NCBI GenBank assembly: GCA_902789225.1
Contig: CADANC010000001.1
Location: forward strand, 62,001 to 126,000
Origin: an uncultured Erysipelotrichaceae bacterium
GTDB taxonomy: Bacteria > Bacillota_I > Bacilli_A > RF39 > UBA660
Direction of reading: 5' to 3'
DNA length: 64,000 bases
Shown here: positions 1 through 64,000 of the stretch, in pieces
How positions within the stretch are numbered: position 1 is the first letter of the stretch
How the letters are laid out: every line of letters begins with the position of its first letter
Program-made: the position numbers and the translations under genes
The notes under the pieces: model-generated
What the model saw: only the letters and a program-made list of their open reading frames with translations
The model's database searches: none
Told to the model about the DNA's origin: nothing

Positions 1-89
1 TGATTAAAAGAGCAAAAGAATTAACTAAAGAAAATAAAGAAGATAATTTTAAAAATGTATTTGAATCAGGAAGAGAGAAAAGATTATGA
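1..89 (+). CDS. 3' end of an unidentified gene (5' end outside window)
   Basis: An open frame enters from the left edge and reads about 28 lysine/glutamate-rich residues ending ESGREKRL before a TGA at 87-89. The next gene starts at the ATG at 86, giving an ATGA overlap typical of translational coupling. The base and codon composition match the neighbours. Too little is visible to assign a family. It is probably co-transcribed with the acyltransferase that follows, so a lipid-related role is possible but only an inference. Confidence 0.6.
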   Translation, partial: IKRAKELTKENKEDNFKNVFESGREKRL

Positions 90-934
90 ATCCTGATTTG
101 AAAATAATTGATAATATAAAAAAAAGAATTGAAGAAAATGAACTAAATAGTAATGTCGCAATAGATGATCCAATTCTATCAGATGAAGAAATAGATAAAT
201 TAATTGAAAATTATTATAAAGAAAAGAAAAATAAAGTTAAATATAACGTTGATAAAAAAGCAGCTGAATTATTAATAAGAAATAGTTGTAAGCATGTATA
301 TAATAATATAGAATATGTTGGTTTAGAAAAATTAAAAGATTTTAAAGGTGGCGCAATCATTACAGGAAATCACTATTCTCCTGTAGATACAATTCCAATA
401 AAAGAATTAATAAAAAAAGAATTTAATAAAGAATTATACATAGTATCTGTCGCATCTAATCTAGATTTAAAACCACCTCTAAATTTTATAATTAATCATC
501 AAAATATAATTCCATTAAAAAACACTATTTCATATCTTAATGATAAGTTTAAACCTGAATTATTTAATTTATTAAAAAAAGATGAATTCATATTAATATA
601 TCCTGAACAAGAAATGTGGAATAATTATAGAAAACCAAGACCTTGTAAAAGAGGAGCATATCAATTCGCTAGTGAAGCAAATGTACCAGTTATATCATTA
701 TTCACAGAATTAGTTGATACAGGAATAAGTGATGATAAAAACTTCAATAAATTAAAATACATAGTACATATACTAGACATAATAAAACCAAATGAAAATC
801 TATCAATTAGACAAAATAGTATAGAAATGTCTAAAAAAGATTATGAATTAAAAGTAAAAGCTTATGAAGAAGCATATAACAAAAAATTAGATTACACATT
901 TGATTATTCAGATATAGCAGGATTAAAAAAATAG
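86..934 (+). CDS. PlsC-like 1-acylglycerol-3-phosphate acyltransferase family protein
   Basis: The 282-residue product carries the lysophospholipid acyltransferase signature: an HX4D motif (NHYSPVD, His96/Asp101) in the first third and a YPEQE block near residues 172-176, which corresponds to the FPEG substrate-binding motif. Members transfer acyl groups from acyl-ACP or acyl-phosphate to lysophosphatidic acid or related lipids at the inner membrane face. About 80 residues precede the usual domain start, are charged and have no membrane segment. It overlaps the preceding gene by four bases (ATGA), and its stop lies inside a bidirectional terminator shared with the convergent gene, also an acyltransferase. 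The exact acceptor lipid cannot be told from sequence. Confidence 0.8.
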   Translation: MNPDLKIIDNIKKRIEENELNSNVAIDDPILSDEEIDKLIENYYKEKKNKVKYNVDKKAAELLIRNSCKHVYNNIEYVGLEKLKDFKGGAIITGNHYSPVDTIPIKELIKKEFNKELYIVSVASNLDLKPPLNFIINHQNIIPLKNTISYLNDKFKPELFNLLKKDEFILIYPEQEMWNNYRKPRPCKRGAYQFASEANVPVISLFTELVDTGISDDKNFNKLKYIVHILDIIKPNENLSIRQNSIEMSKKDYELKVKAYEEAYNKKLDYTFDYSDIAGLKK

Positions 935-955
935 TCTAAAAAAGACTATTTTTTT
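929..955. terminator. Bidirectional terminator between convergent acyltransferase genes
   Basis: Inverted repeat AATAGTC (930-936) / GACTATT (944-950) with an A-run before it and a T-run after it, so it reads as an intrinsic terminator on both strands. The stop codons of both flanking genes (932-934 plus, 946-948 minus) lie inside the hairpin arms. Confidence 0.85.
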
Positions 956-1689
956 ATATATTTAATATATTCATAAGAATTAGTAATATTCTTATTCATT
1001 TCTTCAAAAACCTGATCATGAAGTGAATGAGCCTTTTCTTTATTTGTACTACCCTCTCCATAAAAAGGTCCACTAATATTAACAATTACTTTAGGAATCT
1101 TTCTAAACTTAGTCTTTTTAAAAGTAGTAGTATAAACAAATGTAGGAACATCATCTTCTATAGGAAATCTAAATGAAGTACTAGGAAAATCTCTAATAAA
1201 ATTACAATAAGGCCATACATGGGCTTCAGGAAACACCACAATACACCTATTCTTATTAAGATGATATTTCATTCCATCTCTCATCTTTACAATATCATGA
1301 ACATTATCAGGAATAGGAATACCTCCTACCATAGGAACTAATTTTCCAATAATAGGAACCCCTAAATTAGCAGGATTAACTAAAGTAAAACTTCTCCTTG
1401 GAAAATTACTAACTAAAGGAATAAAAGGATCACCCATTTCTAAAGTATGATTAGAATATATATAATACTTTTTATATTTTCTTAAAACTTTTTTATTAAC
1501 AAATTTAACTCTATAATAAATTTTTAAATAAATAAAACCAAAAATAACAAAAAATAAATATACAATATAACTACAAAAACTATAAACAATATTATTATGT
1601 ATCCATTTAAAGTTATCTTTTAATTTATAATCTTGATTACTATTTTTTACTAGTTCATCAGAAAATGATTCATAATAAACTTTCTTCAT
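946..1689 (-). CDS. PlsC-like acyltransferase with atypical His motif
   Basis: The 247-residue protein has one membrane segment near residues 33-57 and then a lysophospholipid acyltransferase-type domain. The catalytic block reads NHTLEMGD (His81, Asp87), with five rather than four residues between His and Asp. The substrate block reads FPEAH near 153-157. Known PlsC enzymes use HX4D and FPEG, so this is a divergent member. It starts 25 bp after alr on the same strand and is probably co-transcribed with it. The downstream terminator is shared with the convergent plus-strand acyltransferase. A role in membrane lipid or cell-surface polymer acylation is inferred. Confidence 0.7.
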   Translation of the reverse strand: MKKVYYESFSDELVKNSNQDYKLKDNFKWIHNNIVYSFCSYIVYLFFVIFGFIYLKIYYRVKFVNKKVLRKYKKYYIYSNHTLEMGDPFIPLVSNFPRRSFTLVNPANLGVPIIGKLVPMVGGIPIPDNVHDIVKMRDGMKYHLNKNRCIVVFPEAHVWPYCNFIRDFPSTSFRFPIEDDVPTFVYTTTFKKTKFRKIPKVIVNISGPFYGEGSTNKEKAHSLHDQVFEEMNKNITNSYEYIKYIKK

Positions 1690-1714
1690 AAAATCACCAT
1701 TAACAAAACAATTA

Positions 1715-2782
1715 TTAACGAATAAAAACTCTAGGAACTCTTGATGAAATAGTAGAAATTATTTCATAATTAATAGTATTACACTCTTTCGCAATATCTT
1801 CTACTTTTATTAGATCATTATCCCAAATATATACTTCATCCCCTAATTTGCATTCTATATCAGAAACATCAACCATAATAGAATCCATACATACTTTACC
1901 AACAATAGGACATAAGTTTCCATTAATTACAACATGACCCCTATTACTCAAAGCTCTTCTTAAACCATCAGCATAACCTATAGGAATTGTCGCAATATGA
2001 GACTTTCTCTTAGTAATAAAATCATGATTATAACTTATAGGAGTACCTTCATCAACTTCCTTTAAAAATGTAATCTTACTTTTTAATTTACAAATAGGCT
2101 TTAAATCTAATTTTTCTAAGCAACCACTAAAAGATTCATAACCATACATAATAATACCAACCCTAACAGCATTATAATAAGATGTTGGATAATTAATAAT
2201 ACCATTAGAAGCTGCTAAATGAATATATTTAATATCAGGAAATATATCTTTAATTTTTTCAACATATTCATTAAACAATTTAATTTGATTATCAGTAAAT
2301 TCTACATCATTATCTGCACTACTAAGATGTGAATAAATTCCTTCAACAATTATATTAGGACAATTCTTTAATTTATTTACTAAACTCAAATCTCTAATAC
2401 CAGTTCTACCCATACCAGTATCAACTTCTATATGTACTCTAAACTTATCATCAAATTTAACCATTTCTTCTAGAAATTTTTCATCACTTAAACCAATAAT
2501 TAATTTATATTTAAAAATCTCATCAATTTCACTAATATCAGGTTGATTAATAACTAAGATATCTCCTTTATACCCTTTTTCTCTTAATAAAATACCTTCA
2601 TCCACTAAAGCTACACAAACTATTTTAAACTCATCTAAAATAGTACTTAAATTAAGATAAGTTCCATACCCATTAGCTTTAATAACAGGCATTAATAAAA
2701 CATCACTATTTATATATTTCTTAATACTATTAATATTATATTTAAAATCTGACAAATTAACTTCCATCACAGTAGGTCTCAT
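1715..2782 (-). CDS. alr: Alanine racemase
   Basis: The product interconverts L- and D-alanine with PLP, supplying D-Ala for peptidoglycan and teichoic acids. The PLP-binding lysine lies in VIKANGYG (Lys35), as in all Alr enzymes. The second catalytic tyrosine region is recognisable in TPISYNHDF, followed by IPIGYADGL. At 355 residues the length is close to normal for the family. A TAAGGAGG Shine-Dalgarno precedes the ATG. The upstream promoter is an extended -10 directly behind the preceding gene's terminator. Its presence argues that the organism makes a peptidoglycan wall, unlike true mollicutes. Confidence 0.95.
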   Translation of the reverse strand: MRPTVMEVNLSDFKYNINSIKKYINSDVLLMPVIKANGYGTYLNLSTILDEFKIVCVALVDEGILLREKGYKGDILVINQPDISEIDEIFKYKLIIGLSDEKFLEEMVKFDDKFRVHIEVDTGMGRTGIRDLSLVNKLKNCPNIIVEGIYSHLSSADNDVEFTDNQIKLFNEYVEKIKDIFPDIKYIHLAASNGIINYPTSYYNAVRVGIIMYGYESFSGCLEKLDLKPICKLKSKITFLKEVDEGTPISYNHDFITKRKSHIATIPIGYADGLRRALSNRGHVVINGNLCPIVGKVCMDSIMVDVSDIECKLGDEVYIWDNDLIKVEDIAKECNTINYEIISTISSRVPRVFIR

Positions 2783-2802
2783 AACTTCCTCCTTATAATA
2801 AA

Positions 2803-2811
2803 ATTATAACA
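2803..2811 (-). promoter_or_regulatory. Extended -10 promoter of alr
   Basis: TGTTATAAT (TGn + TATAAT) sits only a few bases after the T-run of the preceding terminator and about 20 bp before the alr start. No good -35 is visible because that region is occupied by the terminator stem. Confidence 0.6.
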
Positions 2812-2812
2812 C

Positions 2813-2840
2813 ATAAAAAAAGATTACTATAAAGTAATCT
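2813..2840 (-). terminator. Terminator of the Cys-repeat surface protein gene
   Basis: Perfect 8-bp arms AGATTACT (2821-2828) and AGTAATCT (2833-2840) are followed on the minus strand by seven T residues. The gene's stop codon abuts the hairpin. Confidence 0.85.
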
Positions 2841-4952
2841 TTAATCTTTTGATTTCATTTTGAAGTCATCTTTAACATCATCTTTTGATTTATCTTTTAT
2901 TTTATCTTTTTTACTGTCAAATTCTTCCTCTTCTTCACTATCATTTGATTTTCTACCTCTTAATATTGCAGCACCAACTATTATTAATAATAATCCAGCA
3001 ACACCAGCAATTATATAAGGTATATAATCTTTAATATTGAAAGGTTCTTCTTTATTAACTTTAATAGCATATACTGTATAAGAACCATCTTCAGCAGTTA
3101 ACTTAACAGTAACAATATCACCATTTTGTAAACCTTCGTTACCTAAAATCTCAGTAATTGATAAATTATCTTCAGCAGTAACTTTAATATCTAATTCATC
3201 TTCATCTATAGTTAAATCAACTTCATAATCAGTTTGATCTTTATCAAAATTAATTTCATGATTAGCTATTTCAATTAAGCTTGCCTTAGAATTACTTGAT
3301 AAGATTCTATCAGTTCTAACAATTATTACATTATATGTAAGAGTAGCTTTACCATCTTCTGCAGTTACAACAATAGTAAATGGATTTTCACCAGGTTTTA
3401 ATTTAGTATCACCATTTACTACAAATGTAGCATCAGGATCAGTAGTAACAGGTTCAATAGTGATAGATTCTACATTACTAGAAACTTCTACTCTATAATC
3501 AAGTGTACCTGGAGTAAACATTAAACGTCCACTACTTAATATTATGTTAGATAATGTAGCATCAGTTCCAATAACATCATCTGTCTTTGGATTATCTTCT
3601 TTATTATTATCTTTATTAGATGTCTTACCTGAAACTCCGTTTCCACCATTATTATTAGATATACAAGTTCCGTTTTTCCATTTACCTTTTCTTATTTCAC
3701 ACATTTCTTGATGAGTTTTACAAACACCACCATATAATACTTTACCTTGACGAGAACATTGATCAGCTAAAGAATCACATTTACCTGAAGAATACTTTTC
3801 ATTAGCCTCACCTCTATATTTAGCACCAGTTCCTTCCAAAGCTACACACTCATCAGCATTTGATCTACATCCACCACCACTAAAATGAGTTCCTCTAGTT
3901 GCTATACAATAAGCATCTGTTTTATTATTCATACACTTACTTTGCTCAGGAACATAAATAAAGTTAGAATTATCTCCATTTATAGCTGAACAATAAGTAT
4001 CAGTTGTTTTATCCATACATCTACTTTTTTGTGTAACATAAACAAAATTATTATTATTTCCATTTACAACAGCACAATATGAATCAGTAACTTTACTCAT
4101 ACAACTATTGTTTTGAGTTACATAAACATAATTATTATCTCCATTTACAACTACACAATATGCTGTAGTTGTTTTATCCATACAACTACCATTTTGACTT
4201 ACATATACATAATTAGAATTATTATTATTTGACAATTGGCAATATGAATTAGAATTAGGCTCAGCACATCTATTATAATTTTCAAACCAAATATTTCCTG
4301 CACTTTCACAAGTATATTGTGCTTGACTCTTGCATCCATTTGCTGTCCATACATTTCCATCATTTTCACAATTGATTTGTGCTTGACTCTTGCATCCACT
4401 TGCTGTCCATACATTTCCATCATTTTCACAATTGATTTGTGCTTGACTCTTGCATCCATTTGCTGTCCATACATTTCCATCATTTTCACAATTGATTTGT
4501 TCTTGACTCTTGCATCCACTTGCTGTCCATACATTTCCATCATTTTCACAATTGATTTGTTCTTGACTCTTACATCCATTTTCCGTCCAAACATTTCCTG
4601 TAGATTCACAAGTCAACTCATCTTGAGAATTGTAACAAACTCCATTAGCACTATTATAAACGCCACCAAGAGATGTACAATAAGTTGAAGCATCACAACA
4701 ATAATCACCATTCTCTCCTGAACATAAATAAGGAGCACTTTGATCAACGTTCAAACATTCAGCATTAGTATTCATATCCATTTTAAATTCGATTTGAGGC
4801 TGTTTAATATCTTCAACATCTTTTACACTAGGAACGATATTTTCTCCTCTACTTTTCATTTCAATACTAGATTTGTAATTACTAGCTAAAAAGAATCCAC
4901 TAGTTAGAACAAAAATAATTATAATAATATACAATAAACTTTTCTTAGACAT
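2841..4952 (-). CDS. Membrane-anchored surface protein with Cys-rich repeats and cadherin-like domains
   Basis: The 703-residue protein starts with a signal/anchor helix (residues about 6-24). Next come about six 20-residue repeats of the form CENDGNVWTASGCKSQ, each with two cysteines and one tryptophan. Then come four or five repeats with YVYVTQNNSCM-type cores, also paired cysteines. Two cadherin-like beta-sandwich domains of the PF12733 type follow (ATLSNIILSSG...DYRVEV and SLIEIANHEI...DYEVDL). It ends with a membrane helix (IIAGVAGLLLIIVGAAIL) and a Lys/Asp tail. The even cysteine pairing suggests extracellular disulfides. No sorting motif is seen; anchoring is by the C-terminal helix. 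The repeats probably act as a stalk or binding region. The function is unknown. Confidence 0.75.
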   Translation of the reverse strand: MSKKSLLYIIIIIFVLTSGFFLASNYKSSIEMKSRGENIVPSVKDVEDIKQPQIEFKMDMNTNAECLNVDQSAPYLCSGENGDYCCDASTYCTSLGGVYNSANGVCYNSQDELTCESTGNVWTENGCKSQEQINCENDGNVWTASGCKSQEQINCENDGNVWTANGCKSQAQINCENDGNVWTASGCKSQAQINCENDGNVWTANGCKSQAQYTCESAGNIWFENYNRCAEPNSNSYCQLSNNNNSNYVYVSQNGSCMDKTTTAYCVVVNGDNNYVYVTQNNSCMSKVTDSYCAVVNGNNNNFVYVTQKSRCMDKTTDTYCSAINGDNSNFIYVPEQSKCMNNKTDAYCIATRGTHFSGGGCRSNADECVALEGTGAKYRGEANEKYSSGKCDSLADQCSRQGKVLYGGVCKTHQEMCEIRKGKWKNGTCISNNNGGNGVSGKTSNKDNNKEDNPKTDDVIGTDATLSNIILSSGRLMFTPGTLDYRVEVSSNVESITIEPVTTDPDATFVVNGDTKLKPGENPFTIVVTAEDGKATLTYNVIIVRTDRILSSNSKASLIEIANHEINFDKDQTDYEVDLTIDEDELDIKVTAEDNLSITEILGNEGLQNGDIVTVKLTAEDGSYTVYAIKVNKEEPFNIKDYIPYIIAGVAGLLLIIVGAAILRGRKSNDSEEEEEFDSKKDKIKDKSKDDVKDDFKMKSKD
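4319..4620 (-). repeat. 60-bp tandem repeat inside the surface-protein gene
   Basis: Five consecutive 60-bp units, four of them nearly identical at DNA level. Adjacent copies differ mainly at alternating codons (GCATCCATT/GCATCCACT, GCTTGA/TTCTTGA). Each encodes 20 residues with two Cys. High identity at DNA level suggests recent unit duplication and likely length variation between strains. Confidence 0.9.
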
Positions 4953-5005
4953 ATTAACAAACTCCTATATCTTAAAATACTACTTAGAGTATAAACTAAA
5001 TATTA

Positions 5006-5072
5006 GAAAAAAAAAAGAGACTAGACACAAATTATATGACAAGTGTAAGTCATTATATGTAAAGTAATCTCT
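5006..5072 (-). terminator. Terminator of folD
   Basis: A long imperfect inverted repeat follows the folD stop. Outer arms are AGAGATTAC / ...AGTCTCT, and an inner pair is ATATAATGAC / GTCATATAAT. A run of about ten T residues on the minus strand completes it. It is longer than the other terminators here. Confidence 0.7.
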
Positions 5073-5905
5073 TAATTATCTGAATTTTTCTTTAGATTTA
5101 TAAGGTTATTAATAATCATTGAAATAGTCATAGGACCGACTCCACCAGTAGGCATAGTAATATAACTTGCTTTATCATATGCTGATTCATCAAAGTCTCC
5201 TACCTGCTTACCATCAATAAAACTAACTCCTACATCTACTCCAACAAATCCATCTTTAACCATGTCTTTTTTAATAAGTCTACCACATCCACATGCTGAT
5301 ACTATAATATCTGCATCTTTCGTATATTTTTCTAATGGCTCACTATGAGAATGGCACATTGTTACAGTAGCATTTCTATTAGTCATCGCAATAGAAAGTG
5401 GTTTCCCAACAATATTTCCTCTACCAACAATAGTAACACTAGCACCATCTAAATTAATATTATAATGCTCTAGTAATTTAATAATACCTATGACAGTACA
5501 AGGAAGTATTGTTTCTTTATTCATATATAAATTATAAATATTATCTTTACCAAAACCATCAACATCTTTACTAAATGCAATTTCTAGAGCACATCTATTA
5601 AAAGCATCTCTACCTTGTGGAATAGGACTTTGTAATATAATACCAGTTACTTCATCATTTTCATTAAGTTCTTTTATAAGTTTAATAATCTCATCTTCAC
5701 TAGTATTCTCATCTAATTCATGAAGTACTGATTTAATACCTACCATTTCAGTATATTTTAATTTATTTTTTATATATTGAATAGAAGAAGGATCATCTCC
5801 TATTTTTATAATATCTAATCTAATATCAAGATTTTCTTCTTCAATTATTTTCTTATATTCTTCTAATAATTCTAATCTATAAGTTTTTCCATCTAATATT
5901 TGCAT
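5072..5905 (-). CDS. folD: Bifunctional methylenetetrahydrofolate dehydrogenase / methenyltetrahydrofolate cyclohydrolase
   Basis: FolD interconverts 5,10-methylene-, 5,10-methenyl- and 10-formyl-tetrahydrofolate for one-carbon metabolism in the cytoplasm. The 277-residue length is typical. The N-terminal catalytic block YIKNKLK matches the YxxxKxK active-site motif. The loop LQSPIPQGRD corresponds to the conserved LQLPLP region. The NADP-binding fold is marked by VTIVGRGNIVGKPLS, and PTGGVGPMT near the end is a family hallmark. It is monocistronic, between its own extended -10 promoter and terminator. Confidence 0.96.
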   Translation of the reverse strand: MQILDGKTYRLELLEEYKKIIEEENLDIRLDIIKIGDDPSSIQYIKNKLKYTEMVGIKSVLHELDENTSEDEIIKLIKELNENDEVTGIILQSPIPQGRDAFNRCALEIAFSKDVDGFGKDNIYNLYMNKETILPCTVIGIIKLLEHYNINLDGASVTIVGRGNIVGKPLSIAMTNRNATVTMCHSHSEPLEKYTKDADIIVSACGCGRLIKKDMVKDGFVGVDVGVSFIDGKQVGDFDESAYDKASYITMPTGGVGPMTISMIINNLINLKKNSDN

Positions 5906-5937
5906 ATTAACACCTACCTATAAAATATTCCTAGACT

Positions 5938-5946
5938 ATTATAACA
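5938..5946 (-). promoter_or_regulatory. Extended -10 promoter of folD
   Basis: TGTTATAAT immediately follows the T-run of the preceding gene's terminator, 33 bp before the folD start. This is the same arrangement as upstream of alr and signal peptidase I. Confidence 0.6.
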
Positions 5947-5977
5947 TAAAAAAGACTAGAATAATTCTAGCCTTTAA
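5947..5977 (-). terminator. Terminator of the small membrane protein gene
   Basis: Stem CTAGAA / TTCTAG flanked by AAAGG and a CTTTTTT tract on the minus strand; located 14 bp after the stop of the gene at 5991. Confidence 0.75.
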
Positions 5978-5990
5978 TATCTTAAAATGA

Positions 5991-6230
5991 TTATTTCAAA
6001 ATAACTTTTCCTATCGCAACAACAATGATTGCTCCTGCTAAAGAAACTAATATATTTCCAATAAATCCAGATCCACTAATACCAACTAAACCTAATACAA
6101 AAGAACCAACTACTCCACCAATAACACCTAAAATGATATTTCTAAGTAGTCCTCCCTTTGTTTTCATAATAATACTAGCTAACCAACCAGCAATTGCTCC
6201 GATTATAATTGCTACTATAGCATTTGTCAT
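5991..6230 (-). CDS. GlsB/YeaQ/YmgE family small membrane protein
   Basis: The 79-residue, glycine-rich protein has three hydrophobic helices: AIVAIIIGAIAGWLA, LLRNIILGVIGGVVGSFVLG and GNILVSLAGAIIVVAIGKV. The early GAIAGWLASIIMK block followed by GLLRNIILGVIGGVVG is the family pattern of the 'transglycosylase-associated protein' group (PF04226). Despite the name, no enzymatic activity is established, and members are often stress-induced. The start at 6230 was chosen because GGAGGAGATACA precedes it; an upstream in-frame start lacks a ribosome-binding site and would overlap the promoter. Confidence 0.85.
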   Translation of the reverse strand: MTNAIVAIIIGAIAGWLASIIMKTKGGLLRNIILGVIGGVVGSFVLGLVGISGSGFIGNILVSLAGAIIVVAIGKVILK

Positions 6231-6249
6231 TGTATCTCCTCCTATAATA

Positions 6250-6258
6250 ATTATAACA
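6250..6258 (-). promoter_or_regulatory. Extended -10 promoter of the GlsB-like gene
   Basis: TGTTATAAT directly behind the T-run of the signal peptidase terminator, 20 bp before the start codon at 6230. Confidence 0.6.
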
Positions 6259-6286
6259 TAAAAAAAGTGATTAATAATCACTTTTA
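6259..6286 (-). terminator. Terminator of signal peptidase gene
   Basis: Near-continuous inverted repeat AAAAGTGATTA / TAATCACTTTT (6263-6273, 6275-6285) followed by T residues on the minus strand. The stop codon of the upstream gene (6271-6273) is part of the hairpin. Confidence 0.85.
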
Positions 6287-6795
6287 CCAAATTTATTAAA
6301 CGGATATATAGAAATAATAGTTCTTCCTCTAATATCTTTTGTCTTTATAGGTCCAATATATCTACTATCTAAGCTTACTGTTCTATTATCACCCATAACA
6401 AAATATTCATCATCATCTAATGTCACAGGTCCAAAATCTTTCGTCTCAGCATGACTAAACTTTTCTTTAATATATTTACCATTTATATAAAGTTTTCCTT
6501 TATCATAACTAACAGTATCACCAGGTAAACCAATAACTCTCTTAATTATCAATTCACTCTTTCCACTACTATCCTTATATTTAATAACAACTATATCAAA
6601 TCTATCTAATTTATCAAATTTATAATATATTTCATCTAATAACATAACATAACCATCATGTAATGTAGGATACATAGAATCTCCAACTACATTAACAGGA
6701 GATATTACAAATCTCTTAATTAATAGAACTACTACTATAATTAATATATAAGGTAAATAATCTTTAATAAATTTCTTAAACTTTTCATTTTTCAT
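6271..6795 (-). CDS. sipS: Signal peptidase I
   Basis: This is a type I leader peptidase that cleaves Sec signal peptides outside the membrane. The 174-residue protein has one N-terminal membrane helix (residues about 13-30). It then has the catalytic serine in GDSMYPTL and the general-base lysine in IIKRVIGLPGD, together the Ser/Lys dyad. The family box MGDNRTVSLDSR is present. Length and single anchor are typical of Gram-positive enzymes. It lies between folD and rplS as a single-gene unit with its own promoter and terminator, and presumably processes the several secreted proteins in this window. Confidence 0.96.
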   Translation of the reverse strand: MKNEKFKKFIKDYLPYILIIVVVLLIKRFVISPVNVVGDSMYPTLHDGYVMLLDEIYYKFDKLDRFDIVVIKYKDSSGKSELIIKRVIGLPGDTVSYDKGKLYINGKYIKEKFSHAETKDFGPVTLDDDEYFVMGDNRTVSLDSRYIGPIKTKDIRGRTIISIYPFNKFGKSDY

Positions 6796-6801
6796 AATAA
6801 A

Positions 6802-6810
6802 ATTATAACA
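6802..6810 (-). promoter_or_regulatory. Extended -10 promoter of signal peptidase gene
   Basis: TGTTATAAT directly follows the rplS terminator T-run and lies 6 bp before the start codon at 6795. The transcript would therefore have almost no leader. Confidence 0.5.
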
Positions 6811-6840
6811 TAAAAAAATAAGGTATTAAACCTTATTTTT
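6811..6840 (-). terminator. Terminator of rplS
   Basis: AATAAGG (6817-6823) / CCTTATT (6831-6837) with a TATTAAA loop and a T-run on the minus strand, abutting the rplS stop. Confidence 0.85.
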
Positions 6841-7183
6841 ATTGTTGACCTCTTTCTTTTATACGATATGTACCAACCATATCCTTTAAGAAGTTTAACT
6901 TAGCTCTTCTAACCTTACCTTTTCTAACTACTGTTATTTTAGCAATCTTAGGAGAGTGTACAGGGAAAGTTCTTTCTACTCCAACACCACTAGACATTTT
7001 TCTAACAGTGAATGTTTCAGTAACGCTTCCACCTTTTTTAGATACTACAATTCCTTCATAAGTTTGGATTCTACTTCTTTTACCTTCAATGATCTTAACA
7101 TCTACTTTAACAGTATCACCAACTCTAAATTCAGGAACATTTGGATTAAGTTGTTTAGCATTAATCTTGTCAATAACGTTCAT
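6839..7183 (-). CDS. rplS: Large-subunit ribosomal protein L19
   Basis: L19 sits at the 30S-50S interface near the peptidyl-transferase region. The 114-residue product matches the family length and carries [47 protein letters not shown] and RRAKLNFLK, all characteristic. The start at 7183 (MNVIDKINA) is preceded by AAAGGAG at the right distance; a longer in-frame version starting at 7225 has no ribosome-binding site. In most Bacilli rplS follows trmD; here it is separated from rimM-trmD by an unrelated 682-residue gene and has its own upstream region with a TGTTATAAT element. Confidence 0.96.
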
Positions 7184-7305
7184 ATAAGTTCTCCTTTCTA
7201 GAAATTCATGCATTAATGTAATCATAATATATAAATAAAAGCGGATTACTGCTTAATTGACAAGTTAAATTATAACACAAAATATCAATATGTGCAAATA
7301 AATTT

Positions 7306-7334
7306 ATAAAAAAAAGAAGACTAAATTAGTCTTC
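7306..7334 (-). terminator. Terminator of the charge-segregated membrane protein gene
   Basis: Perfect arms GAAGACTAA (7316-7324) / TTAGTCTTC (7326-7334) followed by T residues on the minus strand; the stop codon lies inside the hairpin. Confidence 0.85.
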
Positions 7335-9374
7335 ATCATCACTTGAAGTATTTAATAATACAATTAATCCTATACAAGATCCAATTACTATTGATAATGA
7401 TATTATCATTAGACATACATATATAACTCCACTATCATTCTTATTACTAATAGTAACAGTAGCATCTCCTGTATTGTATGAAACTACTTTTTTCTTTAAT
7501 AAATCATCTTGTAATGGAATATCTAACAATGCAACTTGCTTTTTATCATTAATACCACTAGTATACATTATTAATTTTACATAACCTAAATAAGTTTTAT
7601 CTTTCCCTTCATTATATTTTGAAAGGTCTTCTCTAAACTTAGTTAGTGAAAAATCTACATCTTGACTAAACTTTAATTCATCAGTTTTAACAGCTTCAAT
7701 TTCTTTTGTTAAAACATTCTCTTCATCCTTAAATACAACATCTTTTGATTCAGGATCAACTATTTCAAATAAAGATACAATACTATAATTCATATTATAT
7801 GAAATATCTTCATCAAATTTAGACTTGTATCCAAATGTAGCACTAACACTATCATTATATCCATGAATCTCAGTATCTTCTACACAATTACCTTGTGTAC
7901 ATAATGTATATTTAATGGAACTAGATTCATAATAATTAACATCTTTAACATTACTATCATTAATATATTTTATAGAAAAATTTATTATAAAGAATATTGA
8001 TAATAATAAAATTAATATTAATATTATTAATCTTAATATAAATCTTCTATATCCTTTATCTTCATTATTAACTGAACTAACTTCTTCATCTTCTAAATGA
8101 GAATAAATCTCTTTTGCTCTTTCTTTAGAATCATCAAAAGAATCTTCAATAATCTTAGTACTTTCTAAGATATCTTCTTTATTCTCAGTCATACTAACAT
8201 TATGTACATCTTCTGCTTCTATTCTCTCACTAGTAGACTCATCCACTCCGGAATGATCTTCATCAGATTCTATGCTAAGAACATCAACATCTTCTGTATC
8301 AGTTTCATCAGATTCTTCAGTTAATATTTCACCATTATCTTTGATTATAGGTTCTTCTTCTAAAACATCTTCTAAACTCTCTTCATACTTCTTAACCAAA
8401 TCTAATGGAATTCTAATAACTTTATTCTCTTCTTTTTCTTTTTCTTCTGTAATATCTTCTGTAACTTCGTCTAATTCTTCAGTAAGTTTCTCGTCAGAAG
8501 AAGGAGTATCTAATACTTCTAATTCATCTTCAGAAATATCTTCACTTTCAAGTAATTCAGCTATTTCAACTTCAGGTTCTTCTTCCTCATCAGTTTTATC
8601 AATTTCATCTATTAATTTATTAACTTCTTCTGCATCAATCTCAGCTATAGATTTACTATCTTCTTTTTCTTCAGAATGATTTTCTTCTACAGTTTCAGTT
8701 TTTTCTTCTTTTTCTTCAGAACGATTTTCTTCTATAGTTTCAGTTTTTTCTTCTTTTTCTTGATCATTATCATCTATTGATTCACTATCTTTTTCTTCTA
8801 AATCATCATCTTCTAATTTTTCAACTTCATCTTCATCAATATCAATAGCTTCAATTAATTTGTTAATTTCTTCTGTATCTTCATTATTAGTAATGAAACT
8901 ATCTAGTTCTTCATCTATTTGAACATCAGCATCAACAGTTTCAAGATCTTCTTTTTCTTCAATTTCAGCAGGAGTCTCATCATCAAAGTTAATTACATCA
9001 TTAGGAATATCTTCAATAACAACTTCTAATTTTTCATCTTTTAAAGTTTCTACATCAATATCATCTTTAAAATCAGTCTTTATTTTACGACTACTTTGAA
9101 CTTTATTTTTCTTGTAATCATTATTAATATTTTCATCAAGAATACTATAATTAAGTTTCTCTAGCTTATCATCAACTTTAATAGAAACATTATTATCTAA
9201 CTTAGTAGTTCTCTTCTTAGCATTTTGTGTTTTAGTATTTTGAGTTTTCTTACTTCTACTATAAGGATAATTCTTTTTAGTATTCTTCTTTTTACTACGA
9301 CTTTTACTAGTCTTATTAGAAGTTTTCTTATAACTATTTTTTTTCTTTTTCTTATTAAGTTCACTATTTGCCAT
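7326..9374 (-). CDS. Unknown charge-segregated bitopic membrane protein
   Basis: The 682-residue protein has three parts. The first is a very basic N-terminus (residues 1-60, rich in Lys/Ser/Asn). The second is about 350 residues dominated by Glu and Asp, including two 15-residue repeats (KTETIEENRSEEKEE type). The third is a membrane helix (RFILRLIILILILLLSIFFI), an external domain of about 170 residues containing CTQGNCVED, and a second helix (VCLMIISLSIVIGSCIGLIVLL) before an acidic tail. The large acidic segment is probably cytoplasmic and disordered. I do not recognise the family. Position between trmD and rplS is unlikely to be functional, as it has its own promoter and terminator. Confidence 0.7.
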   Translation of the reverse strand: MANSELNKKKKKNSYKKTSNKTSKSRSKKKNTKKNYPYSRSKKTQNTKTQNAKKRTTKLDNNVSIKVDDKLEKLNYSILDENINNDYKKNKVQSSRKIKTDFKDDIDVETLKDEKLEVVIEDIPNDVINFDDETPAEIEEKEDLETVDADVQIDEELDSFITNNEDTEEINKLIEAIDIDEDEVEKLEDDDLEEKDSESIDDNDQEKEEKTETIEENRSEEKEEKTETVEENHSEEKEDSKSIAEIDAEEVNKLIDEIDKTDEEEEPEVEIAELLESEDISEDELEVLDTPSSDEKLTEELDEVTEDITEEKEKEENKVIRIPLDLVKKYEESLEDVLEEEPIIKDNGEILTEESDETDTEDVDVLSIESDEDHSGVDESTSERIEAEDVHNVSMTENKEDILESTKIIEDSFDDSKERAKEIYSHLEDEEVSSVNNEDKGYRRFILRLIILILILLLSIFFIINFSIKYINDSNVKDVNYYESSSIKYTLCTQGNCVEDTEIHGYNDSVSATFGYKSKFDEDISYNMNYSIVSLFEIVDPESKDVVFKDEENVLTKEIEAVKTDELKFSQDVDFSLTKFREDLSKYNEGKDKTYLGYVKLIMYTSGINDKKQVALLDIPLQDDLLKKKVVSYNTGDATVTISNKNDSGVIYVCLMIISLSIVIGSCIGLIVLLNTSSDDED
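8660..8749 (-). repeat. 45-bp direct repeat (two units)
   Basis: Two nearly identical 45-bp units coding for KTETxEENxSEEKEx in the acidic segment of the membrane protein; a third, degenerate unit may follow. Confidence 0.8.
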
Positions 9375-9441
9375 ATAATCACTCCTAACCAGTAACCCTA
9401 TCTACCTTAAATTATATCATAATATTTTAAAAATAAAATTA

Positions 9442-9888
9442 TTATTTACCTTTACTTGTACTTTTACTTATTTTTTTATCATTTATGCTTATTAATCTAT
9501 TTTCAGCCTCTTTTTGAATTAGCTTCAATTTTTTACCCATTGCCTCTAATTCTTTTTTCTTTAAGAAATGTCTATATTTAATTTTGATCATTAATCTAAA
9601 CTTTTCTACTCTATCTAAGCATATTTTATAAATATCTCCATCATCATCTTCATCACTTAATAATAGATCCATTAATTCATTTATTAATTTATTAAATTTA
9701 TGATTTACTACTCTAGATACAAAAGGATGACCTAACTTCTTATCATATAAAATAATATTTTCTATTTCTTCTCCTTCTACATGAAAACTTTTACGAGAAG
9801 GTAAAATATAACTATAAACATCTTCATTGTCATAATTGATATTTTTTAATTTATGTTTACTTTTATCTAACTTATACAGATTAATCAT
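9442..9888 (-). CDS. Hypothetical protein, last gene of the rimM-trmD operon
   Basis: The 148-residue protein is charged, has no membrane segment, and contains a probable coiled-coil or helical stretch (about residues 90-140, [22 protein letters not shown]). I do not recognise a family. Its ATG overlaps the end of trmD by eight bases, which implies translational coupling with the tRNA/rRNA modification genes upstream. A weak AT-rich inverted repeat follows the stop but is not a convincing terminator. Function unknown. Confidence 0.75.
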
Positions 9889-10558
9889 CCCCCAGTAAAT
9901 CAGGTCTAACTTCTTTTGTACGTCTAATACTCTCTTCTTTTCTAAACTCCTCTATTTTTTTGTGATCCCCTGAAAGTAAAACTTCAGGAACTTCCATCCC
10001 CTCATATACTCTAGGTTTAGTATATGTAGGATAATCTAATAAATATTTATCTCCGGAAGAAAACGAATCTTCTAAATAGCTTTGTTCATTTATTACTCCC
10101 GGTAATAATCTAGTAATAGAATCAACCAACACCATCGCAGGTACTTCTCCACCAGTTAATACATAATCACCTATACTTATCTCTAAATCACAAATAGATC
10201 TAATTCTCTCATCAAATCCTTCATAATGTCCACAAATAAGAATTAAATGTTTCTCATGTGATAAATCATAAGCCATTTTTTGTTTATAAGGAACTCCACT
10301 AGGAGTAAGTAATATAACTTTAGAATCATCTGTTCTAATAGATTTAACACAATCAAATATAGGTTGGCATGCTAAAACCATACCAGCTCCTCCACCATAA
10401 GGCGTATCATCTACCTTATTATGAGGATCATCTGTATAATCTCTAAAATTAATAAGATTAATTTCTACTTTTTCAGTATCAACAGCTCTTTTAATTATAG
10501 ACTCAGTAAACACACCATCAAACATATTTGGAAATAGTGTTAAAATATCTATTTTCAT
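9881..10558 (-). CDS. trmD: tRNA (guanine-37-N1) methyltransferase
   Basis: TrmD methylates G37 next to the anticodon using S-adenosylmethionine and prevents +1 frameshifting. The 225-residue product contains the trefoil-knot signatures [26 protein letters not shown] and [14 protein letters not shown], all diagnostic. The ATG at 10558 lies five bases after the rimM stop; an in-frame ATG 15 bp upstream overlaps rimM and lacks a better ribosome-binding site. The gene is part of an overlapping operon of translation-quality genes. Confidence 0.97.
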
Positions 10559-10562
10559 ATTA

Positions 10563-11042
10563 TTACATCCCATCTATTAAATTTACAGTAATAGTTTTAT
10601 TAGATTTATCAATAGAAATAAATTCTTCATTATAAGGAACTAATATTTCTTTATCTAATTTAATTCTAATTAATTTATTATTTTTACCTGTAGAAAATAT
10701 TTCTAGTATTATACCACTTCTACCATCATTAGTAATTACTTTATAGCAAATTAATTCTTCGTCTGTTATTTCGTTATCATTTAATTGTAATAAATCTCTA
10801 TCAAAATATACTTTTTTTCCAACTAAAAACAAAACTTCATTAATATCATGATAATCATCTAAAAAGACCATATCAAAAGTTTTATGTTTACGATAACTTT
10901 TAATATTATATTCTTTATCATCAATTATTAAATTATTACCTATAACAAATACCTTATCTTTATAAGGAAAATCACTTCTTATTCTAAGTTCTCCTTTAAT
11001 ACCATGAGTATTAACAATTTTACCTATATATACTTTATTCAT
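10563..11042 (-). CDS. rimM: 16S rRNA processing / 30S maturation factor RimM
   Basis: RimM binds S19 and assists maturation of the 30S head. The 159-residue protein shows the N-terminal [16 protein letters not shown] block and the PRC-barrel domain in its second half, ending in [11 protein letters not shown], close to the family consensus. It overlaps the preceding methyltransferase gene by eight bases and is followed after four bases by trmD, the usual gene order in Bacilli (without rpsP here). Confidence 0.95.
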
Positions 11043-11775
11043 CTAAACAACTCATTTCATATAAAATAATTGATGCAGCAACTCCTACATTTAAACTCTC
11101 AGTTTTTTCATTCATAGGAATATATAAGAATTTATCACAAGCAGCATGTACATCATAACTAAGTCCATTACCTTCATTACCCATAACTATCGCAAACTTA
11201 CTCTTAGCTTCATTATCTAATTTTCTAGGATTAATTCCATCAATAACATCAGTACCGTAAATAATAAATCCTTTTTCTTTTAAATTTTTAATTACTTTAA
11301 CTAAATCCTTAGTAACAATATTAATTTGAAACATCATTCCTTCGGCACTTCTAATTACTTTAGGATTATATAAGTCAACTGAATCTTCAGATATAACAAT
11401 AGTATCTACATTAAAAGCACAACTACTTCTAATAATAGTTCCTAAATTACCTGGATCTTGCACACGATCAATAAGTAATATTTTATTACCAATAATTTCA
11501 TTAGAAGATTTCTTTTCAACTACTCCAATTATATTAGGAGGAGTATTAGTAGATGATAATTTCTTCATAACATCTAAACTAACTACAGTTATATTTACAT
11601 CAATTGAATATATTCCATCAGTTAAAACAAATACTTCTTTTAATCTTCCTGCTTTATAAGCTTCTTCTACTAAATGATATGTTTCTACTAAAAAATATTT
11701 AGAAGTCTTTCTATATTTTCTCTCTTTTAGCTTAGAATATTCTTTAATAATTTTATTATTCACACTACTTATCAT
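11035..11775 (-). CDS. SPOUT (TrmH/SpoU family) RNA 2'-O-methyltransferase
   Basis: The 246-residue protein has an N-terminal substrate-binding region (SKLKERKYR...LVEEAYKA) and a C-terminal SPOUT knot. Motif 1 is QDPGNLGTIIRS, motif 2 is IVMGNEGNGLS, and motif 3 is ESLNVGVAASIILYE. These residues bind SAM in the knot. Family members modify ribose positions in rRNA or tRNA; the exact target (23S rRNA of the RlmB/YsgA type is likely) cannot be read from sequence. Its ATG overlaps the stop of the upstream metalloprotease gene (ATGA). Confidence 0.9.
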   Translation of the reverse strand: MISSVNNKIIKEYSKLKERKYRKTSKYFLVETYHLVEEAYKAGRLKEVFVLTDGIYSIDVNITVVSLDVMKKLSSTNTPPNIIGVVEKKSSNEIIGNKILLIDRVQDPGNLGTIIRSSCAFNVDTIVISEDSVDLYNPKVIRSAEGMMFQINIVTKDLVKVIKNLKEKGFIIYGTDVIDGINPRKLDNEAKSKFAIVMGNEGNGLSYDVHAACDKFLYIPMNEKTESLNVGVAASIILYEMSCLDE

Positions 11776-12413
11776 AAAAACTCCTTCATTTCTTTTCCAA
11801 TCTTTTTAGCGCCAGGACAATTTTCTTCAACTAAATTCCAAAATCTTCTAGAATGATCACCATGTATTAAATGAGACAACTCGTGCATAATTACATAATT
11901 TAAATATTTAGGATCTCTCTTTATAAGTTCTAAGTTTAGAGTAATAACATGTGTTCTAACATTACAAACACCCCACCTAGTTTTCATTTTTCTAATTCTC
12001 AAAGTAGGTTCAGGTATTTTACGAGTAAATTTATTATAATTTTCTTCTAATTTTTCTTTGAATAATTTTGAAGCTTCTTTCTTATAGAAAGTATCTACGT
12101 CATATCCTTCTTTCATATAACAATTATCTTCATCTAATTTAACGCCTCTAACATCTTTATAAACAACATTATATCTTTTACCTAAATAATAGAAACCATC
12201 ATTATTACTATTTTTTCTTTTTTGATTCTCTATCATTTTAGCTATTTCATTATATGATCTTTCTAATAAATCTTTTATAAACATATTAAGTGTAAAAGTA
12301 TTAGTAGTTACATATATTTTCATATCTTCTTTAACTCTAATATAAGTATTTCTAGTTGTTCTTTTTCTTATAATAACTACATCATATATTTCATTGTTAA
12401 TCTTAAATTGCAT
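11772..12413 (-). CDS. YgjP-like zinc metallopeptidase-fold protein (PF01863)
   Basis: The 213-residue protein shows the family hallmarks: KTRWGVCN, then HELSHLIHGDHSRRFW with an HExxH zinc site, in the C-terminal third. The family resembles gluzincin peptidases; the E. coli member YgjP has been linked to nucleotide hydrolysis, so substrate is uncertain. The start at 12413 follows GGTGGATAAT; an in-frame ATG five codons upstream has no ribosome-binding site. First gene of the rimM-trmD transcription unit, with TGTTAAAAT as a probable extended -10 just behind the upstream terminator. Confidence 0.85.
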   Translation of the reverse strand: MQFKINNEIYDVVIIRKRTTRNTYIRVKEDMKIYVTTNTFTLNMFIKDLLERSYNEIAKMIENQKRKNSNNDGFYYLGKRYNVVYKDVRGVKLDEDNCYMKEGYDVDTFYKKEASKLFKEKLEENYNKFTRKIPEPTLRIRKMKTRWGVCNVRTHVITLNLELIKRDPKYLNYVIMHELSHLIHGDHSRRFWNLVEENCPGAKKIGKEMKEFL

Positions 12414-12435
12414 ATTATCCACCAACATTATTTTA

Positions 12436-12472
12436 ACATAAAAAGAATTAGTAATAAATAATTACTAATTCT
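12436..12472 (-). terminator. Terminator of the Gln-rich protein gene
   Basis: Perfect 12-bp arms AGAATTAGTAAT (12444-12455) / ATTACTAATTCT (12461-12472) followed by TTTTTAT on the minus strand; it includes the stop codon. Confidence 0.85.
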
Positions 12473-13052
12473 AACTTAATACTTCAATATCATTAAATGA
12501 TTGATTTACTTGTTCATCATACAAACTTTGTACTTGATTAGTAGTATATTGTTGTGTTTGTTGTACTTGAGCCTGTTGTTGTGCAACTTGCTGCGTTTGT
12601 TGTACTTGAGGAGTCTGTTGTGCAACCTGTTGTGTTTGTTGAACTTGAGCAGTTTGCTGTGCAACTTGCTGTGTTTGTTGTACTTGAGCAGTTTGCTGTG
12701 CAACTTGTTGTGTTTGTTGTACTTGAGCAGTTTGCTGTGCAACTTGTTGTGTCTGTTGTACCTGAGCAGCTTGTTCACTTTGAGTTGTCTCTTGAACAGT
12801 ATCTTGAGTTTGAGTAGTTTCTTCTTCTAATTGCTCCATAGCAGATATATATCTTTCAATAGTTTGAGTTTGTTCTTCAAATTGATCATCAACTGTAGTA
12901 TCTCTTACAGTATAAGTATTTTGAGTATTACTAGAAATAATATTATTTGTATATACTCTTTGAGAATCATATTGACTCTTATACATATCTCCATTACTCC
13001 ACATATCAACATCATAATCTATCTTACCATTGTAAGCTCTATACTCACTCAT
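12471..13052 (-). CDS. Gln-rich low-complexity repeat protein of unknown function
   Basis: The 193-residue protein has a tyrosine/asparagine-rich N-terminus of about 75 residues, then a Gln/Thr segment. Next come five tandem 13-residue repeats of the type QQTQQVAQQTAQV, and then a short acidic C-terminus (DEQVNQSFNDIEVLS). There is no signal peptide or membrane helix, so it is probably cytoplasmic and disordered or prion-like. The Shine-Dalgarno (AGGTGATAAT) is good and the gene has its own promoter and terminator, which argues that it is real. No family recognised. Confidence 0.7.
   Translation of the reverse strand: MSEYRAYNGKIDYDVDMWSNGDMYKSQYDSQRVYTNNIISSNTQNTYTVRDTTVDDQFEEQTQTIERYISAMEQLEEETTQTQDTVQETTQSEQAAQVQQTQQVAQQTAQVQQTQQVAQQTAQVQQTQQVAQQTAQVQQTQQVAQQTPQVQQTQQVAQQQAQVQQTQQYTTNQVQSLYDEQVNQSFNDIEVLS
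12550..12770 (-). repeat. 39-bp tandem repeats coding for Gln-rich units
   Basis: About five consecutive 39-bp units, three nearly identical, each encoding 13 residues. Units differ at scattered third positions and in one Thr-Pro/Thr-Ala codon. Copy number is likely variable. Confidence 0.85.
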
Positions 13053-13083
13053 ATTATCACCTATTAAAATATTAACATAAATA

Positions 13084-13115
13084 AAATAAAAAAACTACAC
13101 AAAATTTGTGTAGTT
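13084..13115 (-). terminator. Terminator of the Phe T-box operon
   Basis: Perfect arms AACTACACAAA (13093-13103) / TTTGTGTAGTT (13105-13115) followed by a T-run on the minus strand, just after the pheT stop. Confidence 0.88.
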
Positions 13116-13118
13116 ATT

Positions 13119-15488
13119 CTATTTGTCTCTTAATTCACATTTGAACTTTTCAACAACTTTAGAAACTATTTTGTTAAAGTCATCCATAACTTCTTCATCA
13201 GTAAGAGTTCTATCAATTCCATTATATAAAAGATTAAATGCAACACTCTTCTTATTACTATCTATTTTGTCACCTTCATATAAATCAAATACTCCTACTT
13301 CTTGTAGTATTTTACTAGAAGCTTTTTTAATTGTTGAAATTACATCTCCTACTTGAACATCTTTATCTAAAATATAAGCCATATCTTTTTCTATAGAAGG
13401 ATATTTAAATGCTTCTTTGTATTTTAATTGATTAGTTCTTCCATATAAAGAGTCTAAATTTAATTCAAAAACATATACTTCTTCTTTTTCTATATTAGGA
13501 TGAACTCTACCTATAACACCAATTTTTTTATTATCTATTATGATATCTGCACATACACCAGGATGAAAATCATCATAACTACTCTTCTTAAATGTATATC
13601 TAGAATTATATCCCATATAATCAAGAAGATTTTCAATAATTCCTTTTACATAGAAGAAATCTGCTTTAATATTTTGTTTTAATCCATGTAAATAATTACC
13701 TTTAACCAAGCCACTCACTTTAGATATTTCATCATACTTATCATTATATGTTTTAGCAATTTCATAAATAAATACATCTTCTACTCCGCGAGCTTTGTTA
13801 TATGAATAAGTATTTAATAATGATGGAATTAATGTAGTTCTAATAACACTTTTATCTACACTCATTGGATTAGGAAGTACTACATGTTTAACATCTTCAT
13901 ATTTAAACATGTCTGCCATAGTAGGACTAACTAATGTATAAGTCTTAACTTCATTTAATCCTAATGATCTAAGTCTCTTAGATACTAACTTTCTATATTT
14001 TACATCTCCTATATATCTACCTCTTCTAGTAGCCACTTGAGGTAGTGTAGACTCTAAATTATTATATCCATAAAGTCTACCTATTTCTTCAGCAATATCA
14101 TTAACATAAGGCTCAATATCTAATCTTCTAGCAGGAATAGTTGCAACAAACTTATGATCTTTTAATTTATAAGGAAAATCTAATCTTTCTAATTCCTTAC
14201 ACATATCTTCTTCACTAATATGCATTCCAAGTATTTTATTAACATCATCTGCTACAAATTCAATTTCTCTTTTCTCATGTTTAATATTGTCTACTAGTAC
14301 AAAACTATCAACTACTTTTCCATCAGCATATTCTTCAAGTAATGAAACAGCTCTCTTACTAGCCATTTCAGTATATTCAGAACATAATCCTTTTCCATAT
14401 CTAATTGATGCTTCACTTGGAAGATTTAATTTCTTAGAAGTGTTTCTAATACTAACAGCATCAAATATAGCTGATTCAATTAATAAATTTTTAGTATTTT
14501 CATCTACTTCAGTATTTTGTCCACCCATTACTCCGGCAATACATACTGGCTTTTTACCATCAGTAATAACAATATCATTAGAGTCTAGTTCTCTTTCCTT
14601 TCCATCTAATGTAATAATCTTTTCCCCGTCTTTAGCATCTCTAACTAAAATCTTATCGCCTAATTTATCTTTATCAAAGAAATGAAGTGGTTGACCAAAC
14701 TCAAGCATTACATAATTAGAAATATCTACAACATTATTAATAGGTCTCATTCCAGCAGCAAGAAGTCTCTTTTTGATAAAATCAGGACTTTCTTTAATAA
14801 CTACATCTCTAACTTCACGAGCCATGTAATAAGGACATCTTTCAGTTTTAATTTCTAATTTGAAATAATCATCTATTTTATCTTTAATAGTTTTAAATTT
14901 TAATTCAGGTAATTTAACTTTTCTATTTAAAATACAAGCAATTTCATAAGCAAATCCAATATGATAATAACAGTCATTATTTCTATGTTTATGAACATCT
15001 AAATCATATAAAGTGTCATCTAATCCTAAATAAGCTAATGGATCTTTTCCAACTTTAGCATCATCATCTAATTCAGTAATTCCTTTTGCATAAGTTTCAT
15101 CAGTTTTTTCTTCTAATCCTAATTCAAATAGAGCACAAATCATACCATTAGATTCTACTCCACGAATCTTACTTCTCTTTATTTCAAAGTCTCCTGGTAA
15201 TACTGCTCCAGGCAATGCAACTATTACTTTTAAACCTTCTCTAACATTAGGAGCACCGCATACAATTTGTTGCAATTCTTTATTACCAATATCTACCATA
15301 CATACATGTAGATGATCACTATCAGGATGATCTTCAACTGTTTTAATCTCACCAATAACTAAATTATCTATATGATGAGTAATTACTGCTTCTACATTGA
15401 TACCTGCTTCAGTAACTTTTCTAGCAAGTTCTTTTGGTTCTTGATCAGATATATCAATATAATCAGCTACCCAATTAAGACTTATCAT
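13119..15488 (-). CDS. pheT: Phenylalanyl-tRNA synthetase beta subunit
   Basis: The beta subunit partners with PheS in the (alpha-beta)2 enzyme that charges tRNA-Phe. The 789-residue length is normal for the full bacterial form. It includes an N-terminal OB-fold tRNA-binding domain (residues about 40-150; VDIGNKELQQIVCGAPNV and KIRGVESNGMICA), B3/B4 editing domain, B5 (RRLDIEPYVNDIAEEIGRLYG) and a C-terminal anticodon-binding FDX-ACB domain (KYPSIEKDMAYILD). It overlaps pheS by one base and is the last gene of a T-box-controlled operon. Confidence 0.97.
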   Translation of the reverse strand: MISLNWVADYIDISDQEPKELARKVTEAGINVEAVITHHIDNLVIGEIKTVEDHPDSDHLHVCMVDIGNKELQQIVCGAPNVREGLKVIVALPGAVLPGDFEIKRSKIRGVESNGMICALFELGLEEKTDETYAKGITELDDDAKVGKDPLAYLGLDDTLYDLDVHKHRNNDCYYHIGFAYEIACILNRKVKLPELKFKTIKDKIDDYFKLEIKTERCPYYMAREVRDVVIKESPDFIKKRLLAAGMRPINNVVDISNYVMLEFGQPLHFFDKDKLGDKILVRDAKDGEKIITLDGKERELDSNDIVITDGKKPVCIAGVMGGQNTEVDENTKNLLIESAIFDAVSIRNTSKKLNLPSEASIRYGKGLCSEYTEMASKRAVSLLEEYADGKVVDSFVLVDNIKHEKREIEFVADDVNKILGMHISEEDMCKELERLDFPYKLKDHKFVATIPARRLDIEPYVNDIAEEIGRLYGYNNLESTLPQVATRRGRYIGDVKYRKLVSKRLRSLGLNEVKTYTLVSPTMADMFKYEDVKHVVLPNPMSVDKSVIRTTLIPSLLNTYSYNKARGVEDVFIYEIAKTYNDKYDEISKVSGLVKGNYLHGLKQNIKADFFYVKGIIENLLDYMGYNSRYTFKKSSYDDFHPGVCADIIIDNKKIGVIGRVHPNIEKEEVYVFELNLDSLYGRTNQLKYKEAFKYPSIEKDMAYILDKDVQVGDVISTIKKASSKILQEVGVFDLYEGDKIDSNKKSVAFNLLYNGIDRTLTDEEVMDDFNKIVSKVVEKFKCELRDK

Positions 15489-16525
15489 TACTCTTCATCC
15501 TCCCTATCAAATGTATTTACTTCTCTTAAATCAGTATTATAGAATACTCTAATATCATTGATATCATATTTCATCATAGCAAGTCTTTCTGCTCCAAATC
15601 CAAATGCAAATCCACTCCAAATACTAGGATCATATCCACTCATTCTAAGTACATCAGGATGAACAACTCCTGCTCCAACAACAGTTACCCAACCACTATG
15701 TTTACAAACACCACAACCTTTTCCTTTGCAGTTTGAACAAGTAACATCAACTTCAACACTAGGTTCAGTAAATGGATAATAACTTGGATGGAATCTAGTT
15801 TCAGTCTTTTCTCCTAATAATCTTTTAAATATTACATCCATAGTTCCTTTTAAATCAGATAAAGAAATATTTTTATCAACAATTAATCCTTCTATTTGCA
15901 TAAATTGATGTGAGTGAGATGCATCATCATCATCTCTACGATATGTTTTTCCAGGACAAATCATTCTAATAGGTTCTACTCCCTTACCTTCTAACATAGT
16001 ACGAACTTGTACAGGAGAAGTTTGACTTCTAAGTAATAATTCATCACCTTCAATATAGAAAGTATCTTGAGCATCTCTAGCAGGATGTCCTTTAGGAATA
16101 TTTAACATTTCAAAGTTATATTTATCTAATTCAACTTCAGGCCCATCTACTACATCATATCCCATATTAAGAAAAACCTCTTCAACTTCTTCAATTAGTT
16201 TTTCAACGATATTAGGACTACCCTGTCTAACTTTAGTAGCAGGTAAAGTAACATCAACACTATCTTCAATTAATTTCTTATTTAATTCTTCTTTTTCTAA
16301 TTTATCTTTAGTTTTATCATAAAAGTCATTAAATAATACTTTAACTTCATTTACCTTCTTACCAAATTCAGCTCTTTCACTAGGATCAATATCTTTAATA
16401 GAACTATTCAATTTAGTAATTAATCCATTCTTACTTAAATATTTAATCTTTAATTCATTTAATTCTTTTAAATCATTAACTTCTTTAAGATCTTTTTCTA
16501 ATTCTTTTTTTACATCATCTATCAT
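15488..16525 (-). CDS. pheS: Phenylalanyl-tRNA synthetase alpha subunit
   Basis: The catalytic class II subunit forms phenylalanyl-adenylate and charges tRNA-Phe. The 345-residue protein has an N-terminal coiled coil (residues 1-90) and class II motif 2 (ICPGKTYRRDDDDASHSHQF). It also has a zinc-like Cys cluster, CSNCKGKGCGVC, followed by WVTVVGAGVVHPDVL. The end, FGFGAERLAMMKY, is motif 3. Start and stop share single bases with its neighbours, implying tight coupling with pheT and with the HAD gene upstream. Confidence 0.97.
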   Translation of the reverse strand: MIDDVKKELEKDLKEVNDLKELNELKIKYLSKNGLITKLNSSIKDIDPSERAEFGKKVNEVKVLFNDFYDKTKDKLEKEELNKKLIEDSVDVTLPATKVRQGSPNIVEKLIEEVEEVFLNMGYDVVDGPEVELDKYNFEMLNIPKGHPARDAQDTFYIEGDELLLRSQTSPVQVRTMLEGKGVEPIRMICPGKTYRRDDDDASHSHQFMQIEGLIVDKNISLSDLKGTMDVIFKRLLGEKTETRFHPSYYPFTEPSVEVDVTCSNCKGKGCGVCKHSGWVTVVGAGVVHPDVLRMSGYDPSIWSGFAFGFGAERLAMMKYDINDIRVFYNTDLREVNTFDREDEE

Positions 16526-17142
16526 TATAAAATCTCCTTTATCTTCTTTAATTGTTTTATTCCACCTTTATTATCATTTTTTCTATTTACGTATATTGCA
16601 TCCATTCCAATACTTAAAGGTCCTACATAATCTTTATAATAACTATCACCTATCATAATACATTCATCTATACTAAATTCACCAATACAACCTAAGAATG
16701 CATCTCTATTAGGCTTAAGAACAAAATCTCCTCCACGTATATCATCAAAATAACCAGATAACCCAAATTCATTTACTCTTCTTACCTGAGCTTCTGTAAA
16801 CCAATTAGAACAAATAACCATACTACAATTTCTATGTTTTAGATATTCTAAAGTTTCAATAGTATCAGGAAATAATTTAGAATCATAATCATCTCCAAGA
16901 TTAATCCATTCTCTAATTAATTTTTCAGTAAAGTTAATATTATATTTGTATCTAGCAAACTCAACAAATTGATTAATATCATATCTATAAAAAGTTTCTT
17001 CATAATCAAGTAATATTTCATTAACATCTAATCTATTAAACTCTTCTTCTGATAAATTACTTCTAAATAAATCACCTTCATGAGTATATTTACTATCTAT
17101 TAATGTTCCATCAAAATCAAACAATACTCTTTTCTTTTTTAT
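16525..17142 (-). CDS. HAD-superfamily phosphatase, probably AUA-initiated, in the Phe T-box operon
   Basis: The protein carries HAD motif I (LFDFDGTLIDS), motif II (VICSN), and motifs III/IV (KPNRDAF...IGDSYYKD). These are the hallmarks of aspartate-nucleophile phosphatases of about 200 residues; the substrate is unknown. The only in-frame standard start is a TTG at 17122-17124, which would leave just one residue before the DFDGT strand and lacks a spaced Shine-Dalgarno. Six codons upstream an ATA at 17140-17142 sits seven bases after GGGGG and yields IKKKRVLFDFDGT, the usual N-terminus of the family. I therefore give the AUA start. The gene lies between the T-box and pheS. Confidence 0.8.
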   Translation of the reverse strand: MKKKRVLFDFDGTLIDSKYTHEGDLFRSNLSEEEFNRLDVNEILLDYEETFYRYDINQFVEFARYKYNINFTEKLIREWINLGDDYDSKLFPDTIETLEYLKHRNCSMVICSNWFTEAQVRRVNEFGLSGYFDDIRGGDFVLKPNRDAFLGCIGEFSIDECIMIGDSYYKDYVGPLSIGMDAIYVNRKNDNKGGIKQLKKIKEIL

Positions 17143-17151
17143 AATTACACC

Positions 17152-17364
17152 CCCTACAAAAAAAAAGACTATAATTTAAGGGCGCAAAAGCGTGGTACCA
17201 CCTTAATTTATAGTCGTTTACTATACACTCTAATTCTTAACGCGAATAACGCTTACTATTAATAAGAACTCCTAAGGCGAATTCAAAAACTTACTTAATC
17301 TATTTTCACCAACCATAGACTCTCTAATAAGCTACATTTTCTACTACTCCTTAATCAAAGTCGA
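17152..17364 (-). promoter_or_regulatory. T-box leader, phenylalanine type
   Basis: Read on the minus strand, the leader shows the stem I motifs AGAGAG and GGTTGGTGAAAA. A UUC triplet (17279-17281) sits in the position of the specifier codon. The T-box bulge sequence AAGGTGGTACCACG follows (about 17190-17205). A terminator with arms GACTATAA.../...TTATAGTC and nine T residues ends it at about 17152. Uncharged tRNA-Phe should stabilise the antiterminator and allow transcription of the HAD-pheS-pheT operon. Confidence 0.93.
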
Positions 17365-17371
17365 TATATGT

Positions 17372-17399
17372 ATTTTATCACAAATATTAAATAATACAA
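17372..17399 (-). promoter_or_regulatory. Promoter of the Phe T-box operon
   Basis: TTGTAT (17394-17399) and TAAAAT (17372-17377) with a 16-bp spacer; it predicts a start near 17364, right before the T-box stem I. Confidence 0.6.
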
Positions 17400-17404
17400 G
17401 GATT

Positions 17405-17947
17405 TTATACTGTTCTTAACTCTTCTTCCTTCTTCTTTAATTCTTCTTCAATCTTTTTATTATATTCATTAACTTGATCTTGTAATTGTTTTTCTAATCT
17501 ATCTTGTTCATCTTCATTTTCTGCTTCTTCTTTAATATCATCCATAGCATTTTTTCTAATATTTCTAATAGCAATCTTTTCTTCTTCAGCTAATTTCTTA
17601 ACTTGTTTAACTAATTCTTCTCTTCTTTCTTCAGTTAATTGTGGAATAACTATTCTAATAGTTTCTCCATCATTAGAAGGATTATATCCTAAATTAGCAG
17701 CAACAATAGCTTTTTCAATATCACCTAAAGAATGCTTATCAAAAGGTTTAATTTGTAAAATTCTAGCTTCAGGAACAGTAATAGTTGCTAAACTCTTTAA
17801 AGGAGTTGGAGTACCATAATACTCAACCATTACACCATCAAGACTTGAAGGATTAGCTCTACCAGCTCTAACAGTAGCAAACCTATGATTTAATGTTTCA
17901 ATAGTTTTATCCATATCTTTCTTACTATTTTCTAATATTTGACTCAT
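17405..17947 (-). CDS. frr: Ribosome recycling factor
   Basis: RRF splits post-termination ribosomes with EF-G. The 180-residue protein is close to family length and shows TVRAGRANPSSLDGVMVEYYG, TITVPEARILQIKPFD and the C-terminal helix RRNA-binding run RREELVKQVKKLAEEEKIAIRNIRK split over the domain. No clear terminator separates it from the Phe T-box promoter, which begins within a few bases of the stop. pyrH, the usual neighbour between tsf and frr, is absent; a lipoprotein gene takes its place. Confidence 0.96.
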   Translation of the reverse strand: MSQILENSKKDMDKTIETLNHRFATVRAGRANPSSLDGVMVEYYGTPTPLKSLATITVPEARILQIKPFDKHSLGDIEKAIVAANLGYNPSNDGETIRIVIPQLTEERREELVKQVKKLAEEEKIAIRNIRKNAMDDIKEEAENEDEQDRLEKQLQDQVNEYNKKIEEELKKKEEELRTV

Positions 17948-17993
17948 AATTACACCTCACCATAATTATATAATAAAAATTATTAATTTTAAA

Positions 17994-18018
17994 TAAAAAA
18001 GTGCATTAAGCACTTTTA
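17994..18018 (-). terminator. Terminator of the tsf-lipoprotein unit
   Basis: AAAAGTGC (17997-18004) / GCACTTTT (18010-18017) followed by T residues on the minus strand, including the stop at 18006. Confidence 0.85.
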
Positions 18019-18557
18019 TAATCTTCAATCATCTTTTTCAATTCTTTTATTAATTTCTTTTTTGCTTTTTCTTCTAATAAATCATCCATATCATATTTAG
18101 AATCAATATAAGTATGACCAATAATTTTACCATTTTTAACAAATATTAAATTAGGTATATCTAAATACACATTAGAATCATTATCTTCAGGTAAATAATC
18201 TTCTAAAATAGTAATAATTTCTTTATAATTTTTAGTATTATTTTCTTTAATATTACTAGGATTATAATAATAAATTTCATTTAATTCACTAGAGTTTAAT
18301 GTATCAAGTATTAACTCAGTATAATAAAGACTCTTCTCATCATCACTATCAGCAAAGTAAACAATACCTGTACCATCACTTAATAAATCAATTACATCAT
18401 GTACTCTAGCATATTTAAATGGATTTTTCTTAGAAACATTATATTCAACTGAAAATTTCTCATTATCATCCATTCTACTTTTATTACTTACTTTAATAGA
18501 AGAACAACCTGTAATAATTATTAAACTAATAAATAAAAGAATTAATAGTTTTTTCAT
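18006..18557 (-). CDS. Thioredoxin-fold lipoprotein lacking the CxxC pair
   Basis: The 183-residue protein starts with a lipoprotein signal (MKKLLILLFISLIIITGCSS) with Cys18 as the lipidation site. The mature part resembles a thioredoxin fold: GIVYFADSDDEKS where redox members have the CxxC loop, a helix, and DIPNLIFVKNGKIIG, which matches the cis-Pro strand and KDGK turn of thioredoxins. Both active-site cysteines are missing, so a redox reaction is unlikely and a binding or scaffold role is more probable. It starts eight bases after tsf and is likely co-transcribed. Confidence 0.75.
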   Translation of the reverse strand: MKKLLILLFISLIIITGCSSIKVSNKSRMDDNEKFSVEYNVSKKNPFKYARVHDVIDLLSDGTGIVYFADSDDEKSLYYTELILDTLNSSELNEIYYYNPSNIKENNTKNYKEIITILEDYLPEDNDSNVYLDIPNLIFVKNGKIIGHTYIDSKYDMDDLLEEKAKKKLIKELKKMIEDYKSA

Positions 18558-18565
18558 AAAAACTC

Positions 18566-19453
18566 CTATGCGTTTTGAATTTGACTCATTACTTCACTAG
18601 CAAAATCTTCTTGTCTCTTTTCAATTCCTTCTCCAACAGCATATCTGCAAGCTTTAACAATAGTTGCTTTATTACTTTCTAAATATTTTTCAATAGTTAA
18701 AGATGAATCTTTAATAAATTCTTGTTCAACTAAGCAAACTTCTTTATAGAATTTATTTAATTTACCAACAGCCATTTTTTCAATAACATCTTCTGGCTTC
18801 TTAGCATTCTTTTCATCATTTTTAATTTGTTCTTTAATAACTTCTTTTTCTCTTTCAACCATTTCTTCAGGAATATCTTCACGAGTTACTCCTACAGGTG
18901 ACATAGCTGCATCTTGCATAGCAACATCTTTAGCAACTTCATCATTTCCACCGTTTAAAACAACTAAACTAGCAATTTTTCCACCTAAATGTAGATAACT
19001 ACCAAAAATTTCATCATCATTCTTTTCAACAACTTCAAATCTTCTAAAAGATAATTTTTCTCCAATTTTAGCAGTTAAACTAATAATTCTTTCACTAACT
19101 GTTTCTCCACCTAGATCTAATGCATTAGCTTCATCCATATCTTTTGGATTATTCTTTAATAATGCTTCTGCTAATTCATCAATAAATCCTGTGAAATTTT
19201 CATTACTTGCAACAAAATCTGTTTCACAGTTAACTTCTAATATAACAGCTTTATTTCCATCAACTTTAACAGTTGCTAAACCCTCAGCAGCAATTCTAGA
19301 AGCTTTCTTTTCAGCTTTAGCAATTCCTTTTTCTCTTAGCCAGTCAATAGCTTTTTCCATATCTCCGTCTACTTCAGTAAGTGCTTTCTTACAATCCATC
19401 ATACCAGCACCAGTTTTTTCTCTTAATTCTTTAACATCACTTGCTTTAATCAT
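18566..19453 (-). CDS. tsf: Elongation factor Ts
   Basis: EF-Ts is the nucleotide exchange factor for EF-Tu. The 295-residue product has the N-terminal UBA-like domain with VKELREKTGAGMMDCKKAL, the TDFVASNENF signature (VNCETDFVAS), and the core dimerisation subdomains. The length is normal. It follows rpsB on the same strand after about 75 bp that contain a weak hairpin without a good T-run, which may set tsf expression below rpsB. Confidence 0.97.
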   Translation of the reverse strand: MIKASDVKELREKTGAGMMDCKKALTEVDGDMEKAIDWLREKGIAKAEKKASRIAAEGLATVKVDGNKAVILEVNCETDFVASNENFTGFIDELAEALLKNNPKDMDEANALDLGGETVSERIISLTAKIGEKLSFRRFEVVEKNDDEIFGSYLHLGGKIASLVVLNGGNDEVAKDVAMQDAAMSPVGVTREDIPEEMVEREKEVIKEQIKNDEKNAKKPEDVIEKMAVGKLNKFYKEVCLVEQEFIKDSSLTIEKYLESNKATIVKACRYAVGEGIEKRQEDFASEVMSQIQNA

Positions 19454-19494
19454 TTTTTAATCTCCTTCTACACATAATATTATATAAAAAATTA

Positions 19495-19522
19495 ATAATA
19501 AAAGGAAGATATAAATCTTCCT
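19495..19522 (-). terminator. Weak terminator/attenuator between rpsB and tsf
   Basis: Perfect stem AGGAAGAT (19503-19510) / ATCTTCCT (19515-19522), followed only by TTTATTATT on the minus strand. The short U-tract suggests partial termination. Confidence 0.5.
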
Positions 19523-19527
19523 AATAA

Positions 19528-20514
19528 TTACTTACTTAAGGCTTCGATTAATTCAACCTTTTTCATAGTTGAATAACCTTTAACTCCAGCTTCTTTAGCT
19601 CTAGCTTTTAAATCAGCTAATGTTACTTTAGAAAGATCTTCTGTTTCTTCAGTTTCTTCCTTTTCTTCTTTTACTTCAACTTCTTCTTTTTCTTCATTAA
19701 CTTCTTTTTCAACTTTTTTAGCTTTAGGAGCTTTCTTTTCTTCTTTATTAGGAGTATTTTCACTCTTAACATTTTCTTCTACTTCTTCTTGATCTTTAGA
19801 TTTTTCATCTTCAGAAATATAATCAATTACTTCATTACCATTAACTTCTGCAATAGCATTAGTTAAAACTCCAAATAATAATTTAACACTTCTAATAGCA
19901 TCATCATTACCAGGAATAACATAATCTACCATATCAGGATCACAGTTAGTATCTACAATACCAAATACAGGAATTCCTAATATTCTAGCTTCTTTAATTG
20001 CATTTTCTTCTTTCTTAGGATCAACAATAACTAAAGCTTGAGGTAATTTAGTCATATTACGAATACCACTTAAATTATTAACTAATTTAGCATATTCTTT
20101 TCTAATCTTAATTACTTCTTTTTTAGGTAATGCTTCAAAAGTTCCATCTTCTTCTTGTTTTTCAATTTCTTCCATTCTAGTAACTCTAGATCTAATTGTT
20201 CTAAAGTTAGTTAATGTACCACCAAGCCATCTTGTATTAACATAATACATTCCAACTCTTTCAGCACATTCTTTAGCAGCTTCTTGAGCTTGTTTCTTAG
20301 TACCTATAAATAGTACTTGTCCACCATTGCTAGCTATTTCTTTCATTGCTTCATAAGCATCTTCTAAACACTTAACTGCTTTTTGTAAATCGATAATATA
20401 AATGTCATCCCTAGATGTATAAATATATTGTTTCATCTTAGGATTCCAACGTCTTTTTTGATGTCCAAATTGAACACCAGCTTCTAATAAATAATTCATT
20501 GATACAACACTCAT
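19528..20514 (-). CDS. rpsB: Small-subunit ribosomal protein S2 with C-terminal Rho_N/SAP-like tail
   Basis: Residues 1-232 are a normal S2: [38 protein letters not shown] and [14 protein letters not shown]. The protein is 328 residues, about 70-80 longer than usual. The extension is a Glu/Lys-rich linker (about 233-293) followed by a 35-residue module, [18 protein letters not shown] then [14 protein letters not shown], which fits the Rho_N/SAP-like helix-extended-helix pattern. A related module ends the neighbouring L20. The tail may contact RNA or DNA. Start is supported by AAAAGGAG. Confidence 0.96.
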
Positions 20515-20543
20515 TGTAAAATCTCCTTTTCGTTTTTTCTTCT

Positions 20544-20597
20544 ATTAGTTTCTAACAATTTGTCACCCGTAGGCACTAGGCAAATAAATCCACTAAT
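20544..20597 (-). promoter_or_regulatory. Structured leader upstream of rpsB (candidate r-protein regulatory element)
   Basis: Between rplT and rpsB the RNA can form a two-tier hairpin: outer arms ATTAGT / ACTAAT (20592-20597 and 20544-20549) and inner arms ATTTG / CAAAT (20581-20585 and 20558-20562). These enclose a GC-richer apical region (CCTAGTGCCTACGGG) that stands out from the AT-rich surroundings. There is no T-run, so it is not a terminator. An S2 autoregulatory site is the likeliest role. Confidence 0.5.
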
Positions 20598-20601
20598 ATG
20601 A

Positions 20602-21210
20602 TTATTTTTCTAATGCAGCAACAATATCTGCTTTTTTCATACCAGTTACATCTATATTTTTAGATGCAGCTATTTCTTTTAATTCAGCAACTTTCATTGC
20701 AGAATAATCAACTTTTTCTTCCTTTTTATCTTCTTTAACTTCTTTTTTGTCTTCTTTTACTTCTTTTTTAGTTTCTTTCTTAGCTTCACTCTTAGTAGTT
20801 TTTCCAGAAATAGTAACTTCAGTTGAATCTACTTTAGTTTCTTTAACTTCTTTAAGTTCTAATCCTTTCTTAGCAACTTCTACTAATTTAGTAAATGCTT
20901 TAGGATCAGCGATTGCTAATTCAGATAACATTTTTCTATTAACTTCAACTCCTGATCTAGTTAATCCATTAATAAATTTAGAATAACTAATTTCATTCAT
21001 TCTACAAGCTGCATTGATTCTAGCAATCCATAATTTTCTAAAATCTCTCTTCTTTTGTTTTCTATCTCTATAAGCATATTTTCTAGATGTCATTAATTGT
21101 TCTTTAGCTCTTTTATATAATCTATGCTTACTACCAAAATAACCTTTAGCAGCTTTTAGTACTTTCTTATGACGAGCTTTAGTAACAGCTCCATTCTTTA
21201 CTCTTGCCAT
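20602..21210 (-). CDS. rplT: Large-subunit ribosomal protein L20 with C-terminal Rho_N/SAP-like tail
   Basis: Residues 1-118 are a standard L20 ([49 protein letters not shown]). L20 is an early 50S assembly protein and, in Bacilli, the autoregulator of infC-rpmI-rplT. Here the product is 202 residues. The extra part is a Lys/Glu-rich linker (about 119-165) followed by [18 protein letters not shown] then [14 protein letters not shown], a Rho_N/SAP-like helix pair similar to the S2 tail. No frameshift or stop separates core and tail, and codon use is uniform. Confidence 0.96.
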
Positions 21211-21229
21211 TGTATTATTCCTCCTCTAA

Positions 21230-21424
21230 TTATTTTAAGATGTTTTTAAATCTTGATTGATCAGCCTTAGATAAAGTAGATCCTTTTCTAGCCTTTCTAT
21301 TAAATTTACCATTTTTACTACCAGTATTATGACGAGATCCATGAGATCCAATCTTATAATCGTTTTTACGTTTATTTAATACTTTAGCTATACTCTTACG
21401 AGTCTTAATTTTATTTTTTGCCAT
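21230..21424 (-). CDS. rpmI: Large-subunit ribosomal protein L35
   Basis: The 64-residue basic protein shows KTRKSIAKVLNKRKNDY and the C-terminal RKARKGSTLSKADQSR pattern of L35. It lies between infC and rplT with short gaps, the classical infC-rpmI-rplT order. A TAGGAGGAAATT ribosome-binding site precedes the ATG. Confidence 0.95.
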   Translation of the reverse strand: MAKNKIKTRKSIAKVLNKRKNDYKIGSHGSRHNTGSKNGKFNRKARKGSTLSKADQSRFKNILK

Positions 21425-21433
21425 AATTTCCTC

Positions 21434-21964
21434 CTATTTGTCTTTCTTAGGTACAAGCAACATAGTCATTACTCTACCATCTAAATTTGGTTTTTGTTCA
21501 ATATCTGCAATGTCTTCAACACGAGATGCAAATCTCTCTAGAACCTCATTTCCTAATTCAGTATGAGCCATTTGACGACCTTTAAAACGAATAGTTAATT
21601 TTATTCTATCGCCTTTTTCTAAATATTTAGTTGCATTTCTAAGTTTAGTTTCAAAGTCACCAACATCAATAACAGGTGATAATCTAAATTCTTTCAATTC
21701 AGATACATTAGCTTTTTGCTTTCTAATGTTTTCTTTCTCCTTTTTACGTTTTTCATAACGGAACTTATTATAATCCATTACTTTCGCAACAGGTGGATTA
21801 GCATTAGGTGAAATAAGAACTAAATCAAGTGACGCATAACGAGCTAAAGTTAGTGCATCCTCTAAAGGTTTAACTCCCACTTGTTCTCCATTAGGCCCAA
21901 TTACCAATAACTGACTTGCCTGAATTTGATCATTAATCAACATGTTATCCCTATTCTTTGCTAT
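21434..21964 (-). CDS. infC: Translation initiation factor IF-3, probably AUA-initiated
   Basis: IF-3 binds the 30S subunit, blocks premature 50S joining and rejects non-canonical start codons. The core shows LINDQIQ, GPNGEQVG, MDYNKFRYEKRKKEKE and TIRFKGRQMAHTELG. The first standard in-frame ATG (21943) would give MLINDQIQ. However, a full GGAGGTG (21971-21977) lies six bases before an in-frame ATA (21962-21964), giving IAKNRDNMLINDQ, which resembles the longer N-termini of Firmicute IF-3. A rare start codon on infC is the known basis of IF-3 autoregulation (AUU in E. coli and Bacillus). The ATG at 21943, with AGGG before it, remains the alternative. Confidence 0.93.
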   Translation of the reverse strand: MAKNRDNMLINDQIQASQLLVIGPNGEQVGVKPLEDALTLARYASLDLVLISPNANPPVAKVMDYNKFRYEKRKKEKENIRKQKANVSELKEFRLSPVIDVGDFETKLRNATKYLEKGDRIKLTIRFKGRQMAHTELGNEVLERFASRVEDIADIEQKPNLDGRVMTMLLVPKKDK

Positions 21965-21980
21965 AAATAACACCTCCATC

Positions 21981-22131
21981 AAAAAGAAAAAGCAGATATT
22001 ATTCATATCCACTTTAAAAACACAAAATAAAATTAAAATAATTATATAATAATTAATAATTTCATTTGGCTCTTTACCTACTGCTATACGCTTAAGTCAG
22101 GTGGATATAAATCTCTTTCCATTTCTCAACG
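21981..22131 (-). promoter_or_regulatory. L20-type attenuator leader of infC-rpmI-rplT
   Basis: The leader ends in a terminator: GTGGATAT (22005-22012) pairs with ATATCTGC (21992-21999), allowing G-U pairs, followed by TTTTTCTTTTT. About 90 nt upstream a segment ATATCCAC (22101-22108) is exactly complementary to the 5' arm GTGGATAT and can form a competing antiterminator. This is the organisation of the known L20 leader of Bacilli, in which L20 binding promotes termination. Confidence 0.75.
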
Positions 22132-22137
22132 ACTTAT

Positions 22138-22166
22138 ATTTAATCATATTTTATAAATATTGTCAA
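22138..22166 (-). promoter_or_regulatory. Promoter of the infC-rpmI-rplT operon
   Basis: Consensus -35 TTGACA (22161-22166), 17-bp spacer, -10 TTAAAT (22138-22143) preceded by TGA (extended -10). Predicted transcription start near 22131. Confidence 0.75.
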
Positions 22167-22174
22167 CAATTTCA

Positions 22175-22942
22175 CTATTTTTTATTAAAAATACTCTTAA
22201 TTCTTCCTCTTCTTGTTTTAGGATTATTCTTTTTATAAATACTAACTCCATGAACAATTGCCATTTGAGCAAAATCATCAGTTTTTTCAAAACCATGTAA
22301 CATCTTAGATTGAGTAGCTGTATTCATAAAATTATTTACATACTCAAAATGAGGATCATACATTCTACCTAAAACATGTCTATCATCCAAATAACTATTA
22401 TAAGGATTAAATGTTACCATTACTTCTGTACCACGTACATCAATATTTCCTAAGAAATAATCTCTAACATCATCAAGATTTCTTTCATCATACTCAGTTA
22501 AATAAACATAGTCAGGATTTGCTTCTTTTACAGATTCAGGATCAAGAGAATATTTATAACCTATCATATCATCAACTTTGTCAATAGAATCTTCCTTAAC
22601 AAAAGATACAACAGTTTTAACAACATTACCATCTTTATCCATAATATCAGTTTTATGAGAAAGATATTTTTCACCTTCAGCACTAGAAATCATTTGACTT
22701 AAAGCACAAGTTAAATCAGATAAATAAAAGAAGTCTCCCATTTGAATATGATTTTCATAATGATTTAAATCTTTAATCCTATTAACATATTTATCTAATA
22801 TATCAAATTTTCTTTGTTCAAACTCATCAGCTAAAGCTTGTAAATCTGCCTCTAAGTCTCTTTTAGCACTTTCTCTTTGAGCTTCAATTTTACTATCAAC
22901 AATATCTAATTTTAATTCTTCTATATAATTTTCATTAGCCAT
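22175..22942 (-). CDS. Hypothetical cytoplasmic protein with N-terminal coiled coil
   Basis: The 255-residue protein begins with a charged helical stretch (residues about 5-60) likely to form a coiled coil. It continues with an alpha/beta region containing YKYSLDPESVKEANPDYVYL and VRGTEVMVTFNPYNSYLDDRHVLG. It has a basic C-terminus (KTRRGRIKSIFNKK). There is no signal peptide or membrane helix. I recognise no family. The Shine-Dalgarno is a strong TAGGGGG. It sits alone between glyQS and the infC promoter. Confidence 0.7.
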   Translation of the reverse strand: MANENYIEELKLDIVDSKIEAQRESAKRDLEADLQALADEFEQRKFDILDKYVNRIKDLNHYENHIQMGDFFYLSDLTCALSQMISSAEGEKYLSHKTDIMDKDGNVVKTVVSFVKEDSIDKVDDMIGYKYSLDPESVKEANPDYVYLTEYDERNLDDVRDYFLGNIDVRGTEVMVTFNPYNSYLDDRHVLGRMYDPHFEYVNNFMNTATQSKMLHGFEKTDDFAQMAIVHGVSIYKKNNPKTRRGRIKSIFNKK

Positions 22943-22985
22943 ATATTTTCGCCCCCTAAAAACTCTTATATTATAACTTATAGTA

Positions 22986-23025
22986 TTGAAAAAGTAAAGA
23001 AAGAATTAAAAATTAATTCTTTCTT
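22986..23025 (-). terminator. Terminator of glyQS
   Basis: Arms AAGAAAGAATTAA / TTAATTCTTTCTT centred on 23011, including the glyQS stop, then CTTTACTTTTTC on the minus strand. The U-tract is interrupted. Confidence 0.7.
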
Positions 23026-24376
23026 CTATATAATCTTTAACTTCATCTAGTTTTAAAGTAACTTGTTCCATCGTATCTCTATCTCTTAAAGTAACTGTAC
23101 CCTTCTCTAAAGTATCATTGTCGACTGTTAAACACCAAGGTGTACCAATCGCATCACTTCTTCTATATCTTTTACCAATAGATCCAGTTTCATCATAACT
23201 ACACATAAAGTACTTAGATAATTCACTATATATTTCATTAGCTTTTTCACCATGATATTTTTTTGCTAAAGGAAGTATAGCTAATTTATAAGGAGCTAAT
23301 GCAGGAATAAACTTCATAACTTCACGAGTTTCTCCGTTTTCTAATTCTTCTTTACAATAACTATTATCTAAAATAGCTAAAACAGTTCTATCACAACCAT
23401 AAGTTGATTCAATTATATAAGGTATATATTTCTCATTAGTATCAGGATCTAAATATTCTTGTGATACAGTTGAATATTCTTGATGACGGCTTAAATCAAA
23501 GTTAGTTCTATTATGAGTACCATTAACTTCTCCCCATCCAAAACAGAATTTATATTCAATGTCACATGCCTCTTTAGCATAATGAGCTAACTTTTCATGA
23601 TCATGATATCTTAATTTATCTTCAGGAATACCTAAATCCATAAAGTATTGTTTACCATATTCTTTAAAATATTTATATAAATCTGAATCAGTTCCTTCTT
23701 TACAAAATGTTTGATATTCCATTTGTTCAAATTCAATTGTTCTAAAAGTAAAGTTACCAGGAGTAATCTCATTTCTAAAAGCTTTACCAATTTGTCCAAT
23801 ACTAAAAGGTAATTTAGCTCTCATAGTTCTTTGAACATTTAAAAAGTTAACATACTCACCCTGTGCATTTTCAGGTCTTAAATATACTTTATTTTTACCA
23901 TCTTCAGTAACACCTCTATGAGTCTCAAACATTAAATTGAATTGTCTAATATCAGTGAAATCACTCTTACCACATTTTGGACAAGGTACTTTATTTTCTC
24001 TAATATATGCAATCATCTCTTCTTGACTCATACCATCAGCATGAGCATTTTCATCATAATCATCTATTAAATTATCTGCTCTGTAACGCATTTTACAATT
24101 TTTACAATCAACTAAAGGATCAGAAAAACTTCCTACATGACCACTAGCTTCCCAAACTCTAGGATGCATAAGTATAGCAGCATCAACTTCATAAGCATTA
24201 GGTCTCTCTTGAATAAATCTCTTTCTCCAAGAATCTTTAATATTATTTTTAAGTCTTGCTCCTAATGGACCATAATCCCATGTATTAGCAAGTCCTCCAT
24301 ATATTTCACTACCCTGAAATATAAATCCATATTGTTTACAATAATTAACTAAATCTTCCATCTTTAAATTTTCCAT
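23006..24376 (-). CDS. glyQS: Glycyl-tRNA synthetase (alpha2 type)
   Basis: This class II synthetase charges tRNA-Gly as a homodimer. The 456-residue length fits the single-chain bacterial/eukaryotic type rather than the alpha2-beta2 GlyQ/GlyS enzyme. Signatures are FIFQGSEIYGGLANTWDYGP at the N-terminus, GKAFRNEITPGNFTFRTIEF (motif 2), and ESTYGCDRTVLAIL (motif 3). A CKNCKMRYRAD / CPKCGKSDF pair suggests a zinc site. It follows the LOG-family gene with no gap behind a glycine T-box. Confidence 0.97.
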   Translation of the reverse strand: MENLKMEDLVNYCKQYGFIFQGSEIYGGLANTWDYGPLGARLKNNIKDSWRKRFIQERPNAYEVDAAILMHPRVWEASGHVGSFSDPLVDCKNCKMRYRADNLIDDYDENAHADGMSQEEMIAYIRENKVPCPKCGKSDFTDIRQFNLMFETHRGVTEDGKNKVYLRPENAQGEYVNFLNVQRTMRAKLPFSIGQIGKAFRNEITPGNFTFRTIEFEQMEYQTFCKEGTDSDLYKYFKEYGKQYFMDLGIPEDKLRYHDHEKLAHYAKEACDIEYKFCFGWGEVNGTHNRTNFDLSRHQEYSTVSQEYLDPDTNEKYIPYIIESTYGCDRTVLAILDNSYCKEELENGETREVMKFIPALAPYKLAILPLAKKYHGEKANEIYSELSKYFMCSYDETGSIGKRYRRSDAIGTPWCLTVDNDTLEKGTVTLRDRDTMEQVTLKLDEVKDYIEERINF

Positions 24377-24907
24377 TTACTTTACCTCCAAATAATTAAT
24401 CAAATCATCTTTATCATTAAATACTTTAATATAATCAAGTATATTAATATCATTAAACTTATTTTTAACAGCTTTATTTAGTAATTTGATAATATCAGTA
24501 TAATAATTATCTTTATTGTATATAATCATCTCTTTTTTATTATCAATTGTTCTAATATCTTCTAACATACCAAATATTTCTGCAAAGGTCCCGGATCCAC
24601 CAGGTAAGAATAAAATCTTATCAGAATCATAATATAAATTAGAAGTTCTCATAAAAGTATTATCAAAATACCTATAATTACCTCTAAATTTACTAAAATC
24701 TTCACCATATAATTTCAAAGTATAAATATTAACTTCTCTATTATTATTTAAAAATATCTCAGTAATATTACCCATCATGCCACCATCTATTAAGCCTCCC
24801 ATATTTAGGTCATACCATTTACTAAGTTTATTTGCTATATAAATGCTATCTTCAATACAAGATTTATCTATCTCAACTCTTGAAGAACTTCCAATAAATA
24901 TTTTCAT
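24377..24907 (-). CDS. LOG-family (TIGR00730-like) Rossmann-fold protein in the Gly T-box operon
   Basis: The 176-residue protein shows the LOG signature PGGSGTFAE (around residue 102) and a Rossmann start (MKIFIGSSSRVE, LSKWYDLNMGGLIDGGMMG). Family members are nucleoside 5'-monophosphate phosphoribohydrolases or nucleotide binders of the cytokinin-activating enzyme type; the bacterial substrate is usually unknown. The first family motif (normally GGGxxGLMG) reads GGLIDGGMMGN, somewhat divergent. It is the first gene behind the glycine T-box and directly abuts glyQS, so it is induced with GlyRS on glycine shortage. Confidence 0.8.
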   Translation of the reverse strand: MKIFIGSSSRVEIDKSCIEDSIYIANKLSKWYDLNMGGLIDGGMMGNITEIFLNNNREVNIYTLKLYGEDFSKFRGNYRYFDNTFMRTSNLYYDSDKILFLPGGSGTFAEIFGMLEDIRTIDNKKEMIIYNKDNYYTDIIKLLNKAVKNKFNDINILDYIKVFNDKDDLINYLEVK

Positions 24908-24923
24908 AATACCTCCTATAAAT

Positions 24924-25043
24924 AAAAAAACTTCTAGAATATCTAAGGACGAATAATTATCCGCGGTTCCACCTTAGTTATTCTAGAAGAATCAACTCTA
25001 TTCTATATTGCTCGAGATTTGCCAGATCCGTCATCACATCGAT
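24924..25043 (-). promoter_or_regulatory. Compact T-box leader, glycine type
   Basis: On the minus strand the T-box motif AAGGTGGAACCGCGG (24961-24975) lies inside a long terminator, arms CTTCTAGAATA.../...TATTCTAGAAG, ending in a T-run at 24924-24930. Only about 55 nt lie between the predicted start (near 25043) and the terminator/antiterminator domain. They contain a small hairpin CGGAT-CTGGCAA-ATCTCG with GGC (25021-25023) in the loop. The AGAGAG and GGTTGGTGAAAA stem I motifs of the other two T-boxes are absent. Confidence 0.85.
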
Positions 25044-25049
25044 AAATTG

Positions 25050-25078
25050 ATTATACTATTTGTTATTTAAAATATCAA
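25050..25078 (-). promoter_or_regulatory. Promoter of the Gly T-box operon
   Basis: TTGATA (25073-25078), 17-bp spacer, TATAAT (25050-25055). The -35 overlaps the stop codon of the upstream gene. Confidence 0.75.
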
Positions 25079-26457
25079 GAATTATTTCTAGCACTGCCCT
25101 CACCAAATACTGCTTTCATTGTAAGAGGATAATCTTTATCTCTACTATCATATCTATCAAATATTGCATCCATTGCTTCCCTACCAACTTTTATTTCAGG
25201 ATTTTCTGAATGTTCTACTTCTCTAACAGCATTTATCGCACTCATTAGATGAGGAACATCAGGATCTTTGCTAAACATATCAAAATATCCTTTTACCCTA
25301 TCATAAAATTCTCTCCCAGTAGGTCTTTCAATTCTACCAACAGGCATATTAATTAAAGAATCATCTCCACATAGCTTAGGAATTGTTACTATTAATGATT
25401 TAAAATCTTTAAGCCAATGATAATAACTTTCAAACCCATAATCTTGTCTATATTCTTTAACAAAATTATTAATAGCTTTTGTACTCTCTACTGAATTAAC
25501 AATTCCTGAAAACCTATCATAAGTTCTGAAAAAACTAGGACTTCTAAGTAAGAAACTATAATCATCAAAATAATCTGGATCTTCAGCACTTTTGCTAGCC
25601 CAAGTAGGATCACTTTCAAAAATACCGTGAATGTCATATTTATCATCATCTACTTTTATTATTACACGAGAATGACCTTTACTACCATCAAGAGAGTCAA
25701 GAGGAAATTCTTCAATCTTGTGTCCCAATTTTTTTAATATTGTTATATATAAATTAGAATATCCCGCACAAACTATATTATTACCAAGAATAATATCACT
25801 TAAACCACGAGATTTTTCATAAGATTCGCCATCTAACTCTTCTCTATATTCTCTTTGCCTAATTTGATCATATACATATATGATTTCTTCTAAAGGAGAA
25901 AGTTCCAAACTCTTTACATGTTCAGTTATTCCTTCTATATAATCAATAGTGTCTCTAGCAGCCTCTACAACAACCCCACTAGCATTACCCTCTAATAATA
26001 TATAAGGATTACGAACATTCGGATATTCACGCAATTTAGAATCTAATGCTTTCCTATCTAAAGCTATTCCACGATCACCAGCAGGAAGCAAAACATTATG
26101 TTCATTTAAGAAATCAATATTTCCATCTATAAATTTAGAAATTTCACTACCAAAAAACATAAATAATAATTGATCATCCAACATTTTTTCTATTTCAACT
26201 TCTGAAATTTGTTTTCTAGCTATCATATCAAGATAAAAATCATCAGGATCTAATCCAGTTCTTTCAAACTCGTCTAATTGACGTTCACTACTCTCTGCTA
26301 TCATAGAAGCTAATTTTTTTCTATCACTGAATAGTTCATGTAGATCAGTATCGTGTGTAGCACTAATTATAACTTCATAATCCTGACAAAAAGGATCATA
26401 ATTAATCTCTACTGTTCCTTTATTATTTTTACTAATATCTACCTTAACTTTTAACAT
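25075..26457 (-). CDS. Transglutaminase-like (cysteine protease fold) protein
   Basis: The 460-residue cytoplasmic-looking protein contains a region typical of the transglutaminase-like superfamily: Cys230 in NNIVCAGYSNLY, His262 in KGHSRVIIKV, and Asp283 in ESDPTWAS. These have the order and spacing of the Cys-His-Asp triad. No signal peptide or membrane helix is present, unlike many secreted members. The N-terminal 200 residues are helical and unassigned, and the C-terminal part has no recognisable domain. The function (peptidase, amidase or crosslinking) is unknown. Its stop overlaps the -35 of the Gly T-box promoter. Confidence 0.7.
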   Translation of the reverse strand: MLKVKVDISKNNKGTVEINYDPFCQDYEVIISATHDTDLHELFSDRKKLASMIAESSERQLDEFERTGLDPDDFYLDMIARKQISEVEIEKMLDDQLLFMFFGSEISKFIDGNIDFLNEHNVLLPAGDRGIALDRKALDSKLREYPNVRNPYILLEGNASGVVVEAARDTIDYIEGITEHVKSLELSPLEEIIYVYDQIRQREYREELDGESYEKSRGLSDIILGNNIVCAGYSNLYITILKKLGHKIEEFPLDSLDGSKGHSRVIIKVDDDKYDIHGIFESDPTWASKSAEDPDYFDDYSFLLRSPSFFRTYDRFSGIVNSVESTKAINNFVKEYRQDYGFESYYHWLKDFKSLIVTIPKLCGDDSLINMPVGRIERPTGREFYDRVKGYFDMFSKDPDVPHLMSAINAVREVEHSENPEIKVGREAMDAIFDRYDSRDKDYPLTMKAVFGEGSARNNS

Positions 26458-26464
26458 ATAAGCC

Positions 26465-26971
26465 TCACATTACACTAAATATTTCATCTATTTCTTTTGA
26501 TTTAGAATGCAAAGGACTAGCTGCCATATCAGAATAACCAACGTCCAATAAACATAAAGGAACTATATTATCATCTATATTAAATACTTCTTTACATTTA
26601 GAATAATCCATCAAATTAATCCAACAACTACCTAAACCAATATTATAAGCTTCTAACATCATATGAGTAGTACAAATAGAAGCATCTTCAATACCAGAAT
26701 TAACAGTCTTATCCTCGTTGTACCAACAATTATCTAAATCATAACAAATTAAAAATACTAACGGAGCATTATATCTACATACGCTAATACTATCAATCTT
26801 TTCAAGACCTTCATTGCTCTTAACAACAAAAACTTTTATAGGTTGTTTATTCTTTGCTGTAGGAGCCATCATACAAGCTTCCATTATTTTTTGTATTTTA
26901 TCTTCTTCAACAGGCTTATCTAAAAATTTTCTAACAGAATATCTTTCTTTAATTACATTTTCAAAATCCAT
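26465..26971 (-). CDS. Nitroreductase family flavoprotein
   Basis: The 168-residue protein begins with the family hallmark ERYSVRKFLDKPVEEDKI and continues with ACMMAPTAKNKQPIKVFVV (FMN-binding loop) and NIGLGSCWINLM. Members are FMN-dependent NAD(P)H oxidoreductases; the substrate is not predictable. It is a short member of the family. It is followed at seven bases by the transglutaminase-like gene, so the two are probably co-transcribed. Confidence 0.88.
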   Translation of the reverse strand: MDFENVIKERYSVRKFLDKPVEEDKIQKIMEACMMAPTAKNKQPIKVFVVKSNEGLEKIDSISVCRYNAPLVFLICYDLDNCWYNEDKTVNSGIEDASICTTHMMLEAYNIGLGSCWINLMDYSKCKEVFNIDDNIVPLCLLDVGYSDMAASPLHSKSKEIDEIFSVM

Positions 26972-26986
26972 ATTATCACCATATTA

Positions 26987-26995
26987 ATTATAACA
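26987..26995 (-). promoter_or_regulatory. Extended -10 promoter of the nitroreductase unit
   Basis: TGTTATAAT directly behind the T-run of the upstream terminator, 15 bp before the nitroreductase start. Confidence 0.6.
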
Positions 26996-27019
26996 AAAAA
27001 AGTAGATTGAATCTACTTT
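26994..27019 (-). terminator. Terminator upstream of the nitroreductase gene
   Basis: AAAGTAGATT / AATCTACTTT (about 26999-27019) with seven T residues on the minus strand. It is positioned to end transcription of the small membrane ORF at 27042-27188. Confidence 0.85.
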
Positions 27020-27041
27020 ATACACAATACTAATTAATATA

Positions 27042-27188
27042 TCAAACCATAGGAAGAACAATAGAACCAATATATGTTGTAGCTGTAAGTAATACAACAA
27101 CAAACAAAATCAATAATATCGCAAGATATCTATTTTTCTTCTTTGATTGTTCTAATTGTATATCTTCGTAAGTCTTGATATAAATCAC
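27042..27188 (-). CDS. Small single-helix membrane protein with non-standard start (candidate)
   Basis: An open frame of up to 48 residues has a charged N-terminal half (KTYEDIQLEQSKKKNRY) and one strong membrane helix (LAILLILFVVVLLTATTY) ending SIVLPMV. It lies between a good promoter and a clear terminator, and nothing else in this 340-bp gap needs them. A TAAGGGGTGAT ribosome-binding sequence overlaps the only standard start (GTG at 27186-27188). Spacing fits better an ATC three codons downstream (IKTYEDIQ...). The first residue is therefore uncertain. I recognise no family. Confidence 0.45.
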   Translation of the reverse strand: MIYIKTYEDIQLEQSKKKNRYLAILLILFVVVLLTATTYIGSIVLPMV

Positions 27189-27200
27189 CCCTTAATATAA

Positions 27201-27325
27201 TTTACATCTTAACTATATTAAAGATTCTGTTAATTTACAATATATAATCGTAAATAAATTAAATATGAATGTAAAATTTTACATAGAAATTTTTGTATAC
27301 TTACACATCAAAAACAGTGTTTACA
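27201..27325 (-). promoter_or_regulatory. Promoter with palindrome and four TGTAAA elements
   Basis: Promoter TTGTAA (27235-27240), 17-bp spacer, TATAGT (27212-27217), reading toward the small membrane ORF. Around it are a perfect 16-bp palindrome ATGTAAAATTTTACAT (27269-27284) and further TGTAAA hexamers at 27201-27206, 27234-27239 and 27320-27325 (minus-strand reading). This looks like operator sites for a dimeric regulator. The rest of the 27189-27342 gap holds nothing else I can support. Confidence 0.5.
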
Positions 27326-27327
27326 CA

Positions 27328-27361
27328 ATAAAAAAGATTAACTTAACTTAATAAATTAACC
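27328..27361 (-). terminator. Terminator of the recO operon
   Basis: GGTTAA / TTAATC arms overlapping the end of recO, followed by TTTTTTATTG on the minus strand; short stem with G-U pairing. Confidence 0.55.
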
Positions 27362-28080
27362 TTTTTAATAAAGTCTTTGCTTTTAAGATATAACCCCGTA
27401 TATCTTTCATAATAATCATCTAAGAAATTATTAATATCATTTTTAACTTCATCACTTACATCAAGTTTGCTAATCTTATCAATATCAACATAATAATACA
27501 TTCTTATCATTTGAACTGACTTAATATTAACTAAAGGTTCATCAGTATGGCAACTTCCACATACTAAACCACCACTACTACTAGAAAGAGTAACTATATC
27601 ATCACTGTTTCCACATAGAGTACATTGATCAAGTGAAGGTTTAACTCCTAAATAATCTAAATATTTAACTTCCAAAATATTTGTCAAAACAAAAGGATCT
27701 AATCCTTCATTTAACTTCACAAAAGTAGATATAAGTAGATTATATATTTCACTATCATCACTTTCTCTTAAAACTTGTTTAGTTAAATCTAAAATATAAG
27801 ATGCATAACTTATTCTCATTAAATCTTTTTCTATATTAGAAAAATCATTAATAATGTCAACTCCTATCAATGTTGATAAGCCTTTCTCTTTATAATAAAT
27901 ATGAAAAGTACCATATACTAATTTTCTACTTACTCCAGATAACTTAGACTTAATATTTCGACAACCTTTACTCATTATACCAATTAAGCCATATTCCTTA
28001 GTAAGAACATTTAGTATTTTGCTAGACTCACCATAATTAGTATCATTTAAAACAATGCCATCAATATCAATTATCTTCAT
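27343..28080 (-). CDS. recO: DNA repair protein RecO
   Basis: RecO loads RecA with RecR in the RecFOR gap-repair pathway. The 245-residue protein has the N-terminal OB fold (DGIVLNDTNYGESSKILNVL, GIMSKGCRNIKSKLSG). It also has the zinc-type cluster CTLCGNSDD...GGLVCGSCH in the C-terminal half, both typical. The ATG at 28080 is preferred to a TTG two codons earlier. It overlaps era by 14 bases. Last gene of the ybeY-dgkA-cdd-era-recO chain, the usual order in Bacilli. Confidence 0.93.
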   Translation of the reverse strand: MKIIDIDGIVLNDTNYGESSKILNVLTKEYGLIGIMSKGCRNIKSKLSGVSRKLVYGTFHIYYKEKGLSTLIGVDIINDFSNIEKDLMRISYASYILDLTKQVLRESDDSEIYNLLISTFVKLNEGLDPFVLTNILEVKYLDYLGVKPSLDQCTLCGNSDDIVTLSSSSGGLVCGSCHTDEPLVNIKSVQMIRMYYYVDIDKISKLDVSDEVKNDINNFLDDYYERYTGLYLKSKDFIKKVNLLS

Positions 28081-28951
28081 TTTCAAAACCTAATTCAGTA
28101 AGTAATCTAGTACTATTTCTCCAATCTTTAAGCGTCTTTACATATGTTTCTAACATTACTTTTTTACCTAAGAAATGTTCCATATCACGTCTAGCAAGAA
28201 TTCCTACTTCTTTAAGCATAGCTCCATTCTTACCTATTACTATCTTTTTAAGATTATCTCTATCTACTACAATTACAACTTTTATATTTACTGTCTTACC
28301 TGTATCAGTATATTCTTCACAATAACAACTTACTGTATGAGGTATCTCATCATGAGTAAGTAATAATAGTTTTTCTCTTACATATTCACTCATCATAAAT
28401 TTAAGAGAAACATTAGTAAGATCATCATCTTCATATATTTTTTCACCTTCAGGCAAGTACTTCTTAATAGTATTAATTAAATCATATATATTCTTTCTTG
28501 CACTAATAGGAATAATATCAACAAAGTTAGCTTCATCTTTAACTTTATCTATTATATCTAATATCTTACTCTTATCACTAACTAAATCAACTTTATTTAA
28601 AAGTAAAATAATTGGAATATTATCTTCTTTGATTCTATTTAGAATGAATTGATCTCCTCTACCATATCCAGCTTTAGCATCAACCATAAATAATATCAAG
28701 TCAGCACCTTCATAATTGTCATAACTCATTCTATTTGTAACTCTCTCTAACTCATTTTTAGGTTTATGAATACCAGGAGTATCTACAAAAATAATTTGAG
28801 AATCTTTATCATTATAAATACCATTAATAATATTTCTAGTAGTACCAGAAACATTAGATGTTATAGCAAGTTTTTCTCCTATTATTTTATTAAGTAAAGT
28901 GCTTTTTCCAACATTAGGTCTTCCTAATATACTAACAAATCCACATTTCAT
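28067..28951 (-). CDS. era: GTPase Era
   Basis: Era is an essential GTPase that binds the 3' end of 16S rRNA during 30S maturation. The 294-residue protein has G1 GRPNVGKST, G3 DTPG, G4 NKVD and G5 SARK, and a C-terminal KH domain (IVIGKNGAMLKEVGILARRDM). Its ATG overlaps the cdd stop (ATGA). Length is normal. Confidence 0.97.
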   Translation of the reverse strand: MKCGFVSILGRPNVGKSTLLNKIIGEKLAITSNVSGTTRNIINGIYNDKDSQIIFVDTPGIHKPKNELERVTNRMSYDNYEGADLILFMVDAKAGYGRGDQFILNRIKEDNIPIILLLNKVDLVSDKSKILDIIDKVKDEANFVDIIPISARKNIYDLINTIKKYLPEGEKIYEDDDLTNVSLKFMMSEYVREKLLLLTHDEIPHTVSCYCEEYTDTGKTVNIKVVIVVDRDNLKKIVIGKNGAMLKEVGILARRDMEHFLGKKVMLETYVKTLKDWRNSTRLLTELGFENEDN

Positions 28952-29337
28952 TTTAAATCATCTTCTCCAAAAGGATAAGGACATAATTCTTCTACTGTTA
29001 CACACAATACTTCTCCAGTATTAGAATAAAAGAAGCATTTTACATCTTTATCAAATAATTCTGATATAACTTGTCTACAAGCAAAGCAACTAGTACTAAT
29101 CTTATCACTATCTGCACAAAGACAATGTAGTTCTTTAAAATCTCCTTTTTTATATCCATTACTAATTGCAGCTAATATAGCACTTCTTTCTGAACAAATA
29201 GAAGAACCATAAGCAGCATTTTCCACATTAACTCCAGGTATTTCCACTCCATCTTTCATAACTAGAATAGTTGCTACTCTAAAATGAGAATATGGACTAT
29301 AAGAGTTATTAGCTAATTCTTTTAATTTATCTATCAT
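28948..29337 (-). CDS. cdd: Cytidine deaminase
   Basis: The enzyme deaminates cytidine and deoxycytidine in pyrimidine salvage. The 129-residue protein shows the zinc-binding and catalytic motifs ICSERSA (Cys-x-Glu; usually CAE) and SCFACRQ (usually PCGxCRQ), plus NVENAAYGSS. The Pro-Cys-Gly of the second motif is changed to Ser-Cys-Phe but both cysteines are kept. Start overlaps the dgkA stop by an ATGA-type junction. Confidence 0.94.
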   Translation of the reverse strand: MIDKLKELANNSYSPYSHFRVATILVMKDGVEIPGVNVENAAYGSSICSERSAILAAISNGYKKGDFKELHCLCADSDKISTSCFACRQVISELFDKDVKCFFYSNTGEVLCVTVEELCPYPFGEDDLK

Positions 29338-29765
29338 AAAGTACCTCCAAATAATGAAATAAATCTAGGTAAAAATATAATTAATCCTCCAATTATAGAA
29401 ACGATAACTAAAACTAAAGTTGCTCCACTAGCAGTATCTTTTGCTATTTTTGCTAAAGGATGCATCTCAGTAGTAGTCAAATCTATCGCAGCTTCAATTG
29501 AAGAGTTAATTAATTCAGTACACATTATCCCTCCAATTACTATAATAAGAAATAACCATTCATAAGGCTCAATTCTAAAATAAAATGATAATCCTACAAC
29601 AATAATAGTCGCAATAAATATAATTACCATATTATGTTCATATTTTAATGTATATATAATACCATCTATCGCATGATTAAAACTTTTCCAATATCTTTCT
29701 ATCCAAGTACCAGTATCTTTATTTCTTTTAGGACTTTTTCTTCTAAATCTATCTAGTAACCCCAT
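29334..29765 (-). CDS. dgkA: Diacylglycerol/undecaprenol kinase (DgkA type)
   Basis: This small integral membrane kinase phosphorylates diacylglycerol or, in Gram-positives, undecaprenol. The 143-residue protein has three membrane helices and the family motifs ELINSSIEAAIDL and AKIAKDTASGATL. The N-terminus is basic (LLDRFRRKSPKRNK). The ATG at 29765 lies inside the end of ybeY; a GGAGG is 12 bases upstream, longer than usual, so translational coupling to ybeY is likely. Confidence 0.92.
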   Translation of the reverse strand: MGLLDRFRRKSPKRNKDTGTWIERYWKSFNHAIDGIIYTLKYEHNMVIIFIATIIVVGLSFYFRIEPYEWLFLIIVIGGIMCTELINSSIEAAIDLTTTEMHPLAKIAKDTASGATLVLVIVSIIGGLIIFLPRFISLFGGTL

Positions 29766-30201
29766 ACTCGCTAAGTACCTCCTCTTGTTTACCAAACATA
29801 ACTTTTTCTTCTTCTTCATTCATATGATCATATCCCAACAAATGATAAAAACCATGTACAGCTAAAAAGCATATTTCTCTTTCAAAAGAATGACCATATT
29901 CAATAGCCTGTGATCTTGCTTTATCTATAGAAATATATATATCACCTAATATTCTCATATCACCAGGTAATTTAACACTATCTTCATCTTCTAAAGCAAA
30001 TGTAATAACATCAGTTTCCCTATCAATATCTCTATAATTCTTATTTAATTCATGAATATAGTTATTATCAACAATAATAACATTAAAACTAGTATTATTA
30101 AGTTTTTCTTTTTTCATACCAAATTCCAAGACTTTTTTTACCAAGTCTAATTCAGGAATATCTTCACTAGTTTGATTAAAAATCATTATTTCATTATCCA
30201 T
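29749..30201 (-). CDS. ybeY: Endoribonuclease YbeY
   Basis: YbeY is a zinc-dependent endoribonuclease for 16S rRNA 3'-end maturation and ribosome quality control. The 150-residue protein contains HGFYHLLGYDH, the diagnostic HGxLHLxGYDH metal site, and NKNYRDIDRETDVITFAL. It overlaps dgkA by 17 bases and heads the coupled chain that runs to recO. Confidence 0.96.
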   Translation of the reverse strand: MDNEIMIFNQTSEDIPELDLVKKVLEFGMKKEKLNNTSFNVIIVDNNYIHELNKNYRDIDRETDVITFALEDEDSVKLPGDMRILGDIYISIDKARSQAIEYGHSFEREICFLAVHGFYHLLGYDHMNEEEEKVMFGKQEEVLSEYGVTR

Positions 30202-30209
30202 AAAAACTC

Positions 30210-30818
30210 CTATATCAAAAATATAATATATATAACTAAACTAAATAACATGATAGATATTGCATCTAATAAGTATTCATTCTTTAATACTTTAGGTATT
30301 TTACTACCTATAAAATAAAATAACTTATAAAAGCAATAACCTAACATACCACCAATTACATTTAATATAATATCATCTACATCGAACACTCTGCCTATCA
30401 TCATTTGTACTAATTCAATAGATAAACTACATACAAAAGTTATAAATAAAGGTTCATAAAACTTTTTACTTTTAAGTATATAACTAATAAAATAACCAAA
30501 AGGTAAAAACAAACAAATATTTCCTATGACATTCTTAAAGAAACCATGACTCCATAGATCATATCTAGTAATCTCTTTAAAAGGAATAAAATTGTTAGTA
30601 GACCAAGACACAGTATCTTGAATAGTTACTATCTGGAATAAAGATAATATGTATATTATAAAAGTCAACATAAATAATTCTCTATATAAAGTAAAATGTA
30701 ATTCATTCTTTATTAAATATATTACTCTTAACATAATACATACAATAACAGTAATAACTATCATAGGTAATGTATCATATATTAAACCATGTAATGTACT
30801 AGACAAATAACTCTCCAT
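30210..30818 (-). CDS. VanZ-like membrane protein
   Basis: The 202-residue protein has five or six membrane helices. It carries the VanZ-family blocks NVIGNICLFLPFGYF and FDVDDIILNVIGGMLGY. VanZ proteins are linked to low-level teicoplanin resistance, but most homologues have no known role beyond the cell envelope. It has its own promoter, and ybeY starts eight bases after its stop, so it may head the ybeY operon. Confidence 0.85.
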   Translation of the reverse strand: MESYLSSTLHGLIYDTLPMIVITVIVCIMLRVIYLIKNELHFTLYRELFMLTFIIYILSLFQIVTIQDTVSWSTNNFIPFKEITRYDLWSHGFFKNVIGNICLFLPFGYFISYILKSKKFYEPLFITFVCSLSIELVQMMIGRVFDVDDIILNVIGGMLGYCFYKLFYFIGSKIPKVLKNEYLLDAISIMLFSLVIYIIFLI

Positions 30819-30839
30819 AAGTACTCCCTTTTCATATAT

Positions 30840-30868
30840 ATTTTACCCTAAAAACAATACTTTTTCAA
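30840..30868 (-). promoter_or_regulatory. Promoter of the vanZ-like/ybeY operon
   Basis: TTGAAA (30863-30868), 17-bp spacer, TAAAAT (30840-30845), followed by the AAAAGGGAG ribosome-binding site of the VanZ-like gene. Confidence 0.65.
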
Positions 30869-30882
30869 TTTATTAATAATCA

Positions 30883-30904
30883 TAAAAAAAGAACTATAGT
30901 TCTT
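30883..30904 (-). terminator. Terminator of yqeY
   Basis: Perfect palindrome AAGAACTATAGTTCTT (30889-30904) with a seven-T run on the minus strand, including the stop. Confidence 0.85.
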
Positions 30905-31337
30905 GTAACTTAGTTCTTATTATATTACTAACTTCTTTCATATCAGTTTTACCTTTAAGTTTAGAAGTAGCTTCTTTCATAATAGGTCCCATATCTTTTT
31001 GACTAGTAGGTTTAACTTCATCAAATATTTCATCTATTATTTTATTTACTTCTTCCATACTTAATTGTTCAGGTAAATATTTTTGTAAAATACTAATTTC
31101 ATCATTATATTGAGCAATCAAATCTTCTCTATTACCTTTTTCAAATTCAACAATAGATTCTTTTCTCATTTTAATTTCTCTATTAACAACATCAATTAAT
31201 AATTCATCATTAACTTCTCTTTTGTTATCAATTCTTTCTTTATCCATTCCAGCTTTAACTGCTCTAATAACTGCTAAACGTTCTTTCTCATGATTCTTCA
31301 TTGCTTCAACCATGTCTTTTTTTAATTCTTCTACCAT
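30894..31337 (-). CDS. yqeY: YqeY/GatB-tail domain protein
   Basis: The 147-residue protein matches the GatB_Yqey family: MKNHEKERLAVIRAVKAGM, ELLIDVVNREIKMRKESI, ILQKYLPEQLS and GPIMKEATSKLKGKTDMKEVS. The domain resembles the tRNA-binding tail of GatB, but the free-standing protein has no proven function. It follows rpsU, a very common arrangement in Bacilli. A terminator lies between the two genes, so some transcripts end after rpsU. Confidence 0.93.
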   Translation of the reverse strand: MVEELKKDMVEAMKNHEKERLAVIRAVKAGMDKERIDNKREVNDELLIDVVNREIKMRKESIVEFEKGNREDLIAQYNDEISILQKYLPEQLSMEEVNKIIDEIFDEVKPTSQKDMGPIMKEATSKLKGKTDMKEVSNIIRTKLQEL

Positions 31338-31370
31338 ATTTCCACCTCAATAATATTATATATCAAAGAA

Positions 31371-31398
31371 ATAAAAAAAGATAGATTAATCTCTATCT
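31371..31398 (-). terminator. Terminator of rpsU
   Basis: AGATAGA (31379-31385) / TCTATCT (31392-31398) followed by a seven-T run on the minus strand. Confidence 0.8.
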
Positions 31399-31589
31399 CT
31401 ATTATTTTGACGATTTCTTTTAGCAGCATTTTTCTTTCCTTCTTTTTCAGCTGCTCTTCTTCTAACACCAGGTTTATCGTAACCTTCATGTTTTTTGGTT
31501 TCTTGAGGGATGCCGTTTTTGTTAACTTTAGCTTTAAATTTCTTTAGAGCTTGATCCAAATTTCCTCTAACTACAACTTTAGTTGCCAT
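31386..31589 (-). CDS. rpsU: Small-subunit ribosomal protein S21
   Basis: The 67-residue basic protein contains VVVRGNLDQALKKFKAKVNKNG and KPGVRRRAAEKEGKKN, typical of S21. S21 assists initiation at the 30S platform. It has a near-perfect promoter and an unusually good ribosome-binding region (GGGAGGGATAAGG). Confidence 0.95.
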   Translation of the reverse strand: MATKVVVRGNLDQALKKFKAKVNKNGIPQETKKHEGYDKPGVRRRAAEKEGKKNAAKRNRQNNRDRD

Positions 31590-31626
31590 CTTCCTTATCC
31601 CTCCCTTCGGTTTTCAACTAAAATGA

Positions 31627-31655
31627 ATTATAGCAAATATTTCTTTAAATTACAA
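31627..31655 (-). promoter_or_regulatory. Promoter of rpsU
   Basis: TTGTAA (31650-31655), 17-bp spacer, TATAAT (31627-31632), about 40 bp before the start codon. Confidence 0.75.
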
Positions 31656-31711
31656 CATTTTTATGAGAAAAATAGATTTTTTTTGACAAAAAAGCATCAA
31701 ATTTTAAAAAA

Positions 31712-31831
31712 TTAGCCACATCTTATTAAATTACCAATAATATTACCAAAATCATAAATATATGCTAATAAATATCCAAAAAGTGATATTAATAATATTA
31801 TTAATATAATTTTAACTATTTTGTAGGACAT
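31712..31831 (-). CDS. 39-residue membrane peptide, candidate bacteriocin immunity protein
   Basis: An ATG at 31829-31831 opens a 39-codon frame that overlaps the end of the second GG-leader peptide gene by 16 bases and runs to TAA at 31712. The product starts MSYKIVKI, has one membrane helix (ILIILLISLFGYLLAYIY) and ends GNIIGNLIRCG with a single Cys. Position as the last gene behind two bacteriocin-like precursors, small size and a single helix are what many class II immunity proteins show. It has no GG leader. No strong ribosome-binding site precedes it, so coupled translation is assumed. It is easily missed because of its size. Confidence 0.5.
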   Translation of the reverse strand: MSYKIVKIILIILLISLFGYLLAYIYDFGNIIGNLIRCG

Positions 31832-31986
31832 AAATCATCATCATGCATTCTTCTTATTGCTCCTCCAAAACCAGTACCAGCATCATATAGAGTTTGAATA
31901 ATTTTTACTATTCCATTAACTACTCCAGCACTAAGAGAATCCCCTCCTCTAATTTTTTCTAATTCACTATCACTAACTTCCTTCAT
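31816..31986 (-). CDS. Double-glycine-leader bacteriocin-like peptide B
   Basis: The 56-residue precursor has a 15-residue leader, MKEVSDSELEKIRGG, ending in the GG processing site. This is the pattern recognised by C39-peptidase exporters (ELxxIxGG). The 41-residue mature part is an amphipathic, glycine-rich peptide with a GxxxG (GVVNG), GTGFGG, a basic pair RR and one Cys near the end (DDDLCPTK). The start at 31986 has a strong GGAGGTG; an upstream in-frame ATG overlaps the previous gene without a ribosome-binding site. It overlaps the first peptide gene by 14 bases. No known bacteriocin is recognised by sequence. Confidence 0.75.
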   Translation of the reverse strand: MKEVSDSELEKIRGGDSLSAGVVNGIVKIIQTLYDAGTGFGGAIRRMHDDDLCPTK

Positions 31987-32140
31987 TATTACACCTCCCT
32001 GGATTAGTATAGCCATTAAAAACGCCTGATAAGAAAACAACCAAAGAGACTACTCCAATACCAATAAGAACAATTAAGGTAGTTGTACCTATCGCACCAC
32101 CAGTAACTCTTTCTAGTTCATTATCATTTAAAACTTTCAT
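31973..32140 (-). CDS. Double-glycine-leader bacteriocin-like peptide A
   Basis: The 55-residue precursor has a 15-residue leader, MKVLNDNELERVTGG, very similar to that of the next gene. The 40-residue mature part is strongly hydrophobic (LIVLIGIGVVSLVVFLSG), has a GxxxG (GVFNG), and ends hydrophilic with one Cys (NPGRCNNEGS). The ATG at 32140 follows AAAGGAGGTAAT, an optimal site. The frame stays open upstream to 32245, but this extension would put 35 hydrophobic residues before a canonical leader and was rejected. Together with the next peptide it looks like a class IIb two-peptide bacteriocin. Confidence 0.75.
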   Translation of the reverse strand: MKVLNDNELERVTGGAIGTTTLIVLIGIGVVSLVVFLSGVFNGYTNPGRCNNEGS

Positions 32141-32260
32141 ATTACCTCCTTTCAAAGACATCATATAGAATAAGAAAAAGAAGGTCAAACAACCAAAAAT
32201 AAGTTTTAAAAAGAGCTTTTTTATCAAAAATAAAAAACATACCATAAAAAAGCATTTTTC

Positions 32261-32269
32261 AATATAACA
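32261..32269 (-). promoter_or_regulatory. Possible extended -10 of the GG-peptide cluster
   Basis: TGTTATATT about 120 bp upstream of peptide A, with no convincing -35. A second candidate (TTGACC with TATATG) lies closer to the gene. The 32141-32311 stretch otherwise holds only AT-rich leader sequence. Confidence 0.3.
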
Positions 32270-32308
32270 ATAAATTCAAAATACAAATTTAATATTTTTA
32301 TTTATTTA

Positions 32309-32337
32309 ACAAAAAAAGATATCAAAAGATATCTTAT
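32309..32337 (-). terminator. Terminator of corA
   Basis: AAGATATC (32316-32323) / GATATCTT (32328-32335) with a seven-T run on the minus strand, separating corA from the GG-peptide cluster. Confidence 0.85.
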
Positions 32338-33278
32338 AACATATTTTTCTTATATAAAATTATCGCAACAACCACTGAAATAACTACACTAACAATAAAT
32401 ATTCCTAATGCAGAAAAAGGATTATTAGCTAACTCTCCTAAAGGAACATTCATACCTAAGAAAGAACTTATCATAGTAGGAACACTAATAACTATAGTTG
32501 CTCCAGCTAAGAATTTCATTATTTCATTTAAATTATTACTAATAATTGTTCCATAAGTTTCAGTAATACTACTTAAGATGTTTCTATAGATTTCAGATTG
32601 TTCAATAGCCTGTTTATTTTCAATTATTGCATCTTCAAGTAAATCATCATCACCCTCAAATAAAGGTAATACTACTCCTTTACTTAATTTATCTAAAACT
32701 AAGTCATTTGCTTTTAATGATGTAAGAAAATATACTAATGTTTTTTCTAAATCTAGCATATCTAATAAATCTCTATTACTAGTAGATTTAGATAAAAATT
32801 CTTCTTTTAATTCAATCTTTCTATTAACTACTCTTAATGCTCGAATATAAGCTTGAGCAGTATTATATAAAATTTGAATAACAAATCTAGTCTTTTTAGC
32901 AGTTCTAAAATCTTTAACTTTATTTTTCTTAAAATTAGTTAATATTTTGTTTAGACTAGGACTAACTGTAATAACAAAGTTATTATTAGTAACAATAATA
33001 CCTAATGGACTAGTATTATAAACAAAATGATCTTCATCACTTTCTAAATAAGGAGTATCTATTACTATTAATACAGCATTACCAGATTCTTCAATACGAG
33101 GTCTTTCTTCATCATCTAACATCTTTAAAATAAGATCTTCATCTATACCAGTAATCTTAACTACTTGTTCTATTTCTTCTTTATCCGGCGATACCATATC
33201 AATCCATGAATTTTCTGTAATAGTTTTAGCTTTTTTCAATTTCTTTTCTACTGCAGTAGTCTTATAAAATTTTAACAT
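32334..33278 (-). CDS. corA: CorA-family magnesium/divalent cation transporter
   Basis: The 314-residue protein has a large cytoplasmic N-terminal domain and two C-terminal helices. The first ends with GMN (SFLGMNVPLG), the signature of CorA channels, and the second is IFIVSVVISVVVAIILY. It forms pentameric Mg2+ or Co2+ channels. Located between the GG-peptides and an unknown gene on the same strand; it has its own terminator. Confidence 0.93.
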   Translation of the reverse strand: MLKFYKTTAVEKKLKKAKTITENSWIDMVSPDKEEIEQVVKITGIDEDLILKMLDDEERPRIEESGNAVLIVIDTPYLESDEDHFVYNTSPLGIIVTNNNFVITVSPSLNKILTNFKKNKVKDFRTAKKTRFVIQILYNTAQAYIRALRVVNRKIELKEEFLSKSTSNRDLLDMLDLEKTLVYFLTSLKANDLVLDKLSKGVVLPLFEGDDDLLEDAIIENKQAIEQSEIYRNILSSITETYGTIISNNLNEIMKFLAGATIVISVPTMISSFLGMNVPLGELANNPFSALGIFIVSVVISVVVAIILYKKNML

Positions 33279-33298
33279 AATATCACCTTCCTATCTTT

Positions 33299-34618
33299 TT
33301 ATTTAACTAATACTCTACCCTTCTTATTATATGTTTCTATTATATCATCAAAAGGAGTCTTACTTACATTATCATGTTCAATAACATCATTAACTCTGTC
33401 TTTATATCTTTCACTTCGTTGAATAATTCTAAAAGCTCTATCATCACCACTATTTTTTATATAGTTTATAATATGTTGTTTATCACTAAGACTAAGATCT
33501 AATAAATCTGCAGGCAATACGTATATAGCATTACCTTGTCCACCACGAGATTCTCTCTTATTAGCATAAAACTTAACAAATACTAAATAGTCATTATCAT
33601 AAACATATCCAAAATAACCATCAAATCTATTTAGACCAGCTACTTTAGTTTTATAAGGAGTACTTTCAAAGAAATCAATCTTATCCTTTACAGCAGCAAT
33701 TTCTTCTTCACTCATTTGATAACTATTTCTCTTTGTAACTTCACTAACAGTAATTCTTTTGTCATCAGCATGTCCTGGTCTAATTAATGCAAATGTATCA
33801 AGCAAAGTAACATTATCCATTAAGTTACCACTTCTATTAAATAAATCAGGATTAGACTGTTTTAATGAATCATATTTATCATTAAAACAATTATATCCAA
33901 GATATCCTATACCATTAACATAACACTTATGAGCAAATGGACTACTTCCTATACTAGAAACTCTATCATAATAATAATTAGGTAATATACACAAATCACT
34001 ACTATTAGTTCTTTCCATAATATCAAGTGCATTAATACTACAAGCATATAAAATATCTTTAGGTAAAGAATCATTATTTAATCTATCTGATTCAAGATTA
34101 GTAATATCTAAAATTCTATCAATATTTTTAATACTATAATTAATAAAATCTATATAATTATTTTTACCTAAATTACTATAAATCATATTTTTTCTTAAAT
34201 AATAATTTATACCATCAAAGAATTCTTCATCACTTTTACCAGCAATATCACTTTTCAAAGCATCTAATTTTTCTATAATTAAATCTTTATCCTTATGAGT
34301 AATAATCTCATCACTACCTGCTTCACTTAAAATAGAATTAAAAAATGATACAGGAGTAATCTCTAATTTCCATCCATCATCATAAACTAAACTAGGAGTA
34401 ATTGCATTTCTAAAACTATATCTAAAATCTCTAAATCTATATCCAAATATCTGACTTAATAACAAACTATTTTGATAAGCAATTTCTTTTGTAGCAGCAC
34501 TATAATGTCTAAATACCCCTCCATATGATTCCCTATTTACAGGATATTCCATAGAATCTTTAGGTATAAAACATAACATATCATTATATCCAATATCTCC
34601 ATATATTTTATCAAACAT
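33299..34618 (-). CDS. Hypothetical 439-residue protein
   Basis: The protein has no signal peptide or membrane helix. Recognisable landmarks are RESYGGVFRHYSAATKEIAYQ split across residues 28-48, a middle region rich in Asn/Asp/Tyr, and a basic segment YANKRESRGGQGNAIYVLP near the C-terminus. I recognise no family. It has a good promoter and a GGGGG ribosome-binding site and is followed after 20 bp by corA, with which it may be co-transcribed. It sits between the exporter pair and the GG peptides, so a role in that system is possible but unsupported. Confidence 0.65.
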   Translation of the reverse strand: MFDKIYGDIGYNDMLCFIPKDSMEYPVNRESYGGVFRHYSAATKEIAYQNSLLLSQIFGYRFRDFRYSFRNAITPSLVYDDGWKLEITPVSFFNSILSEAGSDEIITHKDKDLIIEKLDALKSDIAGKSDEEFFDGINYYLRKNMIYSNLGKNNYIDFINYSIKNIDRILDITNLESDRLNNDSLPKDILYACSINALDIMERTNSSDLCILPNYYYDRVSSIGSSPFAHKCYVNGIGYLGYNCFNDKYDSLKQSNPDLFNRSGNLMDNVTLLDTFALIRPGHADDKRITVSEVTKRNSYQMSEEEIAAVKDKIDFFESTPYKTKVAGLNRFDGYFGYVYDNDYLVFVKFYANKRESRGGQGNAIYVLPADLLDLSLSDKQHIINYIKNSGDDRAFRIIQRSERYKDRVNDVIEHDNVSKTPFDDIIETYNKKGRVLVK

Positions 34619-34645
34619 AATATAGACCCCCTAAATATGGCCTAT

Positions 34646-34674
34646 ATTATATCACAAAACACTTAAAATCACAA
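34646..34674 (-). promoter_or_regulatory. Promoter of the 439-residue hypothetical gene (and corA)
   Basis: TTGTGA (34669-34674), 17-bp spacer, TATAAT (34646-34651) preceded by TGA (extended -10); start codon 28 bp downstream. Confidence 0.75.
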
Positions 34675-34681
34675 TAAAATA

Positions 34682-35062
34682 TTACTTATATATAATTCTA
34701 AAAATATCTATAAGTCTATTATTTTTATAAAAAATATAACTAACTATAATATCTTCATTAATAGATTTATCTAAACTAATTTTAACTTCACTATATTTTT
34801 TATCATCTCTTTTCATAATATTTCTATTTACTTCAATTATTTTATATCTATATTTTCTATTATTAATATAAATAACTTTATTATTATTAAGTAATTCTAA
34901 ATCTTTTTTATTTACAATTAATTCATATTTATTATTATTCAAATGTATTAAATTAAATTCTTTATATTCTTTTATTTTATAGTTACAAGAAATTATTAAT
35001 AAAATGAATAATCCAATAATAAATATTATAAAAATACTAATTACATTAAAATTATTTTTCAT
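34682..35062 (-). CDS. Small membrane-anchored accessory protein of the peptide exporter
   Basis: The 126-residue protein has one N-terminal membrane helix (ISIFIIFIIGLFILLIIS) and an external, mostly beta-type domain (KYELIVNKKDLELLNNNKVIYINNR split; KISLDKSINEDIIVSYIFY). It starts inside the last codons of the ABC exporter gene with GAAGG seven bases before the ATG, so the two are coupled. By position and topology it resembles a shortened HlyD/membrane-fusion-type accessory protein of bacteriocin exporters, lacking the long coiled-coil and lipoyl parts. This assignment is inference. Confidence 0.6.
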   Translation of the reverse strand: MKNNFNVISIFIIFIIGLFILLIISCNYKIKEYKEFNLIHLNNNKYELIVNKKDLELLNNNKVIYINNRKYRYKIIEVNRNIMKRDDKKYSEVKISLDKSINEDIIVSYIFYKNNRLIDIFRIIYK

Positions 35063-37103
35063 AAATATTACCTTCATCAAGTACTAAACATCTATCAAAT
35101 AAATTTTTATTATTATTTCTATGACTAATTATAATAATTGTCTTATCTTTATAATATTTAAATATATTAGTAAGTATCTTTTTCTCTCTATAAATATCAA
35201 TCTGATTAAGAGCTTCATCAAATATATAAATATTACTTTTTCTAAATAATGCTCTAGCAAGCACCACTCTTTGTTTTTCCCCGCTACTAAAATTAAATCC
35301 ATTCTCTTCAACCATTTTTTCTAAATCAAAACTAATTAAGCACATATCTTTTAATTTATTAATCTCTTCTAAATCATAATCTTTATACATACAAATATTA
35401 TTAATTAAAGTATCATTAAACAAATATTCATTATTATTAACATAAGAAATATTTGCTCTAATAGATTCTAAATGATAATGATTAATATCAATATTATTAA
35501 TTGAAACAATTCCATATTCAATTAAAATATATCTCATTAATATTCTAAATAAAGTAGATTTCCCACTACCACTCTTACCAGTAATAAGAATCTTTTCACC
35601 ACTTTTAATAATTAAATTCAAATTATTAAATAATACTTTATTACCTATTTTATAATTAAGATTACAAAACTTTATATTACCATTTAAATCATAAGGTAAA
35701 AAATAATAAGAATCTTTAAAAAATTCATAATTAATATTAAATAAATCATCTATTCTTCTTCTACTAATACTATAAGAACTATAATTATTAATAATACTAA
35801 TAATTCTTTTAAAACTACCTAAATAATAATTAAAAAAATTAATATAAATAAACAATTCTATAATACTAATTTTATCTATTATTACAAAATAACTTCCAAA
35901 TAAATATATAAATACAATTAATATATTATTAATTAATTCATCTATAAAATTAAAAATATAATTATTTTTAATATATTTATAATTACTATTAATTAACTTA
36001 TTATAATTAATCTTATATTCATCAATTAAACGTTTCTCTATATGATTATTCTTTATAGTAATAAAATTATTAATACCTTCAATTAACTTAGTATTAACAA
36101 TATCTTCTTTTATTTTTACTCTCAATAGTTTATTCTTTAAAACATTTTTCTTTAATATATTAATAAGCAATATAAAAACAGAATAAATGATTACTAATAA
36201 AGTAATCTTCATGCTAATATTAAACATAAAAATAATAAATACTATAATTGATACAATATCACTAAATAAAAATATTAATATATTAGTAATAAATTCTCTA
36301 ATTACATTTAGATCTTTCAATCTATTAATAATTTCACCTGTAGATCTATTTTTATAATACGTAAAAGGAAGTAATAATAATTGTTTAAATATTTTATTAT
36401 TAAGAATAAAATCTAGTTTATTTATAAGTTTTAAACTAATAATATTAATCTCTATTGAATTAATATTTTTAAAAATATATATTACTAAAATAAAATAACT
36501 AATAATATACAAATTACTAGTAATATCATAATTAATACTAAAGTCTACTAAATACTTAAAATGAAAAGATAAAATAATACCTAAAATGAAATAAATTATA
36601 GTTAAGACTGATAATATAAATACAAGTGTCTTATTACTTATAATAAATTGTTTTATAGTATCTCTTACTATTTTTTTATACTTATAAACAGGAATCTTTT
36701 TGTTAGGAGTTAAATAAATAAAGTTTCTAGTACTAAGAAGTGATAATTCAGAAAAACTAATTGATCTTTTTCCAATACTCGGATCCATTATAATTATTTT
36801 ATCTTTAGAATCATTCATCTCATATATAACAATAAAATGTTTTATATTTATATTAATCACAGTATGAGCAATTACAGGCAACTTACTTCTATCAATATCA
36901 TCAATTTCTCCATGTACCCCTACTGCATCAAAACCAATTTTTTTAGCACAATTAATTAAACTCAATGCACTAACTCCATCTTTAGAAGTATTAGTATATT
37001 CTCTTAGTATCTCTTGTGATATATCTCCTCCATAATATCTAATAATAGATAATAAACAAGCTACTCCACAATTCTTTTCTCCATCTTGTATTACCACTTT
37101 CAT
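35052..37103 (-). CDS. C39-peptidase ABC exporter (bacteriocin processing and secretion)
   Basis: The 683-residue protein fuses three domains. The N-terminal C39 peptidase (1-130) has Cys12 in EKNCGVACLL, His89 in IKHFIVIYE and Asp107 in IIMDPSIG, a complete triad for removing double-glycine leaders. A membrane domain of about six helices (150-440) follows. The nucleotide-binding domain has Walker A TGKSGSGKST (508-517), signature FSSGEKQRV (605-613), Walker B IYIFDEA and the H-loop SHR. The Q-loop glutamine appears replaced (YVNNNEYLF), an oddity. The start at 37103 follows GGGTGAT; the ATG four codons upstream lacks such a site. The GG-leader peptides at 31.8-32.1 kb are its likely cargo. 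Confidence 0.9.
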   Translation of the reverse strand: MKVVIQDGEKNCGVACLLSIIRYYGGDISQEILREYTNTSKDGVSALSLINCAKKIGFDAVGVHGEIDDIDRSKLPVIAHTVININIKHFIVIYEMNDSKDKIIIMDPSIGKRSISFSELSLLSTRNFIYLTPNKKIPVYKYKKIVRDTIKQFIISNKTLVFILSVLTIIYFILGIILSFHFKYLVDFSINYDITSNLYIISYFILVIYIFKNINSIEINIISLKLINKLDFILNNKIFKQLLLLPFTYYKNRSTGEIINRLKDLNVIREFITNILIFLFSDIVSIIVFIIFMFNISMKITLLVIIYSVFILLINILKKNVLKNKLLRVKIKEDIVNTKLIEGINNFITIKNNHIEKRLIDEYKINYNKLINSNYKYIKNNYIFNFIDELINNILIVFIYLFGSYFVIIDKISIIELFIYINFFNYYLGSFKRIISIINNYSSYSISRRRIDDLFNINYEFFKDSYYFLPYDLNGNIKFCNLNYKIGNKVLFNNLNLIIKSGEKILITGKSGSGKSTLFRILMRYILIEYGIVSINNIDINHYHLESIRANISYVNNNEYLFNDTLINNICMYKDYDLEEINKLKDMCLISFDLEKMVEENGFNFSSGEKQRVVLARALFRKSNIYIFDEALNQIDIYREKKILTNIFKYYKDKTIIIISHRNNNKNLFDRCLVLDEGNIYEK

Positions 37104-37142
37104 ACTATCACCCATTATATTATTAGGAAAAAGTAACTATTT

Positions 37143-37183
37143 ATAAACAAAAAACTATTAACAAATTTAAATTGTTAATAGTT
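37143..37183 (-). terminator. Terminator of the DUF4190-like gene
   Basis: Perfect 12-bp arms AACTATTAACAA (37153-37164) / TTGTTAATAGTT (37172-37183) followed by TTTTTTGTTT on the minus strand. Confidence 0.88.
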
Positions 37184-37208
37184 CAAAATTATTTAAATAA
37201 ATTAATTC

Positions 37209-37475
37209 TTAATATAATCCACCATTTTGTAAGATTAAAATTATAAAGAAAAATATATAAATTAATAATGTAAATGCTACTCCTATAATACCAGTAATCA
37301 TACCAGCAAGTCCCATTTTACTTCCCATCTTCTTATATGTATTAACTCCTAAAATAATAGAAGTAATACCACAAGGTAAAGCAATATACCAGAAAAAAGT
37401 AGTACAAGCTGAAATTATTCCTAATACTAAAGCTAAAATATGACTAACAGGACGTTCTTCATTCTTTTCTTTCAT
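37209..37475 (-). CDS. Small DUF4190-like membrane protein
   Basis: The 88-residue protein has two or three hydrophobic helices with the pattern ALVLGIISACTTFFWYIALPCGI...SIILG and MGLAGMITGIIGVAFTLL, seen in DUF4190-type proteins. The N-terminus is charged and cytoplasmic. Its ATG lies one base after the stop of the beta-propeller gene, whose last codons provide the AAAGGAG ribosome-binding site. The function is unknown. Confidence 0.7.
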   Translation of the reverse strand: MKEKNEERPVSHILALVLGIISACTTFFWYIALPCGITSIILGVNTYKKMGSKMGLAGMITGIIGVAFTLLIYIFFFIILILQNGGLY

Positions 37476-37476
37476 T

Positions 37477-39420
37477 TTATTTATCTCCTTTCAAACTAAG
37501 TTTAGATATTTCATCTAAATTATCCAATTTATTAACTTTAATAGCTTCTTCTGAAACAGTAAACAAATCATCCTCAATATATAAACCTCTAAGTAATTTA
37601 GAATTTCTATTATAACGAGTTAATTCACTCTTTTCATGATTAATAACTCCTTTTAATTTAAATCCATCTTCTAGATTAATATTATATACAAAATATCCTT
37701 CTGAAATATAAGGTTTATTATAATCAACGAATGCTTCAGTTATATCATCACCATCTTCATAATCTTCAATACTAAAGTCTTCTTGATAATTATTAACTGG
37801 AATAGCAATTAATTCTTTTTCTTTTGAGAATAACAATGCTTTTGGATTAGTTAATACAGCAGAAACAGTTCTACTATCTCCAATCGTAGTTTGAGCTAAT
37901 TGTCTAGGATTATTAACATCACTTACATCAAATAAACTCATCTTCATTCCCGTAACAATAGATCTAGAACTAATTACTTCACCAAATTCATCTCTATTAA
38001 TTATTTCTTCAGTCTCAACACCAATACCTATTAAATGAGTATCATCATATGGATGTAGATATGTGCTATATCCAGGTATCTTTAATTCACCTAATATTTT
38101 AGGATCTTTTACATTACTTAAATCAACTACAAATAATGGATCAGTAGTTTCATAAGTAACTAAATAAGCCTTATCTCCAACAAACCTAGTAGCACGCATT
38201 TCTTCATCTGGAGCTACATTTTCAGTTTCACCTAATAAATGTAACTTATCATCAAAAATAGCTATTCTACTACCTTCACTACTATCCAAGGCAATTCTTA
38301 AATTACCATCTTTTTCATCCATAGAATATTGATTAATAGTACTTCCTTCTACATCAGTCTTAGCACTATATAAAACACCTTTATTTTTATTAATATTAAA
38401 TTTATAAATAGTTGTTACTTCATCATATGAAAATTCAAAATCTTCAAATACAACAAATATTCCTTTAGGCCCAAATAAATCAAAAGGTTTAACATTTTCA
38501 TTATGATTATATTCTTCATTAATTAAATATATATTATTCTCAGATATATAACCATTAGAGATATCTATTAAATATGAATTTAAATCAATTTCTTTATCTA
38601 AATCATTTAAATCAACTTCAGCAATTAATGTTTGAATATTATTAGGAGAATTTTTTAAATATTTAATCTTATTTAAACTAAGTTCTTTAACCTTATTATC
38701 TTCTTTATAATCTCTAACTACTTTATCATTTTTTTCTCTTAAATATCCACTAGAGAATACATATAATTTATTATCTATACATCTAGTTGTATAATAAGGC
38801 TCATATAATTCAAAACTCTTAATTTTTTTAGGATTAGCTTTATCACTAATATCATAAATACTAACAATAGTATTATTTTCTCCATAATCATGTCCATTAT
38901 TAGTTGATATTATTACTAATTTATCCTTATAAAGAATTAAGTCTTCAGGAATCTTTTCATTTATTTTAGATTCTACTTTAATATTAGCAGGATCCTTAAC
39001 ATTAGTAATAACAACATCATTATTAGATAATGAATAAATATAATCCCCATCAGTCTTAACAATATCTGCTTCATCTACACCTTGTACTTGAATATTAGTT
39101 TTAGAATAATCTTTACTACTTACAGAATCAGTTGAATAAACAACACCAGAAGCATCTTCTTCTACAACATTAACATCATCCCATTGAGGTTGAACATCAT
39201 ATATATAACTTTCATTATAAAAAACACTAAAAGGTAACATTAATATTTTTTCAAACAAATTAAAATCTTCACGATAATAATTACTTGATTTAGAAAAATG
39301 CAATAATTGATCCTCACTTTTTACACTAGCAATATCATTATTTCTAGGGAATAAAGAGCAAGAGAATACTAAAACAATTATAATTAACAACAAAATAACA
39401 ATATTATATTTTCTTTTCAT
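37477..39420 (-). CDS. Membrane-anchored beta-propeller protein (PF09826 type)
   Basis: The 647-residue protein has a signal anchor (residues about 6-24; a Cys in FSCSLF could be lipidated but is not a clean lipobox). It has a large extracellular domain with the hallmark NIQVQGVDEADIVKTDGDYI and propeller-type blades (VSIYDISDKANPKKIKSFEL, FVVDLSNVKDPKILGELKI, SLFDVSDVNNPRQLAQTT). Proteins of this family are secreted, found in Gram-positives and archaea, and lack a known activity. The ATG at 39420 is preferred because the longer reading would start inside the promoter. Confidence 0.85.
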   Translation of the reverse strand: MKRKYNIVILLLIIIVLVFSCSLFPRNNDIASVKSEDQLLHFSKSSNYYREDFNLFEKILMLPFSVFYNESYIYDVQPQWDDVNVVEEDASGVVYSTDSVSSKDYSKTNIQVQGVDEADIVKTDGDYIYSLSNNDVVITNVKDPANIKVESKINEKIPEDLILYKDKLVIISTNNGHDYGENNTIVSIYDISDKANPKKIKSFELYEPYYTTRCIDNKLYVFSSGYLREKNDKVVRDYKEDNKVKELSLNKIKYLKNSPNNIQTLIAEVDLNDLDKEIDLNSYLIDISNGYISENNIYLINEEYNHNENVKPFDLFGPKGIFVVFEDFEFSYDEVTTIYKFNINKNKGVLYSAKTDVEGSTINQYSMDEKDGNLRIALDSSEGSRIAIFDDKLHLLGETENVAPDEEMRATRFVGDKAYLVTYETTDPLFVVDLSNVKDPKILGELKIPGYSTYLHPYDDTHLIGIGVETEEIINRDEFGEVISSRSIVTGMKMSLFDVSDVNNPRQLAQTTIGDSRTVSAVLTNPKALLFSKEKELIAIPVNNYQEDFSIEDYEDGDDITEAFVDYNKPYISEGYFVYNINLEDGFKLKGVINHEKSELTRYNRNSKLLRGLYIEDDLFTVSEEAIKVNKLDNLDEISKLSLKGDK

Positions 39421-39457
39421 AAAACCACCTTTATTTACAAATCTCCTTACTATAATC

Positions 39458-39486
39458 ATTATATCAAATCAACAACTCATCTTCAA
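39458..39486 (-). promoter_or_regulatory. Promoter of the beta-propeller gene
   Basis: TTGAAG (39481-39486), 17-bp spacer, TATAAT (39458-39463) preceded by TGA; start codon about 38 bp downstream. Confidence 0.75.
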
Positions 39487-39531
39487 TTAGATAATATAAT
39501 AATACGTGTAACCTTTACTGATACTTTTGAC

Positions 39532-39560
39532 AATAAAAAAACTAACTATTTCTAGTTAGT
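39532..39560 (-). terminator. Terminator of tRNA-Arg
   Basis: Perfect arms ACTAACTA (39541-39548) / TAGTTAGT (39553-39560) with a seven-T run on the minus strand, 12 bp after the tRNA. Confidence 0.88.
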
Positions 39561-39572
39561 AATTTATAAAAA

Positions 39573-39649
39573 TGGTGTCCGCGAGGCGATTCGAACGCCT
39601 GACCGATCGCTTAGAAGGCGATTGCTCTATCCAGCTGAGCTACGCAGAC
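39573..39649 (-). tRNA. tRNA-Arg (anticodon UCU), CCA encoded
   Basis: The 77-nt cloverleaf is complete. Acceptor stem GTCTGCG / CGCGGAC, D-stem GCTC/GAGC, anticodon stem ATCGC/GCGAT with loop CTTCTAA (anticodon TCT at 39613-39615), T-stem AGGCG/CGCCT with loop TTCGAAT, discriminator A and genomic CCA. It reads AGA, the dominant arginine codon in this AT-rich genome. It has its own promoter and terminator. Confidence 0.97.
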
Positions 39650-39669
39650 AATTTCAACTGACAAATAAG

Positions 39670-39698
39670 ATTATACAATAAAAGCACTTGAATTTCAA
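39670..39698 (-). promoter_or_regulatory. Promoter of tRNA-Arg, -35 inside a terminator stem
   Basis: TTGAAA (39693-39698), 17-bp spacer, TATAAT (39670-39675), about 20 bp before the tRNA. The -35 hexamer is part of the terminator hairpin of the preceding gene. Confidence 0.7.
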
Positions 39699-39705
39699 GT
39701 GCTTT
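39676..39705 (-). terminator. Terminator of the DUF5684/zinc-ribbon gene
   Basis: Perfect 12-bp arms AAAGCACTTGAA (39681-39692) / TTCAAGTGCTTT (39694-39705) followed by a short T-tract (TTTATTG) on the minus strand. Confidence 0.75.
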
Positions 39706-39713
39706 ATTACTTT

Positions 39714-40346
39714 TTAATTAACTTTTGATCCACAACTTTTACAAAATTCTACGCCATTTTCAACTTCTGCTCCACAATTTGGACAATGTTTAGCAGCAGC
39801 TGGTGCAGGATTTGTTTGAGTTGAAGATTGTTGGTTATTAACTGGATTAACATTTTCTGTGCTCTTATTTTTATTAATGTTATCAAAAAGTAAATCATGC
39901 ATAGGTTTCTTTTCAATAAATTGACTACTTCCACATCCTAAAATTAATAAGAAAATTGGATTTAATAAAATCAAACCTACAGCGAATCCATCACTCTTTC
40001 CAAATGCTCTAGCTAAACTTACATATAGTAATACACTAAAGTAAATTGAAATAATAGAAGATAATAGTGAAACAACACTTGCTAGATCACTTTCACCAAG
40101 TGCTCCAGTCAAACCACTTGCTACTACTACAATTAATACCCACCAAGGATTAACTCCAGTAATCTTACACATTGTATATTGATTGTAGATAGGTATAATT
40201 GCTTTCCAACCTTCTTCTCCACTCTTCTTGAATACTTTCCACATTCCAATAACTTGTAGAATGTAAATAACAAGAGCAACCACTAAAATAATACCAATCA
40301 TTGCAACTGCAACTGCAACAATATCAGAACTATAATTATAATCCAT
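39714..40346 (-). CDS. DUF5684-type membrane protein with C-terminal zinc ribbon
   Basis: The 210-residue protein has four hydrophobic helices. The conserved GEEGWKAIIPIYNQYTMCKITG...NPWWVLI block is typical of the DUF5684 family. After a Gln/Ser/Thr/Ala-rich linker a C-terminal zinc ribbon follows (CPNCGAEVENGVEFCKSCG, four Cys). Zinc ribbons of this kind are common at the ends of uncharacterised Gram-positive membrane proteins. Function unknown. Confidence 0.82.
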   Translation of the reverse strand: MDYNYSSDIVAVAVAMIGIILVVALVIYILQVIGMWKVFKKSGEEGWKAIIPIYNQYTMCKITGVNPWWVLIVVVASGLTGALGESDLASVVSLLSSIISIYFSVLLYVSLARAFGKSDGFAVGLILLNPIFLLILGCGSSQFIEKKPMHDLLFDNINKNKSTENVNPVNNQQSSTQTNPAPAAAKHCPNCGAEVENGVEFCKSCGSKVN

Positions 40347-40388
40347 AAACTACTCCTCTCTTACTTTATAAATTAATTATACTAAATA

Positions 40389-40447
40389 GTAAAAAAAAAA
40401 TAAATAAAAATTTCAACAAAAAGAAGATATTTATTCATTATATCTTC
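40389..40447 (-). terminator. Terminator of the short-chain dehydrogenase operon
   Basis: GAAGATAT (40423-40430) / ATATCTTC (40440-40447) followed by several T-tracts on the minus strand. Confidence 0.75.
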
Positions 40448-41165
40448 CTCCATCAATCTTAATAATTGCATCATTAACGTATTTAGCATCACTACTTGTA
40501 AGAAAAACAACAACTTTTGAAATATCTTCAACATCAGCAAATCTATTTAACAATATTTTACGTTTTTCTTCTTCAATTTGCTCAATACTTAAATTCTGAT
40601 TCATATCAGTATCTACCCATCCAGGACAAACAGTATTAACTCTAATAAATGGAGCATACTCTCTAGCCATATTATGAGTAAGAGAAATAATACCTATCTT
40701 TGAAGCATCATAAGCAGCACTTTCAGGATAATAAGAATCTATCGCATTAGAACTACTAATATTAATAATAACTCCCTTTTTATTTTCTAACATAAAACGA
40801 GAAGCATATTTACTGCATAGATAAGTTCCAATTAAATTAACATCTAATATTCTTTTAAAATCTCTAACTTTTATTTCATTAAATAAACTATCTCTACATA
40901 TTCCACAATTATTAATTAAAATATCTAGTTTTCCAAACTCATCATTAATAGTATTAAACATTGCTTCAACTTGTTCTTCATCAGAGACATCACATTTAAC
41001 TACTAAAGATTTTACATCATATTTAGATTCAATATACTTTTGTAATTTTAAAGCATCATCATCATTATTATGATAATTAATAATAACATCTAATCCTCTT
41101 TTAGCATATTCTATTATTAAACTTTTTCCAATACCCCTAGTACTACCAGTAACAAGAACAACCAT
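40431..41165 (-). CDS. Short-chain dehydrogenase/reductase (FabG-like)
   Basis: The 244-residue protein is a classical SDR: NAD(P)-binding TGSTRGIG, NNCG (normally NNAG), catalytic Ser in NISSSNA, YDASK catalytic Tyr/Lys, and CPGWVDTDM. It looks closest to 3-oxoacyl-ACP reductases, but no fatty-acid synthesis genes are nearby, so the substrate is open. It follows the thioredoxin-like gene with nine bases between. Confidence 0.88.
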   Translation of the reverse strand: MVVLVTGSTRGIGKSLIIEYAKRGLDVIINYHNNDDDALKLQKYIESKYDVKSLVVKCDVSDEEQVEAMFNTINDEFGKLDILINNCGICRDSLFNEIKVRDFKRILDVNLIGTYLCSKYASRFMLENKKGVIINISSSNAIDSYYPESAAYDASKIGIISLTHNMAREYAPFIRVNTVCPGWVDTDMNQNLSIEQIEEEKRKILLNRFADVEDISKVVVFLTSSDAKYVNDAIIKIDGGRYNE

Positions 41166-41174
41166 ATAACACCT

Positions 41175-41597
41175 CTATTCTTTAAAATACGCACTAATAA
41201 AAGAATTATAAGTCTTAACATCTTGAACATCTATAATATAAGAATATAACTCTCCATCTACAATATAAAATATACTTGGAGCAATAACTTTATCTCTTTT
41301 TAAGCCCATTCCTTCTAGAATCTCAGTAGTCTCATATACCTTACTACCATTTAATTCAGTATAATCTATTCCATCTTCTTTTAATCTTTCTTTTATATCT
41401 TTACAAGTATCACAAGATTTTTCAGTATAAAGTATAACAAAAGTATCTTTTTTATTTAGTCTTTTTTGAACAGAATTAGACTTCTTAGGTCCAGAAACCA
41501 ATACAACCATAAAACTAAATAGTATTACAACTAATAACCCTACTCCAACTTTTATTAAAAACTCATTTCGTAACTTTACTAAATTTTCATCTTTCAT
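41175..41597 (-). CDS. Membrane-anchored thioredoxin-like protein
   Basis: The 140-residue protein has an N-terminal anchor helix (VGVGLLVVILFSFMVVLVSG) and an extracytoplasmic thioredoxin-fold domain with the redox pair CDTC (ILYTEKSCDTCKDI) and a cis-Pro region APSIFYIVDGELY. A role in disulfide chemistry of surface proteins, such as the Cys-rich repeat proteins in this window, is plausible but inferred. It is two bases from the gene upstream, so they form one operon with the SDR. Confidence 0.8.
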   Translation of the reverse strand: MKDENLVKLRNEFLIKVGVGLLVVILFSFMVVLVSGPKKSNSVQKRLNKKDTFVILYTEKSCDTCKDIKERLKEDGIDYTELNGSKVYETTEILEGMGLKRDKVIAPSIFYIVDGELYSYIIDVQDVKTYNSFISAYFKE

Positions 41598-41599
41598 AA

Positions 41600-42358
41600 T
41601 TAACCCTTAGAAACATTTATTGAATCAAACACATAACGATTATCTTTAATATTATAAGTAATTTCATATAAAGTACCTTTTCTAAAATTATTATTAGTTA
41701 AAGCAAAACTATCTCCTACTCTTTCATAATCAGTTAAGTTTCCAAAATTACCAGCAGTTGTACCAAAAGATAAAGCTCCATTATTATTCTTAACAAATAT
41801 ACATCTTACATATATTTTTAGATCATCAGAACTTTGTTTACCCATTACGACTCTTTTTAATACATAACTATCATAGTTACCTCTACTACATTCGCTTGTT
41901 CTATATTCATATGTAGAAGTTGCTGTATTAAATTCATATTTAGGACATGTATCATAAGTTTGATTAGTAAATCTAACTTTTTCTCCAAAATAATCTTTTA
42001 TTTCTTGTAAAATTTTATCTCCTGAAATATTTACTTGATAATTATTACCATTTTCACGAATAATTTTATCAACAATTATATTGAATAAATCAACATCACT
42101 TAAATCATTAACAGTAACTTTATTATTAGTAAATATTTCACTATCTATAAATGCATGATCCATATCAGTAATAGTTGCATTTTCATCTGTTAAAACATTA
42201 AATAAACTATTAATTGTTTCATCACTACCATCTACATATGTATCAGGCACTGGAGCAGGTGGAAGTGTAGGACACTTCTTATTTAAACTAATACCTAAAG
42301 CAACACACATACCTACAACAACAACTAGTAAAACTAAAATTATAATCTTATCTTTCAT
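41600..42358 (-). CDS. Hypothetical membrane-anchored extracytoplasmic protein
   Basis: The 252-residue protein has an N-terminal membrane helix (IIILVLLVVVVGMCVALGI) followed by a Pro-rich spacer (CPTLPPAPVPD) and an external domain with four cysteines (YDTCPKYEF, TSECSRGNY and others). The paired cysteines fit with the thioredoxin-like protein encoded just downstream. The start at 42358 follows AGAGGTG. No family recognised. Confidence 0.65.
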   Translation of the reverse strand: MKDKIIILVLLVVVVGMCVALGISLNKKCPTLPPAPVPDTYVDGSDETINSLFNVLTDENATITDMDHAFIDSEIFTNNKVTVNDLSDVDLFNIIVDKIIRENGNNYQVNISGDKILQEIKDYFGEKVRFTNQTYDTCPKYEFNTATSTYEYRTSECSRGNYDSYVLKRVVMGKQSSDDLKIYVRCIFVKNNNGALSFGTTAGNFGNLTDYERVGDSFALTNNNFRKGTLYEITYNIKDNRYVFDSINVSKG

Positions 42359-42390
42359 AAACACCTCTATATCATATAAATATATTATAC

Positions 42391-42420
42391 TATAAAAAAA
42401 GTATAGTTACCTATACTTTT
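42391..42420 (-). terminator. Terminator of ileS
   Basis: AAAGTATAG (42398-42406) / CTATACTTT (42411-42419) followed by seven T on the minus strand; includes the ileS stop. Confidence 0.87.
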
Positions 42421-45400
42421 TCAACTTTTACGAAACATTTAACATCATTAAGGTCATATTCTTCAGTTAAACTTGTATCTTTAATTAATTCATCACCAAG
42501 AACTTCACCCATAATATAGTCTTTATATTTCTTAAACATCTTTTCAATTGAATCATCACCATTATAGTAAACTTTAATGTGATCAGTTATAACAAAATCA
42601 GCTTCTTTTCTTAAATTTTGTACGTTTCTAACAAACTCTCTTGCTAGTCCTTCTAATATTAAATCTTCATCCAAATTAGTATCTAATACTACACAAGTAA
42701 TTTGAGAAGCAACAGTAGCAAACCCACTCTTTTGTTTTAATGTAATTAATACCATATCTTCAGTAATAGTATAATCATCACCTTCTAAAGATAATACTAA
42801 TCCACCATTTTTAATTTTTTCAATTGAATCATTATCTATACTTTCTAATCTATCTTGTAATAATTTTACTCTAGGTCCAAGAATCTTACCAACTACTTTA
42901 AAGTTAGGCTTAACAGAATATTCTAAATATTCATTCATATTCTTTTCAAACTTAACTTCTTTAACATTTAATTCTTCTTCGATTATATATACTAAATCTC
43001 CAATGACTTTTTTATCTTCATAAGGAAGAATTAAACTTCTAATTGGTTGTCTTACTTTGATATTAACCCCTTCTCTAGCATTTCTACCTAAAGAACAAAC
43101 TTCTCTTACTAAATCCATTTTTTCTTCAGCTTTTTCATTTATTAGAGTTTTCTTATATTTAGGAAATTCTGCTAAATGAACTGATTCTTCACCTGTAAGA
43201 TTTCTATAAATCTCTTCAGTTAAGAAAGGAGTAATTGGAGCACATAATTTACATAAAGTAACTAATGTTTCATAAGTAGTTTGATAAACTGCTTTTTTAC
43301 TATCATTTAATTCACTATCCCAGAATCTTCTTCTATTACTTCTAATATACCAGTTAGAGAAATCATCATTTAAGAAAGGAACTACTAAACGAGTTACTTT
43401 ATTTAAGTCATATTCTTCATATGCACTAACTACATCTTTAACTAATTTATTTAGTTTAGATAATAACCATTTATCGATTAATTCTCTATCCTTTACAGGA
43501 ACATCATATTCTCTAGGATCAATATTATCAGCATTAGCATACATCTCAAAGAAAGAATACAAGTTCTTAAAAGTAGATGTATATTTAGAATAGATTTCTT
43601 TTACTCCATCTTCATCAAATTTAAGTGGTGTCCATACAGGAGAAGCATAAGGAAGATAATATCTAATTGTATCAGCACCATATTTTTCTAACATGCTGAA
43701 AGGTTCTACTGCATTTCCTTTAGACTTATGCATCTTATGACCATTCTTATCAAGTAACAAGTCATTTACAAGTACATTCTTATATGGAGCACATCCTTTT
43801 AAGAATACAGAAATAACTATTAATGAATAGAACCATCCTCTAGTTTGATCTACTCCTTCACAGATAAAATCTGCAGGGAATTGAGTTTCAAAGAAATCCA
43901 TATTTTCAAATGGATAATGATATTGAGCAAAAGGCATAGCTCCACTATCAAACCAACAATCTATTACATCAGTTACACGAGTCATTTCTTTACCACACTT
44001 ACTACATGTAATATGAATATCATCAACTACTGGTCTATGTAAATCAACTGTTTTAACATCAACTTTTTCAATTGCTTTTTCTGCTAATTCTTCACGTGAA
44101 CCAATCATTTCCATATGACCACATTCACATCTCCATAAAGGTAATGGACATCCCCAATATCTACTTCTAGAAATAGCCCAGTCATTCATATTTTCTAACC
44201 AGTTACCAAATCTCTTTTCACCAACATAACTAGGATACCAATTAACTTTCTTATTAGCTTTAATAATTTTATCTTGTAATTTAGTAACTTCCAAATAGAA
44301 TGAAGGCTTAGAATAATAAATCAATGGAGAACCGCATCTCCAACAATGTGGATAATCGTGTTCAATTTTTTGTTTTTTAAATAATTTATCATTATCTTTT
44401 AACCATTTAATTATTTCAAGTTCTAAATCAGAATCAGTAACAAGTCTTCCTTTCCAAGGACCTTCAGTATAACATCCATCATCTCCAACAGGATTAACAT
44501 AAGGAATATTATATTTCTTACAAGCTTTTGCATCGTCTTCACCAAAAGCAGGAGCAATATGAACAACACCAGTACCATCACTCATAGTAACATATTCATC
44601 ACATATTACAAAAAATGCTTTTCCAGATACTTCAATATAAGGTATTAATTGTTCATATTCCATATATTCTAAATCTTTACCTATATATTCTTCTACAACT
44701 TCAGCATCTTCTCCTAAGATTTGTTTATATAATGCTTTAGCAAGAATAAAGTTATATCCTTTAGAATTAACTTTAACATATTCTTCTTTTGGATTAACAC
44801 ATAATGCTAAGTTAGCAAGTAATGTCCAAGGAGTTGTAGTCCAAGCTAAGAAATAAGTATTATCTAACCCTTTAGCTTTAAAAGGTAAAAATACTGAATT
44901 AACTGAAACAGTCTTATATCCTTGAGCAACTTCATGTGAAGCAAGACCAGTACCACATCTAGGACAATAAGGTAATATCTTAGCTCCTTCATAGAATAAT
45001 CCTTCATCAAAGAATTTCTTTAAAATATACCATTCAGTTTCAATATAATTATTATCATAAGTTATATAAGGATTTTCTAAATCAATAAATTGACCCATCT
45101 TAGTAGTTAATCTATCGAAAGCATCTTGATTAGTCATTACATCTTCTCTACATTTTTTATTGAACTTATCAATTCCATATTTTTCGATATCTGCTTTTCC
45201 ACTAAATCCTAAGTCTTTTTCAACTTTAACTTCAACTGGTAAACCATGTGTATCCCAACCTATCTTACGATAAACTTGTTTTCCACACATTGTCTTATAC
45301 TTACAAAATGCATCTTTTAAAAACTTTGCTAACATGTGATGTAATCCAGGATTACCATTAGCAGTAGCAGGTCCATCATAGAAAACCCATTTATTGTCAT

Positions 45401-45509
45401 CACTTCTAGTTTTAATGCTTCTGTCTAAAATATTAATACTCTTCCAATATTCAGTTACCTTGTCTTCGCATTCACTTATAGTATTATTATTTAATTTTTC
45501 AAATGACAT
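42411..45509 (-). CDS. ileS: Isoleucyl-tRNA synthetase, type 2, with GLHH instead of HxGH
   Basis: The 1032-residue class I synthetase charges tRNA-Ile and edits valine. The N-terminal FYDGPATANGNPGLHHML and YRKIGWDTHGLPVE mark the type 2 (eukaryote-like) branch. The HIGH signature reads GLHH at residues 55-58, the first and third positions being swapped relative to HxGH. The KMSKS loop reads KMHKS (592-596). Zinc-type clusters are CPRCG, CWRCG, CECG and CSKCG. The ATG at 45509 follows TAGGAGGG. It sits behind an isoleucine T-box. Type 2 IleRS enzymes resist mupirocin, and GxHH variants have been reported as strongly resistant; resistance here is a prediction. Confidence 0.95.
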   Translation of the reverse strand: MSFEKLNNNTISECEDKVTEYWKSINILDRSIKTRSDDNKWVFYDGPATANGNPGLHHMLAKFLKDAFCKYKTMCGKQVYRKIGWDTHGLPVEVKVEKDLGFSGKADIEKYGIDKFNKKCREDVMTNQDAFDRLTTKMGQFIDLENPYITYDNNYIETEWYILKKFFDEGLFYEGAKILPYCPRCGTGLASHEVAQGYKTVSVNSVFLPFKAKGLDNTYFLAWTTTPWTLLANLALCVNPKEEYVKVNSKGYNFILAKALYKQILGEDAEVVEEYIGKDLEYMEYEQLIPYIEVSGKAFFVICDEYVTMSDGTGVVHIAPAFGEDDAKACKKYNIPYVNPVGDDGCYTEGPWKGRLVTDSDLELEIIKWLKDNDKLFKKQKIEHDYPHCWRCGSPLIYYSKPSFYLEVTKLQDKIIKANKKVNWYPSYVGEKRFGNWLENMNDWAISRSRYWGCPLPLWRCECGHMEMIGSREELAEKAIEKVDVKTVDLHRPVVDDIHITCSKCGKEMTRVTDVIDCWFDSGAMPFAQYHYPFENMDFFETQFPADFICEGVDQTRGWFYSLIVISVFLKGCAPYKNVLVNDLLLDKNGHKMHKSKGNAVEPFSMLEKYGADTIRYYLPYASPVWTPLKFDEDGVKEIYSKYTSTFKNLYSFFEMYANADNIDPREYDVPVKDRELIDKWLLSKLNKLVKDVVSAYEEYDLNKVTRLVVPFLNDDFSNWYIRSNRRRFWDSELNDSKKAVYQTTYETLVTLCKLCAPITPFLTEEIYRNLTGEESVHLAEFPKYKKTLINEKAEEKMDLVREVCSLGRNAREGVNIKVRQPIRSLILPYEDKKVIGDLVYIIEEELNVKEVKFEKNMNEYLEYSVKPNFKVVGKILGPRVKLLQDRLESIDNDSIEKIKNGGLVLSLEGDDYTITEDMVLITLKQKSGFATVASQITCVVLDTNLDEDLILEGLAREFVRNVQNLRKEADFVITDHIKVYYNGDDSIEKMFKKYKDYIMGEVLGDELIKDTSLTEEYDLNDVKCFVKVEKV

Positions 45510-45525
45510 ATTATTCCCTCCTAAC

Positions 45526-45724
45526 AAAAAAAGATGCTACCAAAGGACGATCTAGTCGTGGTACCACCTTAATTACTTCTTAATACTCGTAACGTGAGAC
45601 TCCCGTATTTGTCTTATCCACAAATAGCACTTGAAAGTGATCTAGAAATATATTTGTAATTCTTTTTCACCAACCAAGAACTCTCTAATACTCTTATATT
45701 TCCCGTCTTTCGCACTTGCTTTAC
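45526..45724 (-). promoter_or_regulatory. T-box leader, isoleucine type
   Basis: On the minus strand stem I shows AGAGAGTTCTTGGTTGG and TGAAAA. An AUC triplet (45639-45641) lies at the specifier position in CTAGATCAC. The T-box motif AAGGTGGTACCACG (about 45557-45570) follows. A terminator with AAGG/CCTT and ACGA/TCGT pairing ends in a seven-T run at 45526-45532, just before the ileS ribosome-binding site. Confidence 0.92.
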
Positions 45725-45730
45725 TTATTG

Positions 45731-45759
45731 ATATTAACACATATTTTTTAATTTTACAA
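45731..45759 (-). promoter_or_regulatory. Promoter of the Ile T-box operon
   Basis: TTGTAA (45754-45759), 17-bp spacer, TAATAT (45731-45736) with a preceding TGT (extended -10). The -35 overlaps the stop codon of the upstream gene. Confidence 0.75.
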
Positions 45760-46287
45760 TTGTTTTAATATTTTATTTTTATTTATTGGTCTAGCAAAAA
45801 CTCTAAACATATTATCAGTTTGACAATCTTCAATTTCAAAAGTATCAACATAATAATCATTAGAATCTGTACAATCATCAAAACCATTATTAACTGATTT
45901 GCTATAACTTATAATAATAGAATTATCTTTTCTAATAATATGAGCTTCATTAATCTGATTAATAGGAATATCATTATTATATAAACAAAATCTATTAAAA
46001 CAGACTACTCCACCATCTCTATTTAAACTAATACTAATTTTATCACTGCACTTATCACCATCATCATCTATATATCCGCAATCTAGACTTAAATTGAAAT
46101 CGCTTAAATTATCATTGTCATCAAAGTTGTAGAAAAAACTACCATTAAATTTACCATTATTTCTTAAGAGATCATTTAATGAAATAAATTCTCCAGAAAA
46201 ATTTTCATTTAAAACAGATAATAAACTATTTGAAATATTAAAACAATAGTCATAAACATCATTATCAATCTTTGCATTACGTTTCAT
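45754..46287 (-). CDS. Hypothetical Asp/Asn-rich protein
   Basis: The 177-residue acidic protein has no membrane segment. It contains several short Asp/Asn-rich strands (FNLSLDCGYIDDDGDKCSDK, SISLNRDGGVVCFN) and seven cysteines. The ATG at 46287 lies eight bases after GGGGG; the TTG start five codons upstream would place that site within the gene. I recognise no family. It has an extended -10 promoter and no terminator before the ileS T-box, whose promoter begins at its stop. Confidence 0.65.
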   Translation of the reverse strand: MKRNAKIDNDVYDYCFNISNSLLSVLNENFSGEFISLNDLLRNNGKFNGSFFYNFDDNDNLSDFNLSLDCGYIDDDGDKCSDKISISLNRDGGVVCFNRFCLYNNDIPINQINEAHIIRKDNSIIISYSKSVNNGFDDCTDSNDYYVDTFEIEDCQTDNMFRVFARPINKNKILKQL

Positions 46288-46313
46288 ACCATATTCCCCC
46301 AAAATGCCAAGAT

Positions 46314-46322
46314 ATTATAACA
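46314..46322 (-). promoter_or_regulatory. Extended -10 promoter of the Asp/Asn-rich gene
   Basis: TGTTATAAT directly after the six-T run of the preceding terminator. Confidence 0.6.
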
Positions 46323-46350
46323 AAAAATAAGTAATCTGTCAAAGATTACT
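46322..46350 (-). terminator. Terminator of the DivIVA-like gene
   Basis: AGTAATCT (46330-46337) / AGATTACT (46343-46350) followed by ATTTTTTG on the minus strand. Confidence 0.82.
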
Positions 46351-46741
46351 CATTATCAAAATCTAATATTTCAATCTCTTTAGAAATTGCTTCTTGTTCT
46401 TTCATTAATATTTGAAATCTCTTCTTGAATATTTTAATGCTCTTTTCTAATCTAATACTTCTAGCTTCTAAGTCATTCGCTCTAACCAATGCATCATTTA
46501 CAATCAAACTAGCACTTTTCTTAGCACTAGAAATAATATTTTCAGCATCTTCTAATTCTTTATTAGTAACTTCATCTTTTTTAGATTCATATTCTTGTAG
46601 TTTCTTTTCTAATTCATCAATCTTATCTTGCTGCGCTCTACATTTACTAATAATTTCTTCAGTATTATTAATAACCTCATCAATAAAAGCATTAACTTCT
46701 TGAACATTATATCCTTTTTCTGAATAACTAAATTTTTTCAA
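46346..46741 (-). CDS. DivIVA-domain coiled-coil protein
   Basis: The 131-residue protein starts with the DivIVA N-terminal pattern FSYSEKGYNVQEVNAFIDEV, which in Bacillus DivIVA/GpsB binds curved membrane or partner proteins. A long coiled coil (residues 25-130) follows. TTG at 46739-46741 is the likely start, with GGGGTGAT upstream. It lies just after sepF, the same neighbourhood as divIVA in many Firmicutes. DivIVA and GpsB are alternatives; the single short coiled coil does not decide. Confidence 0.85.
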   Translation of the reverse strand: MKKFSYSEKGYNVQEVNAFIDEVINNTEEIISKCRAQQDKIDELEKKLQEYESKKDEVTNKELEDAENIISSAKKSASLIVNDALVRANDLEARSIRLEKSIKIFKKRFQILMKEQEAISKEIEILDFDNE

Positions 46742-46771
46742 CCCAAATCACCCCGATAATAAGATTAATTT

Positions 46772-47203
46772 CTAAAAGAAATCCGCCTCATCATCACTAG
46801 CCTTTTTACCATTACCATTACGAGCAACCTTTTCAGCTTTCTCATCAGTAATAGTTCCCTCAATATTATAATTATTAGGAGTTGCTAAAAAGATACCTCC
46901 ACCTAACTTTTGTAATTGACCACTTATAGCATATATTGTACCAGATAAGAAATCAATAATACGCTTTGCTTGATCAGGTGTAACTCTTTTTAAATTAACA
47001 ACAACAGCACTTCTATTTTTTAAATAATCAGCTATTTGTTGTGACTCACTATAAGCACGAGGTTCTAATAACATCATTTTACTACCAGCCATTCCATTAG
47101 CATTATGGAATTCTTCTTTAGTAGTAGTATAAAATTCTTCTTCTCCCTCTATTTCTTTAGGTTCTTCGCTACCCCCAGTTAGAAAATCTGTAAGTTTACT
47201 CAT
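46772..47203 (-). CDS. sepF: Cell division protein SepF
   Basis: SepF bundles FtsZ filaments and tethers them to the membrane. The 143-residue protein has the conserved core [38 protein letters not shown] and [19 protein letters not shown]. The N-terminus lacks a strong amphipathic membrane-targeting helix ([11 protein letters not shown] is short but amphipathic). It starts downstream of a TGTTAAAAT element and precedes the DivIVA-like gene, so the two are one division operon. Confidence 0.93.
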
Positions 47204-47259
47204 AATTATTCCTCCAACTCTTATTTAATTTTAACATAATTTTCAAAATGTTCCAAGTA

Positions 47260-49182
47260 TTATAAATCATTCTTTACATCTAATAACTCAGGAGTAGCAT
47301 TAACATCTTTATTAAAGAAACTAGTACTTCCTGACATAACCCCACCTACTGGATTACTTCCACCTATAACAGTTTTAGGTTTTTCACTAACTTTTTCAGT
47401 AACTTTAGTAGCTTCAGGTCTACTATACCATACTTTTTCTAAATCAACGTTATTAGAAAGAGGTCTAGGATTAGGTAATTCAATACGCATTGAAATAGGT
47501 ACCTTAAAAGCAGAACCAAATGCAATACAGTTACCAGGTTTTAAGTTCTTAAGTTCTAAAACAACTTCATTAGTAATATTAGGAACCATATTCTTAATAA
47601 AATCTAAATCTATTGGATGCAATACTCTTAGGATTAAGAAATTACTACATTGAGATATACAAGTATCTGAAAGTTCACTAGGTCTTTGTGTAATTAGTCC
47701 AAGGAAACATCCATATTTACGACCTTCTTTAGCAATTCTTTCAAATATATTATATCCTAACAATTCTCTATCATTATCATTTTGTACATATCTATGTGCT
47801 TCTTCTATTACTATATGATAAGCAGTACTTCCTCTAGGTTTAGTATAACTACTCTTCATGAAAAACATTCTAGATAATATTTTTGTAATAGCTTTTGCAA
47901 TTCTATCATCAACATAATTTATACTAAAGTCAATAATTTGACATTTAGACATATTGTCATCTAAAAATAATAATGAATTAAGATAATCATCTTTAGTAAT
48001 ATAATTTGGATAAGTAAAATACTTAGCATTTTCTCCATTAACAAGAGAATGTAATCTAACATTAATTATATTAGCATAATCAAATACTTTATTACTTGAT
48101 AAGATTCCTTCATCTATCATAGCAAATTCTAAAGCTAACTCTAAATCAGCTAAAGTATAAAATTTATTTAACTCTTCTTCAGGAACATCAAAACTTCCAT
48201 CTATAATAAATCCTCTAATAAAATCAACAACTAATTCCATTTCTTGCATCTTACCTGTTTTATCAACAAATAAACATTGTTTCAATGTTCTTGTGTAACC
48301 AGGTTGTACAATAGCAGTATTCAAATTAAGTAGAGGTGTATTAAATTTAGTAAGTACAGCAACTACTTGATCATGAACTTTTACTGAATCATTACCAGAT
48401 AACATTATATCTTGTACAGCTCTAGCAATAATATCATCTTTTTTCTTAATAGTACTTTCGCTACTTCCTGTAAGTATAGGTACTAATCTTAACATCTTCT
48501 CAATTAAAGGCAATTGAGCAGGATCATTAGCATCTAATAATAAAGCTAAGTCATCTACATCAAGTAACCATATAGGAATTTTCAACAATAAATCATTTCC
48601 TACCTCAGGATTAGTAGTATAACATTTATAATTAAGTGATGGATTAATATTATGTATATCTCTAAAAGCATTTCCATATTCACCATAAGCATCAAATAAA
48701 ATTAAATTAGTATTTAAAGGTGCAGTTTTAGTTTTAAATAATTTTTGAAAGACAGAAGCAACAGAACAACTCTTTCCTGAACCAGAATTTCCAAAAATAG
48801 AAAAATGATTACTAAAAAAGTTATTTATACTTACATTAATTTTATAATTAGGATAAACATTACTTACACCAAAATTAGCAGTTCCAAATACTGTTTCAGG
48901 AGAACCTATAATAGGACCCAATTCTTCTATAGTAACCAATCTAACTTGACTCTTAAATGAAGGACGTGAAGTTGCTCCTGGAATAAATTCATCCCCTACA
49001 ATCTCTCCTACAATATTAACATTCATTTGATTTTGATCGACACTAGCTACTTCTCCAACTATCCTAGTATCCCCATCTTCAAAGACAACATGCAATCCAA
49101 TTAAGTTAGGTTGAACATTGATATCAATACTTAATTTTATAATTACAGAACTACCACTAATTTCTAAAATAGTACCTAGCAT
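47260..49182 (-). CDS. HerA-like FtsK/HerA-superfamily ATPase
   Basis: The 640-residue protein has an N-terminal HAS-barrel-like domain (LGTILEISGSSVIIKL..., residues 1-100) and a hexameric ATPase domain. It shows Walker A FGNSGSGKSCS, Walker B YHIVIEEAHRY, and an arginine-type region RIAKEGRKYGCFLGLITQRPSEL. HerA ATPases translocate DNA and work with the NurA nuclease in archaea, or with SIR2-type or other effectors in bacterial defence. No nuclease gene is adjacent here. The ATG at 49182 has GAGGGTG upstream. It sits next to sepF and the DivIVA-like gene. Confidence 0.88.
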   Translation of the reverse strand: MLGTILEISGSSVIIKLSIDINVQPNLIGLHVVFEDGDTRIVGEVASVDQNQMNVNIVGEIVGDEFIPGATSRPSFKSQVRLVTIEELGPIIGSPETVFGTANFGVSNVYPNYKINVSINNFFSNHFSIFGNSGSGKSCSVASVFQKLFKTKTAPLNTNLILFDAYGEYGNAFRDIHNINPSLNYKCYTTNPEVGNDLLLKIPIWLLDVDDLALLLDANDPAQLPLIEKMLRLVPILTGSSESTIKKKDDIIARAVQDIMLSGNDSVKVHDQVVAVLTKFNTPLLNLNTAIVQPGYTRTLKQCLFVDKTGKMQEMELVVDFIRGFIIDGSFDVPEEELNKFYTLADLELALEFAMIDEGILSSNKVFDYANIINVRLHSLVNGENAKYFTYPNYITKDDYLNSLLFLDDNMSKCQIIDFSINYVDDRIAKAITKILSRMFFMKSSYTKPRGSTAYHIVIEEAHRYVQNDNDRELLGYNIFERIAKEGRKYGCFLGLITQRPSELSDTCISQCSNFLILRVLHPIDLDFIKNMVPNITNEVVLELKNLKPGNCIAFGSAFKVPISMRIELPNPRPLSNNVDLEKVWYSRPEATKVTEKVSEKPKTVIGGSNPVGGVMSGSTSFFNKDVNATPELLDVKNDL

Positions 49183-49227
49183 GCAAACACCCTCTATTCT
49201 CTTAAAGTATACCAAAAAAACAAATAA

Positions 49228-49264
49228 AATAAAAGAGAAAAAAAAGACAAGATTATACTTGTCC
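49228..49264 (-). terminator. Terminator of the 49253-51586 gene group
   Basis: GACAAG / CTTGTC (49246-49251 and 49258-49263) followed by a seven-T run and more T residues on the minus strand. It separates the HerA-like gene from the genes upstream of it. Confidence 0.82.
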
Positions 49265-49522
49265 AGAATTATATTTATTTAAAGTTTTTCCAATCTCATT
49301 TTCTAAACTATTAATTAACATAAATAAATCAGTATAGTATTTATCATCATCAGTATTAGAATCCAATGTAGAAGAAAGTAATAAATCATCTTTTCCATTC
49401 AATAGATTTAATTCACCAATTAATTCCATTACTTTTCTTTTTAACTCTTCTTTTTTACTGTCAATATTAAGTTCAGAATAAGCTTCTACTAACTCATCAA
49501 ATTTTTTTCTTACATCTTCCAT
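49253..49522 (-). CDS. Hypothetical 89-residue helical protein
   Basis: The protein is charged and probably all-helical (EDVRKKFDELVEAYSEL, KKEELKRKVMELIGELNLL), with no membrane segment. Its start overlaps the stop of the previous gene by one base (TAATG), implying coupling. No family recognised. It may act with the 253-residue protein encoded upstream. Confidence 0.7.
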   Translation of the reverse strand: MEDVRKKFDELVEAYSELNIDSKKEELKRKVMELIGELNLLNGKDDLLLSSTLDSNTDDDKYYTDLFMLINSLENEIGKTLNKYNSGQV

Positions 49523-50283
49523 TACATAGCTCTCCTTTTAGTAAAAGTATTATCTTCATCTTTACTATCTATGAACTCAATATATTCATGTGGATTTTCT
49601 ATCCTATTTGAACTAGGATAAAGAACAGTATTATTTTTATGAACTTCTTTTCTTTCAGTATCTAATCGTTCTTTAATAGTAGGCTCATTTTTAATACTAC
49701 TTCTAAGACTATCAAAAGCTCTACCAAAAACACTCATTCTACTATATTCATCTTTCAAATCAAGATATTTTTCTAAACTATCTCTAATTCTTCTATCTTG
49801 TAATTCTTTAAATTCAGGTAAATATTGTCTATCTATACCTATTTGTTCACTAATAATATCAATTCTTCTCATAAGAGTTTGAATATCAACATCATCTCTA
49901 TATTCACTCTTATTTAAATAATTCTTTATTTCTCCAACACCAATAGTTATATTATCTAAAATATTATAAGCATTTCTTTCACTTTCATCATCTACATCAA
50001 ATATGTATCTATTTTCATTTGAAACAATTCTATTGCGAAGAAATACATAATTATTTAGTAAGAAATCAATATTAGAACTTAAAATAGAAGGCATACTGTC
50101 AGTAAGAACCCCATCGTCATGAGCTCTAGTCAAAATATCAACAAATTCTTGAAACCCATATAATTTTCCTTCTCTACTTCCTTTAAGTGTATCATCATAA
50201 TGCACCCAATCTTCCTTAGATATTCTTTCTCTATCTCTAATAGTAAAGAAAGATTTAGGTCCCATAACTTCAACTATAGCCAT
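49522..50283 (-). CDS. Hypothetical 253-residue cytoplasmic protein
   Basis: The protein is helical and charged, without signal peptide or membrane segment. Landmarks are FFTIRDRERISKEDWVHYDD near the N-terminus and a long region rich in Arg/Asp (RRIDIISEQIGIDRQYLPEF). It lies 19 bp downstream of the cysteine-peptidase-like membrane gene and overlaps the 89-residue gene. No family recognised. Confidence 0.7.
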   Translation of the reverse strand: MAIVEVMGPKSFFTIRDRERISKEDWVHYDDTLKGSREGKLYGFQEFVDILTRAHDDGVLTDSMPSILSSNIDFLLNNYVFLRNRIVSNENRYIFDVDDESERNAYNILDNITIGVGEIKNYLNKSEYRDDVDIQTLMRRIDIISEQIGIDRQYLPEFKELQDRRIRDSLEKYLDLKDEYSRMSVFGRAFDSLRSSIKNEPTIKERLDTERKEVHKNNTVLYPSSNRIENPHEYIEFIDSKDEDNTFTKRRAM

Positions 50284-50302
50284 ATAATCACTCCTATCTA
50301 TA

Positions 50303-51586
50303 TTAATTACAATCTTGTATCAATTGCTTAGGTCTAACAACAATATATTTACCAGGACCCCAAGCATACATTTTTGGATTATCATCATCAATCTTAGATG
50401 TCCATTTATATTTTCTTCCTGTCATATAATAGCTTCCACCATCATATCCAGTAACAGTACCTTCTTTTTTATTAACTTCGCCAATAAAAGCAACATGTTC
50501 CCCTTTTGCCCCATTAATAGAAGATAAATCATAAGGATCAACCGTCCTATCAAAGAAATAAATAACATCTCCTACTTGAATATCACTCATCTTATAAATG
50601 ACTTCACTACTACGTATTCCCATATTATGAATACCTGCTTTATGATATACCATAGCAGCAGAATTACCACATTGAGTAGTAAAATTAAGTCCTAATTTTC
50701 CACTAATACCTTCATCAAATTTTGATGCAGGAAAGTTAGATTCAAATCTATATTTAGAAGTTCCAGGATAAAAAGCATCAGAAGAAGCACTCTTAAAAGT
50801 ACCACCCCAGGCATCACAATTTCCACCCCATTTACAATACTTTTCACCACTATCATAATCAAATCCATATAAGGCAATAAAACCATATACATATTCAACT
50901 ATTTCTCTAAATTCACTAGCTCGACTAACTTCAACATCTCTTCCATAATATTTACTAAAAACTCCACCAAGTTCATTTACATAATTTTGAAAATCACCAT
51001 CATATTTATTATTTATAACATCATAGAAATTATTAACATTTAAATCATCTTTATGATTACTAATAATAGAAGCAGTTTGACTAGTAAATGTAGCATCCAT
51101 ACCAGATACTTTAAAATTATTATTAGGACATACTGCATTAGGATTTATTCCGGTACTACCTCTTTCATAATCACCTTTATCAGTATAAACTTTCTGAATA
51201 GTTTTACCACTATTATCATCAATACCATCATTATTTTCATCTACAACAGTATTTCCAATATAGTTAGTACTAAGAGACACTTCATATTCTTCAACAGCAG
51301 ACCAACAAGAAGTAAAAGATGTTCTTTCACCAATAAGACCCATCACAAGATTAACAATTGCAGGTAATAAGAATAATACTACTAAAGCAATTAAAGAATT
51401 AATAATCTTTTTCTTATTCTTAGTAATAGCATTTATATCAGCAGCTTTAACTATATTGAATAAAATAATACTTAAAGATAGAATTGCTAAAATAGGCCCA
51501 ATAATCTGTAGTATCTTTAAAATATTTTTCAATATTTTAATTAAGACATATATATCATTGCAATACCAACCTTCTATAATATCCAT
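50303..51586 (-). CDS. Membrane protein with NlpC/P60- or CHAP-like cysteine peptidase domain
   Basis: The 427-residue protein begins with two membrane helices (ILQIIGPILAILSLSIILF and IINSLIALVVLFLLPAIV), spaced like those of TrbC/VirB2-type pilin proteins. A long external linker follows. The C-terminal domain (about 260-420) has Cys306 in TTQCGNSAAMVY and His364 in KGEHVAFIGEV, followed by TGYDGGSYYM. These match the catalytic Cys and His blocks of NlpC/P60 or CHAP cell-wall amidases. A peptidoglycan hydrolase is the best guess. Conjugation systems combine such elements, but no other transfer genes are seen. Confidence 0.7.
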   Translation of the reverse strand: MDIIEGWYCNDIYVLIKILKNILKILQIIGPILAILSLSIILFNIVKAADINAITKNKKKIINSLIALVVLFLLPAIVNLVMGLIGERTSFTSCWSAVEEYEVSLSTNYIGNTVVDENNDGIDDNSGKTIQKVYTDKGDYERGSTGINPNAVCPNNNFKVSGMDATFTSQTASIISNHKDDLNVNNFYDVINNKYDGDFQNYVNELGGVFSKYYGRDVEVSRASEFREIVEYVYGFIALYGFDYDSGEKYCKWGGNCDAWGGTFKSASSDAFYPGTSKYRFESNFPASKFDEGISGKLGLNFTTQCGNSAAMVYHKAGIHNMGIRSSEVIYKMSDIQVGDVIYFFDRTVDPYDLSSINGAKGEHVAFIGEVNKKEGTVTGYDGGSYYMTGRKYKWTSKIDDDNPKMYAWGPGKYIVVRPKQLIQDCN

Positions 51587-51609
51587 AAACTATCCTCTAT
51601 AATAATAAT

Positions 51610-51648
51610 ATAACAAAATAAAAATAATATCTAGTCTAAGATATTATT
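51610..51648 (-). terminator. Terminator of the PP2C-containing operon
   Basis: Perfect arms AATAATATCT (51623-51632) / AGATATTATT (51639-51648) followed by TTTTATTTTG on the minus strand. Confidence 0.78.
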
Positions 51649-52432
51649 TAATATAAATTACACCACTAGTATTATCTTTACCACTAAAAGGAGTAAATAA
51701 ATACTTATATTTAGATTTCAAATATTCAGGAATAACAAATTCCTTTTCTCCATAAACGGCTTTATCTATTATAGCATCCAATATTTTTTCTTTATCATTA
51801 CTTTTAATAATAGAAAATATTTCCTCTTCATCAAGTACATCAGTAACTCCATCAGAAAATAATACTATTCCATCAAATTCTTTATCTATAACATAACATC
51901 TACTTCTACATAAATCATTATTAAGACCAATACATCTAGTAATAAGATTATTATAAGTAAAATACTTTAAATCATTTTTATTAACATTACCATTTTTATA
52001 TAGACGATATACTTCACTATCATCTTCATTTACTTGTATAAACTCTTTATCAGTAAATATATAACATCTACTATCACCACAATTAATATTAATAGCTTTA
52101 TCATGATTAATAATAGTTACACATAAAGTAGTACCTACAGTATTTTCACCATATTTAGATATTATTAAATCATTTACTTTATGAATAATAGTATCAATTT
52201 TACCATATAAACTTTTTAAATCATTAAAACTATCTAATTTAGATTTCATAAAAAATTTATAAATAGAAGTAACCATTGTTTTAGAAGCAATTTCTCCATG
52301 TTCTTTTCCACCCATTCCATCAGCAAGAGCTAATAAAACGATATTTTCATCATCAGGATGTTTTGCTACACAAACAAAATCTTCATTTTTATTTCTATAT
52401 AAACCTATATCTGTTCTTGTTCCTAATATCAT
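51644..52432 (-). CDS. PP2C-type serine/threonine protein phosphatase
   Basis: The 262-residue protein has the PPM motifs RTDIGLYRNKNED, LALADGMGGKEHGE (metal-binding Asp), NCGDSRCYIF and IVLFSDGVTDVLDEEE. In Gram-positives such phosphatases (PrpC/Stp) oppose PASTA kinases that control wall growth, but no kinase gene is next to it. It lies two bases downstream of the pseudouridine synthase gene and forms one operon with it. Confidence 0.92.
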   Translation of the reverse strand: MILGTRTDIGLYRNKNEDFVCVAKHPDDENIVLLALADGMGGKEHGEIASKTMVTSIYKFFMKSKLDSFNDLKSLYGKIDTIIHKVNDLIISKYGENTVGTTLCVTIINHDKAININCGDSRCYIFTDKEFIQVNEDDSEVYRLYKNGNVNKNDLKYFTYNNLITRCIGLNNDLCRSRCYVIDKEFDGIVLFSDGVTDVLDEEEIFSIIKSNDKEKILDAIIDKAVYGEKEFVIPEYLKSKYKYLFTPFSGKDNTSGVIYIK

Positions 52433-52434
52433 AA

Positions 52435-53283
52435 TTACCCCTTCATTATTTTTTTAAACTCTGCAGGAATCTTACTTTCAAATAGTATATCTTTGCCTAT
52501 TACAGGATAATATAACTTTAATTTATCAGCATGTAAAAATAATCTCTTTCCATTATCTTTAATACCATAAGTCTTATCACCAACAATAGGATTACCTAAT
52601 TCTTTAAAAGTAACTCTAATCTGATTTCTTCTTCCAGTCTCAATTACTACTTTAACTAAACTATAATCTTTATTCTCTTTAACAACTTCATAATTAGTAA
52701 TAGCCTCTACTCCTAAATCTTTAGTAGTTGTATAAACTAATTTAGTTTTAGTTTCAGCTAAATAATTAACAATTTTATTATCTTTTTCTTCTAATTTACC
52801 ATGAACTACACAAATATATTCTCTAAGTTTTACATAATCATTCCAATTATCTTGTAACATATTCTTAGTACGTTCATCTTTCGCAAATATTATAACTCCA
52901 CTAGTATCTTTATCTAATCTATGAACAATAAATATTCTATTATTTTTATTTTTACTAACTAAATAATTTCTAACTATATGGTATAAAGTATTATACTTTT
53001 CATTATCAGTCGCAATAGTTAATAATCCACTAGGTTTATTAACTACAATTATATGATCATCTTCAAATAATATTTCAAAAGGAAGAATCACTTTATTCTT
53101 ACTTTTAGTATCAATAATAATAGTATTTCCTGAATAAACAGGATAATTATATTTAGTAGTTCTATTATTATTAACATAAATACTACCATGAGTAAGATAT
53201 TCTTTAATCTTCTTACGAGGCATATCTATATTATTAACTAAATAATCTAATAATTCTCCATCACTTTTAACAATTATTTCCAT
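52435..53283 (-). CDS. RluA-family 23S rRNA/tRNA pseudouridine synthase
   Basis: The 282-residue protein has an N-terminal S4 RNA-binding domain (PRKKIKEYLTHGSIYVNNNR) and the catalytic HRLDKDTSGVIIFAK block with its Asp nucleophile. It also has TGRRNQIRVTFKELGNPIVGD. This is the RluD/YlyB group; the exact uridines cannot be read from sequence. It follows the HAD gene by two bases. Confidence 0.92.
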   Translation of the reverse strand: MEIIVKSDGELLDYLVNNIDMPRKKIKEYLTHGSIYVNNNRTTKYNYPVYSGNTIIIDTKSKNKVILPFEILFEDDHIIVVNKPSGLLTIATDNEKYNTLYHIVRNYLVSKNKNNRIFIVHRLDKDTSGVIIFAKDERTKNMLQDNWNDYVKLREYICVVHGKLEEKDNKIVNYLAETKTKLVYTTTKDLGVEAITNYEVVKENKDYSLVKVVIETGRRNQIRVTFKELGNPIVGDKTYGIKDNGKRLFLHADKLKLYYPVIGKDILFESKIPAEFKKIMKG

Positions 53284-53285
53284 AT

Positions 53286-54053
53286 TTACACCTCAAAATA
53301 TTTAAGGATTACTTCATTTACTCCTAAACTTCTATCTAATTTAGTTACATATTTCGCAGCTTTCTTTATCTCTTTTTCTCCATTTTTAACACAATTACCA
53401 ATAGTATTAGATATTAAATTAAGATCATTACTATTTCCACCAACACTAACAACTTCATTTAATTTAATTTTCTTTTTATCACAAATCATTTTAATACTAT
53501 TAAGTTTATCTATATCTTTATAATTAATTTCAATGTATTTATCTTTACCATTAGTCTTAAAGAAATAATTAACATTAAATTGCTTAATATATTTAATAAT
53601 TTCATCTAAATCTTTCTTTTTATAATGAATAATTATTTGATATATATCATTCTTATGAAAAGATAAAAAATCATCCAAATCAGTTATTTCAATAGAAAAA
53701 TCATAATTATAAGCTTTACCTATATAATAAGTATCATTTAAAGTACAAAAAGCCATATCAAAGTCTTTTAGCTTTGCTAATTTTTTTAATGTAGTAACAG
53801 GAATATTCTTCTTATAAAGGACTTTATCATTATTCATATCATATAAATAAGCACCATTGTAACAAGATATATAGTCACTAAAAACATAACTATCATTATA
53901 ATCAATAATAGTTCTAAATAACGCAGATGTACTAACTGTAAATAAAATACCCTTACTTCTAATACGATCTATATTTAACATAGTATCTAAAGCAATAGCT
54001 TCATCTTTATTAATAAGCGTATTATAAAAACTACTTACCATCATCTTGTACAT
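53286..54053 (-). CDS. Cof-type HAD protein with lost catalytic residues (pseudo-phosphatase)
   Basis: The 255-residue protein follows the Cof/YidA HAD fold: a first strand, SYVFSDYISCYNGAYLYD (the cap-preceding xNGA block), and SVGGNSNDLNLI, which matches GDSxNDxxM. However, motif I reads MVSSFYNTLIN where active members have DLDGTLL, so both catalytic aspartates are gone, and the Asp of the last motif is Gly. The frame is intact and codon use is normal, so this is a conserved non-enzymatic or sensor protein rather than a decayed gene. It overlaps the PAP2 gene by 23 bases. Confidence 0.85.
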   Translation of the reverse strand: MYKMMVSSFYNTLINKDEAIALDTMLNIDRIRSKGILFTVSTSALFRTIIDYNDSYVFSDYISCYNGAYLYDMNNDKVLYKKNIPVTTLKKLAKLKDFDMAFCTLNDTYYIGKAYNYDFSIEITDLDDFLSFHKNDIYQIIIHYKKKDLDEIIKYIKQFNVNYFFKTNGKDKYIEINYKDIDKLNSIKMICDKKKIKLNEVVSVGGNSNDLNLISNTIGNCVKNGEKEIKKAAKYVTKLDRSLGVNEVILKYFEV

Positions 54054-54624
54054 ATCCTACACTCCTATCTAAAAAAGTTAATAATATGATAAACCCTTCT
54101 AAAAACCCACATAATACATCACTAAAATAATGTACTCCTAAATATATTCTACTAATACCAATAGATAGAATAATACAAACTATTATACCAATAACAAAGT
54201 ATTTAATAAACTTATTTTTAATAGTATTATTTAATTTATATATTAAATAGCCAAATACTAAAGAACTAATAAGAGAATGTCCTGAAGGAAAAGAATAACC
54301 CCTTTCATTTATCATTCTATTAATATCAGGTCTTTTTCTATGAACTAAAGTTTTCATAATAGTATTAAAACCTACTCCACCTAAAGATAAATAAATAATT
54401 TTAAAATCTTTAAAAACAAAGAATAAAGTTGGAACAAAAATAACCATAAAGATAATTCCACCCATATTAGTAATAAATAAAAAGTAATTATCAAAAAAAC
54501 TATTTCTAATTAAATTATTATAAACAAAACTATCAATAGGCTTAATCAATCCGGTAATAACTAAAATCATTATAAATATAAATAATACAACTAATATATT
54601 TCTAATAATAATTCTAGTCTTCAT
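54031..54624 (-). CDS. PAP2-family membrane phosphatase
   Basis: The 197-residue protein has about six membrane helices and all three PAP2 motifs: KTLVHRKRP (KX6RP), YSFPSGHS and SRIYLGVHYFSD. Members dephosphorylate undecaprenyl pyrophosphate or phosphatidic acid at the outer membrane face. A recycling role for the lipid carrier is plausible next to DgkA-type genes in this genome, but the substrate is not fixed. It overlaps the pgi gene by 11 bases. Confidence 0.92.
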   Translation of the reverse strand: MKTRIIIRNILVVLFIFIMILVITGLIKPIDSFVYNNLIRNSFFDNYFLFITNMGGIIFMVIFVPTLFFVFKDFKIIYLSLGGVGFNTIMKTLVHRKRPDINRMINERGYSFPSGHSLISSLVFGYLIYKLNNTIKNKFIKYFVIGIIVCIILSIGISRIYLGVHYFSDVLCGFLEGFIILLTFLDRSVGYVQDDGK

Positions 54625-55771
54625 TCAATTTCTTTCTTATTTCTTTTTTATATACTTCTACACCAGGTTGATCAAAAGGATTAATATCAAATAATATTCC
54701 AGAATAAGCAGCTGCATACATTAAAAACTTAACTAAATAACCAAAATTATATTCACTAGCTTCATCTAATTCAATCATATTAATAGAAACATTACCTTTA
54801 TAATGAGCTTCTCTAACAGCATCAATTATTTTATTATTAACTTCATTCATATCATTTGAACCAATCTTTAAATCATTATTATTTCTAACTACAATAAATG
54901 TTTCAAATAAGATTTTGTTTCCTTCTTGAATAAATTGCCCTAAAGAATGTAAATCTCTAGTAAATATTGTCGAAAAAGGAAGAACTCCTTTTCCATCTTT
55001 TCCTTCACTTTCTCCAAATAATTGTTTAATCCATTCTAAAAACATTCCATATTTAGGTTCAAATGAAACAAAGTTTTCAACATACTTTTTATTATCAAAC
55101 ATACTAACTCTAGTACCTGCATATTCAAATGACTTTTCTAATTCATTAAACTCATTATATCCTTGAACAAATTTGTTTATATTGATATTGAAAGCTAAAG
55201 GAAATAAATGAGCATCACTCATCATAGAGAATCTTCCCCCAAAATCTTCAGGAATACTAAATCTAAAATAATTATGTTTAATAGCTTCATCATATAAGAA
55301 ACCAGAAGTACCAGTAGTTGCAAAAATTCTATCACTTATTTCATCTTCACTATATCTAGTTTTCATATAATCAAGTAACATATTATAAGCAAGTTTTATT
55401 TCCATAGTATTTCCACTCTTACTAATAATATCAACAGAGAAATCTTTATTTTCTAAATAATTAAGTAAATCACTTAAATAATTATTACTTAGAGAATAAC
55501 CACAATAAATCACTTCAAATTTATCTTCAAAATAATATGATAAAGCATCATGAATAGCTTTACTTCCTAAATAAGATCCACCAATACCAACAACTACTAA
55601 AATAGAAGAATTTCTTTTAACTTTAGTAACCATTTTTTCAATATCAGGATTAATAGTAATATTATTAGTCCAACCAATCATATCATATTCATTTAATTTA
55701 GTATTGCACTTATCAAAATCTAAATAATTATTTTCAAAATAATTAGTACTTTCAAAGTCATATTTAATCAT
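54614..55771 (-). CDS. pgi: Glucose-6-phosphate isomerase
   Basis: The enzyme interconverts glucose 6-phosphate and fructose 6-phosphate in glycolysis. The 385-residue protein has VVVGIGGSYLGSKAI, SKSGNTMEIKL, FGGRFSMMSDAHLFPLAF and HSLGQFIQEGNKILFET, all diagnostic. It is about 50 residues shorter than Bacillus Pgi, mostly at the ends. The ATG at 55771 has TAAGGAGG upstream. First gene of an overlapping operon with PAP2, the HAD protein, the pseudouridine synthase and PP2C. Confidence 0.95.
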   Translation of the reverse strand: MIKYDFESTNYFENNYLDFDKCNTKLNEYDMIGWTNNITINPDIEKMVTKVKRNSSILVVVGIGGSYLGSKAIHDALSYYFEDKFEVIYCGYSLSNNYLSDLLNYLENKDFSVDIISKSGNTMEIKLAYNMLLDYMKTRYSEDEISDRIFATTGTSGFLYDEAIKHNYFRFSIPEDFGGRFSMMSDAHLFPLAFNININKFVQGYNEFNELEKSFEYAGTRVSMFDNKKYVENFVSFEPKYGMFLEWIKQLFGESEGKDGKGVLPFSTIFTRDLHSLGQFIQEGNKILFETFIVVRNNNDLKIGSNDMNEVNNKIIDAVREAHYKGNVSINMIELDEASEYNFGYLVKFLMYAAAYSGILFDINPFDQPGVEVYKKEIRKKLNED

Positions 55772-55789
55772 AAAAAGCCTCCTTAAATT

Positions 55790-55798
55790 ATTATAACA
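55790..55798 (-). promoter_or_regulatory. Extended -10 promoter of pgi operon
   Basis: TGTTATAAT a few bases after the preceding terminator T-run, 18 bp before the pgi start. Confidence 0.6.
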
Positions 55799-55803
55799 TA
55801 TCA

Positions 55804-55832
55804 ATAAAAAAAGAAGTGAATAATCACTTCTT
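55804..55832 (-). terminator. Terminator of SpaA-like gene 1
   Basis: Perfect arms AAGAAGTGA (55811-55819) / TCACTTCTT (55824-55832) with a seven-T run on the minus strand. Confidence 0.87.
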
Positions 55833-55834
55833 AA

Positions 55835-56833
55835 TTAATTAGATTTTACTCTTCTTGTATAAAAGATTACTGATAAACCAATTACTAATAATAATGCAAC
55901 TATTCCAATAGTTCCAGCTGTTTCAGGATTAACAATTATATCTTCTTTTTCATCAACTAGATTAATTGGACATAAATATTCTTCTATATCATCACTAAAT
56001 CTTTCTTCAATATCTTCTCTACTAACTGGTAGTTCTTCATCTATATCACAATCATCATCTATAATTGCTCCATTTTTTTCAAATACTTCTATAGTTTCAT
56101 TATAATCTGATTCAAACAATTCATTATTTATTTTATCAAATAATGCTACGTAGTCTACTCCATCACTATATTCAAAATATGCAGGAACTCCAAACCTACC
56201 ATAACTTCCTGGAGCAGAAGCTAAATTTACCCTAATATATCCATAATTATCATCTCTATAATCATCAAAACCTATAAAAACATAAGCAGGAACTATTATA
56301 TTTTTAGTTTTATATCCAGCAGGCACTTTACTTTCTTCAATCTTTAAAGGTACAAAGAATTCAACATAATACCCACCATCATATGGATCAGAATAAGTTA
56401 TAGGTAAATCTAACATATCATATAAATCATCAGCAGATTGTGCATTTTTAATAACATCACTATATTTACTAGGTATAATATCAAGTATTTTCATTAATGT
56501 ATTATCATTGGAATATTCATCATCTATTTTAAATTCTTGATCTGTATTTTCTCTTTTTGCCTTACCTATTAGAACATTTTTACTGTGAACCTCAATTAAA
56601 TAATCTCCATCCCCCTCATAACTAGATGAATGAGAAATAGTATTATTAAAGTCTTTTAAAGTAAAAATAGCTCCTTCTAATGGTTTCTTATTAATATCAG
56701 TCTTATGAATCGGAATAGTTATATCAATTGATGCTCTATCAGAATATAAATAATAATCTTCTGCATTAACATTGATACCAATCATCATTACAAATATTAC
56801 TATAATTGTTAAAAACTTTACATATTTCTTCAT
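55835..56833 (-). CDS. SpaA-like surface protein with C-terminal sorting-type signal (copy 1)
   Basis: The 332-residue protein has a signal peptide (ending VNAED). Next is a SpaA-type prealbumin-like domain (IPIHKTDINKKPLEGAIFTLKD) with the Lys and Glu that can form an isopeptide bond. A beta-rich middle follows. The C-terminus reads NPETAGTIGIVALLLVIGLS then FYTRRVKSN, the order of a sortase signal (motif, hydrophobic stretch, basic tail). The motif NPETAG is not the usual LPxTG. No sortase gene is in the window. The start at 56833 follows TAGGAGG. Confidence 0.82.
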   Translation of the reverse strand: MKKYVKFLTIIVIFVMMIGINVNAEDYYLYSDRASIDITIPIHKTDINKKPLEGAIFTLKDFNNTISHSSSYEGDGDYLIEVHSKNVLIGKAKRENTDQEFKIDDEYSNDNTLMKILDIIPSKYSDVIKNAQSADDLYDMLDLPITYSDPYDGGYYVEFFVPLKIEESKVPAGYKTKNIIVPAYVFIGFDDYRDDNYGYIRVNLASAPGSYGRFGVPAYFEYSDGVDYVALFDKINNELFESDYNETIEVFEKNGAIIDDDCDIDEELPVSREDIEERFSDDIEEYLCPINLVDEKEDIIVNPETAGTIGIVALLLVIGLSVIFYTRRVKSN

Positions 56834-56914
56834 AAATTGTCCTCCTACTATCAAAAGTATAACAATAAGTAATTATTAAAACAACACTTTCGTGTTATTT
56901 GTAGATATCTTTAC

Positions 56915-56942
56915 ATGCAAAAAAAGACTTAAAAAGTCTTTT
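56915..56942 (-). terminator. Terminator of SpaA-like gene 2
   Basis: AAAAGACTT (56922-56930) / AAGTCTTTT (56934-56942) followed by TTTTTTTGC on the minus strand. Confidence 0.85.
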
Positions 56943-58014
56943 AATTATTATTTACTTTTCTTTTATTGATAACTAAAACAAAACTAATTATTGCAAATAA
57001 TACAACTATACCAATAGTTCCAGCAGTTTCAGGATTAACAATTATGTTTTGCTTTTTATTTTTTATATTAATAACGCAATAGCAATCTTCTATTTCATCA
57101 TCAAATCTAGCATCAATATCCATCTTACGTTTAGGTCCACCAGAACAAGAATATATCTTTCCAAGTAACACCCCATCTTTTAATTTAAATTGAATATCTT
57201 CAAAAGATTCTCTTCTTAAAATTGATTCTTCGTTAACAACTGGACAATCAACATTTTTAGTATTATATCCAGCATTTTCAAATATTTTTTCCCAAGAAAC
57301 TTCTGCTCCATTAGCAAACATATTCTTATTTAAATTGTTATAAATTGAATTATAGTCTTTAGAAGAATCATATTCAAAGTATCCAGGGAAATTATAAGGT
57401 ACTTCAACAACATTTAAATAAGCAGAAATACTTATATTTTTTTCATAAAAATCATCATAATATTCACTTCTTGCTTCTATATCTTCTCTTCTAGATGATT
57501 CACCATTAATTTTATTAAAATAAATTGAAACTCTACCTGTCACAACATAATCTTGTTTTTGATAACCTGTAGGTACAACAGTTTCTTCCACTCTTAATGG
57601 GACAATAAAACCAACATCAGCATAATCTTCATCTGCATTAACATACATATCATCTCTATCTTGTAATGCAAGAACATCTTCCCATGAATCTATACTCATA
57701 ATTACTTCTTTATAATTAGAAGGTAATGCATTAATTATTCTATCTAAAGAATCTTCATTCCATACATCTTTTTTAATTAGATAATCTCCATCTTTTTCAT
57801 CACTTGATGAATAAGAAATAGCATTATTAAAATCTTTTAATGTGAATATTGCGCCTTCTAATCCTTTACCATTCTCATCAGTTTTATGAATTGGTAAAAC
57901 AACATTAATTTCTGATTGTTCTTGTAAAATTCTTTCAAAAGCATAAACATTAATTCCAGTTGAGACTACAAAAACTGTTATTAAACATAAAAATATTTTT
58001 AAATAATTTTTCAT
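56941..58014 (-). CDS. SpaA-like surface protein with C-terminal sorting-type signal (copy 2)
   Basis: The 357-residue protein is a paralogue of the next gene: the same order of signal peptide, LPIHKTDENGKGLEGAIFTL domain, variable middle and NPETAGTIGIVVLFAIISF tail with a KRKVNNN end. The middle region differs and adds a CSGGPKRKMDID segment. The ATG at 58014 follows TTAGGAGG. Tandem duplication followed by divergence is the simple reading; both probably expose adhesin- or pilin-like domains. Confidence 0.82.
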   Translation of the reverse strand: MKNYLKIFLCLITVFVVSTGINVYAFERILQEQSEINVVLPIHKTDENGKGLEGAIFTLKDFNNAISYSSSDEKDGDYLIKKDVWNEDSLDRIINALPSNYKEVIMSIDSWEDVLALQDRDDMYVNADEDYADVGFIVPLRVEETVVPTGYQKQDYVVTGRVSIYFNKINGESSRREDIEARSEYYDDFYEKNISISAYLNVVEVPYNFPGYFEYDSSKDYNSIYNNLNKNMFANGAEVSWEKIFENAGYNTKNVDCPVVNEESILRRESFEDIQFKLKDGVLLGKIYSCSGGPKRKMDIDARFDDEIEDCYCVINIKNKKQNIIVNPETAGTIGIVVLFAIISFVLVINKRKVNNN

Positions 58015-58116
58015 AAATCCTCCTAACAATAATAAGTATAATTAATAAACAAATTATAAATCAATTATAAAAAATAAGATTTACAGTTTAATAAACATAA
58101 AAAGATTTTTTTTGTA

Positions 58117-58151
58117 AATAAAAAAAGAAATAATATTCTTATTATTTCTTT
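58117..58151 (-). terminator. Terminator of the beta-1,2-glucan synthase-like gene
   Basis: Perfect 12-bp arms AAAGAAATAATA (58124-58135) / TATTATTTCTTT (58140-58151) followed by TTTTTATTTAC on the minus strand. The 58015-58116 gap has no other feature. Confidence 0.85.
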
Positions 58152-61100
58152 TTCATATATAAAGTTACTTCATGAGAAGATTTATCATTTTTTAGTTTTA
58201 TAGAATTATTATCTTGTACTTTTCCATCTACAATTAATGAATCCTTATTACCTTTTATAACTTCTATATTATAAGTTGTATCCATGTAATTATATGAAAC
58301 TCTATAATTATCCCAATGAACAGGAATATGTGGTTCTAAATTAAGAATATCTCCATTCTTATTAAGACCAAGTATATCCATAACTCCAACTTTATAGAAC
58401 CATCCTGCTGAACCTGTATACCAAGTCCAACCTCCTCTACCTTCTCTATTTTTAGCAGAATAAATATCAGCTGCTATAACGTAAGGCTCAACTTTATATT
58501 TCTTAACAGTCTCAGGTGAAATAGCTCGTGTAGAAGGATTTATCATTTGATAATAACGATATGCTCTATCACCATAACCTGATTTTATTAAAGCCATCAA
58601 GTACCAAGCAACACTATGAGTATATTGTCCCCCATTTTCTCTAATTCCTTCAGGATAATTCATAATATATCCAGGATTATTTAAACTTTCTTTAAAAGGA
58701 GGAGTAAGTAATTTAATAATCTTATTCTTATCATCAACTAAATTCTCTTCAACACTTCTAATAACTTTTTCAATTCTATCCTTAGGAGCAACTCCAGATA
58801 ATATTGAAAAGCTTTGTGATATCAAATCGATTTTACATTCAGAATTATCAACTGATCCTAACTTATCTCCATTATCAAAATATGCTCTTAAATACCAGTC
58901 TTTATCCCAAGCTTTTTTATTAAGATTTTCTTTTAATTTATCATTAAAGTCATAATAATTATCATAATCAATCTTAATTTTTTTCTTCTTACAAATTGAT
59001 GTAAATTCGTCAATAATTTCATATAAGAAGAAACCTAACCAAACTGATTCACCTTTTCCTTTAATACCAACTTTATTCATTCCATCATTCCAGTCACCAC
59101 CACCCATTAAAGGTATTTTGTGACGTCCTAATGATTTCATTGATAAAGATAAAGATTTTTCTAAATGTTCTAATAAAGGAACGCTTTCATTAGAATAATT
59201 AAATATAATACCTTTTTCATTTTCAAAATCTCTTAAAGTATCACCTAAAATATAAGGAATCTTTTCATCTAATATAGAATAATCTCCTGTAACTTTTATA
59301 TAGAATACAGTTGCATATACTAACCACAAATAATCATCTTTATATCTACTTCTAAGTCCAAATCTATTCTTATCATGCCACCAGTGAAGAACATCTCCTT
59401 CTCTAAATTGATGAGCAGCATTAACAATAATTTGTCTCCTTGTATAATCAGGCTTAACAATTGCAATATTCATAGCATCTTGTAATTGGTCTCTATATCC
59501 GAAAGCACCACTTACTTGATAGAAACCAGTCTTAGCCATAATTCTAGAAGAAATAGTTTGATATAAGTACCAACCATTTATCATATAATCAAATAATGGA
59601 TCACTACTCTTAACATTAATTACACCTAAAGTTTTCTTCCAATAATCTTTTACATCTTTTAGTGCTTTCTTAACATTATCGATAGATGAATATTTTTTTA
59701 TTGTTTCTATACATTCTTTATCACTCATTCCAGTACCTAACATATATACTATCTCAATTTCTTCATTAGGTTCTAGTTCAACTTTATTAGTAATGCTTTT
59801 AACTAACATCTTATCAGTAACTGCACTATCAATCTTTAAATTAGATGACATAAATACATTAACATCTCCATAGTTAATACTATAGACATTTCTTAACTTA
59901 ACAAAATTATCATCACCCATAAATTCAGATAATATATGACGAGAAGTTTTTTCTTCAAAATTACCTAATACAGGATTTAAATAATAATCTACATCAATAT
60001 TCTTTTTAAAGTTCTCTTTATTAGCTAATTTCATATAATAAAGTTTTACATTATCATTTAAAGGAACAAATTCAGTAATTTCATGTTTTAATTCCAATGT
60101 TTCAGAAGATAAAATAGAATAACCAAAACCATGTACACAAGTACTAGGATCAAATACTAAACCATTAAATCTAAAGCCTTCACTCTTATCATTACTAATT
60201 ACATCATTAGTCCATGAAGTTAATTTAAATTCTCCAGAATTGTATGCATATGTAAATCCGCATCCATTATTTGTAACTACAGTTCCAAAACTATTATTAG
60301 AAATTATATTTGACCATGGTTGAGGAGTATTTTGATTATAAATTAAGTACTCACTACCTTTTTTACTAAATCCACCATATCCATTATCTTCAACTAATTT
60401 AACTTTATTAGGAACTTCAATATTTTCTTCCAAAGAATAAGTATGATAATCAGTAACAGTATTAGATTTTTGTAATGCTTCTACGCATTCTTTTAAAGTC
60501 TTATGTCCATCTATTATAAATCTTAATCTAGGTACCATATTTAATAATGATCTATCTTCTCTAGTAATATTATTTGAATCAATTACTGTAACACTACCAG
60601 GTATATGATAAAAACTATTAACAGTATACATTCTATATAATTCATCTTCTATTTCTTTATTAATAATCTTCTTAAATTGTTCTTTTTCATTATTAACAAT
60701 TATTACATCTACAAAGATAGAATTATTTTTATAATATTCAAAACATTTTAATATTTCATAAATAAATGACAAATCAGATATATCACTAATTTCAACTAAT
60801 ATGATAGGTCTATCTCCACTAACACCAAATTTCCATAATCCTGATTGTCCTAAAGCATTCTTTCTTAAGAAATCTTGTCTATCTCCAGTAACACTTACTC
60901 TAGTAGTTTGATATAGATAATTTAACATAATATTAAATACTCTCATTTCACTACCAGTTAAAGCCATATCTTTAGTATTAATAATACTCATCATATTACT
61001 TACTTCAAAAGCTCTCTCTAACTTATATTCAGAGTCATAATAATTAATTATTTCATTTACTTGTTCTAAACTTCTACCAAATCCCATTGTAACAAAAACT

Positions 61101-64000
61101 TCTTTTGTTTCACCAGGATTTAAACTAATAGTATTTCTAATAGCCATAATAGGATCTAAATTATCCCCAGTAAAATTAGTTAACTCTTTATCAACACCTA
61201 TAGGATTAGCAGTAGTTCTATTTCTACCAATAAAATGAACTCTCTCTGTATCATAAGTATAACCTTCACTAACATTAGGAATAAACATTCTAGTAAACAT
61301 ATAACTATTTACTCCAGAATCATCTCTACTCTTTCTCTTAGCAATTAAAGAATGAGACTCTTCATCATAAGAAGTTGAAATAAACATTGAATTAAATACT
61401 CTATGAGATATATCATTCATATTTTCACTAAGTATTGGTTCTGTATAAGAAGTTAACTCTAAATTCTTAACTTCACTAGAATCATTTCTAATAGTAACTT
61501 TTCTAATCTCAGAATGATAATCTTTAGTAACAACTATTTCTGTCTTAGTAGAAATATCCCCATCTTTTCTTATATATTTAATTTTATCAGTTGCAAAAAC
61601 AACCTCATATTTATCACTAGTTCTATTCATAGGAGCAAAAGTATTACTCCAAGTATAATTACTATCAGTATCTTTAATATATAAGAAGAAACCATAATCT
61701 TGTTCAGTAACTTTACGATATCTATTCAATTGTAAAGTTCTATATCTAGAGAAAGAATCTCCTCTATCATTCATTAATAAACAATACTTCTTATTACTTA
61801 AAACACTAACTTCAGGCATATAAGAAATATAATTAAATGTTCTAATATCATTTTGAATTTCTTCTTTATCATAATCATACTTCTTATACTTAGCCATCTT
61901 CATATCAATACTTGTCTTAACTTGAACTTTCTCTTTAAGAAGAATGTCATAAGTCTTAATATTAACATTACTGTGGAAGTACTTTTTAATAGCATCATTT
62001 TTCAAATAGTTAGTTAATCCAATTAAACTCATACCAACATGATGAGCAAAGAAACTCTTAACTATACCATTATTATCGTAATCATATGCTTCATACAAAC
62101 CATATTTACCATACATTTCTAATTTCTTAAATTTATTAATATTGTTATAAACACCACTAGGATCTAAATCCATAACCATCAAAGATGAATAAGGAGAAAT
62201 AACAATACGATTATCTTTATCTTCTTTAGCTTTTAAATAAGGAGTAGAAAAAGCTCTATACTTATAATTCAATGAATTATCTAATTCATTATAAGCACTT
62301 TCACTAATTCCCCAAGGTAATTTTCTACTAACAGATTCTATATAATCTTTATTACACATCAAAGCAAAATTATATGTCTCATCAAGTAATGTATTAGAAT
62401 AATTCTTCATAAATAGATAAGGCATAAAATATTCAAAAGCAGTACCACTCCAAGAAATTAGACCTTTACGTCCTTTATAAGTAGTTAAACTTTTATCTAG
62501 GCAAAACCAATGTTTATTAGGTACTTGTCCTAAAGCAATTGCTATATAAGAAGTTAATCTTGATTCACTAGCAAATTTATTATAATTATAAATTGATAAT
62601 TTTCCTTCAGTTTCATCATATCCAATACTAAATACATTACTCTTAGTATATAGTTTCTTAAAGTTTGTATTATGAATTAACTTATCACATAATTTTTTCT
62701 CTTCAGTATAACCTTTTTTATCTAAATATTCACTAACTACAATTAATGCTGCAACAAAGTTTCCAGAATCTACTGATGAAACAAATCCCGGAGGAAGAAC
62801 TTCCTTAGTTTTAATTGAATACCAGTTATATAAATGACCATGCCATTTCTTTAATGAATCAACAGTATCTAAAATATTTCTAATAGCTTCAACTGCCTCA
62901 TCTGTAGTAATGAATTCTAATTCATCAGCACACACATAAGAAAGTAATGAGAAACCTATTGCTGAAGGTGAAGTTCTTAAATCTAATTTTTCTTCTCTAT
63001 TTTCTTGATAATTATCAGGAATTAAATAATTATATTCTTCTTTTAAATTATCTTTAAAGTATAAGAAGCTTCTATTAGCAAGTTCTCTAACTTTATCAAT
63101 TTCTTCTTCTTTTAACTCCATCTTATCATGATCAATATCTCTACTAACAATATATAGAATAAATGGAGCAAGTATAAATAATATCGCAACTACTAAAGAT
63201 AATGCATTCATTGTAAGTACAAAATGAACAATAAGTATAATTGATACAAAATAATTAAATATAAAGTTTCTTAAATAATTAGGTAATGTATCTTTAATCA
63301 TTTTTTCAGCATCATCAGCAGTAATCCAATTAAGTAAATTATTATGACTAATTAATAATCGATATAGTGTTCTAAAGAATGCATCCATATACATTTTTGT
63401 ATTATAAGGAATTAACATAAATGTAATAAGACATCTATCAATAACACTTCTACCACCAAATAATAAATTCTTATATTTAACAACAGTATTATTATTCTCT
63501 CTATACATCATACTTCTTAAGAAGAATATTATTGGAATAGATACTTCTAATACAGTAAATAAAATCCAAAGAATAGGATACTTACTAAACATAACACCTA
63601 ATAAAATTATTAATAATAATGCAGGATGTAAAAACATTCTTATAATATTATCAAAGATCTTATATTTTTCTATTAAGTTTAATGGATTTTTAACTTTATC
63701 TAAACGTCTATTTTTAATATGAGGAAATAGCCAACTAATTATTTGAACATCTCCTCTAGCCCATCTATGATGTCTACTCATATCAGATAAGAATTTAGAA
63801 GGAAAACCATCCATTAATTCTATATCATCAACATAAGCACATCTTAAATAATTACCCTCTAACAAGTCATGAGAAAGAATTAAATTATCAGGAAAAGTAT
63901 TAGAAAGTATCTTATCAAACACTTCTAAATCATAAATACCTTTACCAACAAAAGATCCTTCTCCAAAGACATCATGATATACATTAGGAACAACTCTAGA
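58142..64000 (-). CDS. Cyclic beta-1,2-glucan synthase-like protein (NdvB type), 5' end outside window
   Basis: At least 1952 residues are visible and the frame is open to the window edge (the start lies beyond 64000). From the edge it shows the end of a glycosyltransferase domain (GEGSFVGKGIYDL, ILSHDLLEGNYLR, SRHHRWARGD). About six membrane helices follow. Next is a glycoamylase-type domain (RTSPSAIGFSLLSYVCADEL, PPGFVSSVDSGNF), then GH94 supersandwich and catalytic domains (SGAFGYRDQLQDAMN, LHWWHDKNRFGLRSRYKDD, MGGGDWNDGMN with the catalytic Asp). This order is that of NdvB/Cgs enzymes, which build and cyclise beta-1,2-glucans. In a Gram-positive the product would be an exported or surface glucan. 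Confidence 0.92.
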   Translation of the reverse strand, partial: SRVVPNVYHDVFGEGSFVGKGIYDLEVFDKILSNTFPDNLILSHDLLEGNYLRCAYVDDIELMDGFPSKFLSDMSRHHRWARGDVQIISWLFPHIKNRRLDKVKNPLNLIEKYKIFDNIIRMFLHPALLLIILLGVMFSKYPILWILFTVLEVSIPIIFFLRSMMYRENNNTVVKYKNLLFGGRSVIDRCLITFMLIPYNTKMYMDAFFRTLYRLLISHNNLLNWITADDAEKMIKDTLPNYLRNFIFNYFVSIILIVHFVLTMNALSLVVAILFILAPFILYIVSRDIDHDKMELKEEEIDKVRELANRSFLYFKDNLKEEYNYLIPDNYQENREEKLDLRTSPSAIGFSLLSYVCADELEFITTDEAVEAIRNILDTVDSLKKWHGHLYNWYSIKTKEVLPPGFVSSVDSGNFVAALIVVSEYLDKKGYTEEKKLCDKLIHNTNFKKLYTKSNVFSIGYDETEGKLSIYNYNKFASESRLTSYIAIALGQVPNKHWFCLDKSLTTYKGRKGLISWSGTAFEYFMPYLFMKNYSNTLLDETYNFALMCNKDYIESVSRKLPWGISESAYNELDNSLNYKYRAFSTPYLKAKEDKDNRIVISPYSSLMVMDLDPSGVYNNINKFKKLEMYGKYGLYEAYDYDNNGIVKSFFAHHVGMSLIGLTNYLKNDAIKKYFHSNVNIKTYDILLKEKVQVKTSIDMKMAKYKKYDYDKEEIQNDIRTFNYISYMPEVSVLSNKKYCLLMNDRGDSFSRYRTLQLNRYRKVTEQDYGFFLYIKDTDSNYTWSNTFAPMNRTSDKYEVVFATDKIKYIRKDGDISTKTEIVVTKDYHSEIRKVTIRNDSSEVKNLELTSYTEPILSENMNDISHRVFNSMFISTSYDEESHSLIAKRKSRDDSGVNSYMFTRMFIPNVSEGYTYDTERVHFIGRNRTTANPIGVDKELTNFTGDNLDPIMAIRNTISLNPGETKEVFVTMGFGRSLEQVNEIINYYDSEYKLERAFEVSNMMSIINTKDMALTGSEMRVFNIMLNYLYQTTRVSVTGDRQDFLRKNALGQSGLWKFGVSGDRPIILVEISDISDLSFIYEILKCFEYYKNNSIFVDVIIVNNEKEQFKKIINKEIEDELYRMYTVNSFYHIPGSVTVIDSNNITREDRSLLNMVPRLRFIIDGHKTLKECVEALQKSNTVTDYHTYSLEENIEVPNKVKLVEDNGYGGFSKKGSEYLIYNQNTPQPWSNIISNNSFGTVVTNNGCGFTYAYNSGEFKLTSWTNDVISNDKSEGFRFNGLVFDPSTCVHGFGYSILSSETLELKHEITEFVPLNDNVKLYYMKLANKENFKKNIDVDYYLNPVLGNFEEKTSRHILSEFMGDDNFVKLRNVYSINYGDVNVFMSSNLKIDSAVTDKMLVKSITNKVELEPNEEIEIVYMLGTGMSDKECIETIKKYSSIDNVKKALKDVKDYWKKTLGVINVKSSDPLFDYMINGWYLYQTISSRIMAKTGFYQVSGAFGYRDQLQDAMNIAIVKPDYTRRQIIVNAAHQFREGDVLHWWHDKNRFGLRSRYKDDYLWLVYATVFYIKVTGDYSILDEKIPYILGDTLRDFENEKGIIFNYSNESVPLLEHLEKSLSLSMKSLGRHKIPLMGGGDWNDGMNKVGIKGKGESVWLGFFLYEIIDEFTSICKKKKIKIDYDNYYDFNDKLKENLNKKAWDKDWYLRAYFDNGDKLGSVDNSECKIDLISQSFSILSGVAPKDRIEKVIRSVEENLVDDKNKIIKLLTPPFKESLNNPGYIMNYPEGIRENGGQYTHSVAWYLMALIKSGYGDRAYRYYQMINPSTRAISPETVKKYKVEPYVIAADIYSAKNREGRGGWTWYTGSAGWFYKVGVMDILGLNKNGDILNLEPHIPVHWDNYRVSYNYMDTTYNIEVIKGNKDSLIVDGKVQDNNSIKLKNDKSSHEVTLYMKKK

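What the first reader, a model, noticed from the sequence alone, without database searches (positions are those of the whole stretch)
31712..32140. Two-peptide GG-leader cluster with an unannotated 39-residue membrane ORF
Three tiny genes overlap end to start: two precursors with near-identical 15-residue leaders ending in GG (ELERVTGG, ELEKIRGG), each with an excellent ribosome-binding site, then a 39-residue single-helix ORF that overlaps the second. Both mature peptides carry a GxxxG motif (GVFNG, GVVNG), the feature that pairs helices in class IIb two-peptide bacteriocins, and the order peptide-peptide-immunity is the class IIb order. I recognise neither mature sequence, so the pair may be new.
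Basis: partly seen in the sequence, partly recalled or inferred. Interest (0 to 1): 0.82.

Follow-up and report, generated by a model that had tools for sequence, protein, structure and literature searches.

The report
Near-universal secreted peptide pair, gut Bacilli
A pair of tiny exported peptides, encoded near their own exporter, that resembles a two-part bacterial toxin but is carried by almost every member of a large family of uncultured gut bacteria, as often as a ribosomal protein, which is not how such toxins are normally distributed.

Summary
The three overlapping ORFs are real. P1 (55 aa) and P2 (56 aa) are double-glycine-leader precursors with strong ribosome-binding sites. ORF3 (39 aa, one membrane helix) has none and overlaps P2.

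The main result is distribution. P2 is found in 227 of 241 genomes of the order (all one family); ribosomal protein uS9 is found in 225 of the same 241. In a class-wide sample no full-length P2 occurs outside the family. In 60 relatives the usual order is exporter-accessory-P1-P2-(ORF3)-rpsU. GxxxG and a single cysteine are invariant in both mature peptides (58/58 and 60/60). Mature sequences match no known bacteriocin family; the hits come from the leader.

ORF3 is a P2-like peptide without a leader (profile score 29.9; maximum 13.5 in 300 shuffles), which suggests a decoy or immunity peptide. But about 40% of relatives lack it while keeping P1 and P2, hard to reconcile with essential immunity.

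Best reading: an ancestral, vertically inherited class IIb-like membrane-active pair. Bactericidal function is unproven.

The parts
31973..32140 (-). P1 precursor, 55 aa: 15-residue GG leader (32096-32140), mature hydrophobic-helix peptide (31976-32095); invariant GxxxG (GVFNG) at 32012-32026, invariant Cys50 at 31991-31993
   Evidence: TIGR03949 22.1 bits over cut-off 21.5 but no hit without leader
31816..31986 (-). P2 precursor, 56 aa: GG leader (31942-31986), mature amphipathic-helix peptide (31819-31941); invariant GxxxG (GTGFG) at 31864-31878, near-invariant RR, invariant Cys53 at 31828-31830
   Evidence: predicted helix 20-49
31712..31831 (-). ORF3, 39 aa, one membrane helix followed by a P2-like GxxxG-xxIR motif (GNIIG at 31733-31747); no leader, no RBS, overlaps the end of P2
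   Evidence: unchanged in the sister genome
32160..32188 (-). promoter-like site TTGACC-17-TATGAT upstream of P1
   Evidence: conserved in L093; a consensus match, not proof
35052..37115 (-). C39 peptidase / ABC exporter (PCAT), 687 aa, presumed to cleave the GG leaders and export both peptides; Q10, C16, H93 and D111 invariant in 16 aligned sequences
   Evidence: only C39 match in its own genome
34682..35062 (-). ACC, accessory protein, 126 aa: one membrane helix plus an outer beta domain; start overlaps the PCAT end
   Evidence: MAG1140 family E 2.8e-6, below cut-off; pLDDT 95.8
32334..34618 (-). two unrelated genes between exporter and peptides: CorA transporter (32334-33278) and a 439-aa protein of unknown family (33299-34618); present in the sister genome, absent in most relatives
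30894..31589 (-). conserved downstream neighbours rpsU (31386-31589) and yqeY (30894-31337)

Best explanation
P1 and P2 are a two-peptide, class IIb-like membrane-active pair that is an ancestral core trait of this family of uncultured gut Bacilli. PCAT cleaves both leaders after GG and exports the peptides, helped by ACC. Mature P1 (a membrane-spanning hydrophobic helix) and mature P2 (an amphipathic helix) pair through their invariant GxxxG faces and insert into a target membrane, most likely that of competing relatives. The single invariant cysteine in each may lock the pair by a disulfide. ORF3, a leaderless membrane-anchored P2 look-alike carrying the same GxxxG-xxIR motif, probably occupies P1 in the producer's own membrane and so protects or restrains it. 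Shown: gene anatomy, conservation, exporter with catalytic residues, synteny, P2-ORF3 similarity. Inferred: cleavage, pairing, disulfide, antibacterial action, role of ORF3.
For: GG leaders and a nearby C39 exporter, the only C39 match in its genome; in most relatives the exporter is directly upstream: PCAT-ACC-P1-P2-(ORF3)-rpsU. GxxxG and Cys invariant in both mature peptides (P1 58/58, P2 60/60). P1 membrane-helix-like in 55 of 58; P2 amphipathic, median charge +2, one long helix predicted. P2 in 227/241 genomes of the order versus uS9 in 225/241 of the same set. Gene distances correlate with exporter, YqeY and S21; mature sequences fixed between sister genomes. ORF3 matches mature P2 with hhalign score 29.9 against at most 13.5 in 300 column shuffles, 11.1 reversed, 5.6 for P1. 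Precedents: CbnZ, a 42-residue one-helix immunity protein (PMC6957408), and CibABC, universal in S. pneumoniae (PMC13059744).
Against: No activity data. Near-universality across about 150 genera, vertical inheritance and evolution no faster than the exporter in most close pairs are unusual for bacteriocins. ORF3 is absent in about 40% of relatives, with at least 12 gains or losses forced on the exporter tree, although P1 and P2 persist; streptococci show the opposite, orphan immunity genes (PMC13059744). P1 is uncharged on average. The mature peptides match no known bacteriocin family.
Confidence: 0.5

Rival explanations
1. A conserved housekeeping pair, not a weapon: P1 and P2 are exported, pair through GxxxG and stay in the producer's own membrane or envelope as a small structural or pore-like complex; ORF3 is a non-exported modulator that can be dispensed with.
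For: As frequent as ribosomal protein uS9; chromosomal, tied to rpsU, none in plasmid or phage collections; mature sequences more conserved than exporter or accessory (median identity 0.40/0.41 versus 0.33/0.19); ORF3 often lost with P1/P2 kept.
Against: Leader, GxxxG pairing and peptide-peptide-small-ORF order are those of class IIb; the same-genus pair (window, L033) differs at half of the P1/P2 positions although YqeY is 81% identical, which looks like changing specificity.
Confidence: 0.3
2. A signalling pair: one or both peptides are pheromones sensed by AgrC/ComD-type kinases.
For: GG-leader peptides exported by C39 transporters include pheromones (established knowledge, ComC type); GHKL kinases occur in 128 of 145 family genomes.
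Against: No kinase or regulator next to the cluster; kinases are missing from several genomes that have P2 (e.g. G036, G056, G089) and present in genomes without P2 (G066, G100); two helical peptides with invariant GxxxG are not pheromone-like.
Confidence: 0.1
3. An ordinary, sporadic class IIb bacteriocin cluster whose third ORF is a standard immunity protein.
For: Order and anatomy match; CbnZ precedent (PMC6957408).
Against: Not sporadic; ORF3 resembles P2 and is repeatedly absent; no mature-sequence homology to known bacteriocins.
Confidence: 0.08

Closest known systems
Class IIb two-peptide bacteriocins (lactococcin G, lactobin A/cerein 7B and carnobacteriocin XY types)
   Same: Two adjacent GG-leader precursors, GxxxG in both, C39 exporter plus accessory protein, small downstream membrane ORF.
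   Different: No curated family matched once the leader is removed; single invariant Cys in each peptide; family-wide and vertical rather than strain-variable; downstream ORF resembles P2 and is often missing.
CibAB/CibC of Streptococcus pneumoniae
   Same: A two-peptide bacteriocin that is universally present in its species.
   Different: Universal in one species and in 26.9% of S. mitis (PMC13059744); here about 94% of sampled genomes across a whole family.
CbnZ, immunity protein of carnobacteriocin XY (PMC6957408)
   Same: 42 residues, one membrane helix, encoded directly after the two peptides.
   Different: No sequence comparison with CbnZ was made here; ORF3 shares a motif with its own P2 and is dispensable in many relatives.
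Mbov_0121-family exporter and MAG1140-family protein of mycoplasmas
   Same: Exporter plus small one-helix protein directly upstream of ybeY-cdd-era, as in the wider gene order here.
   Different: No P1/P2-like peptide found next to it or elsewhere in five such genomes.

Membership tests
Class IIb two-peptide bacteriocin | Two adjacent precursors with double-glycine leaders | tested here: met
Class IIb two-peptide bacteriocin | Dedicated C39 ABC exporter (with accessory protein) in the cluster | tested here: met
   in the window two unrelated genes lie between exporter and peptides
Class IIb two-peptide bacteriocin | GxxxG-type motif in both mature peptides | tested here: met
   invariant in 58 P1 and 60 P2
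Class IIb two-peptide bacteriocin | One dedicated immunity gene next to the peptides | tested here: inconclusive
   ORF3 present in the window and 35 of 59 relatives, absent in the rest; protection not testable here
Class IIb two-peptide bacteriocin | Synergistic 1:1 antibacterial activity | not testable with these tools
   needs peptides and an assay
Lactobin A/cerein 7B family (TIGR03949) | Match over cut-off that is not carried by the leader | tested here: not met
   whole P1 precursor 22.1 bits over 21.5, mature part alone no match
Lactococcin G-beta/enterocin 1071B family (NF038034) | Match over curated cut-off | tested here: not met
   P2 25.8 bits, cut-off 37; mature part 13 bits
GG-leader pheromone (ComC type) | Receptor kinase in or co-distributed with the cluster | tested here: not met

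The most novel reading that the evidence does not exclude
A family-defining, near-universal two-peptide membrane complex with an essential or envelope function, together with a leaderless paralogue of one subunit that acts as a membrane decoy: self-protection or regulation by mimicry of a toxin-like subunit.
Probability: 0.25. Interest if true: 0.85.

Novelty: new variant of a known kind. Interest (0 to 1): 0.68.

Why it matters
Two-peptide bacteriocins are usually strain-variable weapons. A pair of this design carried by almost all members of a large family of small-genome, uncultured gut bacteria would either be the most widely fixed two-peptide bacteriocin known to me, acting in the guts of ruminants, rabbits and other animals, or show that this architecture can serve a core cell function. 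The P2-like ORF3 offers a simple, testable model of immunity by mimicry, in a class of systems whose immunity mechanisms are poorly understood (PMC6957408).

Tried and rejected
Plasmid and phage collections: no P2. Viral contigs: only four contigs with a partial match to residues 24-54, taken as chance and not followed. Solved-structure search with the P2 profile: nothing relevant. ACC fold search: no hit below E 0.001, only weak similarity to membrane-fusion proteins such as 5xu0. Co-loss of exporter and peptides looked like strong functional linkage at first, but the two absences that were checked look like assembly gaps (contig break next to yqeY in G157, yqeY not found in G080), so co-loss is not used as evidence. 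Pheromone reading tested through GHKL kinases and found not co-distributed. P1-like peptides in mycoplasma-like genomes: none convincing. Attempt to add mycoplasma exporters to the tree failed because no full-length frame was recovered. Paper searches found no description of this pair; the library holds open-licence papers only.

Full report
What is there. On the minus strand at 32140-31712 three ORFs overlap end to start: P1 (55 aa), P2 (56 aa), ORF3 (39 aa). P1 and P2 have 15-residue leaders ending in GG (9/15 identical) and strong ribosome-binding sites; ORF3 has none, which suggests coupling to P2. A promoter-like site TTGACC-17-TATGAT lies in front of P1 and is kept in the sister genome L093, rumen MAG RUG343. 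That genome is 91% identical in DNA over this region; P1 and ORF3 are unchanged in amino acids, P2 changes only in the leader, and the remaining differences are synonymous.

Exporter. The only C39 peptidase match in the window's genome is the ABC exporter at 35052-37115; Q10, C16, H93 and D111 are invariant in 16 aligned exporters. The next ORF, ACC, overlaps its end. It is confidently modelled as one membrane helix plus a beta domain (pLDDT 95.8); the fold search gave only weak similarity to membrane-fusion proteins. In the window a CorA gene and a 439-aa gene of unknown family separate exporter and peptides; in most of 60 relatives the order is PCAT-ACC-P1-P2-(ORF3)-rpsU, often followed by yqeY. 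Eleven relatives have no ACC-sized ORF between PCAT and P1.

Distribution. The single P2 sequence found matches in 168 of 193 genomes of the family. A P2 profile found 227 of 241 genomes of the order, all one family. As a yardstick, ribosomal protein uS9 was found in 225 of 241 of that same set. In a class-wide sample 51 of 54 family genomes matched, and of 341 others only 10 matched, all by the leader part. So P2 is family-restricted and about as universal as a ribosomal protein at the completeness of these assemblies. The exporter is in 176 of 186 family genomes. Genomes lacking both exist, but the two checked look like assembly gaps, so joint absence is not used as evidence.

Taxonomy. The class is Bacilli; named relatives are gut and rumen MAGs labelled Bacilli, Tenericutes, Erysipelotrichaceae or Bacillales. 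An order with one dominant family and small genomes fits RF39/UBA660 (PMC10868615, PMC13155120). This is an inference: a ketoacyl-synthase match of FabF-like length in this genome sits uneasily with the fatty-acid synthesis loss reported for RF39 (PMC6784871).

Sequence constraints. In 58 P1 and 60 P2 the GxxxG and one cysteine near the C-terminus are invariant; P2 also nearly always keeps RR, and P1 keeps a Pro before the Cys. P1 carries a membrane-class hydrophobic helix in 55 of 58 and is neutral; P2 is amphipathic, median charge +2, and is modelled as one helix from 20 to 49. Mature peptides are on average more conserved than the exporter and ACC (median identities 0.40, 0.41, 0.33, 0.19), and pairwise distances correlate with YqeY and S21, as expected for mainly vertical descent. 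One same-genus pair (window and L033) is diverged in P1 and P2 (45% and 51%) while YqeY is 81% identical, a hint of changing specificity.

Known families. The P1 precursor passes the TIGR03949 cut-off and 32 of 42 P1 match it at E 0.01 or better, but mature P1 and P2 without leaders match no bacteriocin model. Membership in a named bacteriocin family is therefore not claimed; it works like class IIb on anatomy.

ORF3. Aligned ORF3s share an almost invariant GxxxG, usually followed by xxIR or similar. Their profile matches mature P2 (score 29.9, P 5.6e-7), against a maximum of 13.5 in 300 column shuffles, 11.1 reversed, 5.6 for P1 and 5.8 for another membrane helix. ORF3 therefore looks like a leaderless P2 anchored by its own helix. 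It is present in the window and 35 of 59 relatives, missing or decayed in the rest, and the exporter tree needs at least 12 changes. A decoy that binds P1 fits the motif; repeated loss with P1 and P2 kept argues against strict immunity. In streptococci the reverse is seen, orphan immunity genes (PMC13059744). CbnZ (42 aa, one helix) shows that so short an immunity protein can work (PMC6957408).

Deeper relatives. ACC is related to the mycoplasma MAG1140 family and PCAT to the Mbov_0121 exporter family. In TGA=Trp genomes the order PCAT-ACC-ybeY-cdd-era corresponds to the wider order in the window, so the exporter locus appears older than this family, while a P1-like peptide was not found there.

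Conclusion. A real, conserved, near-universal two-peptide export module. Best reading: class IIb-like membrane-active pair (0.5). Main rival: a housekeeping membrane complex (0.3).

Noticed in passing
L173-L177; window 28067-37115: Mycoplasma-like genomes (TGA=Trp) carry PCAT-ACC-ybeY-cdd-era, matching the wider gene order in the window (PCAT-ACC ... ybeY, dgkA-like, cdd-like, era-like, named here from synteny and ORF sequence). The substrate of that exporter in mycoplasmas is unknown.
   Followed up: partly
L189:1151-1330, L190:3970-4149, L191:3782-3958: Another conserved GG-leader peptide (MRKL...GGEAIT...LPGG...W) sits between what look like valS and radC in two other Bacilli families.
   Followed up: no
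L186:3539-3931, L192:1470-1862: A 130-aa GG-leader protein (MQKLK..ELKDIKGGAASGALLNGIG...) in small-genome relatives of the class (family f4), with a leader similar to that of P2.
   Followed up: no
window 33299-34618: 439-aa protein with no Pfam family, located together with CorA between exporter and peptides in the window and its sister genome.
   Followed up: no
L067:6300-7000: In this relative a methyltransferase-like gene lies where P1 is expected and no P1 was found, although P2 is intact.
   Followed up: no
family genomes: AgrC/ComD-like GHKL kinases are common (128 of 145 genomes), often several per genome, despite small genomes.
   Followed up: no
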